DNA from: Bradyrhizobium sp. CB1717 | GTDB taxonomy: Bacteria > Pseudomonadota > Alphaproteobacteria > Rhizobiales > Xanthobacteraceae | NCBI RefSeq assembly: GCF_029714325.1 | Contig: NZ_CP121666.1 | Span: 4,402,001 to 4,466,000, forward strand | Direction of reading: 5' to 3' | DNA: 64,000 bases | Shown: positions 1 through 64,000 of the stretch, piece after piece | How the letters are laid out: every line of letters starts with the position of its first letter | Numbering within the stretch: the first letter of the stretch is position 1 | Notes under the pieces: generated by a model | Seen by the model: the letters and a program-made list of their open reading frames with translations, nothing else | Database searches by the model: none | Told to the model about the DNA's origin: nothing | Position numbers and translations under genes: made by a program

Positions 1-2
1 CG

Positions 3-2546
3 ACCGATCGTAGTCTCGATATCGGCGATCGCGGCCTGGTGGAAATCCATCTGCAGGGGATCGTGTCCGTTGCGGAGCAGGATGTCGTCGGCCAGCCGGA
101 AGGCGCGCCTGTCGCGATCACCTTGGAGCAGCTCGAGGCTGCGCTGACGTCGGCGGCCGCAACCGATGAGAGTGTCCTGAGTACCGACAATGTCCATGCC
201 ATTGGCGGGGCGGGCGAGAGCACAGTCGAGACGGCCGGGTTCTGGAACATTCGGGCCGACGATGGCCTGAGGTTTCAATTCGGGCAGACCCGGACCGGAT
301 TAGGGGCGTCGACGAGGTCGAGAAGTGTCGCCAGCGATTCGGCGGATGCAACGGAAGAGGGCGATGGCGCGTCTGCCGCGTCGGCTCACGCATCATCGAT
401 CGTGCTTGCTCATAGCGTGAAGGTTACGGCAGTTGAAAATCCCACATTGAAGAGTGAGCCGATCAATGCGGGCACCGGCGATTCGTCGGGGCTGAACGAG
501 ATCGTTCAGCCGAGCGTCGCAACGGCCGACAATGCGGGCCGCGGCAACTCCGAGCATGCTTCGGAGCAAGGAGCTGAAAAGGCCGCAGCCAGGGAGTCGG
601 CTGAAGATGACTCCAAGCCGGGTAACGGCGTCGGCAACGACAAGAAGACGGCGGAGCCGGCCGTGGAACACGGCAACTCGGAGCACTCAAACTCTGCAAA
701 GGCGGCCGCCGCGGAGACGACTGAAGCTGACACCAAGCCGGGTAACGGTGCCGGCAATGACAAGAAGACGGCGGAGACAGCTGAGGAGAAGCGCGGCAAC
801 TCCGATCACTCAAACTCTGCAAAGGCGGCCGCCGCGGAGACGACTGAAGCTGACTCCAAGCCGGGCAACGGTGTCGGCAACGACAAGAAGACGGCGGAGA
901 CGGCTGACGAGAAACACGGCAACTCGGGGCACGATTCGAAGCCAGAGACTGCAAATCTGGCGGCCACGGATTCGACTGAAGCTGACTCCAAGCCGGGCAA
1001 CGGTGTCGGCAACGACAAGAAGACGGCGGAGACGGCTGACGAGAAACACGGCAACTCGGGGCACGATTCGAAGCCAGAGACGGCAAAGTTGGCAGCCACG
1101 GATTCGACTGAAGCTGACTCCAAGCCGGGCAACGGCGTCGGCAATGACAAGAAGACGGCCGAGGCGGCCGATGAGCAACACGGCAACTCGGCGCACGATT
1201 CGAAGCCAGAGTCTGCAAAGCTGACAGCCACGGATTCGACTGAAGCTGACTCCAAGCCGGGCAACGGCGGCGGCAATGACAAGAAGACGGCCGAGGCGGC
1301 CGATGAGCAACACGGCAACTCGGGGCACGATTCGAAGCCAGAGACTGCAAAGCTGGCAGCCACGGATTCGACTGAAGCTGACTCCAAGCCGGGCAACGGT
1401 GGCGGCAATGACAAGAAGACGGCCGAGGCGGCTGACGTGGACCACGGCAACTCTGCGCGCGATTTACACCCAGCCTCTGCAAACGGACCGCAAGCAGCCG
1501 ACGTCGTCGACCCGGTCGTCGCAACGGACGATAGCGCGAGCCACGGCAACTCGGATCACGCTTCGAAGCCGGGGTCTGCAACGGCCGATGCTACGGAGCT
1601 GGCTGAAGTTGACTCTACACCGGGCAACGGTGGCGGCAATGACAAGAAGACGGCCGAGGCGGCCGACGTGGACCACGGCAACTCCGGGCACGATTTACAC
1701 CCAGCTTCTGCAAACGGACCGCAAGCAGCCGAGATCGTCGACCCGGTCGTCGCAACGGACGATAGCGCGAGCCGCGGCAACTCGGATCACGCTTCGGAGC
1801 CAGGGCCTGCAAAGGCAGCAGCCACGGAATTGACTGACTCCACACCGGGCAACGGTGTCGGCAATGACAAGAAGACGGCCGAGGCGGCCGACGTGGACCA
1901 CGGCAACTCGGCGCACGACTTACACCTCAACTCCACAAACGGACCGCAAGCGGCCGACGTCGTCGAAGCGGTCGTCGCAACGGACGATGGCGCGAGCCAC
2001 GGCAACTCGGATCACGCTTCGGAGTCACGGCCTGCAAAGGCGGCTGCCGCGGAATCGGCTGAAGCTGACCCCGCACCGGGCAACGGCGTCGGCAATGACA
2101 AGAAGACGGCAGAAGCGGCCGTCGTGGAGCACGGCAATTCGGGGCACGATTCACAGTCAACCTTTGCGGACGCAGCCGGGACCGTCGAACCGAGCGTCGC
2201 CAGCGGCGATAACGCCGGCCACGGAAACTCGCAGCAGTTGGCGCAATTTGCTGCGATCGCATCAGAAGCCGCACAGCCTGCTCAGGCTGCGTCCGAGGCC
2301 GGCAGCGCGAATCTAGACCTGGTGTTCCGCTTCGATAGCGCGGCAGCTTCTTCCACGCCCGTCGCGGTCGTTGTGCCTCAAGTGCTCGACACTCTGCTCG
2401 ATGCGCACGTGCCGCCGGGTCAGCAAAAGGCTCTCGAGATCATCGTCCAAATAACTGCCAGTGCGCTGGACGACCACGCGGCCAATCACGGCAACAGCGG
2501 TTCGCATCCTGCCACGGGACATGCGGCTCATGACTTGCTGATTTGA
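3..2546 (+). CDS. Repeat-rich hypothetical protein, 5' partial
   Basis: The reading frame is open to the left edge, so the gene starts upstream; the first in-window start-like codon is a GTG at 39. About 848 residues are visible. The centre is built from ten copies of a unit headed by PGNG[VGA]GNDKKTAE and followed by an HGNS[GAD]H motif. Early units are 44 residues, later ones are longer and carry an extra block around VVATDDSASHGNSDHAS. The composition is very rich in Ala, Asp, Glu, Gly and Asn, with no cysteine and no membrane segment in view. The C-terminal 100 residues are non-repetitive and end in HAAHDLLI. Gly/Asn/Asp-rich repeats resemble bradyrhizobial secreted or surface proteins, but that is inference. 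The function is not recognised. The next gene is on the opposite strand. Confidence 0.8.
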   Translation, partial: TDRSLDIGDRGLVEIHLQGIVSVAEQDVVGQPEGAPVAITLEQLEAALTSAAATDESVLSTDNVHAIGGAGESTVETAGFWNIRADDGLRFQFGQTRTGLGASTRSRSVASDSADATEEGDGASAASAHASSIVLAHSVKVTAVENPTLKSEPINAGTGDSSGLNEIVQPSVATADNAGRGNSEHASEQGAEKAAARESAEDDSKPGNGVGNDKKTAEPAVEHGNSEHSNSAKAAAAETTEADTKPGNGAGNDKKTAETAEEKRGNSDHSNSAKAAAAETTEADSKPGNGVGNDKKTAETADEKHGNSGHDSKPETANLAATDSTEADSKPGNGVGNDKKTAETADEKHGNSGHDSKPETAKLAATDSTEADSKPGNGVGNDKKTAEAADEQHGNSAHDSKPESAKLTATDSTEADSKPGNGGGNDKKTAEAADEQHGNSGHDSKPETAKLAATDSTEADSKPGNGGGNDKKTAEAADVDHGNSARDLHPASANGPQAADVVDPVVATDDSASHGNSDHASKPGSATADATELAEVDSTPGNGGGNDKKTAEAADVDHGNSGHDLHPASANGPQAAEIVDPVVATDDSASRGNSDHASEPGPAKAAATELTDSTPGNGVGNDKKTAEAADVDHGNSAHDLHLNSTNGPQAADVVEAVVATDDGASHGNSDHASESRPAKAAAAESAEADPAPGNGVGNDKKTAEAAVVEHGNSGHDSQSTFADAAGTVEPSVASGDNAGHGNSQQLAQFAAIASEAAQPAQAASEAGSANLDLVFRFDSAAASSTPVAVVVPQVLDTLLDAHVPPGQQKALEIIVQITASALDDHAANHGNSGSHPATGHAAHDLLI
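849..1450 (+). repeat. Tandem 132-bp coding repeats
   Basis: Units begin at 849, 981, 1113, 1245 and 1377, each exactly 132 bp (44 codons) apart and nearly identical in DNA as well as protein. Longer related units follow to about 2150. The near-identity of DNA implies recent expansion or gene conversion, and copy number may differ between strains. Confidence 0.9.
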
Positions 2547-2660
2547 ATTGTCGCTCGTCGTTGACGGCGGCAGGGGCAATCCGGCTCTCGCGTCCCGGGG
2601 GCAGGGCAGGTCTCGCCGTCACCCCTGAGGGGCTCGTGCGGCGGTGGAGAGCGGCCAAAA

Positions 2661-2685
2661 TAAAAACGGGGCCGTGAGGCCCCGT
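2661..2685 (-). terminator. Intrinsic terminator of rpmG
   Basis: Read on the minus strand, an 8-bp G+C-rich stem (2678-2685 with 2666-2673, loop of 4) is followed directly by a T-rich tract. It lies about 40 bp beyond the rpmG stop and could also limit read-through between the convergent repeat-protein gene and rpmG. Confidence 0.85.
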
Positions 2686-2724
2686 CAAAAGTCCGTAAGT
2701 ATCCCGCGATCTTCACTGATCTTC

Positions 2725-2892
2725 TTACTTGATCTTGGCTTCGCGGAATTCGACGTGCTTGCGCGCGACCGGGTCGTACTTCTTCTTGACCAGCTTGTCG
2801 GTCATGGTGCGCGAATTCTTCTTGGCGACGTAGTAGAAGCCGGTGTCGGCCGAGGACACGAGCTTGACCTTGATGGTGACCGCTTTGGCCAT
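2725..2892 (-). CDS. rpmG: 50S ribosomal protein L33
   Basis: A 55-residue basic protein that begins [20 protein letters not shown] and contains [18 protein letters not shown], the standard bacterial L33 core. L33 sits in the large ribosomal subunit near the E site. The copy lacks the CxxC pairs of zinc-binding L33, so it is the zinc-independent form usual in alphaproteobacteria. It has its own terminator on the minus strand and is apparently monocistronic. The length matches the family exactly. Confidence 0.97.
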
Positions 2893-3016
2893 GTTCTGAA
2901 CCTCAGAAAATTGGGGAATCTGGAGCCGGCCAAACGGCCCGCGTTGGCCGGCAACCTAGCCAGAAACCGCCTGATGTCAAGGTTTTAGGGGGCAGAAACC
3001 ACTCAAATCGGGCCGA

Positions 3017-4342
3017 TTACCCCTCAAAGAACCGGTTTTTCGGCCGGAGAAGGCCCAGATTCTCCCTCAAAGTGGCCCCTTCATACTCTTTGCGGAAAAT
3101 CCCGCGCTTCTGCAGCTCCGGGACCACCTTGTCGACGAAATCGTCGAGGCCCGCGGGCAGGAACGGGAACATGATGTTGAAGCCGTCGGAGCCGCGCCCG
3201 ACCAGCCATTCCTCCATCTGGTCGGCGATGGTTTTGGCGGTGCCGACGAAGGCGAGCCCACCATAGCCACCGACGCGCTGGGCGAGCTGGCGCACGGTGA
3301 GCTTGTCGCGCTTGGCGAGGTCGACCATGCGCTGGCGGCCGCTCTTGCTGGCGTTGGTCTCCGGAATCTCCGGCAATTGTCCATCCGGATCGAAGCCGGA
3401 GGCGTCTGTACCGAGGATGACGGACAGCGAGGCGATGGCGCTGTCGTAATGCACGCGGCTGTCGAGGAGGGCGCGCTTCTCCTTGGCCTCGTCGACGCTG
3501 TCGCCGACCACGACGAAAGCGCCGGGCAGGATCTTGAGATGTTCAGGATCGCGGCCGACCTTCTCCATGCGGCCCTTGATGTCGGCATAGAGCTTCTGGC
3601 CGTCGGCGAGGCTGCCGCCGCCGGTGAACACGGCTTCCGCGGTCTCGGCCGCGAGCTGCTTGCCGTCTTCCGATGCGCCGGCCTGCACGATCACCGGCCA
3701 GCCCTGCACGGGGCGGGCGATGTTGAGGGGGCCGCGCACCTTCAGATATTTGCCGTTGTGGTCGAGCGTGTGCATCTTCGCGGGATCGAAGAACAGTCCG
3801 CTCTCGACGTCGCGCACGAAGGCGTCGTCCGCGAAGGAATCCCACAGGCCCGTGACGACGTCGTAGAACTCACGGGCGCGCTTGTAGCGCTCGGCGTGCT
3901 CCATGTGGTCGTCGAGGCCGAAATTCAGCGCCGCGTCCGGGTTCGAGGTGGTGACGATATTCCAGCCCGCACGGCCGCCGCTGAGATGGTCGAGCGAGGC
4001 GAAGCGCCGCGCGACGTGGTAGGGCTCGTCGAAGGTGGTCGAACCGGTCGCGATCAGGCCGATCCGCTCCGTGACGGCCGAGAGCGCCGACAGCAGCGTG
4101 AACGGCTCGAACGAGGTCACGGTGTGGCTGCGCTTGAGCGCATTGATCGGCATGTTCAAGACGGCGAGATGATCGGCCATGAAGAAGGCGTCGAACTTGC
4201 CGGCCTCGAGCTTCTGGATCAGCTGCTTGATGTGACCGAAGTTGAAATTGGCGTCGGGCCATGCCCCGGGATAACGCCAGGCGCCGGTGTGGATGCTGAT
4301 CGGGCGCATGAACGCGCCAAGCTTGAGTTGCCGTTGTGCCAT
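3017..4342 (-). CDS. LLM-class flavin monooxygenase, NtaA/SnaA/DszA type
   Basis: 441 residues, the usual length for the nitrilotriacetate-monooxygenase-A branch of the bacterial luciferase-like family. The N-terminus has the characteristic HTGAWRYPGAWPDANFNFGH stretch, followed by AEAGKFDAFFMADH-like sequence and the SGGRAGWNIVTTSNPDAALNFG block (about residues 137-158) typical of these FMNH2-dependent TIM-barrel enzymes. They oxygenate sulfonates, sulfones, chelators or pristinamycin-type substrates using reduced flavin from a partner reductase. No reductase gene is adjacent, so the substrate cannot be assigned. It begins with ATG at 4342. Neighbours are rpmG downstream and a divergent membrane protein upstream. 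Confidence 0.9.
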   Translation of the reverse strand: MAQRQLKLGAFMRPISIHTGAWRYPGAWPDANFNFGHIKQLIQKLEAGKFDAFFMADHLAVLNMPINALKRSHTVTSFEPFTLLSALSAVTERIGLIATGSTTFDEPYHVARRFASLDHLSGGRAGWNIVTTSNPDAALNFGLDDHMEHAERYKRAREFYDVVTGLWDSFADDAFVRDVESGLFFDPAKMHTLDHNGKYLKVRGPLNIARPVQGWPVIVQAGASEDGKQLAAETAEAVFTGGGSLADGQKLYADIKGRMEKVGRDPEHLKILPGAFVVVGDSVDEAKEKRALLDSRVHYDSAIASLSVILGTDASGFDPDGQLPEIPETNASKSGRQRMVDLAKRDKLTVRQLAQRVGGYGGLAFVGTAKTIADQMEEWLVGRGSDGFNIMFPFLPAGLDDFVDKVVPELQKRGIFRKEYEGATLRENLGLLRPKNRFFEG

Positions 4343-4458
4343 CGCGCCCTAAGTCCGTTCTGGGTGTCGTTCGCAAAGACATAGGGACGCGGAGGAACTC
4401 TGCCATTGGGATGGCTGAGAAGAATTTTTTGTTTTTCGTGACGCGCACAGCACAATCG

Positions 4459-4498
4459 CGTCATTCCGGGCTCACGCTGCGCGCGCCCCGGAATGACG
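4459..4498. repeat. Short CGTCATTCCGGG palindromic repeat
   Basis: An imperfect palindrome whose ends read CGTCATTCCGGG and its reverse complement, enclosing a GC-rich centre. It has the same termini as the larger copy at 25326-25407. It lies in the 220-bp gap between divergent genes. Confidence 0.75.
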
Positions 4499-4564
4499 GG
4501 GAGGGGCCATCGAACCAATCCGCCGCTCAGCCCGACCAAGCCATGACCCCGAGAGGAGACTTCA

Positions 4565-5107
4565 ATGGCCGGCGCAATGACAGTGGATGGCGGCATGGTC
4601 CGCATCGACCGGCCCATGCCCTGGGTCGGTCGGCTGTTGTCGCTGCCGCTGCTCGGCGCGAGCGGCTATCTCCTGTGGAATGTCGCGCTCGGCCTGCGCC
4701 AGGATTTTTCCGGGTTCGGCCGGCTCGCCGACGACCTCGTGCCGGTGCTGGTGTTCACGGGGCTCGGGCTGCTGGTCGGAATTCCCGGCCTGATCCTGCT
4801 CACCTTCCGCACCTTCGTCGTGCTCAACGAGGCGCTGCGCCAGATCGTCATCACCCGACAGTTCGGCCCGCTGAATTTTCGCATGCACCGCAATCTCGGC
4901 GACTACCACTTCATCAGCATCACCGAGGACTATGATCCGGAGCTCACGGCCTACGACGTCAATCTATGCGGCAACAAGGGCACCGAACCGATCACGCTGG
5001 TGAGTTTTACCCGGCGTGAGGAGGCGGACAGGCTCGCGAGCGAGATCGGCCGTGTCCTGAAATTGCCGGCGCGCGACTATGTCGGCACCGAGCCGGACGA
5101 GAGCTGA
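4565..5107 (+). CDS. Hypothetical membrane protein
   Basis: 180 residues starting at an ATG with GAGAGGAG upstream. Two hydrophobic segments are visible, about residues 20-42 (LLSLPLLGASGYLLWNVALG) and 57-80 (LVPVLVFTGLGLLVGIPGLI), followed by a soluble C-terminal half of about 100 residues containing NEALRQIVITRQFGPLNFRM. That half resembles the layout of small PH-like membrane-anchored proteins, but I do not recognise a family. The gene ends just before a metallophosphoesterase gene on the same strand, which may be cotranscribed. Confidence 0.75.
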   Translation: MAGAMTVDGGMVRIDRPMPWVGRLLSLPLLGASGYLLWNVALGLRQDFSGFGRLADDLVPVLVFTGLGLLVGIPGLILLTFRTFVVLNEALRQIVITRQFGPLNFRMHRNLGDYHFISITEDYDPELTAYDVNLCGNKGTEPITLVSFTRREEADRLASEIGRVLKLPARDYVGTEPDES

Positions 5108-5174
5108 TCAAGGCCTGGTTGCGACACGTTCCGGAAATTGCCATCCTCGCGGCCAAACACGGCGATGGAAGGCC

Positions 5175-6533
5175 ATGACCTCTGCGAACAATTCCATTCC
5201 CGCGCTTCTGCCGCGCGGCAAGGGCCACCAATTTCTGTTGTATGGCGACTCGTGCTCGGGCGTGCCCGGTGCCCTGCACGAAAAGACCTTCGCCTCGGTC
5301 AACGCAGTCGTTCAACGCCTGAGACCGCAGCCCGACTTCGTTCTCTTTCCGGGCGATGAAATCATCGGACTGACGCCGGATCCGGACGCGCTACGTGCGC
5401 AATGGCGCTATTGGCTGGATACGGAAATGGCATGGCTAGACCGTGCGGCCATTCCGATGTGGCACACGACCGGCAATCACACGACCTATGATTTGATGAG
5501 CGAGGCGGTGTTTCGCGCAGTGCTGGACCTGCCGGACAATGGGCCGCCGGGGCAAGCCGGTCTGTCATACTTCGTGAGGCGCGGCGATCTCCTGATGGTG
5601 TTCGTCAACACGCTCTGGAGTGGCCTTGGCGGTGAGGGCCATGTCGAGCTGGCGTGGCTGGAGGCAACGCTCAGGGAGCATGGTGATGCCCGGCACAAGC
5701 TCGTCCTTGGTCATCATCCGGTGTTTCCGATCAACGGCTTTACAGGGACATACCAGCGCGAGATCGGCCACGAATACGCTCGCCCGTTCTGGGACATCCT
5801 GGTGAACGAGAACGTGCTTGCCTATCTGTGCAGCCACATCCTCGCCTTCGACGTTCAGGCCCATCGCGGTGTCCTCCAGATTTGCACTGCGGGCGCGGGA
5901 ACGGCTCACAGGATGCCGGAAGGCGTCGAGTATCTGCATTGCATCCAGGCTGCGCTCGACGAAGAGGGCCTGCGTTACCAGGTGCTCGATGTCGACGGCG
6001 CCGTCAGGGAGAAGTTGGAATGGCCGCTGCGCGACCCTGATCCCGCCCGGTGGAGGGAGCTGCCGCTCGGGGAAGCCGAAGCGCCGTTCAGCGGACGTGT
6101 GGAGAGCGGACATAGGATCGAGCTGAGACTGGTGGGACAAAGTGCTGCGACCGACGTCGCATCGGCGCAGACGATTTTCACGGCTTTCGCGCCTGGTTCG
6201 ATTGCGCCGTTCTGGCTGGGGCTTCGGGGACCGAGGCAAACTCTGACAGCCATCGTTGGTCGGGAGCCGGGACGCAGCCCAACCTATTGGTTCGGACCTG
6301 ATCTTCCGGCAGGCGACCGCTTTGATATTCACGTCGCGATCTATCCGGATATGGGCCCCGGCGGTCTGCTCTGCCGCCATCACGACTCTCCGCGCTGGTC
6401 GTCCTTCATCTCTGCGACGTCGCGAGGGCTGGACCAGCTGGCGTGGCCCCGGCATTGGGCGATCGGCCACGGACAAGGTGGCCGCGAAGACCGGGCCTTC
6501 AGAGGTGCCGCGCTGAGTTTGCTGATCGCGTGA
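5175..6533 (+). CDS. Metallophosphoesterase family protein
   Basis: 452 residues. The calcineurin-like phosphoesterase metal sites are readable in order: GDSC near residue 25, FPGDE near 60, TTGNH near 103 and LGHHPVFP near 180, with later histidines (CSHILAF) completing the dimetal centre. The C-terminal 150 residues look like an extra beta-rich domain. The open frame extends upstream to 5079 inside the preceding gene, but the ATG at 5175 with GGAAGG just upstream leaves a clean 67-bp gap and fits the domain start. No signal peptide is obvious. The substrate (phosphodiester or phosphomonoester) is not predictable from sequence. Confidence 0.83.
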   Translation: MTSANNSIPALLPRGKGHQFLLYGDSCSGVPGALHEKTFASVNAVVQRLRPQPDFVLFPGDEIIGLTPDPDALRAQWRYWLDTEMAWLDRAAIPMWHTTGNHTTYDLMSEAVFRAVLDLPDNGPPGQAGLSYFVRRGDLLMVFVNTLWSGLGGEGHVELAWLEATLREHGDARHKLVLGHHPVFPINGFTGTYQREIGHEYARPFWDILVNENVLAYLCSHILAFDVQAHRGVLQICTAGAGTAHRMPEGVEYLHCIQAALDEEGLRYQVLDVDGAVREKLEWPLRDPDPARWRELPLGEAEAPFSGRVESGHRIELRLVGQSAATDVASAQTIFTAFAPGSIAPFWLGLRGPRQTLTAIVGREPGRSPTYWFGPDLPAGDRFDIHVAIYPDMGPGGLLCRHHDSPRWSSFISATSRGLDQLAWPRHWAIGHGQGGREDRAFRGAALSLLIA

Positions 6534-6561
6534 GCGGGCCTGGAGAGCTCTGGCGGCTGGA

Positions 6562-7311
6562 TCAGCCCAGAATGTCCTTCTGCATCTTGCCGCCGTAGAA
6601 ATGGAAGAACGGCACCGGCGCGTCGTGGCGGAGCGGGCCGGTGGCAAGGCGGGTGTCGAGCTCGTTGAGAACGTTGCGCGTCATCGGGTGCAGATCGGCC
6701 AGCGGCTTCGAGCCGAGCTCGACCCAGACCAGCTCGACCAGCTCGGCATCGGCGTGGATCACGCCCTCGACACGGTGGGTGATCGCGGAGGCATCGGCGG
6801 TGAAGAAGCGGGTGTCGAACCGCTTGACGCGGCCGGGCGGGGTGATCGCGCGCGCGATCAGGAACAGGCTGGAGGGATCGGGCAAAAGGCCTGCATCCGC
6901 AAACGGCTTCCACGGACCTTCGAGCCTGGCCTTGCCCTCCGCCTTGCGGCCAAGACAGAGGCCGGTCTCCTCGCAGGCCTCGCGGATCGCGGCGATCGCC
7001 AGCGATTTTGCGCGCGAGGCCGGCGTCTTCGGGCTGCCCTTGGCGAGATTGGCTTCCAGCTCCGCGGTGATGGGCGCAGCGCAGGGCACGCGGTAGTCGT
7101 CCTTGTCGACACGGCCGCCGGGGAAGACGAACTTTCCGGGCATGAACACGACCTTGTCGTGTCGCTTGCCAACCAACACTTTCGGCATGGCGCCGCTGCG
7201 ATCGACCAGGATCAGCGTCGCCGCATCCTTCGGGCGGAAATAGGGATGATGGTCGGCTTCCTTGCCCTCGTGGATTTTGGCCTTTTCTTCTGCCTGCGAA
7301 ATATCCGTCAT
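6562..7311 (-). CDS. NUDIX hydrolase
   Basis: 249 residues. A NUDIX box lies around residues 100-122, with the REACEETG core that binds divalent cations; the preceding FVFPGGRVDKDD is the usual strand and glycine-rich turn. NUDIX enzymes cleave nucleoside diphosphates linked to another group; this longer form resembles the NUDT19/coenzyme-A-type branch, which is a guess. ATG at 7311 is preceded by GTGAGGAC and is preferred over the TTG four codons upstream. It is the last gene of the minus-strand run topA-rnr-DUF983-NUDIX. Confidence 0.88.
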   Translation of the reverse strand: MTDISQAEEKAKIHEGKEADHHPYFRPKDAATLILVDRSGAMPKVLVGKRHDKVVFMPGKFVFPGGRVDKDDYRVPCAAPITAELEANLAKGSPKTPASRAKSLAIAAIREACEETGLCLGRKAEGKARLEGPWKPFADAGLLPDPSSLFLIARAITPPGRVKRFDTRFFTADASAITHRVEGVIHADAELVELVWVELGSKPLADLHPMTRNVLNELDTRLATGPLRHDAPVPFFHFYGGKMQKDILG

Positions 7312-7342
7312 GTCCTCACCCAAACCGTTTCTTGCTTATTGC

Positions 7343-7774
7343 TTAGACCGGCGGAATACCATCCGGAGGGTTCTCGTCAAAGCCGTGCATGCGCAGAGCC
7401 CATTGCAAGCCGACCACGGCGCCCTTGACCGGCTGAAGCAGTGCGAGTGAAGCAAAGAACGTGAAGGGCAGATAGGCCGCGAAGCTGATCCAGACCGGCG
7501 TGGTGTAATTTGTCTCGATCCAGAGGATCGCGGGCACCACGATGTGGCCGACGATGACGATGACGAGATAGGCCGGCAGATCGTCGGCGCGGTGCGGCGT
7601 GAAATCGAGACCGCAGACCGAGCAATTGTCGGCGGTCTTCAGGAAGGCGCGGAACAGTTTTCCCTCGCCGCAGCGCGGGCAGCGGCCGCGGAAGCCGCGT
7701 TTCATCGCCGTCCAGACGTCGCGCTTCTCGACGAGGCCGGTCTCGCGCGTCCAGATCTTCGGGGCCGTGCTCAT
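7343..7774 (-). CDS. DUF983 membrane protein
   Basis: 143 residues. An N-terminal treble-clef-like zinc ribbon, CPRCGEGKLF ... CSVCGLDF (two CxxC pairs near residues 32 and 53), is followed by two transmembrane segments (LPAYLVIVIVGHIVVPAILW and a second around residues 95-118). This is the DUF983 layout. Function unknown; the family is common in alphaproteobacteria beside rnr, where it may be cotranscribed. A GTG at 7783 is an alternative start that overlaps rnr by 7 bp; ATG at 7774 leaves 2 bp. Confidence 0.85.
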   Translation of the reverse strand: MSTAPKIWTRETGLVEKRDVWTAMKRGFRGRCPRCGEGKLFRAFLKTADNCSVCGLDFTPHRADDLPAYLVIVIVGHIVVPAILWIETNYTTPVWISFAAYLPFTFFASLALLQPVKGAVVGLQWALRMHGFDENPPDGIPPV

Positions 7775-7776
7775 CG

Positions 7777-10128
7777 TCACCACGCCTTGCCCTTCTTGCC
7801 CTTACCTTTTCCCTTGTTCTTGCCCTTCTTCCCTTTGCCGGACTTTTGCTTCTCCGGCTTGCGTTTTCTCTCCGGGCTGCGTCCGGGATGCGCCTTGAAC
7901 GAGGGGCGGCGCTGTGGACCGGGTCGCCTGCGATCGCGCGGGCTCGTCTCACTGGACGACGACAGCAGCTCGAAGCGCAGCGCACCCGCGATGGGAGCGG
8001 CTTCGATCAGGCGCACGTCGACGACGTCGCCGAGCTGATACATGGTGCCGCTGCGCGTGCCGACCAGGGCGTGGCGGCCCTCGTCATAGTTGAAATATTC
8101 CGTGCCAAGGGATCTGATCGGGACCAGCCCGTCGGCGCCCGTCTCGCTCAGCTTGACGAACAGGCCGGCGCGGGTGACGCCGGAGACGCGGCCCTGGAAG
8201 CTGGCGCCGATACGGTCGGCGAGATGGTGCGCGATCAGGCGATCGACCGTTTCGCGCTCCGCCTTCATGGCGCGCCGTTCCGTGAGCGAAATATGCGCGG
8301 CGACTTCGCTTAAGGTCTCCGGCGTCTCGCTGTCGGGCAGGGCACCTTCGCCGAGGCCGAGCGCGCGGACCAGCGCGCGGTGCACGACGAGGTCGGCATA
8401 GCGGCGGATCGGCGAGGTGAAATGCGCATAGCGGCGCAGGTTCAGGCCGAAATGGCCGTAGTTTTCTGAAGAGTACTCAGCCTGCGCCTGGGCGCGCAGC
8501 ACCACTTCGCTGACCAGCGGAAAGTAATCATGGCCTTCGAGCTGGGCCAGCACGCGGTTGAACGTGGTGGGACGCAACGCGCCTGATTTGGCGAAGGGAA
8601 CGTCGAGCGTCTCCAGGAATTCTGCGAGTGCGTGAACCTTCTCCAGCGTCGGCTCGTCATGCACGCGGTAGATCAGCGGCAGCGACCTCTTCTCCAGCAT
8701 CTCGGCCGCCGCGACGTTGGCGAGGATCATGAACTCCTCGATCAGCTTGTGCGCGTCGAGACGCTCGGGCACGACGACGCGGTCGACCGTGCCGTCGCTC
8801 TTCAAGAGGATCTTGCGCTCTGGCAGATCGAGATTGAGCGGATCGCGCTCGTCTCTTGCGCGCTTGGCGCAGGCATAGGCGGCGTAGAGGGGCTTGAGGA
8901 TCGGATCGAGCAGCGGGCCGGTGGTGTCGTCAGGCCGTCCGTCGATCGCGGCCTGCGCCTGCGCGTAGCTGAGCTTGGCGGCCGAACGCATCAGGATGCG
9001 ATGAAAACTGTGCGAGCGCTTGCGGCCGTCGGGGCCGAGCACCATCCGCACCGCGAGCGCGCCGCGCGGCTCGCCCGGCACCAGCGAGCAGAGATTGTTG
9101 GAGATGCGCTCGGGCAGCATCGGCACGACGCGGTCGGGGAAATAGACCGAATTGCCGCGGTCGAGCGCGTCGCGGTCGAGCGCAGTGCCCGGGCGGACGT
9201 AGAAGCTGACGTCGGCGATGGCGACGTTGACGATGAAGCCACCCTTGTTGTTGGGATCATCATCCGGCTGCGCATGCACCGCGTCGTCGTGATCCTTGGC
9301 GTCCGGCGGATCGATGGTGACGAGCGGCACGTCACGCCAGTCCTCGCGGCCCTTCAGGTTCGCCGGCTCTGCTGCTTCCGCCTCGCGCTCCGCTGCGGAG
9401 GAAAACTGCAGCGGAATGTCGTGGGCGTAGATCGCGATCAGGCTGATCGCCTTCTCGGATTTGACCGAGCCAAGCTTCTCCTTGACCCGTCCCGAAGCGA
9501 GGCCAAAGCTGCGCGTGCGGACGATGTCGACGCTGACGAGGTCGCCGTCCTGCGCGCCGTGCGCATCGGCCGGGGCGATGTTCAACTCGCGATCGGCGGA
9601 CTTCTTGTCCACCGGGACGAGCCGTCCACCGCCTTCGGGAAGGCTGCGGAACACGCCGAGGATGCGGGTCTTGGTCTTGTCGAAGACCTTGATGATGCGG
9701 CCGCGATAAGCCGGTCCTTCGGTCTCCTCGGAGCGCTCGACGCGCAGCAGCACGCGGTCGCGTACGCCGGCGGCAGTGCCGGGCTTGGGCCGGCGTGGCA
9801 TCTCGATGAGGATCTTTGGCGGCTCGCCGCTCTCGACCTCGTCCCATTCGGTGGGAGTGGCGATCAATTCGCCGTCGCGGTCACGGCCGGTGATGTCAGC
9901 GACCAGCGTCGGCGGCAGCGTGTCCGGTTCGGAGACCTTGTGGCGCTTCTTCTTGATGGTCCCGTCGTCGGCGAGCTCGCGCAGCATGCGCTTGAGCTCG
10001 ACGCGATCGGCGTTCTTCAGGCCGAACTCGCGCGCAATTTCGCGGGTTCCGACCTTTCCTGGGTTTGCCTTGATGAAGGCGACGATGGCTTGCCTGTCGG
10101 GAAAGCCACGGTCTTTCTTTGGTTTCAC
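7777..10128 (-). CDS. rnr: Ribonuclease R
   Basis: 783 residues. 3'-5' exoribonuclease of the RNB/RNase II family that degrades structured RNA and takes part in RNA quality control. The N-terminal winged-helix region (FIKANPGKVGTREIAREFGL), cold-shock region, RNB core with the DPPDAKDHDDAVH metal-binding stretch (Asp cluster near residue 275) and HFTSPIRRYADLVVHR (near 580), and a C-terminal S1 domain are all present. The tail is a run of Lys/Gly (GKGKKGKNKGKGKGKKGKAW), typical of RNase R RNA-binding tails. Starts with GTG. Lies 7 bp downstream of topA, so probably one transcript. Confidence 0.96.
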   Translation of the reverse strand: MKPKKDRGFPDRQAIVAFIKANPGKVGTREIAREFGLKNADRVELKRMLRELADDGTIKKKRHKVSEPDTLPPTLVADITGRDRDGELIATPTEWDEVESGEPPKILIEMPRRPKPGTAAGVRDRVLLRVERSEETEGPAYRGRIIKVFDKTKTRILGVFRSLPEGGGRLVPVDKKSADRELNIAPADAHGAQDGDLVSVDIVRTRSFGLASGRVKEKLGSVKSEKAISLIAIYAHDIPLQFSSAAEREAEAAEPANLKGREDWRDVPLVTIDPPDAKDHDDAVHAQPDDDPNNKGGFIVNVAIADVSFYVRPGTALDRDALDRGNSVYFPDRVVPMLPERISNNLCSLVPGEPRGALAVRMVLGPDGRKRSHSFHRILMRSAAKLSYAQAQAAIDGRPDDTTGPLLDPILKPLYAAYACAKRARDERDPLNLDLPERKILLKSDGTVDRVVVPERLDAHKLIEEFMILANVAAAEMLEKRSLPLIYRVHDEPTLEKVHALAEFLETLDVPFAKSGALRPTTFNRVLAQLEGHDYFPLVSEVVLRAQAQAEYSSENYGHFGLNLRRYAHFTSPIRRYADLVVHRALVRALGLGEGALPDSETPETLSEVAAHISLTERRAMKAERETVDRLIAHHLADRIGASFQGRVSGVTRAGLFVKLSETGADGLVPIRSLGTEYFNYDEGRHALVGTRSGTMYQLGDVVDVRLIEAAPIAGALRFELLSSSSETSPRDRRRPGPQRRPSFKAHPGRSPERKRKPEKQKSGKGKKGKNKGKGKGKKGKAW

Positions 10129-10135
10129 TTAACCT

Positions 10136-12907
10136 CTAATTCTTGCCGGCACTCTTCTTGGCCGGAGTATTTGCAGGATTCTTGCTGGCGGCGGCCTTGG
10201 TCGGCGACGTCTTTGCAGTCGACGACACGGCGGCGCGCGCCTTGCTGGTGGATTCGGATTTGGATTTGGCCGCGGCTTTCTTCGCGGCCGGTTTCTTCGG
10301 TTTTGGCGCGGCATCCTCGCCGTCGGCCCTCTCCGCAGCCTTCTTGGCCTTGGCAGGCTTGGCCGCCTTCTTCGCCTTGGTCTTGCCGCCGCTCTTTCCG
10401 CCCCCTTTGGCCGCGCGCTCGTCGATCAGTGCGATCGCCTGCGGCAGCGTGACGGTGTCCTTCTCGAACTCGGCGGGGATCGTCGCGTTGACGCCGCCGG
10501 CGGTGACATAGGCGCCGTAGCGGCCGCTCTTCACGGTGACGGTGCCGAGCGTCGGATGATCGCCGATGGCCTTGCCGGGATCGGCGCCGAAGCGGCGGCT
10601 CGGGCCCTTGGCGACCTTCTCCGCGATCAGCGTCACCGCGCGGTTGAGGCCGATGTCGAAGACCTCGTCGCCGGCCTCTAAGCTGGCATAGGTCTTCTCG
10701 TGCTTCACGAACGGTCCGAAGCGGCCGAGGCCCGCCGTGATCGGCTGACCGGTTTCCGGATGCTTGCCGATCTCGCGCGGCAGCGACAGCAGCTTCAGCG
10801 CAAGCTCGAGATCGACATCGCTGGGCGAGGTGCCCTTGGGGATGCCCGCGCGCTTCGGCTTCTCGCCTTCCTCATAATCCTTCTGCTCGCCGAGCTGGAT
10901 GTAGGGCCCGAAGCGGCCGGCCTTGACCCAGACATCGCGACCCGTGTCGGGGTCCTGGCCGAGCGAACGGTCAGCAGTCGCCTCGCCATCGGCGGCGAGC
11001 TGGCGGGTGTAGCGGCATTCCGGATAGTTCGAGCAGCCGACGAAGGCGCCGAACTTGCCGGCCTTCAGATTCAGTCGGCCGGTGCCGCAATTCGGGCACT
11101 GCCTGATGTCGCCGCCATCCGCGCGCGGCGGATAGATGTGCTGACCCAGCATATCGTCGAGCACGTCGAGCACCTGCGCCACGCGCAGATCCTTGATGTC
11201 GTCGACGGCGCCGATGAAGCCGGTCCAGAAGTCCTTCAGAACCTGCTGCCAGGAGATCTCGTTGTTGGAGATGCGGTCGAGCTGCTCTTCGAGGCCGGCC
11301 GTGAAATCGTATTCGACGTAGCGGGCAAAGAAGCTTTCGAGGAAGGCGACCACGACGCGGCCCTTGTCCTCGCCGTGCAGGCGCTTCTTCTCTAGCTTGA
11401 CGTAACCGCGGTCCTTCAGCACCTGAAGGATCGAGGCATAGGTCGAGGGCCGGCCGATGCCGAGCTCTTCCATGCGCTTGACCAGCGAAGCTTCCGAGAA
11501 GCGCGGCGGCGGCTCGGTGAAATGCTGGGTGACGGAAAGCGACTGCCGCTTCAGGGCGTCGTTCGGGCTCATCGCGGGCAGGCGGCGGGAATCCTCGTCC
11601 TCCTCGTCGTCGCGGCCTTCCTGATAGAGTGCGAGGAAGCCGTCGAACTTGACGACCTGACCGGTGGCGCGCAGCTCCAGCGTCCGGGCGCCGGCCTTCG
11701 CCGTGATGTCGACGGTGGTACGTTCCAGCTCGGCCGATTCCATCTGGCTCGCGATGGTGCGCTTCCAGATCAGCTCATAGAGCCGGGCCTGATCGGCATC
11801 GAGCTTGCGGCTCATGCTGTCGGGACGGCGGGAGAGGTCGGTCGGGCGGATCGCTTCGTGCGCTTCCTGGGCGTTCTTGGCCTTGGCCTGGTACTGGCGT
11901 GGCGCGTCCGGCACGTAGGCATTGCCGTAATCCTCGCCGATCACCTTGCGTGCCTGGGTGACCGCCTCGGGGGCGATCTGCACGCCGTCGGTACGCATAT
12001 AAGTAATGAGTCCGGTGGTCTCGCCGCCGATGTCGATGCCTTCATAGAGGCGCTGGGCGATGCGCATGGTGTGCGCGGGCGCAAAGCCGTATTTGCGGCT
12101 GGCTTCCTGCTGCAGCGTCGAGGTGGTGAAGGGCGCCTGCGGATTGCGCCGCGCTGGCTTGGCGTCGACCGCGGTGACCGCGTAGTTCGCAAGCTCAAGC
12201 GCCTTCTTGAAGTCTTCAGCTTCCGCGCCGGTGCCGATGTCGAGGCGCTGGATCTTCTTGCCGTCGGCGCCGACGAGGCGGGCCTCGAAGGCATCGCCGC
12301 GCGGGGTGAGCAGGGTCGCGATCAGCGACCAATATTCGCGCGGCACGAATTTCTCGATCTCGAGCTCGCGGTCGCAGACGAGGCGGAGCGCCACCGACTG
12401 CACGCGGCCGGCCGAGCGGGCGCCAGGCAGCTTGCGCCACAGCACGGGGGAGAGGGTGAAGCCGACGAGGTAATCGAGGGCCCGGCGCGCCATATAGGCG
12501 TCGACCAGCGCACCGTCGATCTCGCGCGGATGCTTCATCGCGTCCGTGACGGCCTGCTTGGTGATGGCGTTGAACACCACGCGCTCGATCTTCTGATCTT
12601 TCAGCGCGCGCTTCTCCTTCATCACCTCCAGCACGTGCCAGGAGATGGCCTCGCCCTCGCGATCGGGGTCGGTCGCCAGAATCAGGCGGTCGGCGCCCTT
12701 CAGGGATTTGGCGATATCGTTGAGCCGGCCGGCCGCCTTGGGGTCGACCTCCCAGATCATCTTGAAATTGGCGTCGGGATCGACGGAACCGTTCTTCGCC
12801 GGGAGATCGCGGACATGGCCGAACGAGGCCAGAACCTCGTAGGACGAGCCCAGATATTTGTTGATCGTCTTGGCTTTCGCCGGCGACTCCACAATGACGA
12901 TATTCAT
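10136..12907 (-). CDS. topA: DNA topoisomerase I
   Basis: 923 residues. Type IA topoisomerase that relaxes negative supercoils. TOPRIM domain at the start (MNIVIVESPAKAKTINKYLG and the DPDREGEAISWH acidic motif), catalytic tyrosine in GLITYMRTDG near residue 300, one C-terminal C4 zinc finger (CPNCGTGRLNLKAGKFGAF..C..YPEC), then repeated GRFGPY/GRFGPF/GRYGAY modules. It ends in about 100 residues of Lys/Ala/Ser-rich disordered tail, as in other Bradyrhizobiaceae. ATG at 12907. First gene of the topA-rnr-DUF983-NUDIX run here, because an accessory islet separates it from dprA. Confidence 0.97.
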   Translation of the reverse strand: MNIVIVESPAKAKTINKYLGSSYEVLASFGHVRDLPAKNGSVDPDANFKMIWEVDPKAAGRLNDIAKSLKGADRLILATDPDREGEAISWHVLEVMKEKRALKDQKIERVVFNAITKQAVTDAMKHPREIDGALVDAYMARRALDYLVGFTLSPVLWRKLPGARSAGRVQSVALRLVCDRELEIEKFVPREYWSLIATLLTPRGDAFEARLVGADGKKIQRLDIGTGAEAEDFKKALELANYAVTAVDAKPARRNPQAPFTTSTLQQEASRKYGFAPAHTMRIAQRLYEGIDIGGETTGLITYMRTDGVQIAPEAVTQARKVIGEDYGNAYVPDAPRQYQAKAKNAQEAHEAIRPTDLSRRPDSMSRKLDADQARLYELIWKRTIASQMESAELERTTVDITAKAGARTLELRATGQVVKFDGFLALYQEGRDDEEDEDSRRLPAMSPNDALKRQSLSVTQHFTEPPPRFSEASLVKRMEELGIGRPSTYASILQVLKDRGYVKLEKKRLHGEDKGRVVVAFLESFFARYVEYDFTAGLEEQLDRISNNEISWQQVLKDFWTGFIGAVDDIKDLRVAQVLDVLDDMLGQHIYPPRADGGDIRQCPNCGTGRLNLKAGKFGAFVGCSNYPECRYTRQLAADGEATADRSLGQDPDTGRDVWVKAGRFGPYIQLGEQKDYEEGEKPKRAGIPKGTSPSDVDLELALKLLSLPREIGKHPETGQPITAGLGRFGPFVKHEKTYASLEAGDEVFDIGLNRAVTLIAEKVAKGPSRRFGADPGKAIGDHPTLGTVTVKSGRYGAYVTAGGVNATIPAEFEKDTVTLPQAIALIDERAAKGGGKSGGKTKAKKAAKPAKAKKAAERADGEDAAPKPKKPAAKKAAAKSKSESTSKARAAVSSTAKTSPTKAAASKNPANTPAKKSAGKN

Positions 12908-13099
12908 TTAGTTCCAGTGGCTTACGGGAAAATCTTGGGCCGGAAACGAAAGGACTCGGGTCGGCCGTTTCGCTCCGAACATGGGTGGTGAGGCCCCCGC
13001 TGTCAAATCGGGGGCTGTTGAAAGCGCTCCGGATGGGAAAAGTTTCATATCGAGAAAGTTGCAAATCACCACCTTGGAGTTGCGATCCCTATCGGCGTA

Positions 13100-13375
13100 G
13101 TGTCTCTGTGGGGCATGGATTCGGGGTGGGGACGGGTGACAAGGCCGGGAAAGAAGCGGGCGCGCGCCGTATCGGGCGCGCCGGGAGGCTCGCGCAACGA
13201 GGAACCGGGGGAGGGCGGGGCAGATGAGGCGGTGGCCTTCATCGCCGAGCAGGTGGCTGCGTTGCGCAAGCTCGCCGAGCGCCACAAGCTGGACGTGCTG
13301 CATTATCTCCTGGGGATGACGCAGCTCGAGGCCGACGAGCATTTGCGACTGCGGAGCAAGCGCAAGCTGTCGTGA
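13100..13375 (+). CDS. Conserved small hypothetical protein
   Basis: 91 residues. The N-terminal half is low-complexity and basic; the C-terminal half (EAVAFIAEQVAALRKLAERH then LDVLHYLLGMTQLEADEHLR) is a clear amphipathic helical unit, and it ends in RLRSKRKLS. Similar short helical proteins occur in Bradyrhizobium, from memory and not checked. The true start may lie further in. The stop lies about 10 bp before the left core of the IS110 element, so the insertion left this gene intact. No function known. Confidence 0.6.
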   Translation: MSLWGMDSGWGRVTRPGKKRARAVSGAPGGSRNEEPGEGGADEAVAFIAEQVAALRKLAERHKLDVLHYLLGMTQLEADEHLRLRSKRKLS

Positions 13376-13386
13376 CCCGTCATCCT

Positions 13387-13563
13387 TGTAAGTTTCGACT
13401 CACTGGATCGGATAGAGTGTCCGGTGCGGTAGCGGACGGGAGACCGCCTCATCCCAGGGCTTTGAAGCCCGAGCCTCAGCGCGGCGCCCCGTCCGTTGTT
13501 CCATTGAACCCGAACAGTCGCGAGGGCCGCCTGGCGAGCCCGATTGCGCAAGGATGGGTGCAG
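13387..13563 (+). ncRNA. Putative IS110 bridge RNA
   Basis: The 177-nt leader before the recombinase fits the place and size of the bridge RNA known from IS621. A stem (13433-13440 with 13488-13495) closes an internal loop. In that loop TCATCC (13449-13454) repeats the left-target top strand, a GGGC/GCCC hairpin (13457-13470) follows, and GCCTCAG (13473-13479) is the reverse complement of the right target CTGAGGC. A second loop carries ACAGTCGC (13514-13521), identical to the right end of the element (14505-14512), again followed by a GGGC...GCCC hairpin, and CAAG (13549-13552) complementary to the left-end start CTTG. The exact RNA ends are unknown. Confidence 0.6.
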
Positions 13564-14496
13564 ATGGACGCGATCTATATTGGCATTGATGTATCGAAGG
13601 ACCGGCTGGACGTGCATTTGCGTCCGAGCGGGGAAGCCTTTGCCGTGGCGCGTGACGGCAAAGGCTTGGAAGACCTTGTTGCTCGTCTGCAGGCCTGTTC
13701 GCCAACGCTGATTGCAGTGGAAGCGACGGGCGGCTTCGAGACCATTGTCGCGGCGGCGCTGGCCGGCGCCCAACTGCCGCTGGTGGTGGTCAATCCGGCC
13801 CAAATCCGGCACTTCGCGCAGGCCGTTGGCCAGCGCGCCAAGACCGATCCGATCGATGCGGCAGTCATCGCGCGGTTTGTCGAGGCGGTGAAGCCGACGC
13901 CGCGTGCCATGCCAGATCAGGAAGCCCGGCTGCTGGCCGAACTGGTCAGCCGCCGACGGCAGATCATCGAGATGATCGTTGCCGAGCGCCAGCGCGAGAA
14001 GCGGGCCGAGAATGTCCGCGTTCGCAAGAGCCTTGCCCGCCACATCAAGGTCCTCGAGAAGGAGCTGCTGGAGATCGACAACGACATCGACACGCTGGTG
14101 CGCGGTTCGCCGGTCTGGCGCGCCAAGGAGGAGTTGCTGGTGAGCTTTCCGGGTGTAAGCAACACGCTCGCCCGCACCTTCCTGGCCGAGGTGCCCGAGC
14201 TCGGCACCCTCAATCGGCGCCAGATCGCAAGCCTCGCCGGCCTTGCTCCGTTCACCCGCCAATCCGGCCGCTGGAAGGGCAAGAGCATGATCGGCGGCGG
14301 GCGAGCCGCACTGCGCGCCGGGCTCTACATGGCCGCTCTCTCGGCCAGCCGACACCATCCGCAGCTCAAGCTCTTCTATCAACGCCTGCTGATCGCCGGG
14401 AAGCCGAAGATGGTGGCCCTCATCGCCGTCGCTCGCAAAGTCCTCACCATCCTCAACGCCATGCTCAGGGACCAAAAACAATGGCAACCCGCTTGA
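13564..14496 (+). CDS. IS110-family transposase/recombinase
   Basis: 310 residues. N-terminal RuvC-like DEDD domain: Asp9 (YIGIDVSKD), Glu53 (AVEATGGFE), Asp95 and Asp98 (KTDPIDA). The C-terminal Transposase_20 domain begins around VSFPGVSNTLA and carries Ser234 in TRQSGRWKGK, the position of the nucleophilic serine in IS110 enzymes. All five catalytic positions are intact, so the gene looks functional. The frame is open back to 13372, but ATG at 13564 starts at the conserved MDAIYIGIDVSKDRLD and leaves the non-coding end free. Confidence 0.93.
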   Translation: MDAIYIGIDVSKDRLDVHLRPSGEAFAVARDGKGLEDLVARLQACSPTLIAVEATGGFETIVAAALAGAQLPLVVVNPAQIRHFAQAVGQRAKTDPIDAAVIARFVEAVKPTPRAMPDQEARLLAELVSRRRQIIEMIVAERQREKRAENVRVRKSLARHIKVLEKELLEIDNDIDTLVRGSPVWRAKEELLVSFPGVSNTLARTFLAEVPELGTLNRRQIASLAGLAPFTRQSGRWKGKSMIGGGRAALRAGLYMAALSASRHHPQLKLFYQRLLIAGKPKMVALIAVARKVLTILNAMLRDQKQWQPA

Positions 14497-14513
14497 CGAA
14501 GAACACAGTCGCT

Positions 14514-14656
14514 GAGGCGCGAGTGGCGCGATGCGGAGCATTGCGCCGGGAGCCTCGAAGGATGAACGGCCGGGATGCGGCCGCGTGGAGAAAGCCGGGC
14601 CGTCGCCCTTCGAGGCTCGCCGAAGAGGCGAGCACCTCAGGGTGACGGTGAGGGAT
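14514..14656. repeat. REP-like palindromic repeat split by the IS
   Basis: The stretch contains two nested imperfect palindromes whose arms carry TCATCCT(T)(C)GAGGC and its complement (GCCTCGAAGGATGA at about 14550-14564; CCTTCGAGGCTCGCC and CACCTCAGGGTGACGG further right). Its missing left end, CCCGTCATCCT, is found at 13376-13386 on the other side of the IS110 element. No coding potential. Confidence 0.75.
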
Positions 14657-14677
14657 TTGTGGGCGTTGCTCTAACCT

Positions 14678-14764
14678 CGTCATTGCGAGCGCAGCGAAGC
14701 AATCCAGACTGTCTCCGCGGAGGTAGTCTGGATTGCTTCGTCGCAAGGGCTCCTCGCAATGACG
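14678..14764. repeat. 87-bp CGTCATTGCGAG palindromic repeat, copy 1
   Basis: Begins CGTCATTGCGAGCG, ends CTCGCAATGACG, and has inner arms AGCAATCCAGA and TCTGGATTGCT around a short variable centre. Very similar 87-bp copies lie at 15394 and 28654. Confidence 0.9.
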
Positions 14765-14770
14765 GTGTGG

Positions 14771-15325
14771 TTAGCCGTTGAGGCCTGCCAATTTGGCCAA
14801 TCGCAGGCCGAGATATTCGGCTGTGCTGAGGTCACTCTGCGGCAACGCGCCCTCAACCAATTGTGTCGCTAGTCCAAGCTGGCTGCCCAATCGATTGCGA
14901 CCGGCTGGATCCTCTCCGCCTGGAATATCCAGCCCGCACCAGAGCATGCCGTGCTGCGCGGCCAGAATGGAAAAGTAGGTCAACGTGTGGAGTTGATCTC
15001 CGCCTGCACACGCGCCCGTCGTGAAGCCGCCCGCGATCTTGTTGGCCCATCGCCGCTGGCTCCATCGGTCACTTGAAGCGTCTGCTAAGGCTTTGAATTG
15101 CGCGGCTGGTCCGCCCATGTAGGTCGGGCTGCCAAATGCAACCGCGCCGGCGCGGTCGATCGTCTCCAATAGTCCTTCATTCTGGAATCGGCCCGACACG
15201 ATGTCGTCGCCGGCGATCCGACAAAGCGCGATCTCTGCCATTCCAGCGGCCCCGCGCGCGACCGCATGCGCCAGCGTCTCGGTGGTGCCGGAGATGGAAA
15301 AATAGACGATGGCGAGCAGGGGCAT
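14771..15325 (-). CDS. Flavodoxin-like NAD(P)H:quinone oxidoreductase (WrbA-like)
   Basis: 184 residues. FMN-binding flavodoxin fold: phosphate-binding loop SISGTTETLAHAVARG near residue 10, the 50-60s loop GSPTYMGGPAAQFKAL (about residues 65-80), and FTTGACAGGDQLHTL near 105, the pattern of WrbA and related quinone reductases. No signal peptide. Enzymes of this type make two-electron reductions of quinones. It is bounded on both sides by 87-bp repeats, so the gene sits in its own repeat-flanked segment. A catalytic assignment beyond a flavodoxin fold is inference. Confidence 0.8.
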   Translation of the reverse strand: MPLLAIVYFSISGTTETLAHAVARGAAGMAEIALCRIAGDDIVSGRFQNEGLLETIDRAGAVAFGSPTYMGGPAAQFKALADASSDRWSQRRWANKIAGGFTTGACAGGDQLHTLTYFSILAAQHGMLWCGLDIPGGEDPAGRNRLGSQLGLATQLVEGALPQSDLSTAEYLGLRLAKLAGLNG

Positions 15326-15393
15326 GGGGGTGCCACTTCGGGATGTCTAGCCATCTTTGATGGTGTCGAGATTTTGCACAAGTCCCTCCGCGT

Positions 15394-15480
15394 CGTCATT
15401 GCGAGCGGAGCGAAGCAATCCAGAGTCTTTCCGCGTAGGGATTCTGGATTGCTTCGTCGCAAGGGCTCCTCGCAATGACG
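15394..15480. repeat. 87-bp CGTCATTGCGAG palindromic repeat, copy 2
   Basis: Same termini and inner AGCAATCCAGA/TCTGGATTGCT arms as the copies at 14678 and 28654, with a diverged centre. With copy 1 it brackets the flavodoxin-like gene. Confidence 0.9.
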
Positions 15481-15502
15481 GGTGTGGAGGCAGTTCAGCG
15501 CA

Positions 15503-15970
15503 TCACGCCGAGCGCCGGCGCGGCGCGGGCCGCGGCTTCAGCATTGTGTCCGCCGGGCTAAGCAGCCGCCCGTCCTCCGCGCGCATTTCGAGCTTCTTCA
15601 CCGGGCGGCCTTTTTCGCGATCGACCAGGACCGTCGCGATCTCCTCAGGCGTGTCGTCGAATTCCTCGCTCCATTGCCGCAGCGCGACCAGGATCGGGAA
15701 GGTGCCGCGGCCCTTCGGCGTCAGGACATACTCTTGATAGGCGCTGCCGTCGGAGGCGGGGGCCGTGGCCAGGATGCCGTGGTCAACGAGTGAACGCAGC
15801 CGGGTCGACAAGATGTTCTTGGCCATGCCGAGCTTGCTCTGAAACTCGCCGAAGCGGCGCAGGCCGAACAGGGCCTCGCGAATGATCAGCAGCGACCACC
15901 AGTCGCCGAGCGCGTCCAGCGAGCGCGCGATCGGGCAGGCATCGCCCTCAAAGCTCGTTCGTTTCACCAT
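15503..15970 (-). CDS. HxlR-family transcriptional regulator
   Basis: 155 residues. Winged helix-turn-helix of the HxlR/MarR-like family: the N-terminal CPIARSLDALGDWWSLLIIR is the family signature, followed by LFGLRRFGEFQSKLGMAKNI and the recognition region LSTRLRSLVDHGIL. A cysteine near residue 12 is at the position used for redox or thiol sensing in YodB-type members; whether it senses here is unknown. Divergently transcribed from the SDR gene with a 13/15-matched inverted repeat between them, so it probably controls that gene and itself. Confidence 0.9.
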   Translation of the reverse strand: MVKRTSFEGDACPIARSLDALGDWWSLLIIREALFGLRRFGEFQSKLGMAKNILSTRLRSLVDHGILATAPASDGSAYQEYVLTPKGRGTFPILVALRQWSEEFDDTPEEIATVLVDREKGRPVKKLEMRAEDGRLLSPADTMLKPRPAPRRRSA

Positions 15971-16024
15971 CGTTCCGGTCCTTTCGCGTTCGCACGGTTC
16001 TGCCGCCGATCACGCGCTTGTGTG

Positions 16025-16077
16025 GTTGCATCATAAAACCAAATGCCCTAGATGGCAATATAGTTTCATTATGCAAC
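16025..16077. promoter_or_regulatory. Inverted repeat, candidate HxlR operator
   Basis: Arms GTTGCATCATAAAAC (16025-16039) and GTTTCATTATGCAAC (16063-16077) are reverse complements at 13 of 15 positions, 23 bp apart. They lie in the AT-rich gap between the divergent HxlR and SDR starts, and the right arm ends 14 bp before the SDR ATG. Location and symmetry fit an operator over the SDR promoter. Confidence 0.6.
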
Positions 16078-16091
16078 TACTGGAGGCGAGC

Positions 16092-16865
16092 ATGAGACTG
16101 AAGAACAAGACAGCCCTGATCACCGGCGGCAACAGCGGCATCGGGCTTGCGACGGCAAAACTGTTCGTGGCCGAAGGCGCCAAGGTGGTGATCACCGGGC
16201 GCAACAAGGAGACGCTGGAAGCTGCCGCCAGGGAGCTCGGCCCGAACGCGCTCGCGCTCGCCGCCGATGCCACCGACATCGCCGCGACGGAAGCTGCGAT
16301 CAAGCAGGGCGCCGAGAAATTCGGCAAGTTCGACATCGTGTTCGCCAATGCCGGGATCGCCGGCGGCACGCCGCTCGGCTCGGCGACGCCGGAGGTTTTC
16401 GAGAAGGTCATCAGCACCAACCTCACCGGCGTGTTCTTCACCGTTCAATCTGCGCTGCCCTACCTCAACGACAATGCCTCGATCATCCTCAACGGCTCGG
16501 TCATCTCGGTGCTCGGCATTCCCGGCTACTCCGCTTACGGTGCGGCGAAGGCCGGCGTGCGCGCGATGGCGCGGATCATGGCCTCGGAACTGTCGCCGCG
16601 CGGCATTCGCGTCAACGTCGTCGCGCCCGGTGCGATCCGCACGCCGATCTGGGGGCCTGCGATCGCGACACCCGAGGCCGAGAAGGCGTTCGAGACGCGC
16701 ATCGCGCTGTCGACGCCGCTGGGGCGCATTGGTGAAACAGATCACGTTGCGAAGACGGTGCTGTTCCTTGCGTCGGATGATTCCGCGCACATCCAGGGCC
16801 AGGAGATCTTCGTCGACGGCGGCGCGGTCGCCTCGCCGAGCGGCGCGCCGATCTATCGCGGCTGA
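16092..16865 (+). CDS. SDR-family oxidoreductase
   Basis: 257 residues, classical short-chain dehydrogenase. The TGGNSGIGLATA cofactor loop starts near residue 11, the NAG motif (FANAGIAGG) near 85, a catalytic Ser in LNGSVISV near 138, and YSAYGAAKAG with Tyr and Lys near 151-155. Cofactor preference is probably NAD(P)H; substrate unknown. The open frame extends 70 codons upstream through the intergenic region and into the HxlR gene, so ATG at 16092 with TGGAGG upstream is taken as the start. Likely regulated by the adjacent HxlR protein. Confidence 0.92.
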   Translation: MRLKNKTALITGGNSGIGLATAKLFVAEGAKVVITGRNKETLEAAARELGPNALALAADATDIAATEAAIKQGAEKFGKFDIVFANAGIAGGTPLGSATPEVFEKVISTNLTGVFFTVQSALPYLNDNASIILNGSVISVLGIPGYSAYGAAKAGVRAMARIMASELSPRGIRVNVVAPGAIRTPIWGPAIATPEAEKAFETRIALSTPLGRIGETDHVAKTVLFLASDDSAHIQGQEIFVDGGAVASPSGAPIYRG

Positions 16866-16887
16866 TCAAATCTAGTGCAAATTGAAT

Positions 16888-16920
16888 CAGTCGGCGCGAC
16901 AACTCCGGTTGCGCCGGCTG
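16888..16920 (+). terminator. Stem-loop after the SDR gene
   Basis: A 13-bp stem including two G-U pairs with a 7-nt loop, 22 bp past the SDR stop. There is no T-tract, so termination is only probable. Confidence 0.45.
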
Positions 16921-17042
16921 GTTCCTACACCTCGCGAGCTGTATTTCTCTGAACCTTGCGTGAGGTGTTGAACCTCCGCAGACGCTGCGCAGACATTTTT
17001 ACGGGCAGGGGGTCGCAGGACTCATTTTCAAGGGAGCCCGAT

Positions 17043-17225
17043 ATGCCAAAGGCAGCTCGCATTTTTTCGTCGATTTCATCACCGCGTATTTACACCGAAC
17101 GTTCTGCCATTCCCGCAAAACATTCTGAAACCTCCGAGTTCATCGGGGTGGTTCTTTTCTCCGGCATCGGCCTGTTCGTTTCGCTCGTCGCCGTCATCCT
17201 GGGCATTCAGGGCGCCTGGTTTTAG
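17043..17225 (+). CDS. Small membrane protein
   Basis: 60 residues. A polar N-terminus with KHSETSEF precedes a single hydrophobic helix (IGVVLFSGIGLFVSLVAVIL) and the short tail GIQGAWF. ATG at 17043 has AAGGGAGCCC upstream, a good ribosome site. The frame is open further upstream, but nothing there looks coding. The tail and single helix suggest an inner-membrane microprotein. Function unknown. Confidence 0.6.
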   Translation: MPKAARIFSSISSPRIYTERSAIPAKHSETSEFIGVVLFSGIGLFVSLVAVILGIQGAWF

Positions 17226-17283
17226 CTTCGTCGATCTGTCAGCCGCCGCCGGAGTCCGGCAGCGGCTGGTGTCGGCGTGAATC

Positions 17284-17892
17284 TTACGCCGCGCGCAAGG
17301 AAGTGGCCGCCGCAAGCGCGCTGGCGATCGACTTCTCGCGATGCTCGGGGCCGACCTGGATGCCGTCGGCGATGATGAATTCAGGGCTGGTGATGCCCAT
17401 GAAACCGAATACGCCGCGCAAGTATGTTTCCAGGTGCTCCAGCGCCGCAGCCGGCGAGCCCGCGCCGTAATATCCGCCGCGCGAGATCGCCACGATCACA
17501 CGCTTGCCGCCGGCAAGGCCCTGCGGCCCGTTCGCCCCATAGCTGAACGTCTTACCCGCAACGAGAACGCGGTCGATCCAGGCCTTGAGCTGGCTCGGAA
17601 TGGTGAAATTGTACATGGGGGCACCGATCACGACGATGTCGGTGGCCAGGAACTCGTCGAGCGCAGCCGCGCTGGCGGCAAGGTCGGGGCCGAGCTCCGC
17701 CGGGGCGGGGGCGCCTTGCGCGACCGCCAGATGCGATCCGGAGAGGTGGGCGAGCGGGGTCTGGGTCAGGTCGCGATAGGTCACCTGGAGGGACGGCGTT
17801 GCCTGCCTGAGACGGTCGACGATGGCAGCGGAAACCTGCCGGGAGACGGAGTGGGGGCCGAGGACGCTGGAGTCGATATGGAGGAGTTTCAT
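17284..17892 (-). CDS. azoR: FMN-dependent NADH-azoreductase
   Basis: 202 residues. Flavodoxin-like NAD(P)H:quinone/azo reductase of the AzoR/AcpD family. N-terminal [20 protein letters not shown] is the phosphate-binding loop; [20 protein letters not shown] (about residues 95-114) is the family hallmark for FMN contact; SRGGYYG near 145 follows. These enzymes reduce quinones, azo dyes and nitroaromatics and protect from thiol-reactive electrophiles. Divergent from an HxlR regulator across an 83-bp gap, the same arrangement as Bacillus yodB/azoR-type pairs, which suggests electrophile-responsive control. Confidence 0.93.
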
Positions 17893-17915
17893 TTGGGATC
17901 ACCCTGGTATAGATT

Positions 17916-17931
17916 TGTAACCCGGACTACA
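17916..17931. promoter_or_regulatory. Palindrome between azoR and hxlR
   Basis: A 16-bp partial palindrome with TGTA and TACA ends and a CCGG centre, in the 83-bp divergent gap. Candidate operator for the neighbouring HxlR regulator; the match is short, so support is modest. Confidence 0.35.
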
Positions 17932-17975
17932 TGAGTGACTGTCGAAATCCCCGCAAGAACGCACTTTTTTGAGCC

Positions 17976-18410
17976 ATGGACACATTATTGAAACCTGCTC
18001 ACACCGATTTGCCTGCCTCGCCGAGGCTGGAACCAGGCCCGGATCACAGGCCGGATCCCAACCACGCGGACTGCCGCGGGGTCGCCTCCGTGCTGTCCCG
18101 CGTCGGCGACAAATGGAGCGTGTTCGTCATCATGATGCTGAGCGACGGGCCAAAGCGCTTCAACGAGCTGAAGCGCATGATCAACGGCATCTCGCAGCGG
18201 ATGCTGACGCTGACGCTGCGCGGCCTCGAGCGCGACGGCCTCGTCACGCGCACGATCTTCCCGACCATTCCGCCGCGCGTGGACTATGAGCTGACCGATC
18301 TCGGCCACGGACTATCGCGGCCGGTCGAGGCGCTCGGCAAATGGGCCAAGGACCATCTGGACCAGATCGAGGCCGCACGCACGAAGTTCGACCAGCGCAA
18401 CGACGGCTAG
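17976..18410 (+). CDS. HxlR-family transcriptional regulator
   Basis: 144 residues. HxlR winged helix: CRGVASVLSRVGDKWSVFVI, then GPKRFNELKRMINGISQRML and TLTLRGLERDGLVTRTIFPT, with the wing PPRVDYELTDLG near residue 100. Cys near residue 29 is the conserved N-terminal cysteine that responds to diamide or quinones in YodB/QorR relatives. Divergent from azoR and probably its repressor. It is a different paralogue from the HxlR gene at 15503, with little identity outside the fold. Confidence 0.92.
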   Translation: MDTLLKPAHTDLPASPRLEPGPDHRPDPNHADCRGVASVLSRVGDKWSVFVIMMLSDGPKRFNELKRMINGISQRMLTLTLRGLERDGLVTRTIFPTIPPRVDYELTDLGHGLSRPVEALGKWAKDHLDQIEAARTKFDQRNDG

Positions 18411-18435
18411 GGCGGAATCGCGCTCGGCGCGTTTC

Positions 18436-18457
18436 ACCCTCCCCTCCAGGGGAGGGT
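18436..18457. terminator. GC-rich hairpin between convergent genes
   Basis: A 10-bp arm ACCCTCCCCT directly facing AGGGGAGGGT with a 2-nt loop, lying between the ends of the HxlR gene and dprA. It may act as a bidirectional terminator, or be a fragment of the CCCTCTCCC-type repeat seen at 33604. No T-tract. Confidence 0.4.
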
Positions 18458-18490
18458 AAGAGCCTCCGATCGAGCCGTATTTTCCCAGAC

Positions 18491-19609
18491 CTAAAGCAGC
18501 GACACCAGTCCGCCGCCGTGGCGTTCGAGGCGGCCGGCGAGCTCGAGCTCCAGCAGCACGGTGCGCACGATCGCGGGCGAGGCGCCGGACATTCGCACGA
18601 GGTCGTCGATCGAGATCGGGGCAGGGCCGAGCAGGCCGGTGATCTGGTCGCGGTCATGGCCTTGCGGATCGCTCTCGAACGGCTCGCTGTCGGGCTCGCC
18701 GACTGGGTGCATCAGCGGTCGCTCCATGATCGGCTGCACCGCGTTGACGATGTCGGCAGCTTCGGTGACGAGCGTTGCGCCCTGCTTGATCAGATCGTTG
18801 GTGCCGGCGGCGCGCGGATCGAGCGGCGAGCCGGGGACGGCGAACACCTCGCGGCCCTGTTCGGCCGCCATGCGCGCGGTGATCAGCGAGCCCGAGCGGT
18901 GTGCCGCCTCCACCACGACGACGCCGAGCGAAGCGCCCGAGATCAGGCGGTTGCGGCGGGGGAAATCGCGGGCGCGCGGCTCATGGCCGAGCGGCATCTC
19001 GGAAATCGCCGCACCCTGGTGGTCGAGAATCGCGGCGAGCAGGTCGCCATGCTCGGGCGGATAGATGCAGTCATGGCCGCCGGCGAGCACGGCGATCGTG
19101 CCGCTCTCGACGCTGGTGCGATGCGCAGCCTGGTCGACGCCGCGTGCCAGCCCGGAGATGATGACGAAGCCGGCTTCGCCGAGCTCGCGCGCGAGCTGGC
19201 CGGCGAACTTCAAGCCGGCGCCGGAGGCGTTGCGCGAGCCGACGATCGCGATCATCGGCCGCATCAGGGTTTTGGTGTCGCCGCGCACGGCGAGCAGCGG
19301 CGGCGCATCGTCGATCATCGCGAGGCGTGCCGGATAGCCGTCCTCGCCGGGCGCGAGCCAGGCGATGCCGAGCTTGCGGCTCGCCGCGAGCTCGGCCTTC
19401 GCGTCATCCGCGCTGCAGATCCGCCCCGATCGCTGCGCACCGCCGCGGCGGGCGAGATCCGGCAGCCGCTCCAGCGCGGCGCGCGGGCTGCCGAAATGAT
19501 CGACCAGCGACCGGAAGATCCGCGGCCCGACATTGTCGGAGCGGATCAGCCGCAGCCGGTCGATCCGCTCAGCCTCGGTCAGCTCCACGCTTGGGGTGAT
19601 GGCGTCCAC
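18491..19609 (-). CDS. dprA: DNA-processing protein DprA
   Basis: 372 residues. Single-stranded-DNA-binding RecA loader for natural transformation, kept in many non-competent bacteria. N-terminal helical region, central Rossmann-like DprA domain with [18 protein letters not shown] (near residue 120), [13 protein letters not shown] and [12 protein letters not shown], then a C-terminal winged helix ([20 protein letters not shown]). The GTG at 19609 has AAGGAGACGCC directly upstream and is preferred over the more upstream open frame. Gene order places it in the pyrB-pyrC'-plsY-dprA-topA series, here interrupted on both sides. Confidence 0.94.
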
Positions 19610-19723
19610 GGCGTCTCCTTGTGGGAGTAGCATGGAACAACCTGAGGGCGTGGGCAACAGGCCCGTGCGCTTGCGCGGCCCCTTCGCGATGCTAAAAGCG
19701 ATACCAATAAGAAGGGTTTTGCC

Positions 19724-20968
19724 ATGATCTCACTCGCCGACCTCCAGCGCCGCATCGAAGCGGGCGAGCTTTCGCCCGAGGCCGCCATCGCCCAGTCGCA
19801 CGCGGCGATCGAGGCCAAGGAGAAAGACGTTCGCGCCTTCGTCCGGCATGACAAATCCGCGAAGGCGCAGGCCTCCGGCCCGCTGCGCGGCATCGCGGTC
19901 GGGATCAAGGACATCATCGACACCGCCAACATGCCGACCGAGATGGGCTCGGAGATCTATCGCGGCTGGCAGCCGCGCTCGGACGCGCCTGTTGTGATGA
20001 TGCTGAAGCGGGCGGGGGCCACCATCATCGGCAAGACCACGACCACAGCGTTCGCCTCGAGCGATCCGACCCCGACGCTCAATCCGCACAATCTCGGCCA
20101 TACGCCGGGCGGCTCGTCCTCGGGGTCGGCGGCAGCGGTCGGTGCTGGCATGATCCCGCTGGCGCTGGGTACCCAGACCGGCGGCTCGGTGATCCGGCCG
20201 GCCGCTTATTGCGGAGCTGCCGCGATCAAGCCATCGTTCCGGATGCTGCCGACAGTTGGCGTGAAGTGCTATTCGTGGGCACTCGATACGGTCGGCCTGT
20301 TCGGATCACGCGCAGAAGATCTCGCGCGCGGGCTTTTGGCGATGACCGGCCGCACCGAATTCTCCGGTATTACGCCGGCGAAAGCGCCGCGCATCGGCGT
20401 GGTCAGGCAGGAGTTTGCCGAGGCCGTGGAGCCGGCGGCAGAGGAGGGCTTGCAGACGGCGATCAAGGCGGCCGAGAAGGCCGGCGCCAGCGTGCAGACC
20501 ATCGATCTGCCCGAGGCGGTCAAGGAAGCCTGGCGCATCCACCCCATCATCCAGAACTTTGAGGCGCATCGCGCGCTGGCCTGGGAGTTTGACGCGCGTC
20601 ACGACGAGATCGCGCCGATCCTGCGCGCCAGCCTCGATGCGACGGTCGGGATAACCCCGAAAGACTATGACGAGGCGCGGCGGATCAGCCGGCGCGGCCG
20701 CCGCGAGCTCGGCGAGCTGTTCGAGGGCGTCGACGTGCTCCTGACCTATTCGGCGCCGGGCACCGCGCCGGCCAAGGCGCTCGCGACCACAGGCGATCCC
20801 CGCTACAACCGGCTGTGGACGCTGATGGGCAATCCATGCGTCAACGTGCCGGTGCTGAAGGCCGGCGGCCTGCCGATCGGCGTGCAGGTGATCGCACGCT
20901 TCGGCAATGACGCGCATGCGCTGGCGACGGCGTGGTTCCTGGAGGAGGCGCTGGCGAAGTCAGGCTAG
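19724..20968 (+). CDS. Amidase-signature family protein
   Basis: 414 residues, shorter than GatA. The Ser-cisSer-Lys triad is readable: Lys in [16 protein letters not shown], the cis-Ser in [16 protein letters not shown], and the nucleophile in [17 protein letters not shown]. The N-terminal [20 protein letters not shown] is the helix common to amidases. Substrate unknown; not a tRNA amidotransferase subunit, since a proper gatA lies at 35472. Plus strand, convergent with the patatin gene, overlapping its 3' end by 9 bp, and lying between dprA and plsY, where the conserved gene order is broken. Confidence 0.92.
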
Positions 20969-22174
20969 CGCGGGTTCGCTGGCAGCGATGCGTTGGCCGG
21001 ATGCAGGTGGGGCTGCGCCGGCGACCGCGCCTTGTCCGAGCCAGCGCTCGGCGGCCTCGCGGCCGCTCCGGTGCAACAGGCGAATGAAGCCGCGGCCGAG
21101 ATCGGTCGATGAGCGTTGCGCCAGCCCCTCAACGGCGTCTTCCGCCGCGATCCTGGAGAGCCGCAGCGAAGGTGCCGTCTGCGACTGAGCCCATGCGATG
21201 GCCGCGACCTCTGCATTGAGCGCGGCGTTGGCGGCGATCTGGTCGAGCCGGCGGTCGATCGCGGCAAGCGTGATCGGCACGTAGCTGTCACGCGACGGCG
21301 TGACCTGGACCAGCAGCACGTCGGTCGCTGCGGTTTCCTGCACCATCATCAGCAGCGGCGGATTGCCGCCGAAGCCGCCGTCCCAATAGGCCTCGCCATC
21401 GATCTCGACGGCGCAGTGCACGAGCGGCGGGCAGGTCGAGGCCAGCGCGACGTCCGCCGTGATGGCCTCGTTGCGGAAGATCTGTTGCTGCCCGTCGCGG
21501 ATCCGGGTCGCCGCGATCAGGAGTTTTGGCGATTTCGCCGCGCGCAGCGCCGCGAAATCGATGTCGCGCGACAGCGCCTGCCTGAGCGGATCGAGATCGA
21601 ACGGATCGAACTGGCCGGAGCGCAGCGTCGGCCCGAACGCGACCGAGCTTCCCGCCGGCGAGAAGCCGCCGACCAGCATCAATGAACGGAACGAGGCCTC
21701 ATGCATCAGGCGGACCCAGAACCGGTTCAGCCGGCTGCGGGCGGCTTCACGGCCGCCATCGGCGAGGCCGGAGGCGAGCAGGAGCGCATTGATTGCGCCG
21801 GCGCTGGCGCCGCTGATGGTGTCGATTTCGATATCCGGCTCTTCCAGCAGCCGCTCCAACACGCCCCAGGTGAAGGCGGCGAAGGTGCCGCCGCCCTGGA
21901 GGGCCAGCGAGAGTCTTCGCGGCGGCCATTGTCTCGACGGAGTCCGGTCGGGCGCAACAGGCGCGGCGACGGCGATCGCCTCGACAGGACGCGGCGGTTG
22001 CGCGGCCGGAACAGGCAGCGGCGCCGGCGGTGCAACGGAGGCAGGCTCTGGAGTGGGAGGCGGCGAGGGAGCACCGGACCAGATGTCCGTTGCAAAGAGC
22101 AGCCGACTTGCCGCGGTGCGCGCGGCACCTTGCGAACCACCGTCCATCTGCGCGCCGACAATCTTCTCGCTCAT
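20960..22174 (-). CDS. Patatin-like phospholipase
   Basis: About 404 residues. After a proline-rich low-complexity N-terminus (residues 30-90), the patatin core begins with ALQGGGTFAAFTWGVLE (oxyanion loop), continues with the GASAGAIN nucleophile elbow (GxSxG) and the catalytic Asp in WDGGFGGNPPL. These are lysophospholipase or acyl hydrolase enzymes with a Ser-Asp dyad. The C-terminal section is helical. ATG at 22174 is chosen; a GTG 10 codons upstream is the alternative. Convergent with the amidase gene. Confidence 0.9.
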   Translation of the reverse strand: MSEKIVGAQMDGGSQGAARTAASRLLFATDIWSGAPSPPPTPEPASVAPPAPLPVPAAQPPRPVEAIAVAAPVAPDRTPSRQWPPRRLSLALQGGGTFAAFTWGVLERLLEEPDIEIDTISGASAGAINALLLASGLADGGREAARSRLNRFWVRLMHEASFRSLMLVGGFSPAGSSVAFGPTLRSGQFDPFDLDPLRQALSRDIDFAALRAAKSPKLLIAATRIRDGQQQIFRNEAITADVALASTCPPLVHCAVEIDGEAYWDGGFGGNPPLLMMVQETAATDVLLVQVTPSRDSYVPITLAAIDRRLDQIAANAALNAEVAAIAWAQSQTAPSLRLSRIAAEDAVEGLAQRSSTDLGRGFIRLLHRSGREAAERWLGQGAVAGAAPPASGQRIAASEPALA

Positions 22175-22324
22175 TCTGAGCAACCGCGTAACGCCATCTT
22201 CCACGTCAGGATGACAGGCATGGAACCCGTCCGCTACAGCCTGCCGCGAGTGGTGCGGAAGTTGCGAACAGGATTTGGCATATAATGCGGAGATGGTGCG
22301 GCGGTATCCGTACTTTTTCCCGCT

Positions 22325-22921
22325 TTAGGCCTTCTCGCCGATCCGGCTTTCCTTGCCCGATTGCAGCCGCTTGATGTTCTCGCGATGCGCGTAGAACAGC
22401 AGCAGCGTCAGCACCGCGAACAGCGCAGACAGAGCGAGATGGCCGAACCACCATAGGAACACCGGCGTGATGAAGGACGCCACCAGCGCCGAGAGCGAGG
22501 AATAGCGGGTGGTGAAGGCGGTCGCCAGCCAAAGCAGGCAGAACACCACCGCGGCCGGCCAGAACAGTCCGAGCAGGATGCCGATATAGACCGCGACGCC
22601 CTTGCCGCCCTTGAACTTGAGCCAGACCGGGAAGAGGTGCCCGAGGAAAGCGCCGAGCCCCGCCACCATCGCCGCATTGGGGCCGGCGATGTAGCCACAG
22701 ATCACCACGGCCACGGTGCCCTTGAGTGCATCGAACAGCAGGGTGCCCGCGGCAAGGCTCTTGCGCCCCGTGCGCAGAACATTGGTGGCGCCGATGCTGC
22801 CGGAGCCGATCGAGCGGATATCCTGCGTGCCGGCGAGTTTGGTGAGGACCAGCCCGAACGGGATCGAACCGAGCAGGTAGCCGATGACGAAGGCCACCGG
22901 CAGGAAGGCTTCAAGCCCCAT
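22325..22921 (-). CDS. plsY: Glycerol-3-phosphate acyltransferase PlsY
   Basis: 198 residues. Multi-span membrane enzyme that transfers the acyl group from acyl-phosphate to glycerol-3-phosphate, the first step of phospholipid synthesis. The three PlsY motifs are visible: GSIPFGLVL near residue 18, [18 protein letters not shown] near 40-57 and [13 protein letters not shown] near 105. Start ATG at 22921 with GGAG upstream, giving the family length; the open frame begins 17 codons earlier. Follows pyrC' by 62 bp on the same strand. Confidence 0.95.
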
Positions 22922-22983
22922 GGCTGGATCTCCAAAGGCCGCATCCGCATGTCGAATCGAGGCGCCACGCATGATCCCGCACG

Positions 22984-24294
22984 TCAGACATGTTCGTACA
23001 CCGTCCGTCCGCCGACAATGGTGCGCACCACGCGGCCTGTAAAGCGGGCCTCGTCGAACGGGGTGTTCTTGCAGGGCGATTTGAGGTCGGCGGGATCGAC
23101 CACCCAGGGCACATCGGGGTCGATCACGATGACATCCGCAGGCGCACCCGCGCGCAAGGTTCCGCCCGGCAAGCCGAGCAGCTCGGCCGGCCTGGTCGAC
23201 ATCGCCCGGATCAGCGTCTTGAGGTCCAGCTCGCCATTGTGCACCAGCCGCAGGCCGGCGGGCAGCATGGTCTCCAGGCCGATGGCGCCGGGGGCGGCCT
23301 CCGCGAACGGCAGGCGCTTGACCTCGACGTCCTGCGGATTGTGGTCGGACATGATGACGTCGACGAGGCCGGAGGCGATCGCCGCCACCAGCGCGCGGCG
23401 GTCGTCCTCGGTGCGCAGCGGCGGCGACAGTTTCAGGAAGGACCGGTAGGGGCCGATGTCGTTCTCGTTCAGCGCAAGATGGTTGATCGAGACCGAGGCG
23501 CTGACGGCAAGGCCGGCATCGCGGGCGCGCTCGAGGATATCGAGCGAGTCGATGCAGGACAGCGAGGCTGCGTGATAGCGGCCGCCGGTCAGCGCGACGA
23601 GGCGCATGTCGCGCTCGAGGATCACCGCCTCGGCGGCACTCGGGATGCCCATCAGGCCCAGCCGCGATGCGAACTCGCCCTCGTTCATCACGCCTTCGCC
23701 GACAAGATCGGGGTCCTCCGTGTAGTGCACGATCAGCGCGTCGAAATCGCGCGCGTACGTCAGCGCGCGGCGCATCACCTGCGCATTGGTCACGCTTCTG
23801 TCGCCATCGCTGAAAGCCACGGCGCCCGCGGCCTTCAGCAGGCCGAACTCGGTCATCTCCTGGCCGTGCATGCCCTTGGTGAGCGCCGCCATCGGCTGGA
23901 TGTTGACGATCGCGGTGTCGCGGGCGCGGCGCATCACGAAGTCGACGGTTGCCGAGTTATCGATCACCGGAGACGTGTCGGGCTGACAGATGATGGTGGT
24001 AATGCCGCCGGTCGCAGCCGCCTGGCTCGCGGTGGCGAAGGTCTCGCGATGGCTGAAGCCGGGCTCACCGACGAAGGCGCGCATGTCGATCAGGCCCGGC
24101 GCGACGACCTTGCCGGCGCAGTTGACGATGTCGGTGCCCTCGGGGACGCCGGCCGCGCCAATGCCGCGTCGGGTCTCGCGGATGGTGCCATCGGCAATCA
24201 GGACGTCGCCGACACCGTCGAAATCCCTGGCGGGATCGATGACGCGGGCGTTGGCGAGCAGGATGGGGCGGCGGTCGGTCAGCATGGGCATCAC
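22984..24294 (-). CDS. Dihydroorotase-like protein, probably non-catalytic (PyrC'/PyrX)
   Basis: 436 residues, class I dihydroorotase fold. The amidohydrolase DxHxH metal motif after the first strand is absent: the stretch reads [18 protein letters not shown], with Arg72 and Phe74 where the two histidines belong. Later elements persist (VHYTED near residue 180, [11 protein letters not shown] near 270, MSDHNPQD near 310). In Pseudomonas such an inactive pyrC' is encoded beside pyrB and is needed for assembly of active aspartate transcarbamoylase; the same role is inferred here. Its start overlaps the end of pyrB by 4 bp, indicating translational coupling. A catalytic pyrC should exist elsewhere. 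Confidence 0.88.
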
Positions 24295-25238
24295 GCGTTC
24301 GGCAGGTTACGGGCGAGCGCTTCCAGCACCGCCATGCGGACGGCGACGCCCATCTCCACCTGTTCGCGGATCAGGGACTGCGCGCCGTCGGCGACCGCGG
24401 TGTCGATCTCGACGCCGCGGTTCATCGGGCCGGGATGCATCACGAGGGCGTCCGGCTTGGCGTAGGCGAGCTTCTTCTGGTCGAGCCCGAAATAGTTGAA
24501 GTACTCGGAGGTCGACGGCACGAAGGAGCCGTTCATGCGCTCGCGCTGCAGCCGCAGCATCATGACGATGTCGGCGCCGTTGAGACCCTCGCGCATGTCG
24601 CGCGCGACCTCGACGCCCATCCGCTCGATGCCGGGCGGCAGCAGCGTGGAGGGGCCGACGACGCGGACGCGGGCGCCCATGGTGTTGAGCAGGATGATGT
24701 TGGAGCGGGCGACGCGCGAATGCAGCACGTCGCCGCAGATCGCGACCACGAGCCCCTCGATGCGGCCCTTGTTGCGGCGAATGGTGAGCGCGTCGAGCAG
24801 CGCCTGGGTCGGATGCTCATGCGCGCCGTCGCCGGCATTGATCACGGAACCGTCAACCTTGCGGGCCAGCAGTTCCACCGCGCCGGAGGCGTGATGGCGC
24901 ATCACCAGGATGTCCGGGTGCATGGCGTTGAGCGTCATCGCGGTGTCGATCAGCGTCTCGCCCTTTTTGATGGACGAGGAGGCGACCGACATGTTCATGA
25001 CGTCGGCGCCGAGCCGCTTTCCGGCGAGCTCGAACGAGGACTGGGTTCGGGTGGAGGCCTCGAAGAAGAGGTTCACCTGCGTCCGTCCACGCAGGACGGT
25101 GCGCTTCTTGTCAACCTGACGGTTGAGCTCGACATATTCTTCGGACAGGTCGAGGAGGCCGCTGATGTCGGCCGCGGAAAGGCCCTCGATGCCCAGCAAA
25201 TGCCGGTGGCCGAGGACGAAGGTCGATTTCGATGTCAT
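24291..25238 (-). CDS. pyrB: Aspartate carbamoyltransferase catalytic subunit
   Basis: 315 residues. Joins carbamoyl phosphate and aspartate, the committed step of pyrimidine synthesis. The phosphate-binding [20 protein letters not shown] (about residue 55) and [12 protein letters not shown] (about 140) motifs are intact; the C-terminal half holds the aspartate domain with [14 protein letters not shown] at 25238 gives the family length; the frame is open upstream only through the repeat-bearing spacer. First gene of pyrB-pyrC'-plsY. No regulatory pyrI is present, consistent with the PyrB-PyrC' dodecamer type. Confidence 0.96.
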
Positions 25239-25325
25239 TAAAAGCAGAGCTATAGGCGCGGACCGGGGGTGGGGCAAGGGGCAAAGAGCAGGACCGGAGT
25301 TATCCCCTGATCTGTCGCCCACTCG

Positions 25326-25407
25326 GTCATTCCGGGATGGCGCGCAAGCGCCAGACCCGGAATCTCGAGATTCCGGGTTCGATGCTTCGCATCGCCCCGG
25401 AATGACG
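25326..25407. repeat. CGTCATTCCGGG palindromic repeat, long form
   Basis: About 82 bp, beginning GGTCATTCCGGG and ending CCCCGGAATGACG, with internal CCCGGAATCTCGAGATTCCGGG, itself a perfect palindrome. Related to the short form at 4459. Lies in the divergent gap between pyrB and the dipeptidase gene. Confidence 0.85.
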
Positions 25408-25427
25408 CTGAAGGACGTGGAAGCATC

Positions 25428-26177
25428 GTGAAAACAATTCTTGCAGCTTTTATATCAATCGTCGCCATCTCCGCCGCCCACGCCCAATCGCTCCCCGGCG
25501 GCTTCGTCTATCTGCGCGACATCGATCCCACCATCGTCCAGGACATCCGCTACGCCACGTCGAACAATTTCGTCGGCCGTCCGCTCGCCGGCTACGGCGC
25601 CGGCGAGTGCGTGGTGAAACGGGAGGTGGGGCTGCGGCTGAAGGCGGTGCAAGAGGAGCTGGCGGCGCAAAATCTGTCGCTCAAGATGTTCGACTGCTAC
25701 CGGCCGGCGCGGGCCTCGCTCGACATGGTCAAGTGGTCGCAGAACGGCCACGAGACCGCCGCCGAGCGGCGCTACAATCCAAAGATCCCGAAGACCGAGC
25801 TGTTTCGCCTCGGCTACATCGCGAGCCGCTCGCAGCATTCCACCGGTGCGGCGCTCGACCTCACGCTGGTCGATCTCAAGGCCGACAATTCCGGCAAATA
25901 TGACCCGACCAAGACCTACGCCGATTGCACGGCGCCGGTCGAGGCGCGGGCGCCCGAAGGCAGCGTCGACATGGGCACCGGCTACGACTGTACCGACGCC
26001 AGGGGCCATACCGCAGCACCGTCGATCACACAGGAGCAGCGGGCCTGGCGCAGGCGGCTGGTGGCTGCGATGGCCAGGCAAGGCTTTGTGAACTATTCGA
26101 AGGAGTGGTGGCACTTTTCCCTGCCGGGGGCGGGCGGGGCGGCCTATGATTTCCCGATCCAGCCGCGCCGGAGCTGA
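25428..26177 (+). CDS. D-Ala-D-Ala dipeptidase, VanX family (M15D)
   Basis: 249 residues with a signal peptide ([20 protein letters not shown]), so periplasmic. VanX features: [13 protein letters not shown] (substrate Arg), [13 protein letters not shown] with zinc His and Asp (the SxHxxGxAxD motif), a catalytic Glu and third zinc His in KEWWHFS, and the [16 protein letters not shown]-terminal motif. It likely trims D-Ala-D-Ala peptides for recycling; without vanH or vanA neighbours, a resistance role is unlikely. GTG start at 25428 with AAGGACG upstream. Followed 20 bp later by the AidB-type gene. Confidence 0.93.
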
Positions 26178-26197
26178 TTCCGCGCCGAGGACGCAAG

Positions 26198-27841
26198 ATG
26201 ACCCAGCCCGCATTTTCGACCCACGAGGTCTTCAACCAGTCGCCGCCATTCGAGGACGTCGATCTGTTTGCCGTGGACCGACCGCTGGTCGACGCGGTCA
26301 AGGCCAATGGCGGTGCGGCGGCGGAGCGGGAGTTGTCGGAGTTCGGCAGGCATTGGGGCTCGGTCGCGATGGCCGATCGCGGCCGCGTGGCGAACGAGAA
26401 CACGCCGAAGCTGCGGACGTTTGATGCAAAAGGCAACCGGCGCGACCAGGTCGAGTTTCACCCCTCGTATCACGAGCTGATGGCGCACAGCGCGCATGCC
26501 GGCGTGCACAATTCGACCTGGACGGCGGACGGAAGACCTGCAGGCGATGCCGCCGAGGTCATCCGGGCCGCAAGGTTCTACATCGCCGCGCAGGTCGAGA
26601 CCGGCCATCTCTGCCCGATCACGATGACGCGCGCCTCCGTCGCGGCGCTCGCGATGCAGCCGGATCTGCTCGCGCGTGTGATGCCGGTGCTGTCGACCAG
26701 AAGCTACGATCCCGCCTTCGCGCCGTGGTGGGAGAAGCGCGGCATGACGCTCGGCATGGGCATGACGGAGAAGCAGGGCGGCACTGACGTCCGCGCCAAC
26801 ATGACGCGCGCGGTGCGCGACGGCGATGCCTATCGCATCACCGGCCACAAATGGTTCATGTCGGCGCCGATGTGCGATGCGTTCCTGGTGCTGGCGCAGG
26901 CCAATAGCGGGCTGACCTGTTTCTTCATGCCGCGCTTTGCGCCTGACGGTTCGGTCAATGCGATCCAGTTCCAGCGGCTGAAGGACAAGCTCGGCAACCG
27001 CTCCAATGCCTCCTCCGAAGTCGAGTTCGTCGGGGCCTATGCGCAAGCCGTCGGCGAGGAGGGCAAGGGCATCCGCACCATCATCCAGATGGTGCAGCTG
27101 ACGCGGCAGGATTGCGCGATCGCCTCCGTCGGCCTGATGCGTTCGGGCCTCGCCCATGCGCTGCATCACGCGCGTCATCGCAGCGTATTCCAGAAACATC
27201 TTGCCGATCAGCCCTTGATGCAGGCCGTGCTCTCGGACATGGCGCTGCATGTGGAGGCGAGCGTGGCGTTGGTGATGCGGCTCTGCCGCGCCTTCGACCG
27301 GACCCCGCACGACGCGTCGGAGGCCGCCTATATGCGGCTGCTCACGCCCGCGATCAAATACTGGACGTGCAAGAGCGCGCCGGCATTTCTCTATGAGGCG
27401 ATGGAGTGCCTCGGCGGCAACGGCTATGTCGAGGACGGCATTTTGGCGCGCCACTACCGGGAGTCGCCGGTCAACGCGATTTGGGAGGGCTCAGGCAACG
27501 TGATGTGCCTCGACGTGCTCCGCGCGCTCGCGCGCGAGCCGGAGGCGGCGACGGCCGTGCTGCAAACGCTTGCGGCCGAGACCAAAGGTCTGCCGGGCGC
27601 CGGCGAGGCGGCCGCATTCATCGGCAAGACGTTTCGGCGCGCCGACGGCGAGCGCGTCGCGCGCCTTGCGGTCGAGAAGCTGGCACTGCTTGCCGCGGCG
27701 GCTGCGCTCAATGGCGTGTCGCCGCACCAGGCCGAACTGTTCGCCGCCACGCGGCTCGCAACGAGCCACGCCAGCATGTATGGCGCGGTCGAGCTCGATA
27801 GTGGCGACGTGCGTACGCTGCTGGAGCGGGCATTGCAGTGA
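26198..27841 (+). CDS. aidB: AidB-like acyl-CoA dehydrogenase
   Basis: 547 residues, the size of E. coli AidB rather than of the 380-residue beta-oxidation enzymes. FAD-binding acyl-CoA dehydrogenase core: MGMTEKQGGTDVRANMT (about residue 190) is the AidB-type flavin loop, KWFMSAPMCDAFLVLAQ follows, and MECLGGNGYVED near residue 400 and ESPVNAIWEGSGNVM are family motifs. AidB binds DNA and is part of the adaptive response to alkylation in enterobacteria; in rhizobia it may instead act in isovaleryl-CoA-like metabolism. Overlaps the next gene by 4 bp (GTGA), so coupled to the CPBP protease. Confidence 0.9.
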   Translation: MTQPAFSTHEVFNQSPPFEDVDLFAVDRPLVDAVKANGGAAAERELSEFGRHWGSVAMADRGRVANENTPKLRTFDAKGNRRDQVEFHPSYHELMAHSAHAGVHNSTWTADGRPAGDAAEVIRAARFYIAAQVETGHLCPITMTRASVAALAMQPDLLARVMPVLSTRSYDPAFAPWWEKRGMTLGMGMTEKQGGTDVRANMTRAVRDGDAYRITGHKWFMSAPMCDAFLVLAQANSGLTCFFMPRFAPDGSVNAIQFQRLKDKLGNRSNASSEVEFVGAYAQAVGEEGKGIRTIIQMVQLTRQDCAIASVGLMRSGLAHALHHARHRSVFQKHLADQPLMQAVLSDMALHVEASVALVMRLCRAFDRTPHDASEAAYMRLLTPAIKYWTCKSAPAFLYEAMECLGGNGYVEDGILARHYRESPVNAIWEGSGNVMCLDVLRALAREPEAATAVLQTLAAETKGLPGAGEAAAFIGKTFRRADGERVARLAVEKLALLAAAAALNGVSPHQAELFAATRLATSHASMYGAVELDSGDVRTLLERALQ

Positions 27842-28629
27842 GCCTCCCCAACGAAAGCCTCCTGATGGACTCCCTCAATCCCGATCATCCGCCGCTCGTC
27901 ATGACGCCTGCGCCGCCGCGCGTCTGGAAGTTTTGGGGCACGGCGCTGTGGGGCCTCTTCATCTTCTTCGCGATGTTCGTCGGCCAGGTCGGGGCGATCG
28001 TCCTGCTGGTCGTGCTCCGCGGCGTTCCCCTCGACATGGCCTCGCTCCAGTCGATCGGTCACGAGCCCCAGGCGCTGGCGCTGTCGGTGATCACAGGGCT
28101 GCCGGCGACGCTGGCGGCGGTGTGGCTCGCCATCAGCATCAAGAGGGCGTCCTTCGTCGACTATCTCGCGCTCTATTGGCCGTCGTGGAAGCAACTGTTG
28201 TTCGGAGCAGTCGGTCTCGTCCTGATCGTCCTGGCCTGGGAGGTGGCGTCGCGATCGCTCGGCCGCGAGGCGACGCCGGGCTTCATGACCGATCTGTTGA
28301 AATCGGGCCGCGACAAGGGCGCTGCGCTCCTGCTGCTGGTCGCCTTCAGCGTGGCCGCGCCGATTTCGGAAGAAGTCCTGGCGCGCGGCTTCCTGTTTCG
28401 CGGCTGGTCGGCGAGCTTTTTGCGCGTGCCCGGCGCGATTCTGCTGTCGTCGCTGGTGTGGACAATCGTGCACCTGCAATACGACATGTATTTCCTCGCC
28501 GAGGTGTTCACCATCGGCCTGTGGTTCGGCTACATGCGCTACCGTGCTAATTCGCTCTGGCTGACAACCATCCTGCACGCGCTGAACAACATGACGGCGG
28601 TGGTGCTGACGATGTGGTTGGGGAGTTGA
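27838..28629 (+). CDS. CPBP-family intramembrane metalloprotease
   Basis: 263 residues, about seven hydrophobic segments. The CPBP/Abi (Rce1-like) motifs are present: SEEVLARGFLFRG (EExxxR, near residue 178) and two later histidines in WTIVHLQYDMY and ILHALNNMTA. Such membrane proteases process unknown peptides; some confer bacteriocin self-immunity. The GTG start overlaps the AidB-type stop. An 87-bp repeat follows the stop. Confidence 0.88.
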   Translation: MSLPNESLLMDSLNPDHPPLVMTPAPPRVWKFWGTALWGLFIFFAMFVGQVGAIVLLVVLRGVPLDMASLQSIGHEPQALALSVITGLPATLAAVWLAISIKRASFVDYLALYWPSWKQLLFGAVGLVLIVLAWEVASRSLGREATPGFMTDLLKSGRDKGAALLLLVAFSVAAPISEEVLARGFLFRGWSASFLRVPGAILLSSLVWTIVHLQYDMYFLAEVFTIGLWFGYMRYRANSLWLTTILHALNNMTAVVLTMWLGS

Positions 28630-28653
28630 GGCGGCAGGTGTTGCCTCGCACTC

Positions 28654-28740
28654 CGTCATTGCGAGCGCAGCGAAGCAATCCAGATTACCTCCGCGGAGAC
28701 AGTCTGGATTGCTTCGTCGCAAGGGCTCCTCGCAATGACG
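28654..28740. repeat. 87-bp CGTCATTGCGAG palindromic repeat, copy 3
   Basis: Almost identical to the copy at 14678 (same CGTCATTGCGAGCG start, AGTCTGGATTGCTTCG arm and CTCGCAATGACG end), 14 kb away. Sits between convergent genes. Confidence 0.92.
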
Positions 28741-28772
28741 ACGGAGAGAGAGCGTGTTCGCAATGACCAGGT

Positions 28773-29696
28773 CTAGGCCACCAGCGCAATTGCGACCGGC
28801 ATCGTGATCGCCGCCAAAATCGTCTGCAGCGTGATGATCTGCGCCAGCAGCGGCGCATCGCCGCCCATCTGGCGGGCCAGCACATAGGCGCTGGGCGAGG
28901 TCGGCACCGCCGCGCAGATCGCGACGATCGCGAGGCTGTTGCCTGACAGCCCGAAACAGGCGGCAAGCACCAGCGCGAGCACGGGCATCAGGACCAGCTT
29001 GAATGCCACCCCGATCGCCGCACCCGTGCTCGGGCGGAGCAGGCCCTTGAGCTGCAGGCCGGCGCCGGTGACGAGCAGGCCGATCGCCAGCGAGGAGCGG
29101 CTGAGCGCGTCCGCCACCTCGTGCCAGATCTTCGGTAGCGGCAGATGAACGACGTTGATGACGAGGCCGATCACGCAGGCCCAGATCAGGGGATTGCGGA
29201 TCACCGTCATGACGATGGCGCGGGCGGACTGCTTCTCGGGCGCTGCGTAATGTGCAAGCACGGCGACGCTGAAGACGTTGACCAGCGGAATGATCGCAAC
29301 CATCGCCACGGAGGCGAGCGCCAGCCCGACATCGCCGAACATGTTGGCGGAAACAGACAGCGCGACATAGGTCTGCCAGCGCGTCGCGCCCTGGAAGATC
29401 GACGTGAAGGCGGGGCCGTCAATGTCGAGCCGCGACAGCGCGGGGCGGAGCGCGAGGCAGAGCAGCGACATCGCCAGTGCCGACAGCAGCAGCGCGCCGC
29501 CGACGCCGGCGACCGGCACTTTTGAAAGGTCCGCCTTCACCAGCGTCTGGATCAGCAGCATCGGGAACAGCACGAAATAGGTCAGCCGCTCCAGCCCGTG
29601 CCATTGTGTGTCGAGCCGCATCAGGCTGTGCCGGAGCACCACGCCGAGCACGATGAGGATGAAGACCGGCAGCAGCGCCGCGATCACGACGGCCAT
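28773..29696 (-). CDS. AEC-family transporter
   Basis: 307 residues with eight to ten hydrophobic segments in two halves, the auxin efflux carrier-like (Mem_trans) layout. N-terminal VIAALLPVFILIVLGVVLRH and internal GDVGLALASVAMVAIIPLVNV are typical, as is the C-terminal AAVPTSPSAYVLARQMGGDA block. Substrate probably an organic anion such as malonate or malate, not predictable. Lies 4 bp after ruvX on the same strand, so probably cotranscribed with it. Confidence 0.92.
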   Translation of the reverse strand: MAVVIAALLPVFILIVLGVVLRHSLMRLDTQWHGLERLTYFVLFPMLLIQTLVKADLSKVPVAGVGGALLLSALAMSLLCLALRPALSRLDIDGPAFTSIFQGATRWQTYVALSVSANMFGDVGLALASVAMVAIIPLVNVFSVAVLAHYAAPEKQSARAIVMTVIRNPLIWACVIGLVINVVHLPLPKIWHEVADALSRSSLAIGLLVTGAGLQLKGLLRPSTGAAIGVAFKLVLMPVLALVLAACFGLSGNSLAIVAICAAVPTSPSAYVLARQMGGDAPLLAQIITLQTILAAITMPVAIALVA

Positions 29697-29700
29697 GGGA

Positions 29701-30180
29701 TCAGCCGGCGCGCAGGTTTGCGAGGCGGTCGAGCGCGCCTTGCAGGATGAAGATCGCGGCGTGCTCGTCGATGACCTCGGCGCGCTTGGCTCGGCTGACG
29801 TCCATGCCGATCAGCTCGCGTTCGACGGCCGCGGTCGACAGGCGCTCGTCCCAGAGGCCGATGGGAAGCGCGGTGAGGCCGGCGAGGTTGCGGGCGAAGG
29901 CGCGGGTGGATTGCGCGCGCGGGCCCTCGCTGCCGTCCATATTGATGGGAAGGCCGAGCACGAAGCCGACCACCTTGCGCTCGGTCGCGATCGCAAGGAG
30001 CCGTGCGGCATCCTGCTTGAACTGCTTGCGCTGGATGGTCTCGACGCCGGTGGCGAGCCGCCGGTCCGGGTCGGACACGGCGACGCCAATGGTCTTGGTG
30101 CCCAAATCAAGCCCGACCAGCGCACCGCGTTCGGGCCAGTGGGTTGCAGCATCGACGAGAGGCAGGATAAGAGCCGGCAT
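29701..30180 (-). CDS. ruvX: Holliday-junction resolvase-like RuvX (YqgF)
   Basis: 159 residues. RuvC-like nuclease fold: [21 protein letters not shown] near residue 22, [15 protein letters not shown] near 80, [14 protein letters not shown] near 110 and the C-terminal [14 protein letters not shown], giving the Asp/Glu/Asp active site. YqgF proteins help process pre-16S rRNA and belong to the essential core. The frame is open well upstream, but ATG at 30180 gives the family length. Next to the divergent small membrane gene; gatCAB follows at distance. Confidence 0.93.
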
Positions 30181-30227
30181 GGCCTTAGCGCATATCACGC
30201 GTCGCGCTGCGGAGTGAACCCTCGACA

Positions 30228-30443
30228 ATGGATGCACTGACACTATTCGGCCTATTTGCCGTGACGGCGATGCTGGTCTGCTATGCCCTGGAGGACCGCA
30301 GCCACTGGTTCGTGCTGCTGTTCGCGGCGTCCTGCGCGCTCGGCTCGGCCTACGGCTTCCTCCAGGGCGCCTGGCCGTTCGGCCTCGTCGAGGCGATCTG
30401 GACCGCGGTTGCATTGCGGCGGTGGCATCTGAGGCCGCGGTGA
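30228..30443 (+). CDS. Small membrane protein
   Basis: 71 residues, two hydrophobic helices ([20 protein letters not shown] and [20 protein letters not shown]) and a C-terminal [15 protein letters not shown]. The ATG lies 47 bp from the divergent ruvX start. Small proteins of this form (YgaP- or CBU_0592-like two-helix type) are common in Rhizobiales. Function unknown. Confidence 0.75.
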
Positions 30444-30521
30444 CGGCGGGGCGGGCGAGGGGGCTGCCGGACAGCAAGCGGATCCTCGCCCGGGTCTTGG
30501 ATCAGCAGGTCGCGATCGGGA

Positions 30522-31457
30522 TCAGCGGATCGCGATCGGGTTGATCATCGCCTGCACGCCGCCGGTCCAGCGCGGCTGTCCCAACACGAACAGGAATTCA
30601 TAGCCCTTGTCCCGGGCGAGCGCGGCGGTGTCCATGTTCTCGAGGATGTAGGTCCCGTTCATGGCGAGCAGGATCTGGTGCACCTCGAACACGTTCTTGG
30701 ATTCGAACGGCAGCACCTCGAGCGCCCAGGTGTCGGCGCCAACAGCGACGACGCCCTTGCCGGTCAAGTACTTCGCGCCTTCGACGCCGAGACCGGGCTC
30801 GCCGGCCGAGTAGCGCTTGTCATCCTTGCCGATCAGGCTGAGCCAGCCGGTGTGGAAGATGACGACGTCGCCCTGGCGGATCTCGACGTTCTGCTGCTTG
30901 GCGGCTTCCTCGATCTCCTTGACGTTGAAGGCGGTACCTTCCTTGACGATGTCGGTCTTGAAATAGGCGGCCATGTCGAGCAGCACGCCGCGGGTGACCA
31001 TCGGCGGCACCTTCTCGATGCCGAGCTTCTTCAACCCGGTGGGATCGGCGAAATCGGCAAGCTTGTTGCCGTTGTAATAGACGTGCTCGACGCCGAGATG
31101 GCCGAGCCCGTCGAGCTGGCTGCCGATGCCGACCCAGGTATCGAGGATGTCGTCGTTGTAGGTCGCCTTGTTGGGACCGAGGCCCGGGCTGCCGGCCTGT
31201 CCCGGCTGCACCACCGTGATCTTGAAGGTGCGTGGCGGATAGGCGGGTGTCTGCGACGTGACGGGAATGCCGAGGGCGTAGGTCTTGCCGGTCTTCACCA
31301 GAGAGGCGGCCTTCACCACGAGCTCGGGCGTCATGTAGTTGGCGGCACCGATCTCGTCGTTCGGCCCCCATTTTGATTTGGTCCAGTCCTGGGCGCTTGC
31401 AGTTCCTGATATCGCCGACAACGCGGCGACGCAGCACAACACGAGCGTATTGCGCAT
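30522..31457 (-). CDS. Cyclase-family (kynurenine formamidase-like) hydrolase
   Basis: 311 residues with a cleavable signal peptide (NTLVLCCVAALSAISGTASA-Q), so probably periplasmic. The metal-site region usually written HxGTHxDxxxH reads GIGSQLDGLGHLG near residue 120, a variant with Gln for the second His but Asp and the following His kept. GAANYMTPE and DVVIFHTGWLSLIG are typical of the family. Related enzymes hydrolyse N-formylkynurenine, isatin or act as polyketide-type cyclases; substrate unknown. ATG at 31457 has GGGAGG upstream. Confidence 0.85.
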   Translation of the reverse strand: MRNTLVLCCVAALSAISGTASAQDWTKSKWGPNDEIGAANYMTPELVVKAASLVKTGKTYALGIPVTSQTPAYPPRTFKITVVQPGQAGSPGLGPNKATYNDDILDTWVGIGSQLDGLGHLGVEHVYYNGNKLADFADPTGLKKLGIEKVPPMVTRGVLLDMAAYFKTDIVKEGTAFNVKEIEEAAKQQNVEIRQGDVVIFHTGWLSLIGKDDKRYSAGEPGLGVEGAKYLTGKGVVAVGADTWALEVLPFESKNVFEVHQILLAMNGTYILENMDTAALARDKGYEFLFVLGQPRWTGGVQAMINPIAIR

Positions 31458-31644
31458 CGATAGTCCTCCCGATGTTTTGGCTTCGTTTATGGTTTCGCGC
31501 TGGCCAGTCACTCATCCTAACGTAGAATGATCGCGCGCTTCAAAGCTTTTTGAAGTGCTGCGCTGCGATGGCAGACGCGGCGCGGATCGATTCAAACACG
31601 ATGGATTTGTGACGAATTTCGTGGCGTGGAACGTTCGCGTCGCA

Positions 31645-32535
31645 TCAGGCCGCGATGACGTCGTCATCCTTCTCCAGGCAGGCGATGAAACCTTGTAGCG
31701 CGCTGTATTGATGTCCGGTGCTGCGCTGAATGAAGAGTGTCTCGGCGCGCGCATGCGAGGAGCTCAGCGTGTGAATGGAGACGCTTCCGTTCATCGCGCT
31801 GCGTTCGACGACCGCGCGCGGCAGCAGCGTCACGCCCATGTCGGCGGCGACACAGCCGATCATGCCGTCGAGCGTACCAAGCTCGAAGCGTGCGGCCGAC
31901 GGCCAGCCGAACTCGACGAACACCTGCTCGAGCCGCTGGCGATAGGTGCAGCCGGTGCGAAACACCAGCGCGGTCGGACCCGACTCCGGCGTGCCGGCGC
32001 GCAGCTCGGGCAGCGACGTCCAGCGCCGCGCGCTGAGCAGCACCAGCTCTTCGCGGAAGGCGCTCGTCGCCGTGAGGTCGGCATGCGCGATGGGACCTGC
32101 GACGAAGGCACCGTCGAGCGTGCCGTCGAGCACGCCGGCGACGAGGTCGGCGGTGGTGGCGGTGCGCAAGGTGAGGCGCACGGCGGGGAAGCGACGGTGG
32201 AAATCGGCGAGGAGTGGTGGCAATCGCACCGCTGCCGTTGTCTCCATCGAGCCGATCGCCAGCGGTCCCTTCGGTTCGCCGTCGTCGCGCGCGGCCAGCA
32301 CGGCCTCGCGCGATAGCGCGGCCATCCGCTGCGCGTAGGGGAGGAGACGTTTGCCGGCGCCGGTCAGTGTCATGCCGCGGCTGTGGCGTTCGAACAGCGG
32401 CGTGCCGATCTCCGCCTCCAGTGCCTTCACGCGCTGGGTGACGTTCGATTGCACCGTGTTGAGCTCTTCCGCGGCGCGGGTGATGCCGCCGGTGCGGGCG
32501 ACCACGGCAAAGGTCTGGATGTCGCTGAGTTCCAT
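31645..32535 (-). CDS. LysR-family transcriptional regulator
   Basis: 296 residues. N-terminal winged HTH MELSDIQTFAVVARTGGITR then NTVQSNVTQRVKALEAEIG and LFERHSRGMTLTGAGKRLLPYA, followed by the LysR substrate-binding fold (LAIGSMETTAAVRLPPLLAD at residue 90). Divergent from the first nitronate monooxygenase gene with a 97-bp gap, the classic LysR arrangement, so it probably regulates that gene and the one after it. ATG at 32535 matches the conserved first residues; the frame is open 13 codons further. Confidence 0.93.
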   Translation of the reverse strand: MELSDIQTFAVVARTGGITRAAEELNTVQSNVTQRVKALEAEIGTPLFERHSRGMTLTGAGKRLLPYAQRMAALSREAVLAARDDGEPKGPLAIGSMETTAAVRLPPLLADFHRRFPAVRLTLRTATTADLVAGVLDGTLDGAFVAGPIAHADLTATSAFREELVLLSARRWTSLPELRAGTPESGPTALVFRTGCTYRQRLEQVFVEFGWPSAARFELGTLDGMIGCVAADMGVTLLPRAVVERSAMNGSVSIHTLSSSHARAETLFIQRSTGHQYSALQGFIACLEKDDDVIAA

Positions 32536-32632
32536 GGCATCGTTTCGCTTTTGAGATGGCAGCGTTCGTAACAATTCATTTTTCGAGAATGCTAGTCGCG
32601 CCTAATCTCGCTGTCCAGATCGGAGAGAGACC

Positions 32633-33658
32633 ATGCCGCTTGCGACGTCGCTGACCACGCTGCTCCAGATCAGGCATCCGATCCTGCTGGCGCCGATGGA
32701 TGTCGTCGCCGGCAGCCGTCTGGTCTCCGCTGTGAGCCGTGCCGGCGGCTTCGGCATTCTCGGCGGCGGCTATGGCGAGCGGGCGTGGCTGGAGCAGGAG
32801 ACCGCGAAGCTCGCCGAACTGTCTGCGCCATTCGGGATCGGCTTCATCACCTGGAGCCTCGCCAGAAGGCCCGAGCTGCTCGATGTCGCGCTTGCTGCAA
32901 AGCCATCTGCGATCATGTTGTCGTTCGGCGATCCCGCGCCGTTCGCAGCAAAGATCAAGTCTGCCGGTGCGCGCCTGATCTGTCAGGTGCAGGACGAGGT
33001 GATGGCACGGCAGGCGCTCGACGCCGGTGCCGACATCCTGATCGCGCAGGGGACGGAGGCGGGCGGTCACGGCGCCTCGCGCACCACCGTCGATCTGGTG
33101 CCTGCGATCGTCGATCTCGCCGCGGGCCGTGTGCCTGTCGTCGCGGCCGGCGGCATCGCGGACGGGCGCGGGCTCGCCGCGATGATGATGCTGGGCGCGA
33201 GCGGCGTGCTGCTCGGCACGCGCTTCTATGCGAGCCAGGAGGCTGACGGCGCGGAGGAGGCCAAGCGGCGCATCTGCGCAGCGAACAGCGGCGCGACGGT
33301 GCGCGGCATCATCTTCGATCTCTCCCGCAACAATGTCTGGCCGGCGCCGTTCACGGGACGGTGCCTGGTCAACGACCATGCGCGGCGCTGGATCGGGCGC
33401 GAGGTCGAGCTGATGCAGAATGTCGCCGCAGTCGCGGCTGAATATGCGGCGGCAAAGGCGGCAGGCAATTTCGATGTCGCAGCCGTGATCGCGGGCGAGG
33501 CGGTCGGATTGATTCATGATATTCCACCGGCGGCGGAGATCGTGGAGCGGATTGCGGTTGAGGCGGAGCAGGTAATGGACGGCCGGAGAAACTCCGCCGC
33601 TTCTTTCCCTTCTCCCCTTGTGGGAGAAGGTGGCGCGGATGCAATCCGCGCCGGATGA
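32633..33658 (+). CDS. Nitronate monooxygenase (2-nitropropane dioxygenase family)
   Basis: 341 residues, FMN-binding TIM barrel that oxidises alkyl nitronates such as propionate-3-nitronate. MDVVAGSRLVSAVSRAGGFG near residue 23, FGIGFITW, QGTEAGGHGASRT near 143 (with the catalytic-type His), VVAAGGIADGRGLAAMMMLG and ASGVLLGTRFYAS follow the family. The last roughly 20 residues (from NSAASFPSPLVGEG on) are encoded by a dispersed palindromic repeat, so the original C-terminus has been replaced. ATG at 32633 with GGAGAGAC upstream. Confidence 0.92.
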   Translation: MPLATSLTTLLQIRHPILLAPMDVVAGSRLVSAVSRAGGFGILGGGYGERAWLEQETAKLAELSAPFGIGFITWSLARRPELLDVALAAKPSAIMLSFGDPAPFAAKIKSAGARLICQVQDEVMARQALDAGADILIAQGTEAGGHGASRTTVDLVPAIVDLAAGRVPVVAAGGIADGRGLAAMMMLGASGVLLGTRFYASQEADGAEEAKRRICAANSGATVRGIIFDLSRNNVWPAPFTGRCLVNDHARRWIGREVELMQNVAAVAAEYAAAKAAGNFDVAAVIAGEAVGLIHDIPPAAEIVERIAVEAEQVMDGRRNSAASFPSPLVGEGGADAIRAG

Positions 33659-33782
33659 GGGGTTTCTATCCGCGGCGAACAAAATCAAATTGGAGAGGTC
33701 TGCTTCCGCGGATGCAAACCCCTCACCCGTCTCGCCGCTACGCGGCGATCCACCCTCTCCCACAAAGGGGAGAGGGGAAGAG
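33604..33782. repeat. CCTTCTCCC/CCCTCTCCC inverted repeat pair
   Basis: Two hairpin-forming blocks, one around 33608-33630 (CCTTCTCCC..GGGAGAAGG) and one at about 33755-33780 (CACCCTCTCCCACAAAGGGG), bracket related GGCGCGGATGCAATCC and CTTCCGCGGATGCAAACC segments in inverse arrangement. It supplies the 3' end of the first monooxygenase gene and fills the 143-bp gap before the second. Confidence 0.7.
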
Positions 33783-33801
33783 CGAATACGAGGCAAGAAC
33801 C

Positions 33802-34878
33802 ATGTGGCCTGACCGTCGACTGATCGACCTCTTCAAGACCGAATTCCCGATCGTGCTGGCGCCGATCGCGGGCGCGATGGACGCAAAGCTAGCGATAGCG
33901 GCGGCACAGGGCGGCGCGCTCGGCTCGTTGCCGTGTGCGATGCTGTCGGCCGAGAAGGCGCGCGAGCAGGTCAACATCATCCGCCAGCATGTCTCCGCGC
34001 CGCTCAACATGAACTTCTTCGCCCACAAGCCGCGCGAGCTTTCGGCCGAAGCCGAGGCGCGCTGGAAGCAGCGCCTGGCTTCCTATTACGCCGAGTATGG
34101 TCTCGATCCTGCCGCGCCGATCGCGGGCGCCGGCCGCGCGCCATTCGATGCCGCGTTCTGCGAGGTGGTCGAGGAATTGAAGCCGGAGGTCGTCAGCTTC
34201 CATTTTGGCCTGCCGGAGCCCAGACTGCTTCAGCGCGTGAAGGCCACGGGCGCCATCGTCATGTCGTCGGCCACGATCGTGAAAGAGGCGATCTGGTTGG
34301 AGGAGAACGGCGCCGACGTCATTATCGCGCAGGGCGCCGAGGCGGGCGGCCATCGCGGCATGTTCCTGACCGAGAATGTCGCCGGGCAACCCGGCACTTT
34401 CGCGCTGGTGCCGCAGGTGGTCGACGCGGTGAAGGTGCCCGTCATCGCGGCCGGCGGCATCGCCGACGGACGGGGCATCGCGGCGGCTTTCGCGTTGGGG
34501 GCTTCCGGGGTGCAGATCGGCTCAGCATATCTGCGCTGCCCGGAGTCCACGGTGAGCCCGGCAGCGCGCCTGGCGCTGGCACGGGCGGGGGACGATTCGA
34601 CCGTCATCACCAATGTGGTGTCCGGCCGTCCAGCACGTGGCGTCCCCAACCGTGTCATGCGCGAGATCGGCCCGATTTCGCCGGATGCGCCGGTATTCCC
34701 GCATGCCGCGACTGCGCTCGGACCGCTGAAAGCTGCTGCCGAAAAGCAGGGCAAGATCGATTTCACCAATCTCTTTGCCGGACAGGCCATCGCCCTCGGC
34801 CGCGAGGCCCCCGCGGCCGAATTGACCCGGGAGTTGGCCAAATCGGCCCTGGCCCGCCTGAAAGCGCTGGCCGGATAG
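33802..34878 (+). CDS. Nitronate monooxygenase (second copy)
   Basis: 358 residues. Same family as the gene before it but clearly diverged: APIAGAMDAKLAIAAAQGGA at residue 21, LNMNFFAHKP near 66, QGAEAGGHRG near 178 with the active-site His, and AAGGIADGRGIAAAFALGAS near 222. Class I-type sequence (NFFAH, GGHRG), so more likely a true nitronate oxidase than the first copy. ATG at 33802 is the family start; the frame is open back through the repeat. Ends 78 bp before gatC. Confidence 0.93.
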   Translation: MWPDRRLIDLFKTEFPIVLAPIAGAMDAKLAIAAAQGGALGSLPCAMLSAEKAREQVNIIRQHVSAPLNMNFFAHKPRELSAEAEARWKQRLASYYAEYGLDPAAPIAGAGRAPFDAAFCEVVEELKPEVVSFHFGLPEPRLLQRVKATGAIVMSSATIVKEAIWLEENGADVIIAQGAEAGGHRGMFLTENVAGQPGTFALVPQVVDAVKVPVIAAGGIADGRGIAAAFALGASGVQIGSAYLRCPESTVSPAARLALARAGDDSTVITNVVSGRPARGVPNRVMREIGPISPDAPVFPHAATALGPLKAAAEKQGKIDFTNLFAGQAIALGREAPAAELTRELAKSALARLKALAG

Positions 34879-35244
<366 letters not shown>

Positions 35245-35262
35245 CTTTTAGGACGTGGTCCG

Positions 35263-35475
35263 ATGTGTCTGCTTTGCGACGATGAGAAGGCCTATCAGGC
35301 CTACATGAATTACCTCGACAAGATGGAGCGGCAGGGCAAGGCCGCCGATCCCAATGTCGCCGTCAATGCCGTGCTCGACGAGATCGAGGCGGCCGCGAAA
35401 GCCGCCGCCAAAAAAGACGACCCGACCAACGACAAAACCCTGTCTCCGTTCTTCTGCAGCCCGATCAATAAATGA
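35263..35475 (+). CDS. Small conserved hypothetical between gatC and gatA
   Basis: 70 residues, [20 protein letters not shown] at the start with a CxxC-like pair, a helical Ala/Lys-rich middle ([14 protein letters not shown]) and FFCSPINK at the end, three cysteines in all. Placed 18 bp after gatC and overlapping gatA by 4 bp, so it is translated with them. Sequence too short for a family call. Position and coding pattern support a real gene. Confidence 0.75.
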
Positions 35476-36953
35476 CCGATTTGACATCGCTGACGCTCGC
35501 CGAGGCCCGCAAGGGACTCGCCGACAAGACTTTCACGTCACTCGAGCTGACCGACGCGCATCTTTCCGCGATCGAAGCCGCGCGCGTGCTCAATGCCTTC
35601 GTGCTGGAGACGCCCGATCAGGCGCGCAGCATGGCGCGCGAGGCCGACGCCAGGATCGCCAAGGGTGATGTGGGTCCGCTCGCCGGCATCCCGCTCGGCA
35701 TCAAGGATCTGTTCGCGACCAAGGGCGTGCGCACCACGGCGTGCTCAAAGATCCTCGGCAATTTTGTGCCGACCTATGAGTCCACCGTCACCTCACAGCT
35801 CTGGCGCGACGGCGCGGTGATGCTCGGCAAGCTCAACAATGACGAATTTGCGATGGGCTCTGCGAACGAGACCTCGTGCTTCGGTCCCGTCGGCAATCCC
35901 TGGAGGCGCGACGGCAGCAACACGACGCTGGTGCCGGGCGGCTCGTCCGGCGGCTCGGCCTCGGCGGTGGCGGCGCTGCTGTGCATGGGGGCGACTGCGA
36001 CAGACACCGGCGGCTCGATCCGCCAGCCGGCGGCGTTCACCGCAACCGTCGGCATCAAGCCGACCTATGGCCGATGCTCGCGCTGGGGCGTCGTCGCCTT
36101 TGCCTCCTCGCTCGACCAGGCAGGTCCCATCGCACGCAGCGTGCGCGACAGCGCGATGCTGCTGCGCTCGATGGCCGGGCACGATCCGAAAGACACGACC
36201 TCGGTCGACATCCCCGTGCCGGATTACGAAGCCGCGATCGGCAAGTCCGTGAAGGGCATGAAGATCGGCATCCCCAAGGAATATCGTCTCGACGGCATGC
36301 CGGCCGAGATCGAGAAGCTGTGGAGCGAGGGCGCGGCGTGGCTGAAGGCGGCGGGTGCCGAGCTCGTCGAAGTGTCGCTGCCGCACACGAAGTATGCGCT
36401 GCCGGCTTATTACATCGTGGCGCCGGCGGAGGCGTCCTCCAACCTCGCGCGCTATGACGGCGTCCGCTATGGCCTGCGCGAGCAGGCCAAGAACATCATC
36501 GAGCTCTACGAAAACACCCGCGCCGAAGGTTTTGGCGCCGAGGTGCGCCGCCGCGTCATGATCGGCACCTATGTGCTGTCGGCCGGCTATTACGACGCCT
36601 ATTATCTGCGCGCCCAGAAGGTGCGTACGCTGATCAAGAAGGACTTTGAGGATTGCTTCGCCAAGGGCGTCAACGCGATCCTCACCCCGGCGACGCCGTC
36701 GGCCGCCTTCGGCATCGGCGAGAAGAGCGGCGAAAATGCGGATCCGGTCGAGATGTATCTCAACGACATCTTCACGGTGACCGTGAACATGGCGGGCCTG
36801 CCAGGTATCGCCGTGCCCGCCGGCAAGGATACGCAGGGCCTGCCGCTCGGCCTGCAGCTGATCGGCCGTCCATTCGAGGAAGAGACGCTGTTCTCGCTCG
36901 GCGAGGTGATCGAGCAGGCGGCCGGCCGCTTCACGCCCGCGAGGTGGTGGTGA
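35472..36953 (+). CDS. gatA: Asp/Glu-tRNA(Asn/Gln) amidotransferase subunit A
   Basis: 493 residues. Glutaminase/amidase subunit that releases ammonia from glutamine for transamidation. Amidase triad: Lys in [13 protein letters not shown] (about residue 78), cis-Ser in [16 protein letters not shown] (about 155), nucleophile Ser in [20 protein letters not shown] (about 179). YKCRGVR-type region replaced by [24 protein letters not shown] overlaps the preceding small gene's stop; full-length and intact. Confidence 0.97.
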
Positions 36954-36955
36954 CG

Positions 36956-37249
36956 ATGGCGGCGTTCATCGCCAGCCTCGACGACGCAGCACCTGCGCCG
37001 GAACTCGGCGCACCGCTCACCGGCCTCTGGTGGGCCGCCAAGGGCGACTGGGATCGTGCGCACAGGATCGTTCAGGACGACAACAGCCGCGAGGCCGCCT
37101 GGGTGCACGCCTACCTGCATCGGGTCGAGGGTGATCTCGGCAACGCCGGCTATTGGTATCGCCAGGCCGGACAGCCCGTGGCAAAGGATTCGCTTGAAGC
37201 AGAATGGCAGCGCATCGCCAACGCGCTGAGTGGGAGTGCGCCCGCATGA
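36956..37249 (+). CDS. Hypothetical protein between gatA and the methyltransferase
   Basis: 97 residues. Contains LTGLWWAAKGDWDRAHRIVQ, RVEGDLGNAGYWYRQAGQPV and ends EWQRIANALS, a helical repeat-like protein with several Trp residues, reminiscent of a short Sel1/TPR-type helical hairpin. Starts 3 bp after the gatA stop and overlaps the methyltransferase by 4 bp, so it is in the same run. Function unknown. Confidence 0.8.
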   Translation: MAAFIASLDDAAPAPELGAPLTGLWWAAKGDWDRAHRIVQDDNSREAAWVHAYLHRVEGDLGNAGYWYRQAGQPVAKDSLEAEWQRIANALSGSAPA

Positions 37250-38130
37250 GCGAGTCTGGATTCAAGGGGCCCAAGGCGAAGCCCGAGGATCTGTTCGGCC
37301 GTTTTCGCGAGATCGTTTCCGATCCCCTCAACCTTCTGATCGAACGCGTCCCGATGGCTGGCCATGTCGAAGGCGACCAGGTCTATCTGCATAACGGCCT
37401 GAAGGTCCCGGGCATCGGGCCCGGCGCGTATTACGGACCCTTCAGCAGCGTGCTCATCATCAATCGCGGCGTCCACGAGCCGCTCGAGGAATACGTCTTT
37501 CAGGAGCTGCTGAAGCGGCTGGGCGAGACGCCTGCGATGATCGAGCTCGGCGCCTATTGGGGCCACTACTCCATGTGGCTCAAGAAGGTCCGCCCCAAGG
37601 CAGAGGTCATCCTGGTCGAGCCGGATCCCGCTTGCCTGAAGACCGGTCAGGATAATTTCGCGCGCAACGGACTGAAGGGTGAGTTCATCAAGGCCTTCGT
37701 CGGCGACGGCAAGTTCGAGGTCGACGCCTTCTTTCGGGACAGGAAGATCAAGCATATCGACATATTGCATGCCGATATCCAGGCCTTTGAAATCGAGATG
37801 CTGCAAGGCGCGGAGAGCGTGCTGACCAAGCGCCGCGTCGATTATCTGTTTATTGCAACCCATTCGCAGGCCCTCCATCGCGAGGTGGTCGATCGTCTCA
37901 AGGCGCAGGGCTATCGGGTCGAGATATCCAGCGATTTCGAGGACCAGAGCACTTCATTCGACGGCTTCGTGTTTGCTTCCTCTCCGGAGGTCGCGGCGCT
38001 GTTCGGAGAGATCGAGGCGATGGGCCGCCCCGAGATCGCGCTGCGCCGGCCGGCCGACGTGCTTCGGTCGCTCAACGGGTTTCTCGACGCGAGTGAACGG
38101 CGAACAGCCAACGGACCAGTAACGCCATGA
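37246..38130 (+). CDS. FkbM-family SAM-dependent methyltransferase
   Basis: 294 residues. Class I methyltransferase fold: [18 protein letters not shown] (motif I, AdoMet loop, near residue 100), [20 protein letters not shown] (motif II) and [19 protein letters not shown] (motif IV, near 175) are the FkbM arrangement used for O-methylation of polyketides, sugars or exopolysaccharide. Why it sits between gatA and gatB is not clear. Start ATG overlaps the previous stop, and its own stop overlaps gatB by 4 bp, so it is coupled on both sides. Confidence 0.88.
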
Positions 38131-39611
38131 ACGCATCCGCCACCCCCCACAAGCTTCTCAAAGGCGCCACCGGTGACTGGGAGATGGTCATCGGCATGGA
38201 GATCCATGCCCAGGTGACCTCGAACGCGAAACTGTTCTCGGGCGCCTCCACCGCGTTCGGCGGCGAGCCGAACAGCCACGTGTCGCTGGTCGATGTGGCG
38301 ATGCCGGGCATGCTGCCCGTCATCAACGAGGAATGCGTCAGGCAGGCTGTCCGGACCGGGCTCGGTCTCAACGCGACGATCAATCTGCGTTCGGTGTTCG
38401 ACCGGAAAAACTATTTCTATCCGGACCTGCCGCAGGGCTACCAGATCAGCCAGTACAAATCGCCTGTGGTGGGCGAGGGCGAGGTGCTGGTCGAGCTCGA
38501 CGGCGGCCGCAGCGTCACCATCGGCATCGAGCGCCTGCATATCGAGCAGGATCCCGGCAAAATGCTGCACGACCAGTCGCCGTCGCTGTCCTTCATCGAC
38601 TTCAACCGCTGTGGCGTGGCGCTGATGGAGATTGTCTCAAAACCGGACATCCGCGACGCCGAGCAGGCCAAGGCCTACGTGACCAAGCTGCGCTCGATCA
38701 TGCGCTACCTCGGCACCTGTGACGGTGACATGGAGAAGGGATCCTTGCGCGCCGATGTGAACGTTTCCGTGCGCAAGCCCGGCGGACCGCTCGGCACCCG
38801 CTGCGAAATCAAGAACATGAACTCGATCACCTTCATCGGCCAGGCGATCGAGTATGAAGCGCGGCGCCAGATCGAGATCATCGAGGATGGTGGGCAGATC
38901 GAGCAGGAGACGCGTCGGTTCGACCCCGACAAGGGCGAGACGCGCTCGATGCGGTCGAAGGAAGAGGCGCATGACTATCGCTACTTCCCCGATCCCGACC
39001 TCTTGCCGCTCGAGTTCAGCCAGGCGTTCGTCGACGAGCTGAAAGCGAAGCTGCCGGAGCTGCCGGACCAGAAGAAGGCGCGCTTCGTCGCCGATTTCGG
39101 CCTGTCGGCCTATGACGCGAGCGTGCTCGTCGCCGAGCGCGAGAGCGCGGTGTTCTACGAGACGGTGCTCGACAAGCTCGCCAGCCGTGCGCGCGACGGC
39201 AAGATGGCGGCGAACTGGGTGATCAACGAGCTGTTCGGCCGCCTCAACAAGGAAGGCCGGGATATTACGGGCTCTCCGGTCAATGCCGAGCAGCTTGCTG
39301 CGATCATCGACCTGATCGGCGAGGGTACGATCTCCGGCAAGATCGCCAAGGATCTGTTCGAGATCGTCTGGCAGGAAGGCGGCGACCCGCGCGCGCTGGT
39401 CGAAAGCCGCGGCATGAAGCAGGTCACCGACCTCTCGGCGATCGAGAAGGTGGTCGACGACATCATCGCGGCCAATCCCGACAAGGCCGCGCAGGTGAAG
39501 GACAAGCCGCAGTCGCTCGGCTGGTTCGTCGGCCAGGTGATGAAGGCGTCGGGCGGCAAGGCCAACCCGCAGAGCGTCAACGACCTGCTCAAGTCCAAGC
39601 TCGGCCTCTAG
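38127..39611 (+). CDS. gatB: Asp/Glu-tRNA(Asn/Gln) amidotransferase subunit B
   Basis: 494 residues. tRNA-binding and kinase subunit that activates the misacylated tRNA by ATP before amidation. [20 protein letters not shown] at the start, [20 protein letters not shown] near 92, the RADVNVSVR and [19 protein letters not shown] region near 210-235, then the C-terminal YqeY-like helical domain (from about residue 350, with [11 protein letters not shown]). Full length, intact. Last gene of the run; a strong hairpin follows within 11 bp. Confidence 0.97.
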
Positions 39612-39621
39612 CCTCACGCGT

Positions 39622-39660
39622 TCGCACGAGGTGACGGACACGCTCCGTCACCTCGTGCGA
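39622..39660 (+). terminator. Perfect 17-bp hairpin after gatB
   Basis: Arms of 17 bp (39622-39638 and 39644-39660) match perfectly around a 5-nt loop, 11 bp past the gatB stop. No T-tract follows, so it may be a Rho-assisted end, an mRNA-stabilising structure or a processing site. Confidence 0.6.
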
Positions 39661-40177
39661 CGTCGAGATGAGACGCGCACACACATCGCCAGCAGCGAAC
39701 TTCATCCCGTCGAGGTCACGCCGCGGATGCGAATCGCGGGCCGCGCGATTCGCGCGAAACGGCGACTTGCACGTGCTCCGACGAGCGCTTCCGCCGTTAA
39801 GCATGAAAATAATTTCATTGCCAAAATTCGCGACTCAGAGTCCGCGACTCGCCTCTGCGAGGCGATAGCGCGCATTGCAGTGCACTTCATCGCACTGATC
39901 ACGCGTGATGTGTGTGCGCAGAATAGTACTTGCTGCATAGAGTTTTTTTGCAATCACCGCGCTGGACGACGTCGATGCTGCGAGAAGCATTTGCAATTGC
40001 AGACGCGTGTCTCTGCGTGTCGGCAAATCAAGCGCGGCTGGCGCACGCGCACCGCGCCGTCAACACTTCCTTAAGTGAGAAGATGTTTTTTTCGTCGTGT
40101 TGGTGTATTTGGGGTGAGTGCATTCGATCCCCGAGTGCACGCAGCGATTAAAGCCATCTCACACATCGGAGGGCAAC
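39661..40177. other. 517-bp intergenic region before the Lys-rich gene
   Basis: No supported gene. The sequence is less GC-rich than its surroundings and carries many alternating GTGTGTGCGC/CGCGCAC/ACGCGTGATGTGTG-like tracts. The last 100 bp contain TTTTTTTCG and TTGGTGTATTT-like AT stretches, the probable promoter and leader for the gene at 40178. Confidence 0.5.
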
Positions 40178-40270
40178 ATGGCCAAGAAAGCGAAGAAGGC
40201 GAAGAAGGCGAAGAGCGCAGTGAAGAAGACTGCGAAGAAGACCCGCAAGGTCGCGAAGAAGAAGAAGTAA
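40178..40270 (+). CDS. Lysine-rich 30-residue histone-like microprotein
   Basis: 30 residues, 16 of them Lys, the rest mostly Ala, Thr, Val and one Arg: MAKKAKKAKKAKSAVKKTAK then KTRKVAKKKK. GGAGG lies 6 bp before the ATG, an excellent ribosome site, and codons are used in a coding manner (AAG throughout). The KKAKK repeat resembles the C-terminal tails of histone H1-like (Hc1) proteins, so a nucleic-acid-binding role is inferred. Too short for most gene finders. A stem-loop (arms 40286-40293 and 40302-40309) lies 16 bp past the stop. Confidence 0.7.
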   Translation: MAKKAKKAKKAKSAVKKTAKKTRKVAKKKK

Positions 40271-41144
40271 CTTCGCTTCTGAAGTTGCCGGCTCTTAAAG
40301 CAGCCGGCACGTCATCAGCGCCTCCCAGAGGTTCTGGTCGACGATAGAGGGTGTCGGCGAGACATCAGGTCAACGGTCGGGCCGTTCTCATTCACGGTCC
40401 GGCAGAAGAAACGAGTTTTCTTCGTTCGGTGCGGTTCTCCTTCCGGGGCTCCGCAATTTCACAAGCGGCCTTCGGGTCAACGTGAAATCTGGTCCTGACG
40501 TGTTCGCCGACGCCCTCGTTCTCCCTGAGGCCGGGGTATTGCCGGCATCCCCTTTCCCACATTGCTGATCTGACCGCGCCGCTTCTGTCGTGCTGCCTTG
40601 GGGCAGGCGAGGGCTACGGCGAACCGGCGATTGCCGTGACGGTCATGGCTCGGGCGACTGCGCCAAGCCCACTAAGACCGATTCCCCAGTCTCGAGCTTC
40701 GCGCCGGCCGGCATTGGTGGCTGCGAGTGGTGCCGCCGCACGAGGCGGCCACCGGGGCTCTTCGGGTGAGCCGCTCCCACAAATTGTAACCGCACGACGC
40801 GCACCACCGCGCGCGATGGTTATCGATGTCCCAAAATCCCTCGGTAAACAGAATCTGACGAATCGCAGAAGTGCCTGCAAATCGGGGACTTTTTGAATTT
40901 TGCGCGCAGGCGCCGTGCGCTCGCGTTTACGTCTGCTTCATCGCGATACTTAAACTGCCATTCAAATTTGCCCGCCATCATTGCCTCCAACAAGCCGGCA
41001 AACGGCTTGGGCAAGAAGACTTCGACGAGAAGACTTGGGGAAGAGTTGAACAGTGCACGATCCCAGAAGGGATCATGCAAATCAGAGTTGGACGGGGGCC
41101 GCGCTCGGGGGAACGAGGCGGCACAAGAAAAAAGGGGATGCGTT
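40271..41144. other. 874-bp region with structured but unassigned sequence
   Basis: No well-supported gene. After the stem-loop at 40286 come several short self-complementary tracts (GAAGAAA CGAG TTTTCTTC near 40405; TTTCAC...GTGAAA near 40457-40485). The minus strand carries purine-rich AGGAGAACCG-like runs that resemble leader or decayed-element sequence. An 88-codon minus frame (40614-40880) and an 86-codon minus frame (40820-41080) show no family features. A structured RNA or decayed repeat is possible. Confidence 0.4.
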
Positions 41145-41411
41145 ATGTTTCAGGGTACTTTCGATCTGGAGACGGCGACGCCGATCGACGCCAGCGCGCT
41201 GTCGGACGTTCTGTTCGAGCGCGGGATCTATTGGGCGAGCGGCCGCTCCGGCCTCGTCGATCTCGTCGCCGCGCACAAATGGTTCAACCTCGCTGCCCTG
41301 AAGGGCCGCAAGGACGCCGTAGCGCTCCGCCAGGAAGTTGCTGGCCAGATGTCGGATGCCGAGATCTCGGCCGCGCAGCGCGACGCGAGGGCGTGGGTTT
41401 CCGCCCACTAG
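41145..41411 (+). CDS. Small Sel1-like repeat protein
   Basis: 88 residues. Contains one clear Sel1-like unit: YWASGRSGLVDLVAAHKWFN then LAALKGRKDAVALRQEVAGQ, the AHKWFNLAA sequence being typical, followed by MSDAEISAAQRDARAW, a common tail in rhizobial Sel1 proteins. Sel1 repeats form helical hairpins for protein contacts. ATG at 41145 with AAGGGGATG upstream. Monocistronic. Confidence 0.8.
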   Translation: MFQGTFDLETATPIDASALSDVLFERGIYWASGRSGLVDLVAAHKWFNLAALKGRKDAVALRQEVAGQMSDAEISAAQRDARAWVSAH

Positions 41412-41606
41412 AGCCGTTTCCGGTCCGATGGAACCGGACCGGGGCTCTCGGTCCCTGTTGATGCGCGGTTCTTGCGCGAGCCGATATCGAGTTCGCTAGA
41501 AACCCGCTTTGAACTGAGAATCGCATCCGACCCCGTGTTTTCACGGGCGGACCTGTTGCGCTGAATCAAATCTTTCGTCGTGCCGCCACTTAAGAACCCG
41601 CGCGGC

Positions 41607-41815
41607 ATGAACACCCACGACACCAATCGACAATGGCTGCCGATTCAGATCGCGCCCGATGACTGCGATCTGGAACTCGACGGCCGCACAAGACAGGCAT
41701 CGTGTCCTGGACCTTTCCAGCCCGCCGCAGGTGCGGCGTCTGGTTCAACGTCTGGGCCAACGAGCCGGTGCTGATTTCGCCGTCGCATTGGCGCATCTGG
41801 CGGTCCGGCCGCTAG
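41607..41815 (+). pseudogene. Frameshifted small conserved protein
   Basis: From ATG at 41607 the frame reads MNTHDTNRQWLPIQIAPDDC followed by DLELDGR and then becomes improbable. Starting near 41694 another frame, offset by one missing base, continues TGIVSWTFPARRRCGVWFNV and ends with ISPSHWRIWRSGR and a TAG at 41813-41815. Together they would make a roughly 70-residue protein of the QWLPI(Q/E)xAP ... THWRxW type found in Bradyrhizobium (recalled, not checked). A one-base loss near 41695 or a sequencing error explains it. Confidence 0.5.
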
Positions 41816-41947
41816 GCGCGGACACACATATATAAGGTCATCGGGAATCGACCTGAGCTCGGCGGCGCTGGTGCTTGCGCGGGGCTTCCGTAGCCGATCG
41901 GCGGCTGCCTTCAGCTGAAAGAGCCCACGGACTTTGACGCTGTTGGG

Positions 41948-42040
41948 TGGCGGAGAGGGAGGGATTCGAACCCTCGATACAGCTTGAGACCGTATGACGC
42001 TTTAGCAAAGCGTTGCCTTCAGCCACTCGGCCACCTCTCC
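41948..42040 (-). tRNA. tRNA-Ser (GCT anticodon)
   Basis: On the minus strand the gene begins GGAGAGGTGGCCGAGTGGCT, has the anticodon stem-loop ACGCT-TTGCTAA-AGCGT with anticodon GCT, a long variable arm, the GGTTCGAATCC T-arm and acceptor CCTCTCC, with CCA encoded. The long variable arm confirms a class II tRNA that reads AGC/AGU. Confidence 0.97.
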
Positions 42041-42510
42041 GGTGCGAGCCTTATGCCTCTAATTAGTTGGGCCGGTCAATTTGTAAGCGCGTGATTGCGC
42101 TCGAATATTCCCAGCGATTTTCGAAACAAGCCGGCTTGCCTTCGGGACGAGAACCATTAGGCCGCGAGAACAGGCGCGGGGGGCCGGAATGTCTCGCGCG
42201 TGGGGTATTCTTCCTGGCGTAAGTGGCTGGATTTACTGCGGAATCGATAGCTCTTGTGCGGCAGAGCCTATCGAGCTGGGAATTCGCTCGTCTGAGCGAT
42301 ACCCCAGTAACGCTTTGAATCTAATTGATTTATAGCCAAAGTGCCTGCTGTCGCGCGTGGAGCGAGCTGCTCCTTGACCGTATTCGCTCGGACGGTCCGC
42401 CGATTCTGGTAACGATGCTCCCGGCGGAATAAGCGCCGCAGCGGCAGCCCGGATGGGCGTTCGCGGGACCGGTTGCTATGGTCAACGCGTTGAATTGAGG
42501 GAGGAATGGC
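42041..42510. other. 470-bp gap before the TPR gene
   Basis: No supported gene. AT-richer stretches occur around 42060-42120 and 42300-42350, where the tRNA-Ser promoter (minus strand) and a promoter for the TPR gene would lie. GGGAGGAATGG just before 42511 is the ribosome site. Confidence 0.5.
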
Positions 42511-45123
42511 TTGGCGAACGAGTTGCAGGCCAAATTTCGGCGTGCTGTCGATGCCTTTCAGGGCAGGGACCTGGCGAAAGCGGAAAAAATACTCGAGCAG
42601 ATCAGGAGATCCTCCCCGAATATCTTCGACGTCGAGCACTTCCTCGGCGTGATCAAGCTGATGCAAGGCCGGTTTTCGGAGGCCGAGGTCCATCTCAAGG
42701 CGGCGGTCGGCCTGAATGGAAGCAGTGACGAAGCGCTCAGCAACTATGGCTATGCACTCAAATCCCTGAATCGCCCCCAGGAGGCGCTGACGTATTTTTC
42801 GCGCGCCTTGGCGGTGAATCCGCGCAATCCTCTTTCCTACCACAACCGAGGTTCGATCCTCGCCGAGTTTGCGAGAGACTATTCGAATGCGATCGATCAA
42901 TTCGACAAGGCGATAGCCTACAATCCGAACTTCGCCGATGCCTATGTGAGCAAGGGCAATTGCCTCGAAAAACTGCAACGCTACGAAGACGCTCTCGTCG
43001 CCTACGACAAGGCGCTGGCGATCAAGCCCGATCTGGAGAATGCCTGGCTTGGCCGCGGCAATGCCTTGCGGAACCTCAAGCGCCATGACGAGGCATTTGC
43101 AACCTACGACAGGGCGCTGTCGGGCAGGCCTGGGTTCGGGGACGCATGGATTGGCCGAGGTGACGTTTTGGCCGATCTCGAGCGCCATGACGAAGCGCTT
43201 GCTGCCTACGACAAGGCGCTGGCGATCAAGCCCGATCTGGCGAATGCGTGGGTTGCGAGGGGGCATGTTCTCTGGGGTCTCGCGCGCTACGACGACGCGC
43301 TTGCCGCCTACGACAAGGCGCTGTCGATCAAGCCCGACCTGGAGGGCGCCTGGCTTGGCCGCGGCAATGTCTGCTACGATCTGAAGCGCTACGACGCGGC
43401 ATTCGCGGCATATGACAAGACGCTGTCGATCAGGCCTGATCTGGCGGAGGCGTGGCTTGGCCGGGGCAATGTTCTCACCGAGCTCAAGCGCTACGACGAC
43501 GCATCTGCCGCGTATGAGCGGGCGCTGTCGATCAAGCCCGACCTCGCCGAAGCATGGCTCGGTCAAGGCAATGTCGCGTGGGGTCTCAAGCGTTATGAGG
43601 ACGCTCTTGCTGCCTTCGACAAGGCGCTCTCGATCAAGCCTGGTCTGGAAGGAGCCTGGATTGGTCGAGGCAACGTCTTCACCGATCTCAGGCGCTTTGA
43701 CGAGGCTCTTGCTGCTTACGACAAGGCTCTATCGATCAAGCCTGATCTCGAAGGCATCGAGGGGCTGCGTCTCTATACAAAGATGCATTTGTGCAACTGG
43801 GATCATCTGGAGGAAGAGATCAGTCATTTGACGGCGGCAATCCGGGCGGGCAAAGCGAATAGCTCTCCTTTTGCCTTGCTGTCGCTGACGGATTCTCCTG
43901 ACGATCATCTCCGATGCGCCAGAGCATGGGTCGCCGCAAAGCTCGCGCAACTCTCGAAACCAGGCGCGAAGGCGGAGAGCAACAGGCACGACAGGATAAG
44001 GGTCGGATATGTCTCGCCCGATTTGCGTGAGCATCCGGTCGGCTACCTGACCGCCGGGATTTTCGAGAGCCACGACACCGATCGCTTCGAGACCTACGCC
44101 TTCTCGATCGGTCCGGGCGACAACAGCGATCTGCGCAAGCGGCTGGAAGGCTCCTTCCATCGCTTCATCGATTGTCAGCACAAGAACGACAGTGAGGTCC
44201 TGCAAGCGATCAAGGATGCCGGGATCGACATCCTCGTCGATCTTGCCGGACATACGCACAATGCCAGGCTGTCCCTGTTCGCATCCGGTCCAGCTCCGAT
44301 TGTCGTCAACTACCTCGGATTCGCAGGAACGTTGGGAAGCAAAGACCTCGCTCACTACATCATCGCCGACAAGGTCGTGCTGCCGGAATCCAGCGACCAG
44401 TTCTTTGAAGAGAAGGTCGTTCGCCTGCCTGGCAGTTTCATGCCGCGTGACAGCAGGGGACAGGCCGTCGATCAGACGACCTGCGACAGGGCTGATCACG
44501 ATCTGCGGCCGGAATGGACGGTGTTTTGCTGCTTCAACAATGCCTACAAGATCAATCCATCCGTCTTCGGCAGCTGGATGAATATCCTGAAGAGCGTGGA
44601 CCTGTCGGTGTTGTGGTTGTCCGATATGGGGGAAATGGCAAAATCCAACCTGAGAAAGGAAGCAGGGCGCCTCGGCATCGATCCGGATCGCCTGGTGTTC
44701 GCCAAGCGCCTTTCATCATCCTCCGACCATCTGGCGCGCCATCGCCTTGCCGATCTGTTCCTCGATACACTGCCATACAACGCACATACGACGGCCAGCG
44801 ACGCGCTGTGGGCCGGTCTGCCCGTCCTGACGCAGGTCGGAAATGGTTTCGCAGGCCGCGTCGCCGCGAGCTTGCTTGAGGCCGCTGGCCTGCGCGAGCT
44901 GATCGCGCGGACACGCGAGGAATATGAAGCGCTCGCGATCGACCTTGTGCGCAACAAGCAAAGGCTTCAGGCCATTCGCAACAGGCTGCAAGAGAACCGG
45001 ACAACGTCGCTGTTTGATGCGCCTCTCTATACGAAGCATTTGGAGGCGGCCTACGAGGCAATGCTTCAGAGGCATCGAGCTGGATTGCCGCCGGATCAGA
45101 TCGAAATTCAGGCGCTTGGATGA
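42511..45123 (+). CDS. TPR protein with GT41 (O-GlcNAc transferase-like) domain
   Basis: 870 residues. N-terminal 430 residues hold about eleven TPR units; from residue 145 eight 34-residue repeats of the form RY(D/E)DALAAYDKALSIKPDLE followed by AWLGRGNVL run in perfect register. The C-terminus is a glycosyltransferase family 41 domain like SPINDLY/OGT: IRVGYVSPDLREHPVGYLTA near 497, DILVDLAGHTHNARLSLFAS near 570, CCFNNAYKINPSVF near 670 and LFLDTLPYNAHTTASDALWA near 745. Likely adds a sugar to Ser/Thr of proteins such as flagellin; the target is unknown. TTG start at 42511, chosen because no ATG fits and GGGAGG precedes it. Confidence 0.9.
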   Translation: MANELQAKFRRAVDAFQGRDLAKAEKILEQIRRSSPNIFDVEHFLGVIKLMQGRFSEAEVHLKAAVGLNGSSDEALSNYGYALKSLNRPQEALTYFSRALAVNPRNPLSYHNRGSILAEFARDYSNAIDQFDKAIAYNPNFADAYVSKGNCLEKLQRYEDALVAYDKALAIKPDLENAWLGRGNALRNLKRHDEAFATYDRALSGRPGFGDAWIGRGDVLADLERHDEALAAYDKALAIKPDLANAWVARGHVLWGLARYDDALAAYDKALSIKPDLEGAWLGRGNVCYDLKRYDAAFAAYDKTLSIRPDLAEAWLGRGNVLTELKRYDDASAAYERALSIKPDLAEAWLGQGNVAWGLKRYEDALAAFDKALSIKPGLEGAWIGRGNVFTDLRRFDEALAAYDKALSIKPDLEGIEGLRLYTKMHLCNWDHLEEEISHLTAAIRAGKANSSPFALLSLTDSPDDHLRCARAWVAAKLAQLSKPGAKAESNRHDRIRVGYVSPDLREHPVGYLTAGIFESHDTDRFETYAFSIGPGDNSDLRKRLEGSFHRFIDCQHKNDSEVLQAIKDAGIDILVDLAGHTHNARLSLFASGPAPIVVNYLGFAGTLGSKDLAHYIIADKVVLPESSDQFFEEKVVRLPGSFMPRDSRGQAVDQTTCDRADHDLRPEWTVFCCFNNAYKINPSVFGSWMNILKSVDLSVLWLSDMGEMAKSNLRKEAGRLGIDPDRLVFAKRLSSSSDHLARHRLADLFLDTLPYNAHTTASDALWAGLPVLTQVGNGFAGRVAASLLEAAGLRELIARTREEYEALAIDLVRNKQRLQAIRNRLQENRTTSLFDAPLYTKHLEAAYEAMLQRHRAGLPPDQIEIQALG

Positions 45124-45864
45124 GCAAGCCGTCATAACGCCTGCCGTCCATTGCTGGCGCGGACGCACCAGAGCCCGCTCCGCCCACTCGCGGGTTCCCG
45201 GACTAGCGCCCGACGGGGATCGAGGACGCTGATTGGGAAGAGGGGCTGGCGCCGGATGCCGGCTGTTCGGCCGGTTGGCCCAGCGCCTGTCCGAGCGAAT
45301 CGATCCGAGCCCTTCATATGAATGTCCAACGCCGCGTCGACCGGCGCCCTTGGGGCGGCTGCTGTCGTGGCCGTGTCCTTGCCAAGTGAGCCATTTCGCG
45401 GCGGGCCGGCATCCCGCCTGAGTCTCCGGCCGATTCCACGATTCGACCGCGTCAGAACCGCAAAGGGGCGACGCTCCGTCCACGCCGCCTCAATTGAGGA
45501 TTTTCAGAGGCGACTGGAACCGTCTCGAAAATGTCAGTAAAAACAGTATGTTGCGAGGGCGCTGTGATCACATCTGCGTGTTATTTGTGCAACACCCGTC
45601 GGAAAACACGCTCCATAGGCCCGGTTCGGAGCGTTCTGTTGTTGTGTGTGCAAGGACGTTCGGTAATTGTGACTGAGCGACGGAGGGGGGCATCCCGAGG
45701 TCGTCCCGTTTTAGGTGGTTCGCTTAAGTCCCTCGCGTTCAGCGGGTGTGTCCGAAGGCGCGAAGCGACTAAGCGGTGAGTTAAGGGACAAGGGAACCAA
45801 CCTTAGGGTGTCGTCACCCAGCGGATCCGGAACCTTCCCTATAGAGCAAACTTGGAGGTTTAAC
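45124..45864. other. 741-bp upstream region of the porin gene
   Basis: No supported gene. The last 330 bp (from about 45540) are AT-richer and contain TGTGATCACATCTGCG, a near-perfect TGTGATCACA palindrome at about 45563-45572 resembling a CRP/FNR-type half-site pair, and a long leader up to GGAGGTTTAAC before the porin ATG. Leader and palindrome may serve porin control. Confidence 0.45.
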
Positions 45865-47472
45865 ATGAAGTTGGTTAAGAGCCTTTTGCTCGGTTCAGCG
45901 GCGGGTCTGATCGCCGTTGGCGGAGCGCAGGCAGCCGATCTCCCCGTGAAGGCCAAGGCGGTCGAATACGTGAAGATCTGCTCCCTGTACGGTGCCGGAT
46001 TCTACTACATCCCGGGCACTGACACCTGCATCAAGCTGGGTGGTTACCTGCGCGCCGAAGTCGCGCTGGGCACCAACTCGGACTTCACTCTGAACCAGAA
46101 CGTTTCGACGCAGGGCGCCAACGGTGCGCGCAACCGTCTGACGAACTACTACACCGCTCGTGCTCGTGAAGACCTGAACATCGACACGCGCACCGCGACC
46201 GAGTACGGCGTCGTCCGTACCTTCTTCGACGGCGTGTTCTCCTGGACCACCGGCAACTACGTCGGCACCGGCAGCGCGACCGGCACCACCGCCTACAGCG
46301 GCGCGCTGGCGACTGCCACGACTCCTGGCGCGACCACCACGTCGCTCTTCGGCTCGGGCGGTGGCTCGGTCAACGGCACCGACGGCAACACCTCGGCTGG
46401 TTCGCTCGGCGTGTACTACGCCTTCATCCAGTTCGCCGGCTTCACGATGGGTAAGGCGGTGTCGCAGTTCGACGCTCCCTGGACCAACTATCCGGGCAAC
46501 AACTTCGACGGTCTCGTCGGCGGTTCCGGCACGGTCACGGGTGTCAACCAGTTCACCTACACCGCTGACTTCGGTCAGGGCATCACGGCGTCGTTCTCGG
46601 CTGAAGATTCGACCTCGTACTATCAGGCCGGCAACCTCAACATGTCCGGTGCGACCGCATCCAGCGTCCTCGGTGCCTCCTACGGCTCCAACGCCATCGG
46701 CGGCTCGCGTTCGCCGAACCTCGTCGGTATGGTGCGTGTTGACCAGGCTTGGGGTCTCTTCCAGGCGTCGGTCGCTGCGCATGACAACCACGTTGCCTAC
46801 TACGGCGCGACCGAGCCGACTGGCCACCCCGACGACAAGTGGGGTTGGGCGGTTCAGCTCGCTCTGTCGATCAAGAACATCCCGACCGGTGCGGGTGACG
46901 TGATCAACATTTCGGGCGTCTACACCGACGGCGCGACCCGCTACAACTTCCAGAACCTCGCGGGCAGCAGCTACGTGATGTTCGGTAGCTCGAGCACCGC
47001 CTACCAGAGCCTCGGCTATGCCTCGGCTCCGGACACCGTGTTCATCACCGGCAGCCAGCAGGAGACGGTCAAGACCTGGGGCTTCCGTGGTGCTTACACC
47101 CACAACTGGGATCCCTACTGGAACACCGCGATCTACGGTGCCTACGCTCAGGCTCAGTTCGGCACCTTGGCCAAGACCACGCTCTGCGGCGCCGGCGGCG
47201 CTGGCGGCGGTGTGATCGGTGCTGGCTTTGCCGGCGTGACCGCCTGTAACCCGGACTTCGCGATCGGCCAGCTCGGTATCATCACCCGCTGGACCCCGGT
47301 CAAGAACCTGACGTTCTCGGCTGACGTCGCCTGGACCCACCTCGACCAGAAGTATGCTGGTACGGTGACCCCGGCCGCTCTGGTCCCGGTTCCCGCCAAG
47401 CCGGTCGCGACCTACGAGCTGAAGGATCAGAACTCGGTCGTTCTGCTCCTCCGCGCTCAGCGCAACTGGTAA
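45865..47472 (+). CDS. Porin (Porin_2 family)
   Basis: 535 residues. Outer-membrane porin with signal peptide [24 protein letters not shown], then [42 protein letters not shown], the family signature with its two cysteines, and alternating aromatic beta strands to LLLRAQRNW, whose last residue is aromatic as outer-membrane insertion requires. Gly/Thr/Ser-rich loops near residues 130-180. The codon use (GGT, CTG, ACC) and strong GGAGG site suggest very high expression. A T-tailed terminator follows. Confidence 0.95.
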
Positions 47473-47497
47473 GTTCGGTCTAACGACCTGACAGAGA

Positions 47498-47530
47498 GCC
47501 CCGGCGGGAAACCGCCGGGGCTTTTCTTTT
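47498..47530 (+). terminator. Intrinsic terminator of the porin gene
   Basis: A 10-bp G+C stem (47498-47507 with 47512-47521), GAAA loop and TTTTCTTTT tail, 26 bp after the stop. Confidence 0.95.
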
Positions 47531-47804
47531 GGTGAACCGGCTTGCGACCCGGCAATGTCAGCCGAGCCGGCGCCCCGCTTCCGTGACCGGTCGCTCGCTC
47601 CGGCTCAGCTCGCGGCCTCTCCGCGCTGTCTGCTTAGCCCGAAACGGACCGTTGATCTGGATCAACCCGGAGGAGTGCCGCTTCGTTTCTGTACGCCTCA
47701 CGATTAGTCAAAGACCCCACTTTCGAAAAGCGCCTATCAAGCGAAGCAACTCGTCGCGCGGTGTGAAGCAACGCAGGCCGCTGATGCACGGGCCGGGGGG
47801 CGGG

Positions 47805-48797
47805 ATGAATCTGGCTGATACGAAATCGTTGTCTGGCTCCGGACAATCGTTCGAAGATCCAGCAGGTGAGGCGATGCTTTACGTGCCGGGCGGCACGTTT
47901 CGGATGGGCTCGGATCGGCATTATCCGGAGGAAGCGCCGGCCCATCGCGTTACCGTCGACGGATTCTGGATGGACCGCACGCCGGTCACTAACCGCCAAT
48001 TCCGCAAATTCGTGAACGCGACCGGCTACGTCACTGTCGCCGAACTCACACCTGATGCGAAGGATTATCCGGGCGCTCTGCCGCACATGCTCAAGGCCGG
48101 CTCGCTGGTCTTCACGCCGCCTAAGCGAGCCGTAGACTTGCGCAACTGGACGCAATGGTGGACGTTCAAATTCGGCGCCGACTGGCGCCGTCCCTATGGT
48201 CCGCGCAGCAATATCAGCGGGCTCGACGACCACCCGGTCGTCCACGTCGCCTACCGCGACGTCGAAGCCTATGCCAAATGGGCCGGCAAGGAATTGCCGA
48301 CCGAGGCCGAATGGGAGTTCGCCGCACGCAGCGGACTGGACGGCGCGGAATTCGCTTGGGGTGACGAGCAATTCCCCGGCGGCAGGCATATGGCAAACAC
48401 CTGGCAGGGCAATTTCCCGCACCAGAATCTTGCGGCTGATGGCTTCGAACGCACTTCGCCCGTCACCGCATTCCCGGCCAATGGTTACGGCCTGCACGAC
48501 ATGATCGGGAATGTCTGGGAATGGACAGCCGATTGGTATTCGCAAAAGCACGAAGCCGACGCCCCGAAAGTCTGCTGCATCCCGCAAAATCCTCGCGGCG
48601 GGCCCGAGGGCGCGAGCTACGATTCTTGTCAGCCAAACCTCAGGATTCCGCGCAAGGTGCTTAAAGGCGGCTCGCATCTTTGCGCTCCCAACTACTGCCG
48701 CCGCTATCGTCCGGCCGCGCGTCATGCCGAGCCGATCGACACCTCAGCAAGCCATCTCGGCTTCAGGTGCATCACCAGGAAGAGGATCACATCATGA
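47805..48797 (+). CDS. Formylglycine-generating enzyme (SUMF1 type)
   Basis: 330 residues. Copper-dependent oxygenase that converts the sulfatase active-site Cys to C-alpha-formylglycine. EAMLYVPGGTFRMGSD starts the fold, FWMDRTPVTNRQFRKFVNAT follows, then ELPTEAEWEFAARSG and NVWEWTADWYS, and LKGGSHLCAPNYCRRYRPAA with Cys293 and Cys298 at the two catalytic positions, ending ASHLGFRCITR. Intact. ATG at 47805 has a G-rich site before it; ATG at 47784 is the alternative. The stop overlaps the sulfatase start by 4 bp, matching enzyme and substrate. Confidence 0.95.
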   Translation: MNLADTKSLSGSGQSFEDPAGEAMLYVPGGTFRMGSDRHYPEEAPAHRVTVDGFWMDRTPVTNRQFRKFVNATGYVTVAELTPDAKDYPGALPHMLKAGSLVFTPPKRAVDLRNWTQWWTFKFGADWRRPYGPRSNISGLDDHPVVHVAYRDVEAYAKWAGKELPTEAEWEFAARSGLDGAEFAWGDEQFPGGRHMANTWQGNFPHQNLAADGFERTSPVTAFPANGYGLHDMIGNVWEWTADWYSQKHEADAPKVCCIPQNPRGGPEGASYDSCQPNLRIPRKVLKGGSHLCAPNYCRRYRPAARHAEPIDTSASHLGFRCITRKRITS

Positions 48798-50503
48798 GTA
48801 CAGATAGGATTCCGGAAAAGCCTGAGATGAGCACGAGACCGATCGGCGGAGGATTGAAACGCCGCGATCTCCTGTTGAGCGGTAGTTCTCTCGTCGCCGC
48901 TTCGGCGCTCTCGGCCGTCGGATTGACGACGAGCCCTGCGCAAGCGCAGCAACCGGCACCAGCGCCGGCAGCGGCCGGCCAGCGGCCAAACATCGTCTTC
49001 ATCATGGGTGACGACATCGGCTGGTTCAATATCGGTGCCTACCACCAGGGCATCATGGCAAGCCGGACACCGAACCTCGACAAGCTCGCCGCGGAAGGCA
49101 TGCGCTTCACCGACTACTATGCCGAGGCGAGCTGCACGGCGGGCCGCGCCAACTTCATCACCGGAGAGCTACCGATCCGTACCGGGCTTACCACGGTCGG
49201 CCAGGCAGGTTCCCCGATCGGCATGCCGGCGCAAGCGCCGACCATTGCGACCGCGTTGAAATCCATGGGGTACGCCACGGGGCAGTTCGGCAAGAACCAC
49301 CTCGGCGACCTCAACGAATTCCTGCCGACCATGCACGGCTTCGACGAGTTCTTCGGCTATCTGTACCACCTCGACGCGATGGAAGACCCGGCCCACCGCA
49401 ACTATCCGCAAGCGCTATTGGCCACCGTCGGTCCACGCAACATGGTTCATTCCTGGGCGACCAACGTCGACGATCCGACGGTGCAGACGCGCTGGGGCAA
49501 GATCGGTAAGCAAAGGATCGAGGACTCCGGACCGCTTTATCCAAAGCGGATGGAGACGGTGGATGACGAAATCCTGCAAGCCACCTTCGCCTTTATCGAC
49601 AAGGCCAAGCAGGACAACAAGCCGTTCTTCGTCTGGCTCAACCCCACGCGCATGCACGTCGTCACCCATCTTTCGGAAAAATACGAGAACATGCGCAACT
49701 CGGAAAACGGGTGGTCGGTATCGGAGGGCGGGTTCGCGCAGCTCGACGACATCGTCGGCGCCGTCATGAAGAAGCTCAAGGACGAGGGCTTCGACAACAA
49801 CACGATCGTCGCGTTCACAACCGACAACGGCGCGGAGAACTTCACTTGGCCCGATGGCGGACAGACGCCATTTGCCGGCGGCAAGGGAACGGCGCTGGAA
49901 GGCGGTTTCCGCGTGCCCTGCATGATCCGATGGCCGGGCAAGGTGCCCGCGGGAAAGGTCGAGAACGGCATGATCTCCGGACTAGACTGGTTCCCGACCT
50001 TCGTCGCCGCCGCCGGCAATCCGAATATCGCCGACGAGTTGAGGAAGGGAAAGCAGCTCGGCGACAAGACCTACAAGGTCTACCTCGACGGGTACAACCA
50101 GATGGACCTGATTACCGGAAAAGGTCCGTCTGCCCGCCACTCGATCTTCTACTTCACTGAGGGCACATTGAGCGCGGTGCGCATCGACGACTTCAAATAT
50201 CGCTTCACCGATCAGCCGGGCGGCTGGCTGGGAGGCACGGTCAAGGTTGATTGGCCGATCCTCACCAATATCCGCCTTGATCCCTTCGAACGTACGAACT
50301 TGCCCAACGGCGATAAGGGATCGTTGGCATTCTATAACTGGTTTGCTTACGAGTTCTGGCGGTTCCAGTTCGTGCAGCAGGAGGTGGGCAAGCTCGCCCA
50401 AACTGCAATCGAGTTCCCACCGATGCAGAAGGGTGCGAGCTTCAACCTGGAAGCCGTCAAGGAGCAGATAGAGAAGGCCATGCAGTCGCACGCTGGCAAG
50501 TAG
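48794..50503 (+). CDS. Tat-exported arylsulfatase (type I sulfatase)
   Basis: 569 residues. Twin-arginine signal LKRRDLLLSGSSLVAASALS, so exported folded after modification. Sulfatase core: NIVFIMGDDIGW (two calcium-site Asp near 73-74), and SCTAGRANFITG with Cys114 in a CxAxR site to be made formylglycine. GQFGKNHLGDLNEF carries the conserved Lys/His, and FTTDNGAENFTWPDGGQTPF the later metal ligands. Hydrolyses sulfate esters (aryl or carbohydrate). Cotranslated with the formylglycine-generating enzyme. Confidence 0.95.
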   Translation: MSTDRIPEKPEMSTRPIGGGLKRRDLLLSGSSLVAASALSAVGLTTSPAQAQQPAPAPAAAGQRPNIVFIMGDDIGWFNIGAYHQGIMASRTPNLDKLAAEGMRFTDYYAEASCTAGRANFITGELPIRTGLTTVGQAGSPIGMPAQAPTIATALKSMGYATGQFGKNHLGDLNEFLPTMHGFDEFFGYLYHLDAMEDPAHRNYPQALLATVGPRNMVHSWATNVDDPTVQTRWGKIGKQRIEDSGPLYPKRMETVDDEILQATFAFIDKAKQDNKPFFVWLNPTRMHVVTHLSEKYENMRNSENGWSVSEGGFAQLDDIVGAVMKKLKDEGFDNNTIVAFTTDNGAENFTWPDGGQTPFAGGKGTALEGGFRVPCMIRWPGKVPAGKVENGMISGLDWFPTFVAAAGNPNIADELRKGKQLGDKTYKVYLDGYNQMDLITGKGPSARHSIFYFTEGTLSAVRIDDFKYRFTDQPGGWLGGTVKVDWPILTNIRLDPFERTNLPNGDKGSLAFYNWFAYEFWRFQFVQQEVGKLAQTAIEFPPMQKGASFNLEAVKEQIEKAMQSHAGK

Positions 50504-50528
50504 GATATGCGGCGACGTGCGCCCCAAG

Positions 50529-50592
50529 CCCGGGAGTGGCGCGAGCTGCCGGTCTGACCCGCGACATCGGCAGCTCTCGGCGCGCTCCCGGG
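50529..50592 (+). terminator. Long imperfect hairpin after the sulfatase
   Basis: Arms of about 24 bp (CCCGGGAG...GAGCTGCCGG and its near complement) with a 14-nt loop, 26 bp after the stop, between convergent genes. No T-tract; it may end both transcripts. Confidence 0.5.
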
Positions 50593-50672
50593 ATGGGGAT
50601 GGCTCGCCTGAGGGGCGCATGTCCGGCGGTTGCCACCGATGCTCTCGGCCGTGAATCGAGAGGCGGCCGTCT

Positions 50673-53150
50673 CTACTCCACGCTGCCGGCGCCGCGGCGC
50701 AAATCGGCCTCGATCTGCAGCCGCGTGCCGCCGCCGAACCGGGCGCGATAGACCTGAAGGTTCTCCATGATCCGCTGCACGTAATTGCGTGTTTCGGAGA
50801 AGGGGATCAGCTCGACCCAGTCGACCGCGTCGACCTTGGGGTCGCGCGGGTCGCCGTAGCGGTCGATCCACTTCTTCACGCTGCCGCGACCGGCATTGTA
50901 GGCGGCAAAGGTCATGATGTAGGAGCCGCGATAATCCTCCAGCAGCCCGCCGAGCTCGGCGGAGCCGAGCGTGGCGTTGTAGACCGAATCGTTCTTGAGC
51001 CGCCCAAGATCGTAGGTCGCGCCGTGCCGCTTGCAGACATAGCGTGCCGCATCAGGCGTCACCTGCATCAGCCCGTAGGCCTGGGCCGGCGAGACCACTG
51101 ACGGATTGAACGCGCTCTCCTGCCGCGCGATGGCGTAGACGATGCTGCGCTCGACCTCGGGGCCGATCGGGGTGAATTGCGGGATGCCGTTGACGGGGTA
51201 GGCATAGAAGTCGAACGGCAGGCCGCGGTTGAGCGCGGCCTTGCCGAGAAGCAGCATGCCGCGCGCATCGCTGTAGCGCTGGGTCAGCTCGCCGAGGCCG
51301 GCAAGCGCCTCGGGATCGCCGTTCTCGCCCATGTCGGCGAGCATCGGTATTGCCATTTCGCGCTCGTCGAGCTCGTAGAGCAGTTGCGCGGCGCGCACGA
51401 TCTCCAGCCGTTCGGCGCCGCGACCGCGCGGCTGGCTGTTCAGCTCGATCTGCGGCAGGCCGAGTTTTGCGCGCGCGAGCTGGCCGTAATAGCTGGTGGA
51501 CTGCTCAGCGGCGCGGGCGTAGGCGTTGCGCGCCTCCTGCTGGCGGCCCGAGGCTTCCGCGGCGCGGCCCTGCCAATAGCCGGCGCGCGCCAGCGTGGTC
51601 GGATTGACACTGCCGACGCCGATGCGGGCGAAATGCTGGGCGGCGGTCGTGGGGTCGTTGAGGAAGCGCAGCGCGATCCAGCCGGCGGTGAATTCCTGCT
51701 CGGTCTTGTAGATGTCGCGCGAGGGCAGCGCGGCATCGCGCGCGATCAGATAGGCGCTGCGGAATTCCTCGGTGTCGATCATCTTGCGCGCCAAAAGGCG
51801 CCGCTCGATCCACCATTCGTCGAGATTGTAGAGACGGTTCGGATCCTTCGGAGCCGACAGCATCAGCTGGGCGGCCTCAGTGAACTTCTCTTCACGTCGC
51901 AGCAGCTGGATCTTGCTGAAGAGGAAGCCGGGATCGTTGTGCAGCTCGCGCGGCACCGCCTCGAGCAATGCGCGCGCGTTCGGCGCCTTCTTGACGGAGG
52001 CGATGCGGGCCTTGGCGAGCGCGACATAGCCGGCGCCCAGGCGTTTTGCGGCGCGCAGCGCGGCCTCGTTCTCGCTGCCGTAGAGCAGGGTGTCCATCCG
52101 CGCCTTCTGGTCGCCCGCCGTCAGCAGGGCGCCGAACTGGTCGAGGGCGTTGTTCTCGGTGTCCTCCGACATCGGATCGCTGCGCCAGGCCTCGCGCACC
52201 AGCCGCTCGGCATTGGCGCGGTCGCCGCGTGCCAGCATCGCCCTGGCGAGCGTGAAGCGGCCCTTGGCGGACACCGGGGATTCATTCTCGAACCAGGACC
52301 ACGCGACGGACTCGTCGCGCCTGTCGTCCCACATCGCAGCCTCCAGGCGGCGGCGCAGGAAGGTCTGCGACGGCCAGCTCGGATTGGCGGAGAGGAAGCC
52401 GCGATAGCGCTCGACGGTGGCGCCATTGTCCTCGCTGCGCAGGATGATCCATTCCGCAAGTTTTCGCGCGACTGGATCGGAGATGGAGGCGGCGTAATTG
52501 CTGGCATCGCCCGGCTTGCGCTTGCGCACGAGCTCGATGACGTTCTCCAGCGTGTCCTTGTCGGCTTGCGACGTCGACGAGGTCGCCGCGACGGCGGCCG
52601 GCGTCACCGGCTTGCGCGGTGCCGCGTGCTGGCGGGTTGCCGGCGCCAGCACGGGCGCTGCGATGGGTTTTGCGGGGGCCGGGGCGGTTGGCCTGATGGT
52701 GGCCGTCACGGCCGGGGCGGGGGCTGCTTTGGGGGACGAGCCGCTGGCGGTCGGCTGTGATTTCGGCGCCGGGGCTGCAGCCGCTGGCTTCGGCTTGTCC
52801 TTCCCGGAGTCCTTGCCTGCGGTCTTGCCAGTATCCTTGGCTGCATCCTTGGCCGGCTTCTTCGCTGCGTCCTTGGCCGGGGCGCCGGCCGCCCCCTTGC
52901 TCGAGCCTTTGGTTGCGTCCTTGCCGGTTCCCTTAGCAGTGTCCTTGGCGGATCCTTTCGCGGTGTCCTTGGCAGCTTGCTTCGCGGGTTCCTTGGTCCC
53001 GTCTGCGGGCGTTTCGTTGGACTTGGCGAGGGCGACGCAGCCGACCGACAGCCCTGCCATCAGGCTCACGACCAGACCGGCGGATCGCCAGGCGGCACGA
53101 GGAAAGGAGGTCACGGCGTTTTGTCGCCCCGAATCAGTGAAGTGGCTCAA
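50673..53150 (-). CDS. Soluble lytic murein transglycosylase (Slt70-like)
   Basis: 825 residues. Cleaves the MurNAc-GlcNAc bond to give 1,6-anhydro products in the periplasm. Signal region in the first 45 residues (SAGLVVSLMAGLSVGCVALA), then a long Ala/Lys/Asp/Gly tract of AKDTAKGSAKDTAKGTGKDA type (residues 55-120), a proline-rich stretch, an alpha-helical superhelix, and the C-terminal SLT domain with the catalytic Glu in IARQESAFNPSVVS, AYGLMQVTP and TFAAYNAGRGSVKKWID. Longer than E. coli Slt70 (645) because of the low-complexity linker. Confidence 0.93.
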   Translation of the reverse strand: MSHFTDSGRQNAVTSFPRAAWRSAGLVVSLMAGLSVGCVALAKSNETPADGTKEPAKQAAKDTAKGSAKDTAKGTGKDATKGSSKGAAGAPAKDAAKKPAKDAAKDTGKTAGKDSGKDKPKPAAAAPAPKSQPTASGSSPKAAPAPAVTATIRPTAPAPAKPIAAPVLAPATRQHAAPRKPVTPAAVAATSSTSQADKDTLENVIELVRKRKPGDASNYAASISDPVARKLAEWIILRSEDNGATVERYRGFLSANPSWPSQTFLRRRLEAAMWDDRRDESVAWSWFENESPVSAKGRFTLARAMLARGDRANAERLVREAWRSDPMSEDTENNALDQFGALLTAGDQKARMDTLLYGSENEAALRAAKRLGAGYVALAKARIASVKKAPNARALLEAVPRELHNDPGFLFSKIQLLRREEKFTEAAQLMLSAPKDPNRLYNLDEWWIERRLLARKMIDTEEFRSAYLIARDAALPSRDIYKTEQEFTAGWIALRFLNDPTTAAQHFARIGVGSVNPTTLARAGYWQGRAAEASGRQQEARNAYARAAEQSTSYYGQLARAKLGLPQIELNSQPRGRGAERLEIVRAAQLLYELDEREMAIPMLADMGENGDPEALAGLGELTQRYSDARGMLLLGKAALNRGLPFDFYAYPVNGIPQFTPIGPEVERSIVYAIARQESAFNPSVVSPAQAYGLMQVTPDAARYVCKRHGATYDLGRLKNDSVYNATLGSAELGGLLEDYRGSYIMTFAAYNAGRGSVKKWIDRYGDPRDPKVDAVDWVELIPFSETRNYVQRIMENLQVYRARFGGGTRLQIEADLRRGAGSVE

Positions 53151-53340
53151 GATCTAGCTGAATCTGATTGAATATGCGGACAAAATACCAACAGCCGCTT
53201 ACTTCCGGCGGGTTTGCACCACCACCGCGGCAAAATCGCGGCCTAAACGGTGCGTCCCGCGGCAGCGGCCCTTTTACCGGCGGGATAGACCCGATATGTA
53301 TGGGGCTTGCTCTCAAGATTGCCGCGTACGGAGGAAGTCC

Positions 53341-54231
53341 ATGGCAGCCAAGACGAAATTCCGGGGGTCGTTCACCGCCTTGGTCACGCCGTTCAAGAAC
53401 GGCTCGCTGGACGAGGCGGCGTTCCGCTCCCTGGTGAACTGGCAGATCTCGGAGGGCACCAATGGCCTCGTCCCGGTCGGCACCACCGGCGAGAGCCCGA
53501 CGCTGAGCCATGACGAGCACAAGAAGGTCGTCGAATGGTGCATCGCTGAGGCCAAGGGCCGCGTCCCGGTCATCGCGGGCGCCGGCTCCAATTCGACCAA
53601 GGAGGCGATCGAGCTCTCCCAGCACGCCGAGAAGGCGGGCGCGGACGCCGTGCTGATCGTGACGCCCTATTACAACAAGCCGACCCAGGAAGGGATGTAT
53701 CAGCACTTCAAGGCGATCAACGATGCGATCGGGATTCCGATCATCATCTACAACATCCCGCCGCGCTCGGTGATCGACATGTCGGTCGACACCATGAAGC
53801 GGCTGTGGGAGCTGAAGAACATCGCCGGCGTCAAGGATGCCACCGCCAGCATGGTTCGGGTGTCGCAGCAGCGCGCGGCGCTGGGCGAGGACTTCAACCA
53901 GCTCTCCGGCGAGGACGCCACCATCATCGGCTACATGGCCCATGGCGGCCATGGCTGCATTTCGGTGACGTCGAACGTCGCGCCCCGCCTGTGCTCGGAG
54001 TTCCACGCCGCCTGGCAGAAGGGCGATCATGCCACGGCGCTGAAGCTGCATGACAAGCTGATGCCGCTGCACAACAACCTCTTCATCGAGAGCAATCCGG
54101 CGCCGATCAAGTACGCGATGTCGCTGCTCGGCAAGCTCGACGAGACGCTGCGGCTGCCGATGGTGCCGGTCTCCGAACCGACGCGCGTTGCGGTGCGCAG
54201 TGCCATGGTGCACGCCGGACTGATCAACTGA
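53341..54231 (+). CDS. dapA: 4-hydroxy-tetrahydrodipicolinate synthase
   Basis: 296 residues. First step of the lysine/diaminopimelate branch, condensing pyruvate and aspartate semialdehyde. [10 protein letters not shown] (47-56), TPYYNKP around Tyr110-111, Tyr137 in [10 protein letters not shown] and the Schiff-base Lys165 in GVKDAT are all conserved; TIM-barrel lengths are normal. ATG at 53341 has GGAGGAAG upstream; the frame is open 15 codons earlier. Followed on the same strand by mscL, smpB and the peroxiredoxin. Confidence 0.97.
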
Positions 54232-54259
54232 AGCGCTGACCAAACCGGGGGAGCTTTTC

Positions 54260-54700
54260 ATGGGGGTCGATGAAAAGGGCATGCGGATGCTCAAGGAGTT
54301 CCGCGAGTTCGCCATGAAGGGCAATGTCGTCGACCTCGCGGTCGGCGTCATCATCGGCGCTGCCTTCGGCGCCATCGTCACCTCGCTGGTCGGCGACGTC
54401 ATCATGCCGCTCATCGGTGCCGCCACCGGCGGGCTCGACTTCTCGAATTACTTCATTCCCTTGTCGAAGGCGGTCACTGCCACCAACTTGGCGGATGCGA
54501 AAAAGCAAGGCGCGGTGCTTGCTTACGGTAGCTTCCTCACGCTGACGATCAACTTCATCATCATCGCCTTCGTGCTGTTCCTGGTGATCCGTGCCATGAA
54601 CACGCTGAAGCGGAAGGAGGAGGCGGCGCCCGCCGAGCCGGCGAAGCCGTCGGCAGAGGTCGTGCTGCTCACCGAGATCCGCGATCTCCTCAAGAAGTGA
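54260..54700 (+). CDS. mscL: Large-conductance mechanosensitive channel
   Basis: 146 residues. Homopentameric inner-membrane channel that opens under membrane tension in osmotic downshift. [20 protein letters not shown] (N-terminal helix and pore start), [20 protein letters not shown] (first transmembrane helix) and a second one ([20 protein letters not shown]), then the C-terminal bundle ([13 protein letters not shown]). Start has GGGGGAGC. Length normal. Confidence 0.96.
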
Positions 54701-54772
54701 CGCGCGCACTTCGTCCAAACTGTTAGCATCGCTGCGTATCTCGATCAGGTTTTTTGCCAGGTTTTGTAGGTC

Positions 54773-55246
54773 ATGGCCGACAAGAACGAACGTCCGATCA
54801 AGGTCATGGCGGAAAATCGCAAGGCCCGCTTCAACTATGCGATCGAAGACACGATCGAGGCGGGCATTGCGCTCACCGGCACCGAGGTCAAGTCGATCCG
54901 CAACGGCAAGAGCACGATCGCCGAATCCTACGCCGACTCCAAGGACGGCGAGATCTGGCTGATCAACGCCACCATTCCAGAATATCTCCAGGGCAACCGC
55001 TTCAATCACGAGCCGAAGCGGCCGCGCAAGCTGCTGCTGCATCGCCGGCAGATCAACAAGCTGATGGGCGCGGTCGACCGCGAGGGCATGACGCTGATCC
55101 CGCTCAAGCTTTACTTCAACGAGCGCGGGCGCGCCAAATTGCAGCTCGCGGTTGCCAAGGGCAAGAAGCTGCACGACAAGCGCGAGAGCGAGAAGAAGCG
55201 CGACTGGAGCCGTGAGAAGGGCCGGCTGATGCGGGCGAGGGGATAG
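54773..55246 (+). CDS. smpB: SsrA-binding protein
   Basis: 157 residues. Partner of tmRNA in ribosome rescue. [20 protein letters not shown] and [20 protein letters not shown] at residues 25-50, then [20 protein letters not shown] and the basic C-terminal tail ([20 protein letters not shown]) that enters the decoding centre. Length normal. 72 bp after mscL and 4 bp before the peroxiredoxin. Confidence 0.97.
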
Positions 55247-55250
55247 TGAG

Positions 55251-55832
55251 ATGAACCAGCGGAACCTGCTCGAGGTCGATTGGAGTCAGATTCCCGCGCC
55301 CACCGACGACGGCGGCGCCGCGCACCTGACCGGCATGACGCTGCCGCCGATCGGCCTGCTCGCGACCGACGACAGGTCGGTGACGCTGTCGGCGCTACGC
55401 GGCCGGACCGTGGTGTTCGCCTATCCGCGCACCGGTGAGCCTGGCAAGATCGCGCTGGTGGACGATTGGGACATGATTCCGGGTGCGCGCGGCTGCACGC
55501 CGCAGACTTGCGCATTCCGCGATCTGTTCGCCGAGCTGAAGGCTGCCGGCGCTGCCCAGGTGTTCGGCCTCTCGACCCAAAGCAACGAATACCAGACGGA
55601 GATGGCCTCGCGCCTGCATTTGCCGTTTCCTGTGCTGTCGGACGAGAAGCTGACGCTGACGCGCGCGCTGAACTTGCCGACCATGGAGGTCGCGGGCCTG
55701 ACGCTGATCAAGCGGCTCGCGCTGATCATCGACGACGCCAGCATCACGCATGTGTTCTATCCGGTGTTTCCGCCCGACCGGAATGCCGGCGACGTCCTGA
55801 ACTGGCTGAAGGCCAATCCGGCCAAGGGCTGA
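55251..55832 (+). CDS. Peroxiredoxin-like (AhpC/TSA, Bcp-type)
   Basis: 193 residues. Thioredoxin fold of the AhpC/TSA type: LPPIGLLATDDRSVTLSALR, then VVFAYPRTG, GCTPQTCAFRDLFAEL with the peroxidatic Cys and a second Cys five residues on (Bcp-type spacing), FPVLSDEKLTLTRALNLP and the C-terminal VFYPVFPPDRN. Reduces hydroperoxides by thioredoxin. GAGATG start 4 bp after smpB. Some members are less reactive, so a redox role is inferred. Confidence 0.85.
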   Translation: MNQRNLLEVDWSQIPAPTDDGGAAHLTGMTLPPIGLLATDDRSVTLSALRGRTVVFAYPRTGEPGKIALVDDWDMIPGARGCTPQTCAFRDLFAELKAAGAAQVFGLSTQSNEYQTEMASRLHLPFPVLSDEKLTLTRALNLPTMEVAGLTLIKRLALIIDDASITHVFYPVFPPDRNAGDVLNWLKANPAKG

Positions 55833-55843
55833 CCAAGGCAAGG

Positions 55844-56518
55844 CTAGCCGAGGTCGGCCTTGATCCTCGCGAACACCGACCGGAACATGTCGGCGGTCAG
55901 CACGCCGGTGTTCGTGTTGTAGCGCGAGCAATGATAGCTGTCGTACAGCTTGAACGGGCCGGCCTGATGCACCGCGCCGTGGCCGAAGGGGGCTCGTGAG
56001 GCCTTCAGCTTCAGCGGTTTGAGCACGCTGTCGTGCGCAATCCGCCCGAGCGCGACGATGGCGCGCAGCTTCGGCATCGTCTCGAGATTGGTGACGAGGA
56101 ACTGGCGGCAGGTGTTGATCTCGGCCGGCAGCGGCTTGTTCTGCGGCGGCACGCAATGCACCGCATTGGCGATGCGGCAGTCGACAAGCTTCAGCCCGTC
56201 GTCGGGCCGCGCCTGATAGGTCCCCTTGGCAAAGCCGTATTCGAGCAGCGTGGCGTAGAGCAGGTCGCCGGCATAGTCGCCGGTGAACGGGCGGCCGGTG
56301 CGGTTGGCGCCCTGCATGCCCGGCGCGAGGCCGACGATCAGGAGGCGCGCCGTGATGTCGCCGAAGGGCGGGACCGGGGCGTTGTGCCACAACGGCTCGC
56401 GCGCGCGGTTCGCCTGGCGAAAGGCGACCAGGCGCGGGCAGAGCGGACAGTCACGGTCGGGGACGAGGGTGGGGGGCTGGCGGCTTGACCGTGCCGCCTC
56501 ACTCCTCGAAGTCGTCAT
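55844..56518 (-). CDS. Uracil-DNA glycosylase, family 5 (UdgB)
   Basis: 224 residues. Iron-sulfur uracil-DNA glycosylase of the UdgB type, excising uracil, hypoxanthine or ethenocytosine. CPLCPRLVAF near residue 25 and Cys near HCVPPQ and INTCRQFL give four cluster cysteines; the GLAPGMQGANRTGRPFTGDY motif near 60 with YAGDLLYATL and the late YHCSRYNTNTGVLT motif are diagnostic of family 5. ATG at 56518 overlaps the end of the NYN gene by 20 bp, so coupled to it. Confidence 0.93.
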   Translation of the reverse strand: MTTSRSEAARSSRQPPTLVPDRDCPLCPRLVAFRQANRAREPLWHNAPVPPFGDITARLLIVGLAPGMQGANRTGRPFTGDYAGDLLYATLLEYGFAKGTYQARPDDGLKLVDCRIANAVHCVPPQNKPLPAEINTCRQFLVTNLETMPKLRAIVALGRIAHDSVLKPLKLKASRAPFGHGAVHQAGPFKLYDSYHCSRYNTNTGVLTADMFRSVFARIKADLG

Positions 56519-57146
56519 CGCCCCTCGGCGCCATGGTGGTCGCGCGCTGGAGGAACTGCGGGGCGTGGTGGCGTCCCTCACCACGCTCGCCGCGGTCGCG
56601 CGGGGCGGGGCGTTCGGAGGGGTCGCGGCCGAGCTTGGATTGCAGCTCGACGAGGTCGGTGAAGACGTCGGCCTGGCGGCGCAGCTCGTCGGCGATCATC
56701 GGCGGCTGGCTGGCGATGGTGGAGACCACGGTGACCCGTACGCCGCGGCGCTGGACGGCCTCGACCAGGGAGCGGAAGTCGCCGTCACCGGAGAACAGCA
56801 CCATCTGGTCGATGTGCTCGGCGAGCTCCATGGCGTCGACGGCCAGCTCGATGTCCATATTGCCCTTGACCTTACGGCGGCCGGAAGCGTCGATGAACTC
56901 CTTGGTCGCCTTGGTGACGACGGTGTAGCCGTTGTAGTCCAGCCAGTCGATCAGTGGGCGGATCGAGGAGTATTCCTGATCCTCGATGATGGCGGTGTAG
57001 TAGAACGCCCGGAGCAGCGTCCCGCGGCTCTGAAACTCCTTCAGCAGGCGCTTGTAGTCGATGTCGAAGCCCAGGGTTTTCGCCGTCGCGTAGAGATTGG
57101 CCCCGTCGATGAAGAGCGCGATCTTGTTGGTAGGAGAAGGTGACAT
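56499..57146 (-). CDS. NYN domain (LabA/DUF88) protein
   Basis: 215 residues. PIN-like NYN nuclease fold: KIALFIDGANLYATAKTLGF at residue 8 (Asp and Asn), KGNMDIELAVDAM near 95 and MVLFSGDGDFRSLVEAVQRR near 120, which complete the acidic active site. Members include LabA and RNA-processing nucleases. The C-terminal 40 residues are Arg/Glu-rich and disordered. Convergent or divergent partners: UDG follows on the same strand; rpoZ is divergent. Confidence 0.9.
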   Translation of the reverse strand: MSPSPTNKIALFIDGANLYATAKTLGFDIDYKRLLKEFQSRGTLLRAFYYTAIIEDQEYSSIRPLIDWLDYNGYTVVTKATKEFIDASGRRKVKGNMDIELAVDAMELAEHIDQMVLFSGDGDFRSLVEAVQRRGVRVTVVSTIASQPPMIADELRRQADVFTDLVELQSKLGRDPSERPAPRDRGERGEGRHHAPQFLQRATTMAPRGDDDFEE

Positions 57147-57476
57147 TCAGTTTGCTCGCGTAGTGTGTCGTGATTGATCGTTTATTGTTGGCGCGGCGGC
57201 AGCCAGCCGCGCAGTCCCGAGGTGGCGCCTAATCCCGTCGAATCCGCAAATCCGGAGAAGTCGGGGCAATCAAGGTATAGTTATGGCGGACTCTCATATG
57301 CCCGGCGCCGCCCTTGCTGGCCGCCCGGGAAATCACCCATCCCAGCCCTAATGTGGGGGTACCAGAGCCATTTGGCGAGGCCAAATCACAAATTGGCCTT
57401 GCGAAATCGCCTTGGTCCCTATAACTAGCCCCAATCATCCACATATTTCGTCCCACCCACAACGGAGCGACAGTCC
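57147..57476. other. 330-bp divergent gap between NYN and rpoZ
   Basis: No gene supported. AT-rich around 57275-57300 and 57400-57440; the promoters of both divergent genes must lie here. AACGGAGCGAC just before the rpoZ ATG is the ribosome site. Confidence 0.5.
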
Positions 57477-57869
57477 ATGGCTCGCGTCACCGTAGAAGAT
57501 TGTATCGACAAGGTCGACAACCGGTTTGACCTGGTCCTGCTGGCCGCCCACCGCGCCCGCATGATTTCGTCAGGTTCACAACTAACGGTTGACCGCGATA
57601 ACGACAAGAACCCTGTTGTGTCTTTGCGCGAAATTGCCGACACGACCATCTCGCCGGAGGACCTCCGCGAGGAGCTGGTGCACTCGCTCCAGAAGTTCGT
57701 CGAGGTCGACGAGCCCGAGCCGGATACGGTGCCGCTGATCGGTTCCGCCGGCGCCAGCGTCGATGCGGACGATACCGAAGTTGCGGTTGAGCGCATGACC
57801 GAAGAGGAGCTCCTGAAGGGCCTCGAAGGGCTCGCGCCGCCGGAAGAGCAGCCCGAGGAGGACGAGTAA
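57477..57869 (+). CDS. rpoZ: RNA polymerase omega subunit
   Basis: 130 residues. [20 protein letters not shown] then [20 protein letters not shown] and [15 protein letters not shown] cover the conserved omega core, which binds beta' and ppGpp. The C-terminal 60 residues are an acidic tail (ending [10 protein letters not shown]) as in other alphaproteobacteria. Terminator follows. Precedes rsh, the usual order. Confidence 0.97.
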
Positions 57870-57907
57870 TCGTCCCGTCGCAATCGTCGACTTCTTGTGA
57901 TCATATC

Positions 57908-57941
57908 AAAGGCCCGAACCGTTGTTCGGGCCTTTGCTTTT
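57908..57941 (+). terminator. Intrinsic terminator of rpoZ
   Basis: A 12-bp stem (57908-57919 with 57924-57935), 4-nt CGTT loop, then GCTTTTGTT. It lies 38 bp after the stop. Confidence 0.9.
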
Positions 57942-58077
57942 GTTGGCGTTTTCGTGGTTACCATAGTGTTGTCGGTTGGCGCTGCGAACCTGTCATCGAA
58001 TTGAACTGACGCACGCGCGGACGGAGCTAAGATGTATACAACGGGCAGCCTCACGGCCCGTTTAAAGGCAGGACGGC

Positions 58078-60363
58078 ATGGTATATCGGCGCCGGAGATT
58101 AACGCAGATGCAGGCCGCAACCGAATCGGTTGCCATGGCCCCGACTGCGCCGGTGGTGCGTCCGGCAAAGCCGCGCGCGCGCATGATGCGTCAATATGAC
58201 CTCGTCGAGCGCGTCCGGTCCTACAATCCCAACACCAACGAAGACCTGCTGAACCGCGCCTATGTCTACGCCATGAAGGCGCACGGCTCGCAGACGCGGG
58301 CCTCGGGCGATCCGTATTTCTCGCACCCGCTCGAAGTGGCGGCGATTCTCACCGACCTCAAGCTCGACGATGCCACCATCGTGGCCGCGCTGCTGCACGA
58401 CACGATCGAGGACACCGAAGCGACGCGGGCCGAGATCGACCAGATCTTCGGGCCCGAGATCGGCGCGCTGGTCGAGGGGCTGACCAAGCTGAAGCGGCTG
58501 GAGCTGGTCTCGCGCGAGGCCAAGCAGGCCGAGAACCTGCGTAAATTGTTGCTGGCGATTGCCGACGATGTCCGAGTGCTGTTGGTCAAGCTCGCCGATC
58601 GCCTGCACAACATGCGCACGCTGGAATTCGTGCCGACGGAATCGCGCCGGCGCATCGCGGAGGAGACGCTCGACATCTATGCGCCGCTCGCGGGACGCAT
58701 GGGTATGCAGGAAATGCGCGAGGAGCTGGAGGATCTGTCTTTCCGCACCCTCGACCCCGAGGCTTATTCGGTGGTGATGCAGCGGCTCGATGCGCTCGCC
58801 GAGCGCAACCGCAACCTGATCGGCGAGATCGAGGACCAGCTCTCCAACAATCTGCGCCACCGGGGCCTGGGGGCGCGGGTCTACGGCCGCCGCAAGAAGC
58901 CATTCTCGATCTGGACCAAGATGGAGCGCAAGTCGGTCGGTTTCGAGCAATTGTCGGATATCTTCGGCTTTCGCGTCGTCGTGAATGACGTCGAGGCGTG
59001 CTATCGCGCGCTCGGCATCGTTCACACCACCTGGCCGGTCGTGCCGGGCCGCTTCAAGGACTACATCTCGACGCCGAAGCAGAACGACTACCGCTCGATC
59101 CACACCACCGTGATCGGCCCGGGCAACCAGCGCGCCGAGCTCCAGATCCGCACCGAGGAGATGGATCAGATCGCCGAGCGCGGCATCGCCGCGCACGTGT
59201 TCTACAAGGAAGGCACGGGCTCGCCGACCGAATTCCTCAAGCGCGAATCCAACGCGTTTGCCTGGCTGCGCCACACTGTCGGCATCCTGTCGGAGAGCGC
59301 CAATCCCGAGGAATTCCTCGAGCACACCAAGCTCGAGCTGTTCCACGACCAGGTGTTCTGCTTCACCCCAAAGGGCAAGCTGATCGCGCTGCCGCGCCAT
59401 GCCAACGTGATCGACTTCGCCTATGCCGTGCATACCGACGTCGGCAACAGCGCGGTCGGCTGCAAGATCAACGGCAAGTTCTCGCCGCTGTCCTCGGAGC
59501 TGCAGAATGGCGACGAGGTCGAGGTGCTGACCTCCGAGGCGCAGTCCGCGCCGCCATCCGCCTGGGAGACGCTCGCGGTCACCGGCAAGGCGCGCGCCGC
59601 GATCCGCCGCGCCACGCGCACCGCGGTCCGCGACCAATATGTCGGCCTCGGCCGGCGCATCGTCGAGCGCCTGTTCGAGCGTGCCAAGATCGAATACGCC
59701 GACGACAAGCTCAAGGGCGCGCTGCCGCGGCTTGCGCGCACCTCGATCGAGGACGTCATGGCGGCCGTGGGGCGCGGCGAGATCAAGGCGTCCCACGTCG
59801 CGCGCGCGATGTATCCCGACTACAAGGAGGAGCGCGTCGCCCGCTACGGCGTCAAGAAGGGCCTGGCCGCCAAGCTCAAGGAGAAGTCGTCCGAGCCGCC
59901 GCGCAGCCCGGTCGCGATCCCGATCCGCGGCATCAATTCCGACCTGCCGGTGAAGTTCGCGCCGAATGGCGGCGCGGTGCCGGGCGACCGCATCGTCGGC
60001 ATCGTCACCCCGGGCGAGGGCATCACGATCTATCCGATCCAGGCGCCGGCCCTGAAGGATTTCGAAGAGGAGCCGGAGCGCTGGCTGGACGTGCGCTGGG
60101 ACATCGAGGACACCGCGCCGCAGCGCTTCCCGGCCCGCATCAGGGTCGAGAACGTCAACGAGCCCGGCGCGCTGGCGCAGATCGCGACCGTGATCGCCGA
60201 GCACGACGGCAACATCGACAACATCAGCATGCAGCGCCGCTCGCCCGATTTCACCGAGACGACGATCGACCTCGAAGTCTACGATCTCAAGCACCTGAGC
60301 GCCATCCTCGCCCAGTTGCGCGCCAAGGCGGTCGTCGCCCGCGTCGAACGTGTTAATGGATAG
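58078..60363 (+). CDS. rsh: Bifunctional (p)ppGpp synthetase/hydrolase
   Basis: 761 residues, the single long RelA/SpoT homologue of alphaproteobacteria. N-terminal HD hydrolase with HPLEVAAILTDLKLDDATIV, LLHDTIEDT (metal residues) and KLADRLHNMRTL; synthetase with GFEQLSDIFGFRVVV, DYISTPKQNDYRSIHTTV and ELQIRTEEMDQIAERGIAAH; TGS (VFCFTPKGKLIALPRHANVI); C-terminal ACT (NEPGALAQIATVIAEHDGNI). HDTIEDT and the synthetase Arg/Lys residues are intact, so both activities are likely. ATG at 58078 has GCAGGACGG; later ATGs at residues 11 and 20 are possible. rpoZ is 208 bp upstream but ends in a terminator. Confidence 0.95.
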   Translation: MVYRRRRLTQMQAATESVAMAPTAPVVRPAKPRARMMRQYDLVERVRSYNPNTNEDLLNRAYVYAMKAHGSQTRASGDPYFSHPLEVAAILTDLKLDDATIVAALLHDTIEDTEATRAEIDQIFGPEIGALVEGLTKLKRLELVSREAKQAENLRKLLLAIADDVRVLLVKLADRLHNMRTLEFVPTESRRRIAEETLDIYAPLAGRMGMQEMREELEDLSFRTLDPEAYSVVMQRLDALAERNRNLIGEIEDQLSNNLRHRGLGARVYGRRKKPFSIWTKMERKSVGFEQLSDIFGFRVVVNDVEACYRALGIVHTTWPVVPGRFKDYISTPKQNDYRSIHTTVIGPGNQRAELQIRTEEMDQIAERGIAAHVFYKEGTGSPTEFLKRESNAFAWLRHTVGILSESANPEEFLEHTKLELFHDQVFCFTPKGKLIALPRHANVIDFAYAVHTDVGNSAVGCKINGKFSPLSSELQNGDEVEVLTSEAQSAPPSAWETLAVTGKARAAIRRATRTAVRDQYVGLGRRIVERLFERAKIEYADDKLKGALPRLARTSIEDVMAAVGRGEIKASHVARAMYPDYKEERVARYGVKKGLAAKLKEKSSEPPRSPVAIPIRGINSDLPVKFAPNGGAVPGDRIVGIVTPGEGITIYPIQAPALKDFEEEPERWLDVRWDIEDTAPQRFPARIRVENVNEPGALAQIATVIAEHDGNIDNISMQRRSPDFTETTIDLEVYDLKHLSAILAQLRAKAVVARVERVNG

Positions 60364-60408
60364 ACGCATCTTGCATGCGTCCGTCCCTCTGATTTCGTGA
60401 GTCCTGAA

Positions 60409-61161
60409 ATGCCCGCAACTCCGCTCCGCCTCGGCGTCAATATCGATCACGTTGCAACCGTGCGTAACGCGCGCGGCGGCCGTCATCCCGATCCGGTGCG
60501 CGCTGCGCTGCTGGCCATCGAGGCCGGCGCCGACGGCATCACGGCTCACTTGCGCGAGGATCGCCGGCACATTCGCGACGAGGACATGGCGCGGCTGAAG
60601 GCGGAAATCTCCAAGCCGCTGAATTTCGAGATGGCGGCGACCGACGACATGATGCGGATCTCGCTGGCCACCAAGCCGCACGCGGTGTGCCTCGTGCCGG
60701 AGCGGCGCCAGGAGGTGACGACCGAAGGCGGGCTCGACGTGGTCGGGCAGCACAATGCGCTCGCACCCTATATCGCGCGGCTGAGCGATGCCGGTATCCG
60801 CGTCTCGCTGTTCATCGCCGCCGACCCCGCGCAGATCGAAATGGCGGCGCGGCTGCGCGCGCCCGTGATCGAGATCCATACCGGCGCCTGGTGCGACGCC
60901 GTCGTCGACGGCCACGCCGACAAGGCCGCGGCCGAATGGCAGCGGATCCTGGCGGGGGCGAAGCTGGCGAAGGCCGCCGGGCTGGAAGTTCATGCCGGCC
61001 ACGGGCTCGACTATGCGACGGCGGAGACGATCGCAGCGTTGCCGGAGATCATGGAGCTGAACATCGGCTACTACATGATCGGCGAAGCGCTGTTCGTGGG
61101 CCTTGCCGAGACGGTGCGCAGCATGCGGGCGGCGATGGACCGCGGCCGGAGCCGGGCATGA
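60409..61161 (+). CDS. pdxJ: Pyridoxine 5'-phosphate synthase
   Basis: 250 residues. Closes the ring of vitamin B6 from 3-amino-2-oxopropyl phosphate and 1-deoxyxylulose 5-phosphate. [19 protein letters not shown] at the start, [14 protein letters not shown] near 50, [19 protein letters not shown] near 90 and [20 protein letters not shown] near 195 are the family motifs. ATG at 60409; a GTG four codons upstream is the alternative. Overlaps acpS by 4 bp. Confidence 0.96.
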
Positions 61162-61577
61162 TCATCGGCATCGGCTCCGACCTGATCGACATCACCCGCG
61201 TCGCCAAGGTGATCGAGCGCCATGGCGAGCGTTTTCTGGACCGTATCTTCACTGCGGCCGAGCGGGCCAAGGCGGAGCGGCGGGCCAAGAACGAGAAGAT
61301 GGTGGTGGCGACCTATGCCAAGCGCTTCGCCGCCAAGGAGGCCTGCTCCAAGGCGCTCGGCACCGGCATCAGGCGCGGCGTCTGGTGGCGCGACATGGGG
61401 GTGGTCAACCTGCCGGGGGGACGGCCGACCATGCAGCTCACGGGCGGGGCCCTGGCCCGGCTCCAGGCCCTGACCCCGGAGGGATTCGAGGCGCGGATCG
61501 ATGTGTCGATCACCGACGATTGGCCGCTCGCCCAAGCCTTCGTCATCATTTCCGCCGTTCCGCTGGCCAAGCCCTGA
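61158..61577 (+). CDS. acpS: Holo-[acyl-carrier-protein] synthase
   Basis: 139 residues. Transfers 4'-phosphopantetheine to [23 protein letters not shown] with the Mg-binding Asp, [12 protein letters not shown] and the [17 protein letters not shown] motif (Lys/Glu) are conserved; the C-terminal [20 protein letters not shown] stretch fits. ATG overlaps the pdxJ stop. Length normal. Confidence 0.96.
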
Positions 61578-61826
61578 CCGTTGAGCGGTCATTTTATAAT
61601 TCCTGTTAAATATCAATATCTTATGCAGTTTCGATGCGATCCTTGATTGCGTGGCTCCCGACAACCGTCTAAAAGTCCGCCGACGCAAATCAGGCTGGGC
61701 GAATTCGGCTTTACGCCGGAATTGGCCCTCATTATCAGAATCAGGACAATCTCCTTGCGCCGCGAAGCGATGGGCCGTTCGCGGGAGGAGGGCGCTCTGT
61801 GATCGCCGGCCGGAATTGAGAGAGCA

Positions 61827-62591
61827 ATGAGCGTGACTTCGGGAACGAAAACTGAGAGCGGCGTCGGCGAAACGATCCGGGTCGTGATCCATGCTCTCCT
61901 GATCGCGCTCGTGATCCGCACCTTCCTGTTCCAGCCGTTCAACATTCCCTCGGGCTCGATGAAGGCGACGCTGCTGGTCGGCGACTATCTCTTCGTCTCG
62001 AAATATTCCTACGGCTATAGCCACTATTCGATCCCGTTCTCGCCGCCGCTGTTCTCGGGCCGCATCTGGGGCTCGGACCCGAACCGCGGCGACATCGTCG
62101 TGTTCCGCCTGCCCAAGGACGACTCGACCGATTACATCAAGCGTGTGATCGGCCTTCCCGGCGACCGCATCCAGATGCGGGACGGGCTGCTCTACATCAA
62201 CGACACCCCGGTCGAGCGGCAGCGGATGAGCGAATATGTCGGCGAGGACCCGTGCGGCTCCGAGGGCGGGGGCATCTCCCGGGTGAAGCGCTGGAAGGAG
62301 ACGCTGCCGAACGGCGTGTCCTACGAGACGCTCGATTGCGCCGACAACGGCTACATGGACAACACCAACGTCTACACCGTGCCGGCCGGCCATTTCTTCA
62401 TGATGGGCGACAACCGCGACAACTCGACCGACAGCCGCTTCCTCGGCCAGGTCGGCTACGTACCGCAGGAGAATTTGATCGGTCGCGCCCAGATGATCTT
62501 CTTCTCGATCGCCGAAGGCGAACATGCCTGGATGTTCTGGCGCTGGCCGTGGGCGGTGCGCTGGAATCGCTTCTTCAAAATCGTCCGATGA
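61827..62591 (+). CDS. lepB: Signal peptidase I
   Basis: 254 residues. One N-terminal membrane helix (VVIHALLIALVIRTFLF), then the periplasmic S26 fold: catalytic Ser44 in NIPSGSMKATLLVGDYLFVS, Lys105 in DYIKRVIGLPGDRIQMRDG, GHFFMMGDNRDNSTDSRFLG at about 195 (box E). Cuts exported preproteins. Starts 249 bp after acpS in its own gap; the stop overlaps rnc by 4 bp. Confidence 0.96.
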   Translation: MSVTSGTKTESGVGETIRVVIHALLIALVIRTFLFQPFNIPSGSMKATLLVGDYLFVSKYSYGYSHYSIPFSPPLFSGRIWGSDPNRGDIVVFRLPKDDSTDYIKRVIGLPGDRIQMRDGLLYINDTPVERQRMSEYVGEDPCGSEGGGISRVKRWKETLPNGVSYETLDCADNGYMDNTNVYTVPAGHFFMMGDNRDNSTDSRFLGQVGYVPQENLIGRAQMIFFSIAEGEHAWMFWRWPWAVRWNRFFKIVR

Positions 62592-63439
62592 AAGACGAAG
62601 CCAAGGACATCACGACCCAACCGATCGACGCGCAAGCCGTCCCTGACGGCGAAGCTGCCGCCAAGACGCTTGCGACCAAGACTCCTGAAACCAAGACGCC
62701 CGCAAAGAAGAAGCGGGCGCGGAGCAGCAAGGCCAAGGCGGCGGACGCAAATGCCGCGCTCGAGGCGCGCATCGGCCACGGCTTCACTGACCCGAACCTC
62801 CTGATGCAGGCGATCACGCATGTCTCGGCGCTGAAGTCCGGACGCAAGCGCGGCGACAGCTATCAGCGGCTCGAATTCCTCGGCGACCACGTGCTCGGTC
62901 TGGTCGTCTCCGACATGCTCTATCATGCCTTCCCGAACGCCGATGAGGGCGAGCTGTCCAAGCGCCTCGCCGAGCTCGTGCGCAAGGAAAGCTGCGCGGA
63001 CGTCGCCAAGTCGCTCGGCCTGCTCGACGACATCAAGCTCGGCTCGGTCGGCTCCAGCGCCGATGCGCGCTTACGCAAATCCATCCTCGGTGACATCTGC
63101 GAGGCCGTGATCGGCGCCATCTTCCTGGACGGCGGCCATGCCGCGGCGGCCGAGTTCGTCAGGCGCAACTGGACCGAGCGGATGCACAAGCCGCGGCGGC
63201 CGTTGCGCGATCCCAAGACGGTGCTGCAGGAATGGGCGCAGGGCAAGGGTCTGCCGACGCCGGTTTACCGCGAGGTCGAGCGCACCGGCCCGCATCACGA
63301 TCCGCAATTCCGCGTCGCCGTCGACCTGCCGGGCCTCGCGCCGGCCGAAGGCATCGGCGGCAGCAAGCGCGCGGCAGAGAAGGTGGCAGCTTCAGTGATG
63401 ATCGAACGTGAAGGCGTTGGCGGCGGCAATGACGGCTGA
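62588..63439 (+). CDS. rnc: Ribonuclease III
   Basis: 283 residues, about 55 longer than E. coli because of an N-terminal Lys/Ala/Thr-rich extension (KTPETKTPAKKKRARSSKAK). RNase III signature YQRLEFLGDHVLGLVVSDML near 100, catalytic Asp/Glu in SILGDICEAVIGAIFLDGG near 175, then the double-stranded RNA-binding domain (DPKTVLQEWAQGKGLPTPVY and GIGGSKRAAEKVAA). Overlaps lepB by 4 bp and era by 11 bp: lepB-rnc-era is one translationally coupled set. Confidence 0.95.
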   Translation: MKDEAKDITTQPIDAQAVPDGEAAAKTLATKTPETKTPAKKKRARSSKAKAADANAALEARIGHGFTDPNLLMQAITHVSALKSGRKRGDSYQRLEFLGDHVLGLVVSDMLYHAFPNADEGELSKRLAELVRKESCADVAKSLGLLDDIKLGSVGSSADARLRKSILGDICEAVIGAIFLDGGHAAAAEFVRRNWTERMHKPRRPLRDPKTVLQEWAQGKGLPTPVYREVERTGPHHDPQFRVAVDLPGLAPAEGIGGSKRAAEKVAASVMIEREGVGGGNDG

Positions 63440-64000
63440 AGCAAGCGGCGAGGCGCCTGCCGCGACGCGCTGCGGTTTCGTCGCGCTGATCGGCGCGCCC
63501 AATGTCGGCAAGTCCACGCTGGTCAATGCGCTGGTCGGGGCCAAGGTCACGATCGTCTCGCGCAAGGTGCAGACCACGCGCGCGCTGATCCGCGGCATCG
63601 TCATCGAGAACAACGCGCAGATCATTCTGGTCGACACGCCCGGCATCTTCCTGCCCAAGCGCCGGCTCGACCGCGCCATGGTCTCGACCGCCTGGAGCGG
63701 GGCGCACGACGCCGATCTCGTCTGCGTGCTGCTGGATGCCAAGACCGGGATCGACGAGGAGGCCGAGGCGATCCTCGCCAAGGCGGCCAGCGTCAACCAC
63801 GACAAGATCCTCGTCATCAACAAGGTCGATTTGGTCCAGCGCGAGAAGCTGCTGGCGCTGGCGCAGGCCGCCAACGAGCGCATGAAGTTCGCCAAGACCT
63901 TCATGATCGCGGCGATCTCGGGCGACGGCGTCGACGACATCCGCACGACGCTCGCCGAGATGGTGCCGCCGGGCCCGTTCCTCTATCCCGCGGACCAGAT
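63429..64000 (+). CDS. era: GTPase Era, 3' partial
   Basis: The first 190 residues are visible; the gene runs off the right edge. Era binds the 3' end of 16S rRNA and helps 30S assembly. G1 GAPNVGKSTLVNAL, G2 near TTRALIRGI, G3 DTPGIFLPKRRLDR and G4 NKVD are present; the KH domain lies beyond the window. The start overlaps rnc by 11 bp. No anomaly in the visible part. Confidence 0.95.
   Translation, partial: MTAEASGEAPAATRCGFVALIGAPNVGKSTLVNALVGAKVTIVSRKVQTTRALIRGIVIENNAQIILVDTPGIFLPKRRLDRAMVSTAWSGAHDADLVCVLLDAKTGIDEEAEAILAKAASVNHDKILVINKVDLVQREKLLALAQAANERMKFAKTFMIAAISGDGVDDIRTTLAEMVPPGPFLYPADQ

Follow-up and report, generated by a model that had tools for sequence, protein, structure and literature searches.

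In IS621 of E. coli, the closest described system, a recombinase with DEDD residues and a serine is accompanied by an RNA from the left end of the element and by a CT core. The RNA carries left and right target guides followed by left and right donor guides, the right donor guide being split, together with handshake bases (PMC11208158), and the element inserts in repeated extragenic palindromes (PMC11208160, PMC11208158). Bridge RNAs are predicted in 85.7% of IS110 elements (PMC11208160). IS110 elements targeting REP sequences have been on record since 2006, with ISPpu9 (7/7 copies), ISPpu10 (7/7), ISPa11 (6/6) and ISRm19 (4/4) all located in such repeats (PMC1525189). Natural redirection has been described for the seekRNA-guided ISEc11 and ISXne4, where the guide region is replaced between relatives and the target is changed (PMC11187229). 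The element analyzed here resembles IS621 in its homologous recombinase, predicted left-end RNA, CT core, guide order, split right donor guide, handshake bases and palindromic insertion site. It is REP-located like ISPpu9, ISPpu10, ISPa11 and ISRm19, which reside in other hosts and other REPs and are likened to it by their description only. We consider it nearly certain that this is an IS110-group insertion sequence whose own left-end RNA steers insertion, by the route set out below.

The window, that is, the whole stretch of DNA analyzed, spans 64,000 nucleotides of the Bradyrhizobium sp. CB1717 genome (contig NZ_CP121666.1, positions 4,402,001 to 4,466,000). It holds an intact, complete IS110-type insertion sequence of 1129 bp, and the CT that an earlier note on this DNA had seen at both ends is indeed there (13385-13386 and 14512-14513). 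The boundaries are exact, six genomic copies having the same 1129-bp limits with differing flanks. The main features, with their basis in brackets, are as follows.

13385..14513, + strand: whole IS110-group element including both CT cores (shared boundaries in six copies; empty sites in relatives)
13385..13386, + strand: left core dinucleotide CT (copy comparison)
14505..14513, + strand: right end ACAGTCG, the left donor in the circle, plus right core CT (copy comparison)
13378..13384, + strand: left target CGTCATC, belonging to a repeated extragenic palindrome (sequence, copies)
14514..14518, + strand: right target GAGGC (sequence, copies)
13564..14496, + strand: recombinase gene, 310 aa, with D9, E53, D95, D98 and S234 (Pfam, NCBIfam, structure match, residues)

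An open reading frame (13100-13375) ends 10 bp before the element starts. The left non-coding end, upstream of the gene, extends for 177 nt from core to ATG (13387-13563) and the right end for 15 nt from stop codon to core (14497-14511). The core is short and common to the target and both ends, and nothing of the target is duplicated beyond CT. Membership in the IS1111 group, characterized by sub-terminal inverted repeats of 7-17 bp and an RNA in a long right end, was rejected on account of this short right end and of a longest exact inverted match of 5 nt between the 60-nt ends. ISEc11, unlike the present element, is of the IS1111 type, with its non-coding region downstream and the order of strand matches reversed (PMC11187229). 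To the right of the element, inspection by eye showed the remainder of the palindromic repeat (14514-14648, ending CACCTCAGGGTGACGG) and, at about 14678-14765, another inverted repeat starting CGTCATTGCGAGCGCAGCGAAGCAATCC.

The recombinase matches both Pfam domains of the group (PF01548, E 2.2e-22; PF02371, the C-terminal domain with the conserved serine, here S234-G235, E 2.2e-18), and scores 221.6 bits against the NCBIfam model NF033542, 'IS110 family RNA-guided transposase', whose cut-off is 140. Its nearest solved structure is the IS621 transposase (8wt6, E 4.5e-34, residues 4-302); the only other one matched is the ISCro4 transposase (PDB 9t56, E 2.2e-33). The DEDD residues and Ser234, described as intact in the earlier note, were all found. 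In the 8wt6 alignment, D9, E53, D95, D98 and S234 correspond to IS621 residues D11, E60, D102, D105 and S241, as numbered in PMC11208158; S234 falls on chain position 243, which we took as S241 because D11 lies at chain position 13. By analogy with IS621, strand exchange would proceed through Ser234.

Six full copies, this one included, are present in the home genome (9.23 Mb, one contig). Five of the six are identical over 1129 bp and the sixth has two differences, both in the gene, the ends being invariant; as judged from sequence, the element was probably mobile recently. All copies lie at the motif [C/G]TCA[T/C]C-CT-GAGG[A/C] (hyphens set off the core), in one orientation relative to it. 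The sequence TCAYCCTGAGG occurs 73 times in the genome, often in inverted pairs about 60-130 bp apart, and the reversed control pattern 0 times; thus, the target is a repeated palindromic element. Empty sites were sought in other genomes with joined flanks, the loci fetched being the best-ranked of many matches. For the copy in the window, 8 of the 14 loci had the exact junction GTCATCCTGAGG, three had one change and three were rearranged; most of the 14 had an extra 4-32 bases between the stop codon and the repeat. For a second copy (L004), 10 of 15 loci had the exact junction CCTCATCCTGAGG, three had one change and two had lost it. Since empty sites carry one CT and occupied sites one CT at each end, insertion is precise. 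Matches to plasmid records were partial, covering at most 19% of the element. The home genome also encodes a distant IS110-type protein (L007/L008, C1:1059079-1059951) that aligns in two pieces at 32-36% identity; the bridge-RNA covariance model described below found no match in L007.

Guide positions within the left end were set by the IS621 numbering of PMC11208158, and the element's target sequence, written out, is CCTCATCCTGAGGC. The predicted RNA comprises the following parts.

13398..13564, + strand: predicted bridge RNA with 5′ stem-loop, target loop and donor loop (ends placed by IS621 numbering)
13430..13498, + strand: target-binding loop domain with closing stem (helices 2-4 of the pair counts)
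13447..13455, + strand: left target guide CCTCATCCC (IS621 50-58), last base unpaired with core T
13457..13470, + strand: hairpin GGGC(TTTGAA)GCCC between the target guides
13473..13479, + strand: 7-nt right target guide GCCTCAG (complementary to CTGAGGC)
13480..13481, + strand: handshake bases CG of the target loop, complements of G and C at donor positions 7 and 6
13508..13559, + strand: donor-binding loop domain with closing stem (helices 5-7 of the pair counts)
13514..13521, + strand: left donor guide ACAGTCGC, equal to the element's right end 14505-14512
13544..13552, + strand: right donor guide TT(GC)G-CAAG, IS621-like split pairing to left-end CTTGTAA
13553..13554, + strand: handshake bases GA of the donor loop, complements of C and T at target positions 7 and 6

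Several of these parts had been recognized in the earlier note: GCCTCAG as reverse complement of CTGAGGC, the GGGC/GCCC hairpin between the target guides and the identity of 13514-13521 (ACAGTCGC) with the right end were each found where it had placed them. Three of its assignments needed extension or trimming. TCATCC at 13449-13454 does equal the top strand of the left target, and the guide is longer, CCUCAUCC / CCTCATCC at 13447-13454. CAAG at 13549-13552 complements the left-end CTTG as proposed, and is the second part of a longer, split right donor guide. In the register found, two U residues pair with A14 and A13, two bases are skipped, G stands opposite T12 and CAAG pairs with G11-C8. 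Finally, the 177-nt span exists. Under IS621 numbering the RNA probably begins inside it, near 13400 rather than at 13387, and would extend from about 13398-13401 to about 13564, or some 165 nt.

Compared with the IS621 bases named in PMC11208158, the donor ACAGTCGCTTGTAA shares bases 1, 8, 9, 11, 12 and 13 and differs at 6, 7 and 14; the target differs as well. The right target guide is 7 nt long versus 4 natively in IS621, the gap between target guides is 17 nt versus 15 in IS621 numbering and, unlike in IS621, the guide base opposite the core T, a C, does not pair. At three of the six genomic sites (L004-L006), all seven left-target bases match the guide. The window's own site, CGTCATC, mismatches the guide at target base 2, and one copy (L001) sits at a TCACC site with an unchanged TCATC guide, which U:G wobble would permit.

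An IS621-style template comprising both target guides, the left donor guide, the split right donor guide and the four handshake bases matched at 32 of 34 bases. Across 300 dinucleotide shuffles the mean was 20.4 and the maximum 24; the opposite strand gave 20, and 300 random target/donor pairs at most 26. These values bear out the earlier note's view that the guide and core matches are unlikely by chance. The split register and the handshake bases were absent from that note and therefore count as extra predictions, which held. The template was drawn up after the sequence had been inspected, so independent evidence has to come from relatives.

Relatives were collected by protein search, which gave matches in 20 of 265 genomes of the genus (E up to 1e-60) and in 17 of 385 of the class (E up to 1e-45), the home genome being counted in both, and from 33 named GTDB loci, of which several are end fragments. 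One set, clade A, shares 59-100% amino acid identity with the element and has ends CTTGTA...ACAGTCGCT. Its guide spacing is fixed at 17 nt in 38/38 rows, by a pattern search requiring C after the right guide, and the 13 aligned left ends are all gapless between the target guides. At this fixed spacing the first target handshake base is C in 37/37 rows and the second varies; TT, G and CAAG of the right donor guide are invariant in the 13 aligned rows. Two loci (L046, L047) combine the target TCACC with the guide TCACC, where other clade-A guides read TCATC. Genome G643 has five copies with the target GTC[A/G]TC-CT-GAYG and the guides AGTCGTCC and ACGTCAG, and a Hoeflea locus (L051) has the target CACCCC-CT-CTGG with GCACCCCCT and AGAG. 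Agreement with the guide is weaker at the fifth base after the core, where it holds in 22 of 37 copies.

A sister IS110 clade in Bradyrhizobium genomes, clade B (41-45% identity), comprises 61 copies (L015-L027, L032-L036, L054, L055, L075-L115), of which L054 and L055 are MAG relatives. Its ends are CCTGTG...ACAGTTGCC, its core is CC and its target is GGGTC-CC-GG; in IS621, by contrast, the second T of the core is described as 'almost invariant' (PMC11208158). The target guides are TTGGGTCC and GAGCCGG, both right guides ending in GG. The donor guides, matched by eye and uncounted, pair ACAGTTGC with ACAGTTGC and CACAGG with CCTGTG. Three genomes contain 26, 71 and 50 occurrences of the intact target repeat TATGGGTCCCGGCYTTCGCCGG, and its reversed control gave 0.

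Pairing of guides with targets follows clade membership. Clade-A guides (n = 37) score 12.70 of 14 on their own targets versus 5.93 on those of clade B, and clade-B guides (n = 61) 12.67 on their own versus 5.20 on those of clade A. Within clade A, the 13 types scored 163.6, whereas permutations averaged 144.1 and 0 of 20,000 reached the observed value. The count stayed at 0/20,000 when Hoeflea, or Hoeflea and G643, were removed, and rose to 6/20,000 when the two TCACC types were removed as well. Left out of the scores were L009, whose contig ends at the right core, and L049. The counts also exclude duplicates of the same places (L037-L039, L044, L045), two truncated loci (L029, L050) and end fragments (L056-L069). 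For L054 and L055 the right guide was read with a register shift of two bases; these readings were kept and lower the score. Because the types are related to one another and a single left guide recurs in 59 of 61 clade-B copies, the permutation counts overstate independence: the independent evidence for covariation is a few distinct target switches, and the scores describe it rather than prove it. On the comparison of copies that the earlier note had proposed, relatives with differing targets carry correspondingly differing guides. The note had also singled out unchanged loops at new flanks as contrary evidence; the six home copies keep both the loop and, at six flanks, the same target, exactly what one guide predicts. 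The replacement of guide region and target among these relatives is like that of ISEc11/ISXne4.

One relative stands apart. In a Microvirga MAG (completeness not given), a 70%-identical element (L049:1366-1500) lacks the whole target loop, 43 model positions being replaced by two bases, and retains the donor loop, the ends and the open reading frame. Its site differs as well (GGTCCCC-CT-CCCCCGC), and when the MAG was searched for another such bridge RNA or recombinase, its own were the only ones found. The loss may be genuine or may reflect a collapse during assembly.

The folding check suggested in the earlier note gave a mixed answer. Folded alone, the left end is only mildly more stable than shuffled sequences (z -1.73, 11/200 shuffles as good; in a second run z -1.95, 7/200), and the minimum-energy fold pairs five guide bases (13447-13449, 13478-13479) with the other side of the loop. 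The two-loop structure did emerge from the RNAalifold consensus of 13 left ends, which shows a 5′ stem-loop, target loop and donor loop and in which 16 of 40 pairs carry two-sided changes. When the count was confined to the two loop domains (35 pairs), 96.9% of cells were paired and two-sided changes affected 12 pairs; no shuffle of 500 was as high, and slid versions attained at most 47% paired and 2 such pairs, a control in which the structure is favoured since it was drawn from the same alignment.

A covariance model built from clade A only was run against 27 sources (the window, L049, nine clade-B loci and 16 more distant loci). It matched all nine clade-B loci, eight at E 7e-10 or better and L055 at 5.5e-6. 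Among the 16 distant loci, six matched at E <1e-3 (L052, L118, L121, L122, L126, L129), four weakly (L053, L120, L124, L125) and six not at all or at E 6.7 (L007, L119, L123, L127, L128, L130). In the home genome the model found exactly the six copies; it also matches the same hairpins on the opposite strand (window 13495-13433, E 0.0044). At gathering threshold, the sole Rfam match in the whole window is a tRNA at 41951-42040; Rfam thus gave no family for the element, and may hold no such model. Two sub-threshold Rfam matches in 13300-14600 (E up to 5) were taken as chance.

The element ends also carry sequences from which a sigma70-like promoter could be assembled at the circle junction.

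14493..14498, + strand: -35-like TTGACG, which overlaps the stop codon and lies 19 nt ahead of the right core
13389..13394, + strand: putative weak -10-like hexamer TAAGTT, 3/6 consensus bases

TTGA lies 19 nt before the right core in 15/15 element types, its TGA serving as stop codon too. Hexamers like TAAGTT lie 17 bp from TTGA only across the joined circle, and their match to a -10 is weak. The position of such a junction promoter would place the RNA start near 13400. Trimming the IS621 ends to a 22-bp donor removed the -35 box (PMC11208160), which fits the predicted -35 at the right end.

We propose that the recombinase would excise the element as a circle, whose junction would rebuild a promoter with its -35 from the right end and its -10 from the left end. 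The left-end RNA of about 165 nt (about 13400-13564) would bind the recombinase; its first loop would pair with both strands of CCTCATC-CT-GAGGC, a half-site of the repeated extragenic palindrome, and its second with the joined ends ACAGTCG-CT-TGTAA. Strands would be exchanged at CT with nothing duplicated beyond the core. The ends, copies, empty sites, enzyme residues, two-loop structure and guide/target covariation are read from sequence, and transcription, circle formation and RNA binding would follow the IS621 precedent. The earlier note's reading of a complete bridge-RNA recombinase element is supported by the copies, the empty sites, the residues, the structure and the covariation.

Other explanations fare less well. 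The recombinase could read the palindrome by protein-DNA contacts, the matches in the left end being leftovers of the target or of past insertions rather than guides. CCTCA does occur in both guides, since the target forms an inverted repeat, and capture of a single copy could account for some of the match. On the other side, guide spacing is kept and the 13 aligned left ends are gapless, the guides switch with the target in relatives, they sit inside stems that compensatory changes have preserved, and the agreement extends to the donor guides and the handshake bases; we regard this account as extremely improbable. Hardly more credible is that the RNA chiefly regulates the recombinase gene, with guidance secondary. 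Such a role would accord with a predicted RNA ending at the start codon (13564) and with the sRNAs reported to regulate the ISPpu9 transposase gene (PMC8450116), but it predicts no covariation with target and donor DNA.

A somewhat greater, though still small, chance attaches to a genuine bridge-RNA element that is now dead in this genome, neither transcribed nor mobile. The weakness of the -10 would suit such an element, whereas the near-identity of the six copies (0 or 2 differences in 1129 bp), the intact gene and residues and the empty sites in relatives tell against it. Taking the left-end RNA as a guide, one may tentatively go further and place the element in a wider natural series whose target loops, and in one clade the core too, have been recoded in step with the DNA. 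The relative that lacks a target loop might then borrow target loops from another element, a notion that is conceivable because the two-RNA synaptic complex of IS621 would permit it; we hold this wider proposal to be possible and rather less than even in likelihood.

As the IS621 model, REP-targeting IS110 elements and natural retargeting were already described, the mechanism is known, and the element is a well-supported further example of it rather than a new mechanism. Titles and abstract openings in the open-licence literature yielded no bridge-RNA element of Bradyrhizobium, and this one may already have a name. What it adds is a six-copy, apparently intact alphaproteobacterial element with a predicted bridge RNA, and a further case of IS621-type insertion into extragenic palindromes, along with a second clade with a CC core. 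Its specialist interest lies in that sister clade, in the relative without a target loop and in the natural target series. Between them, the relatives carry at least four natural targets (TCAYC-CT-GAGG, TC[A/G]TC-CT-GAYG, CACCCC-CT-CT and, in the distant clade, GGGTC-CC-GG), a series usable as tests of retargeting rules.
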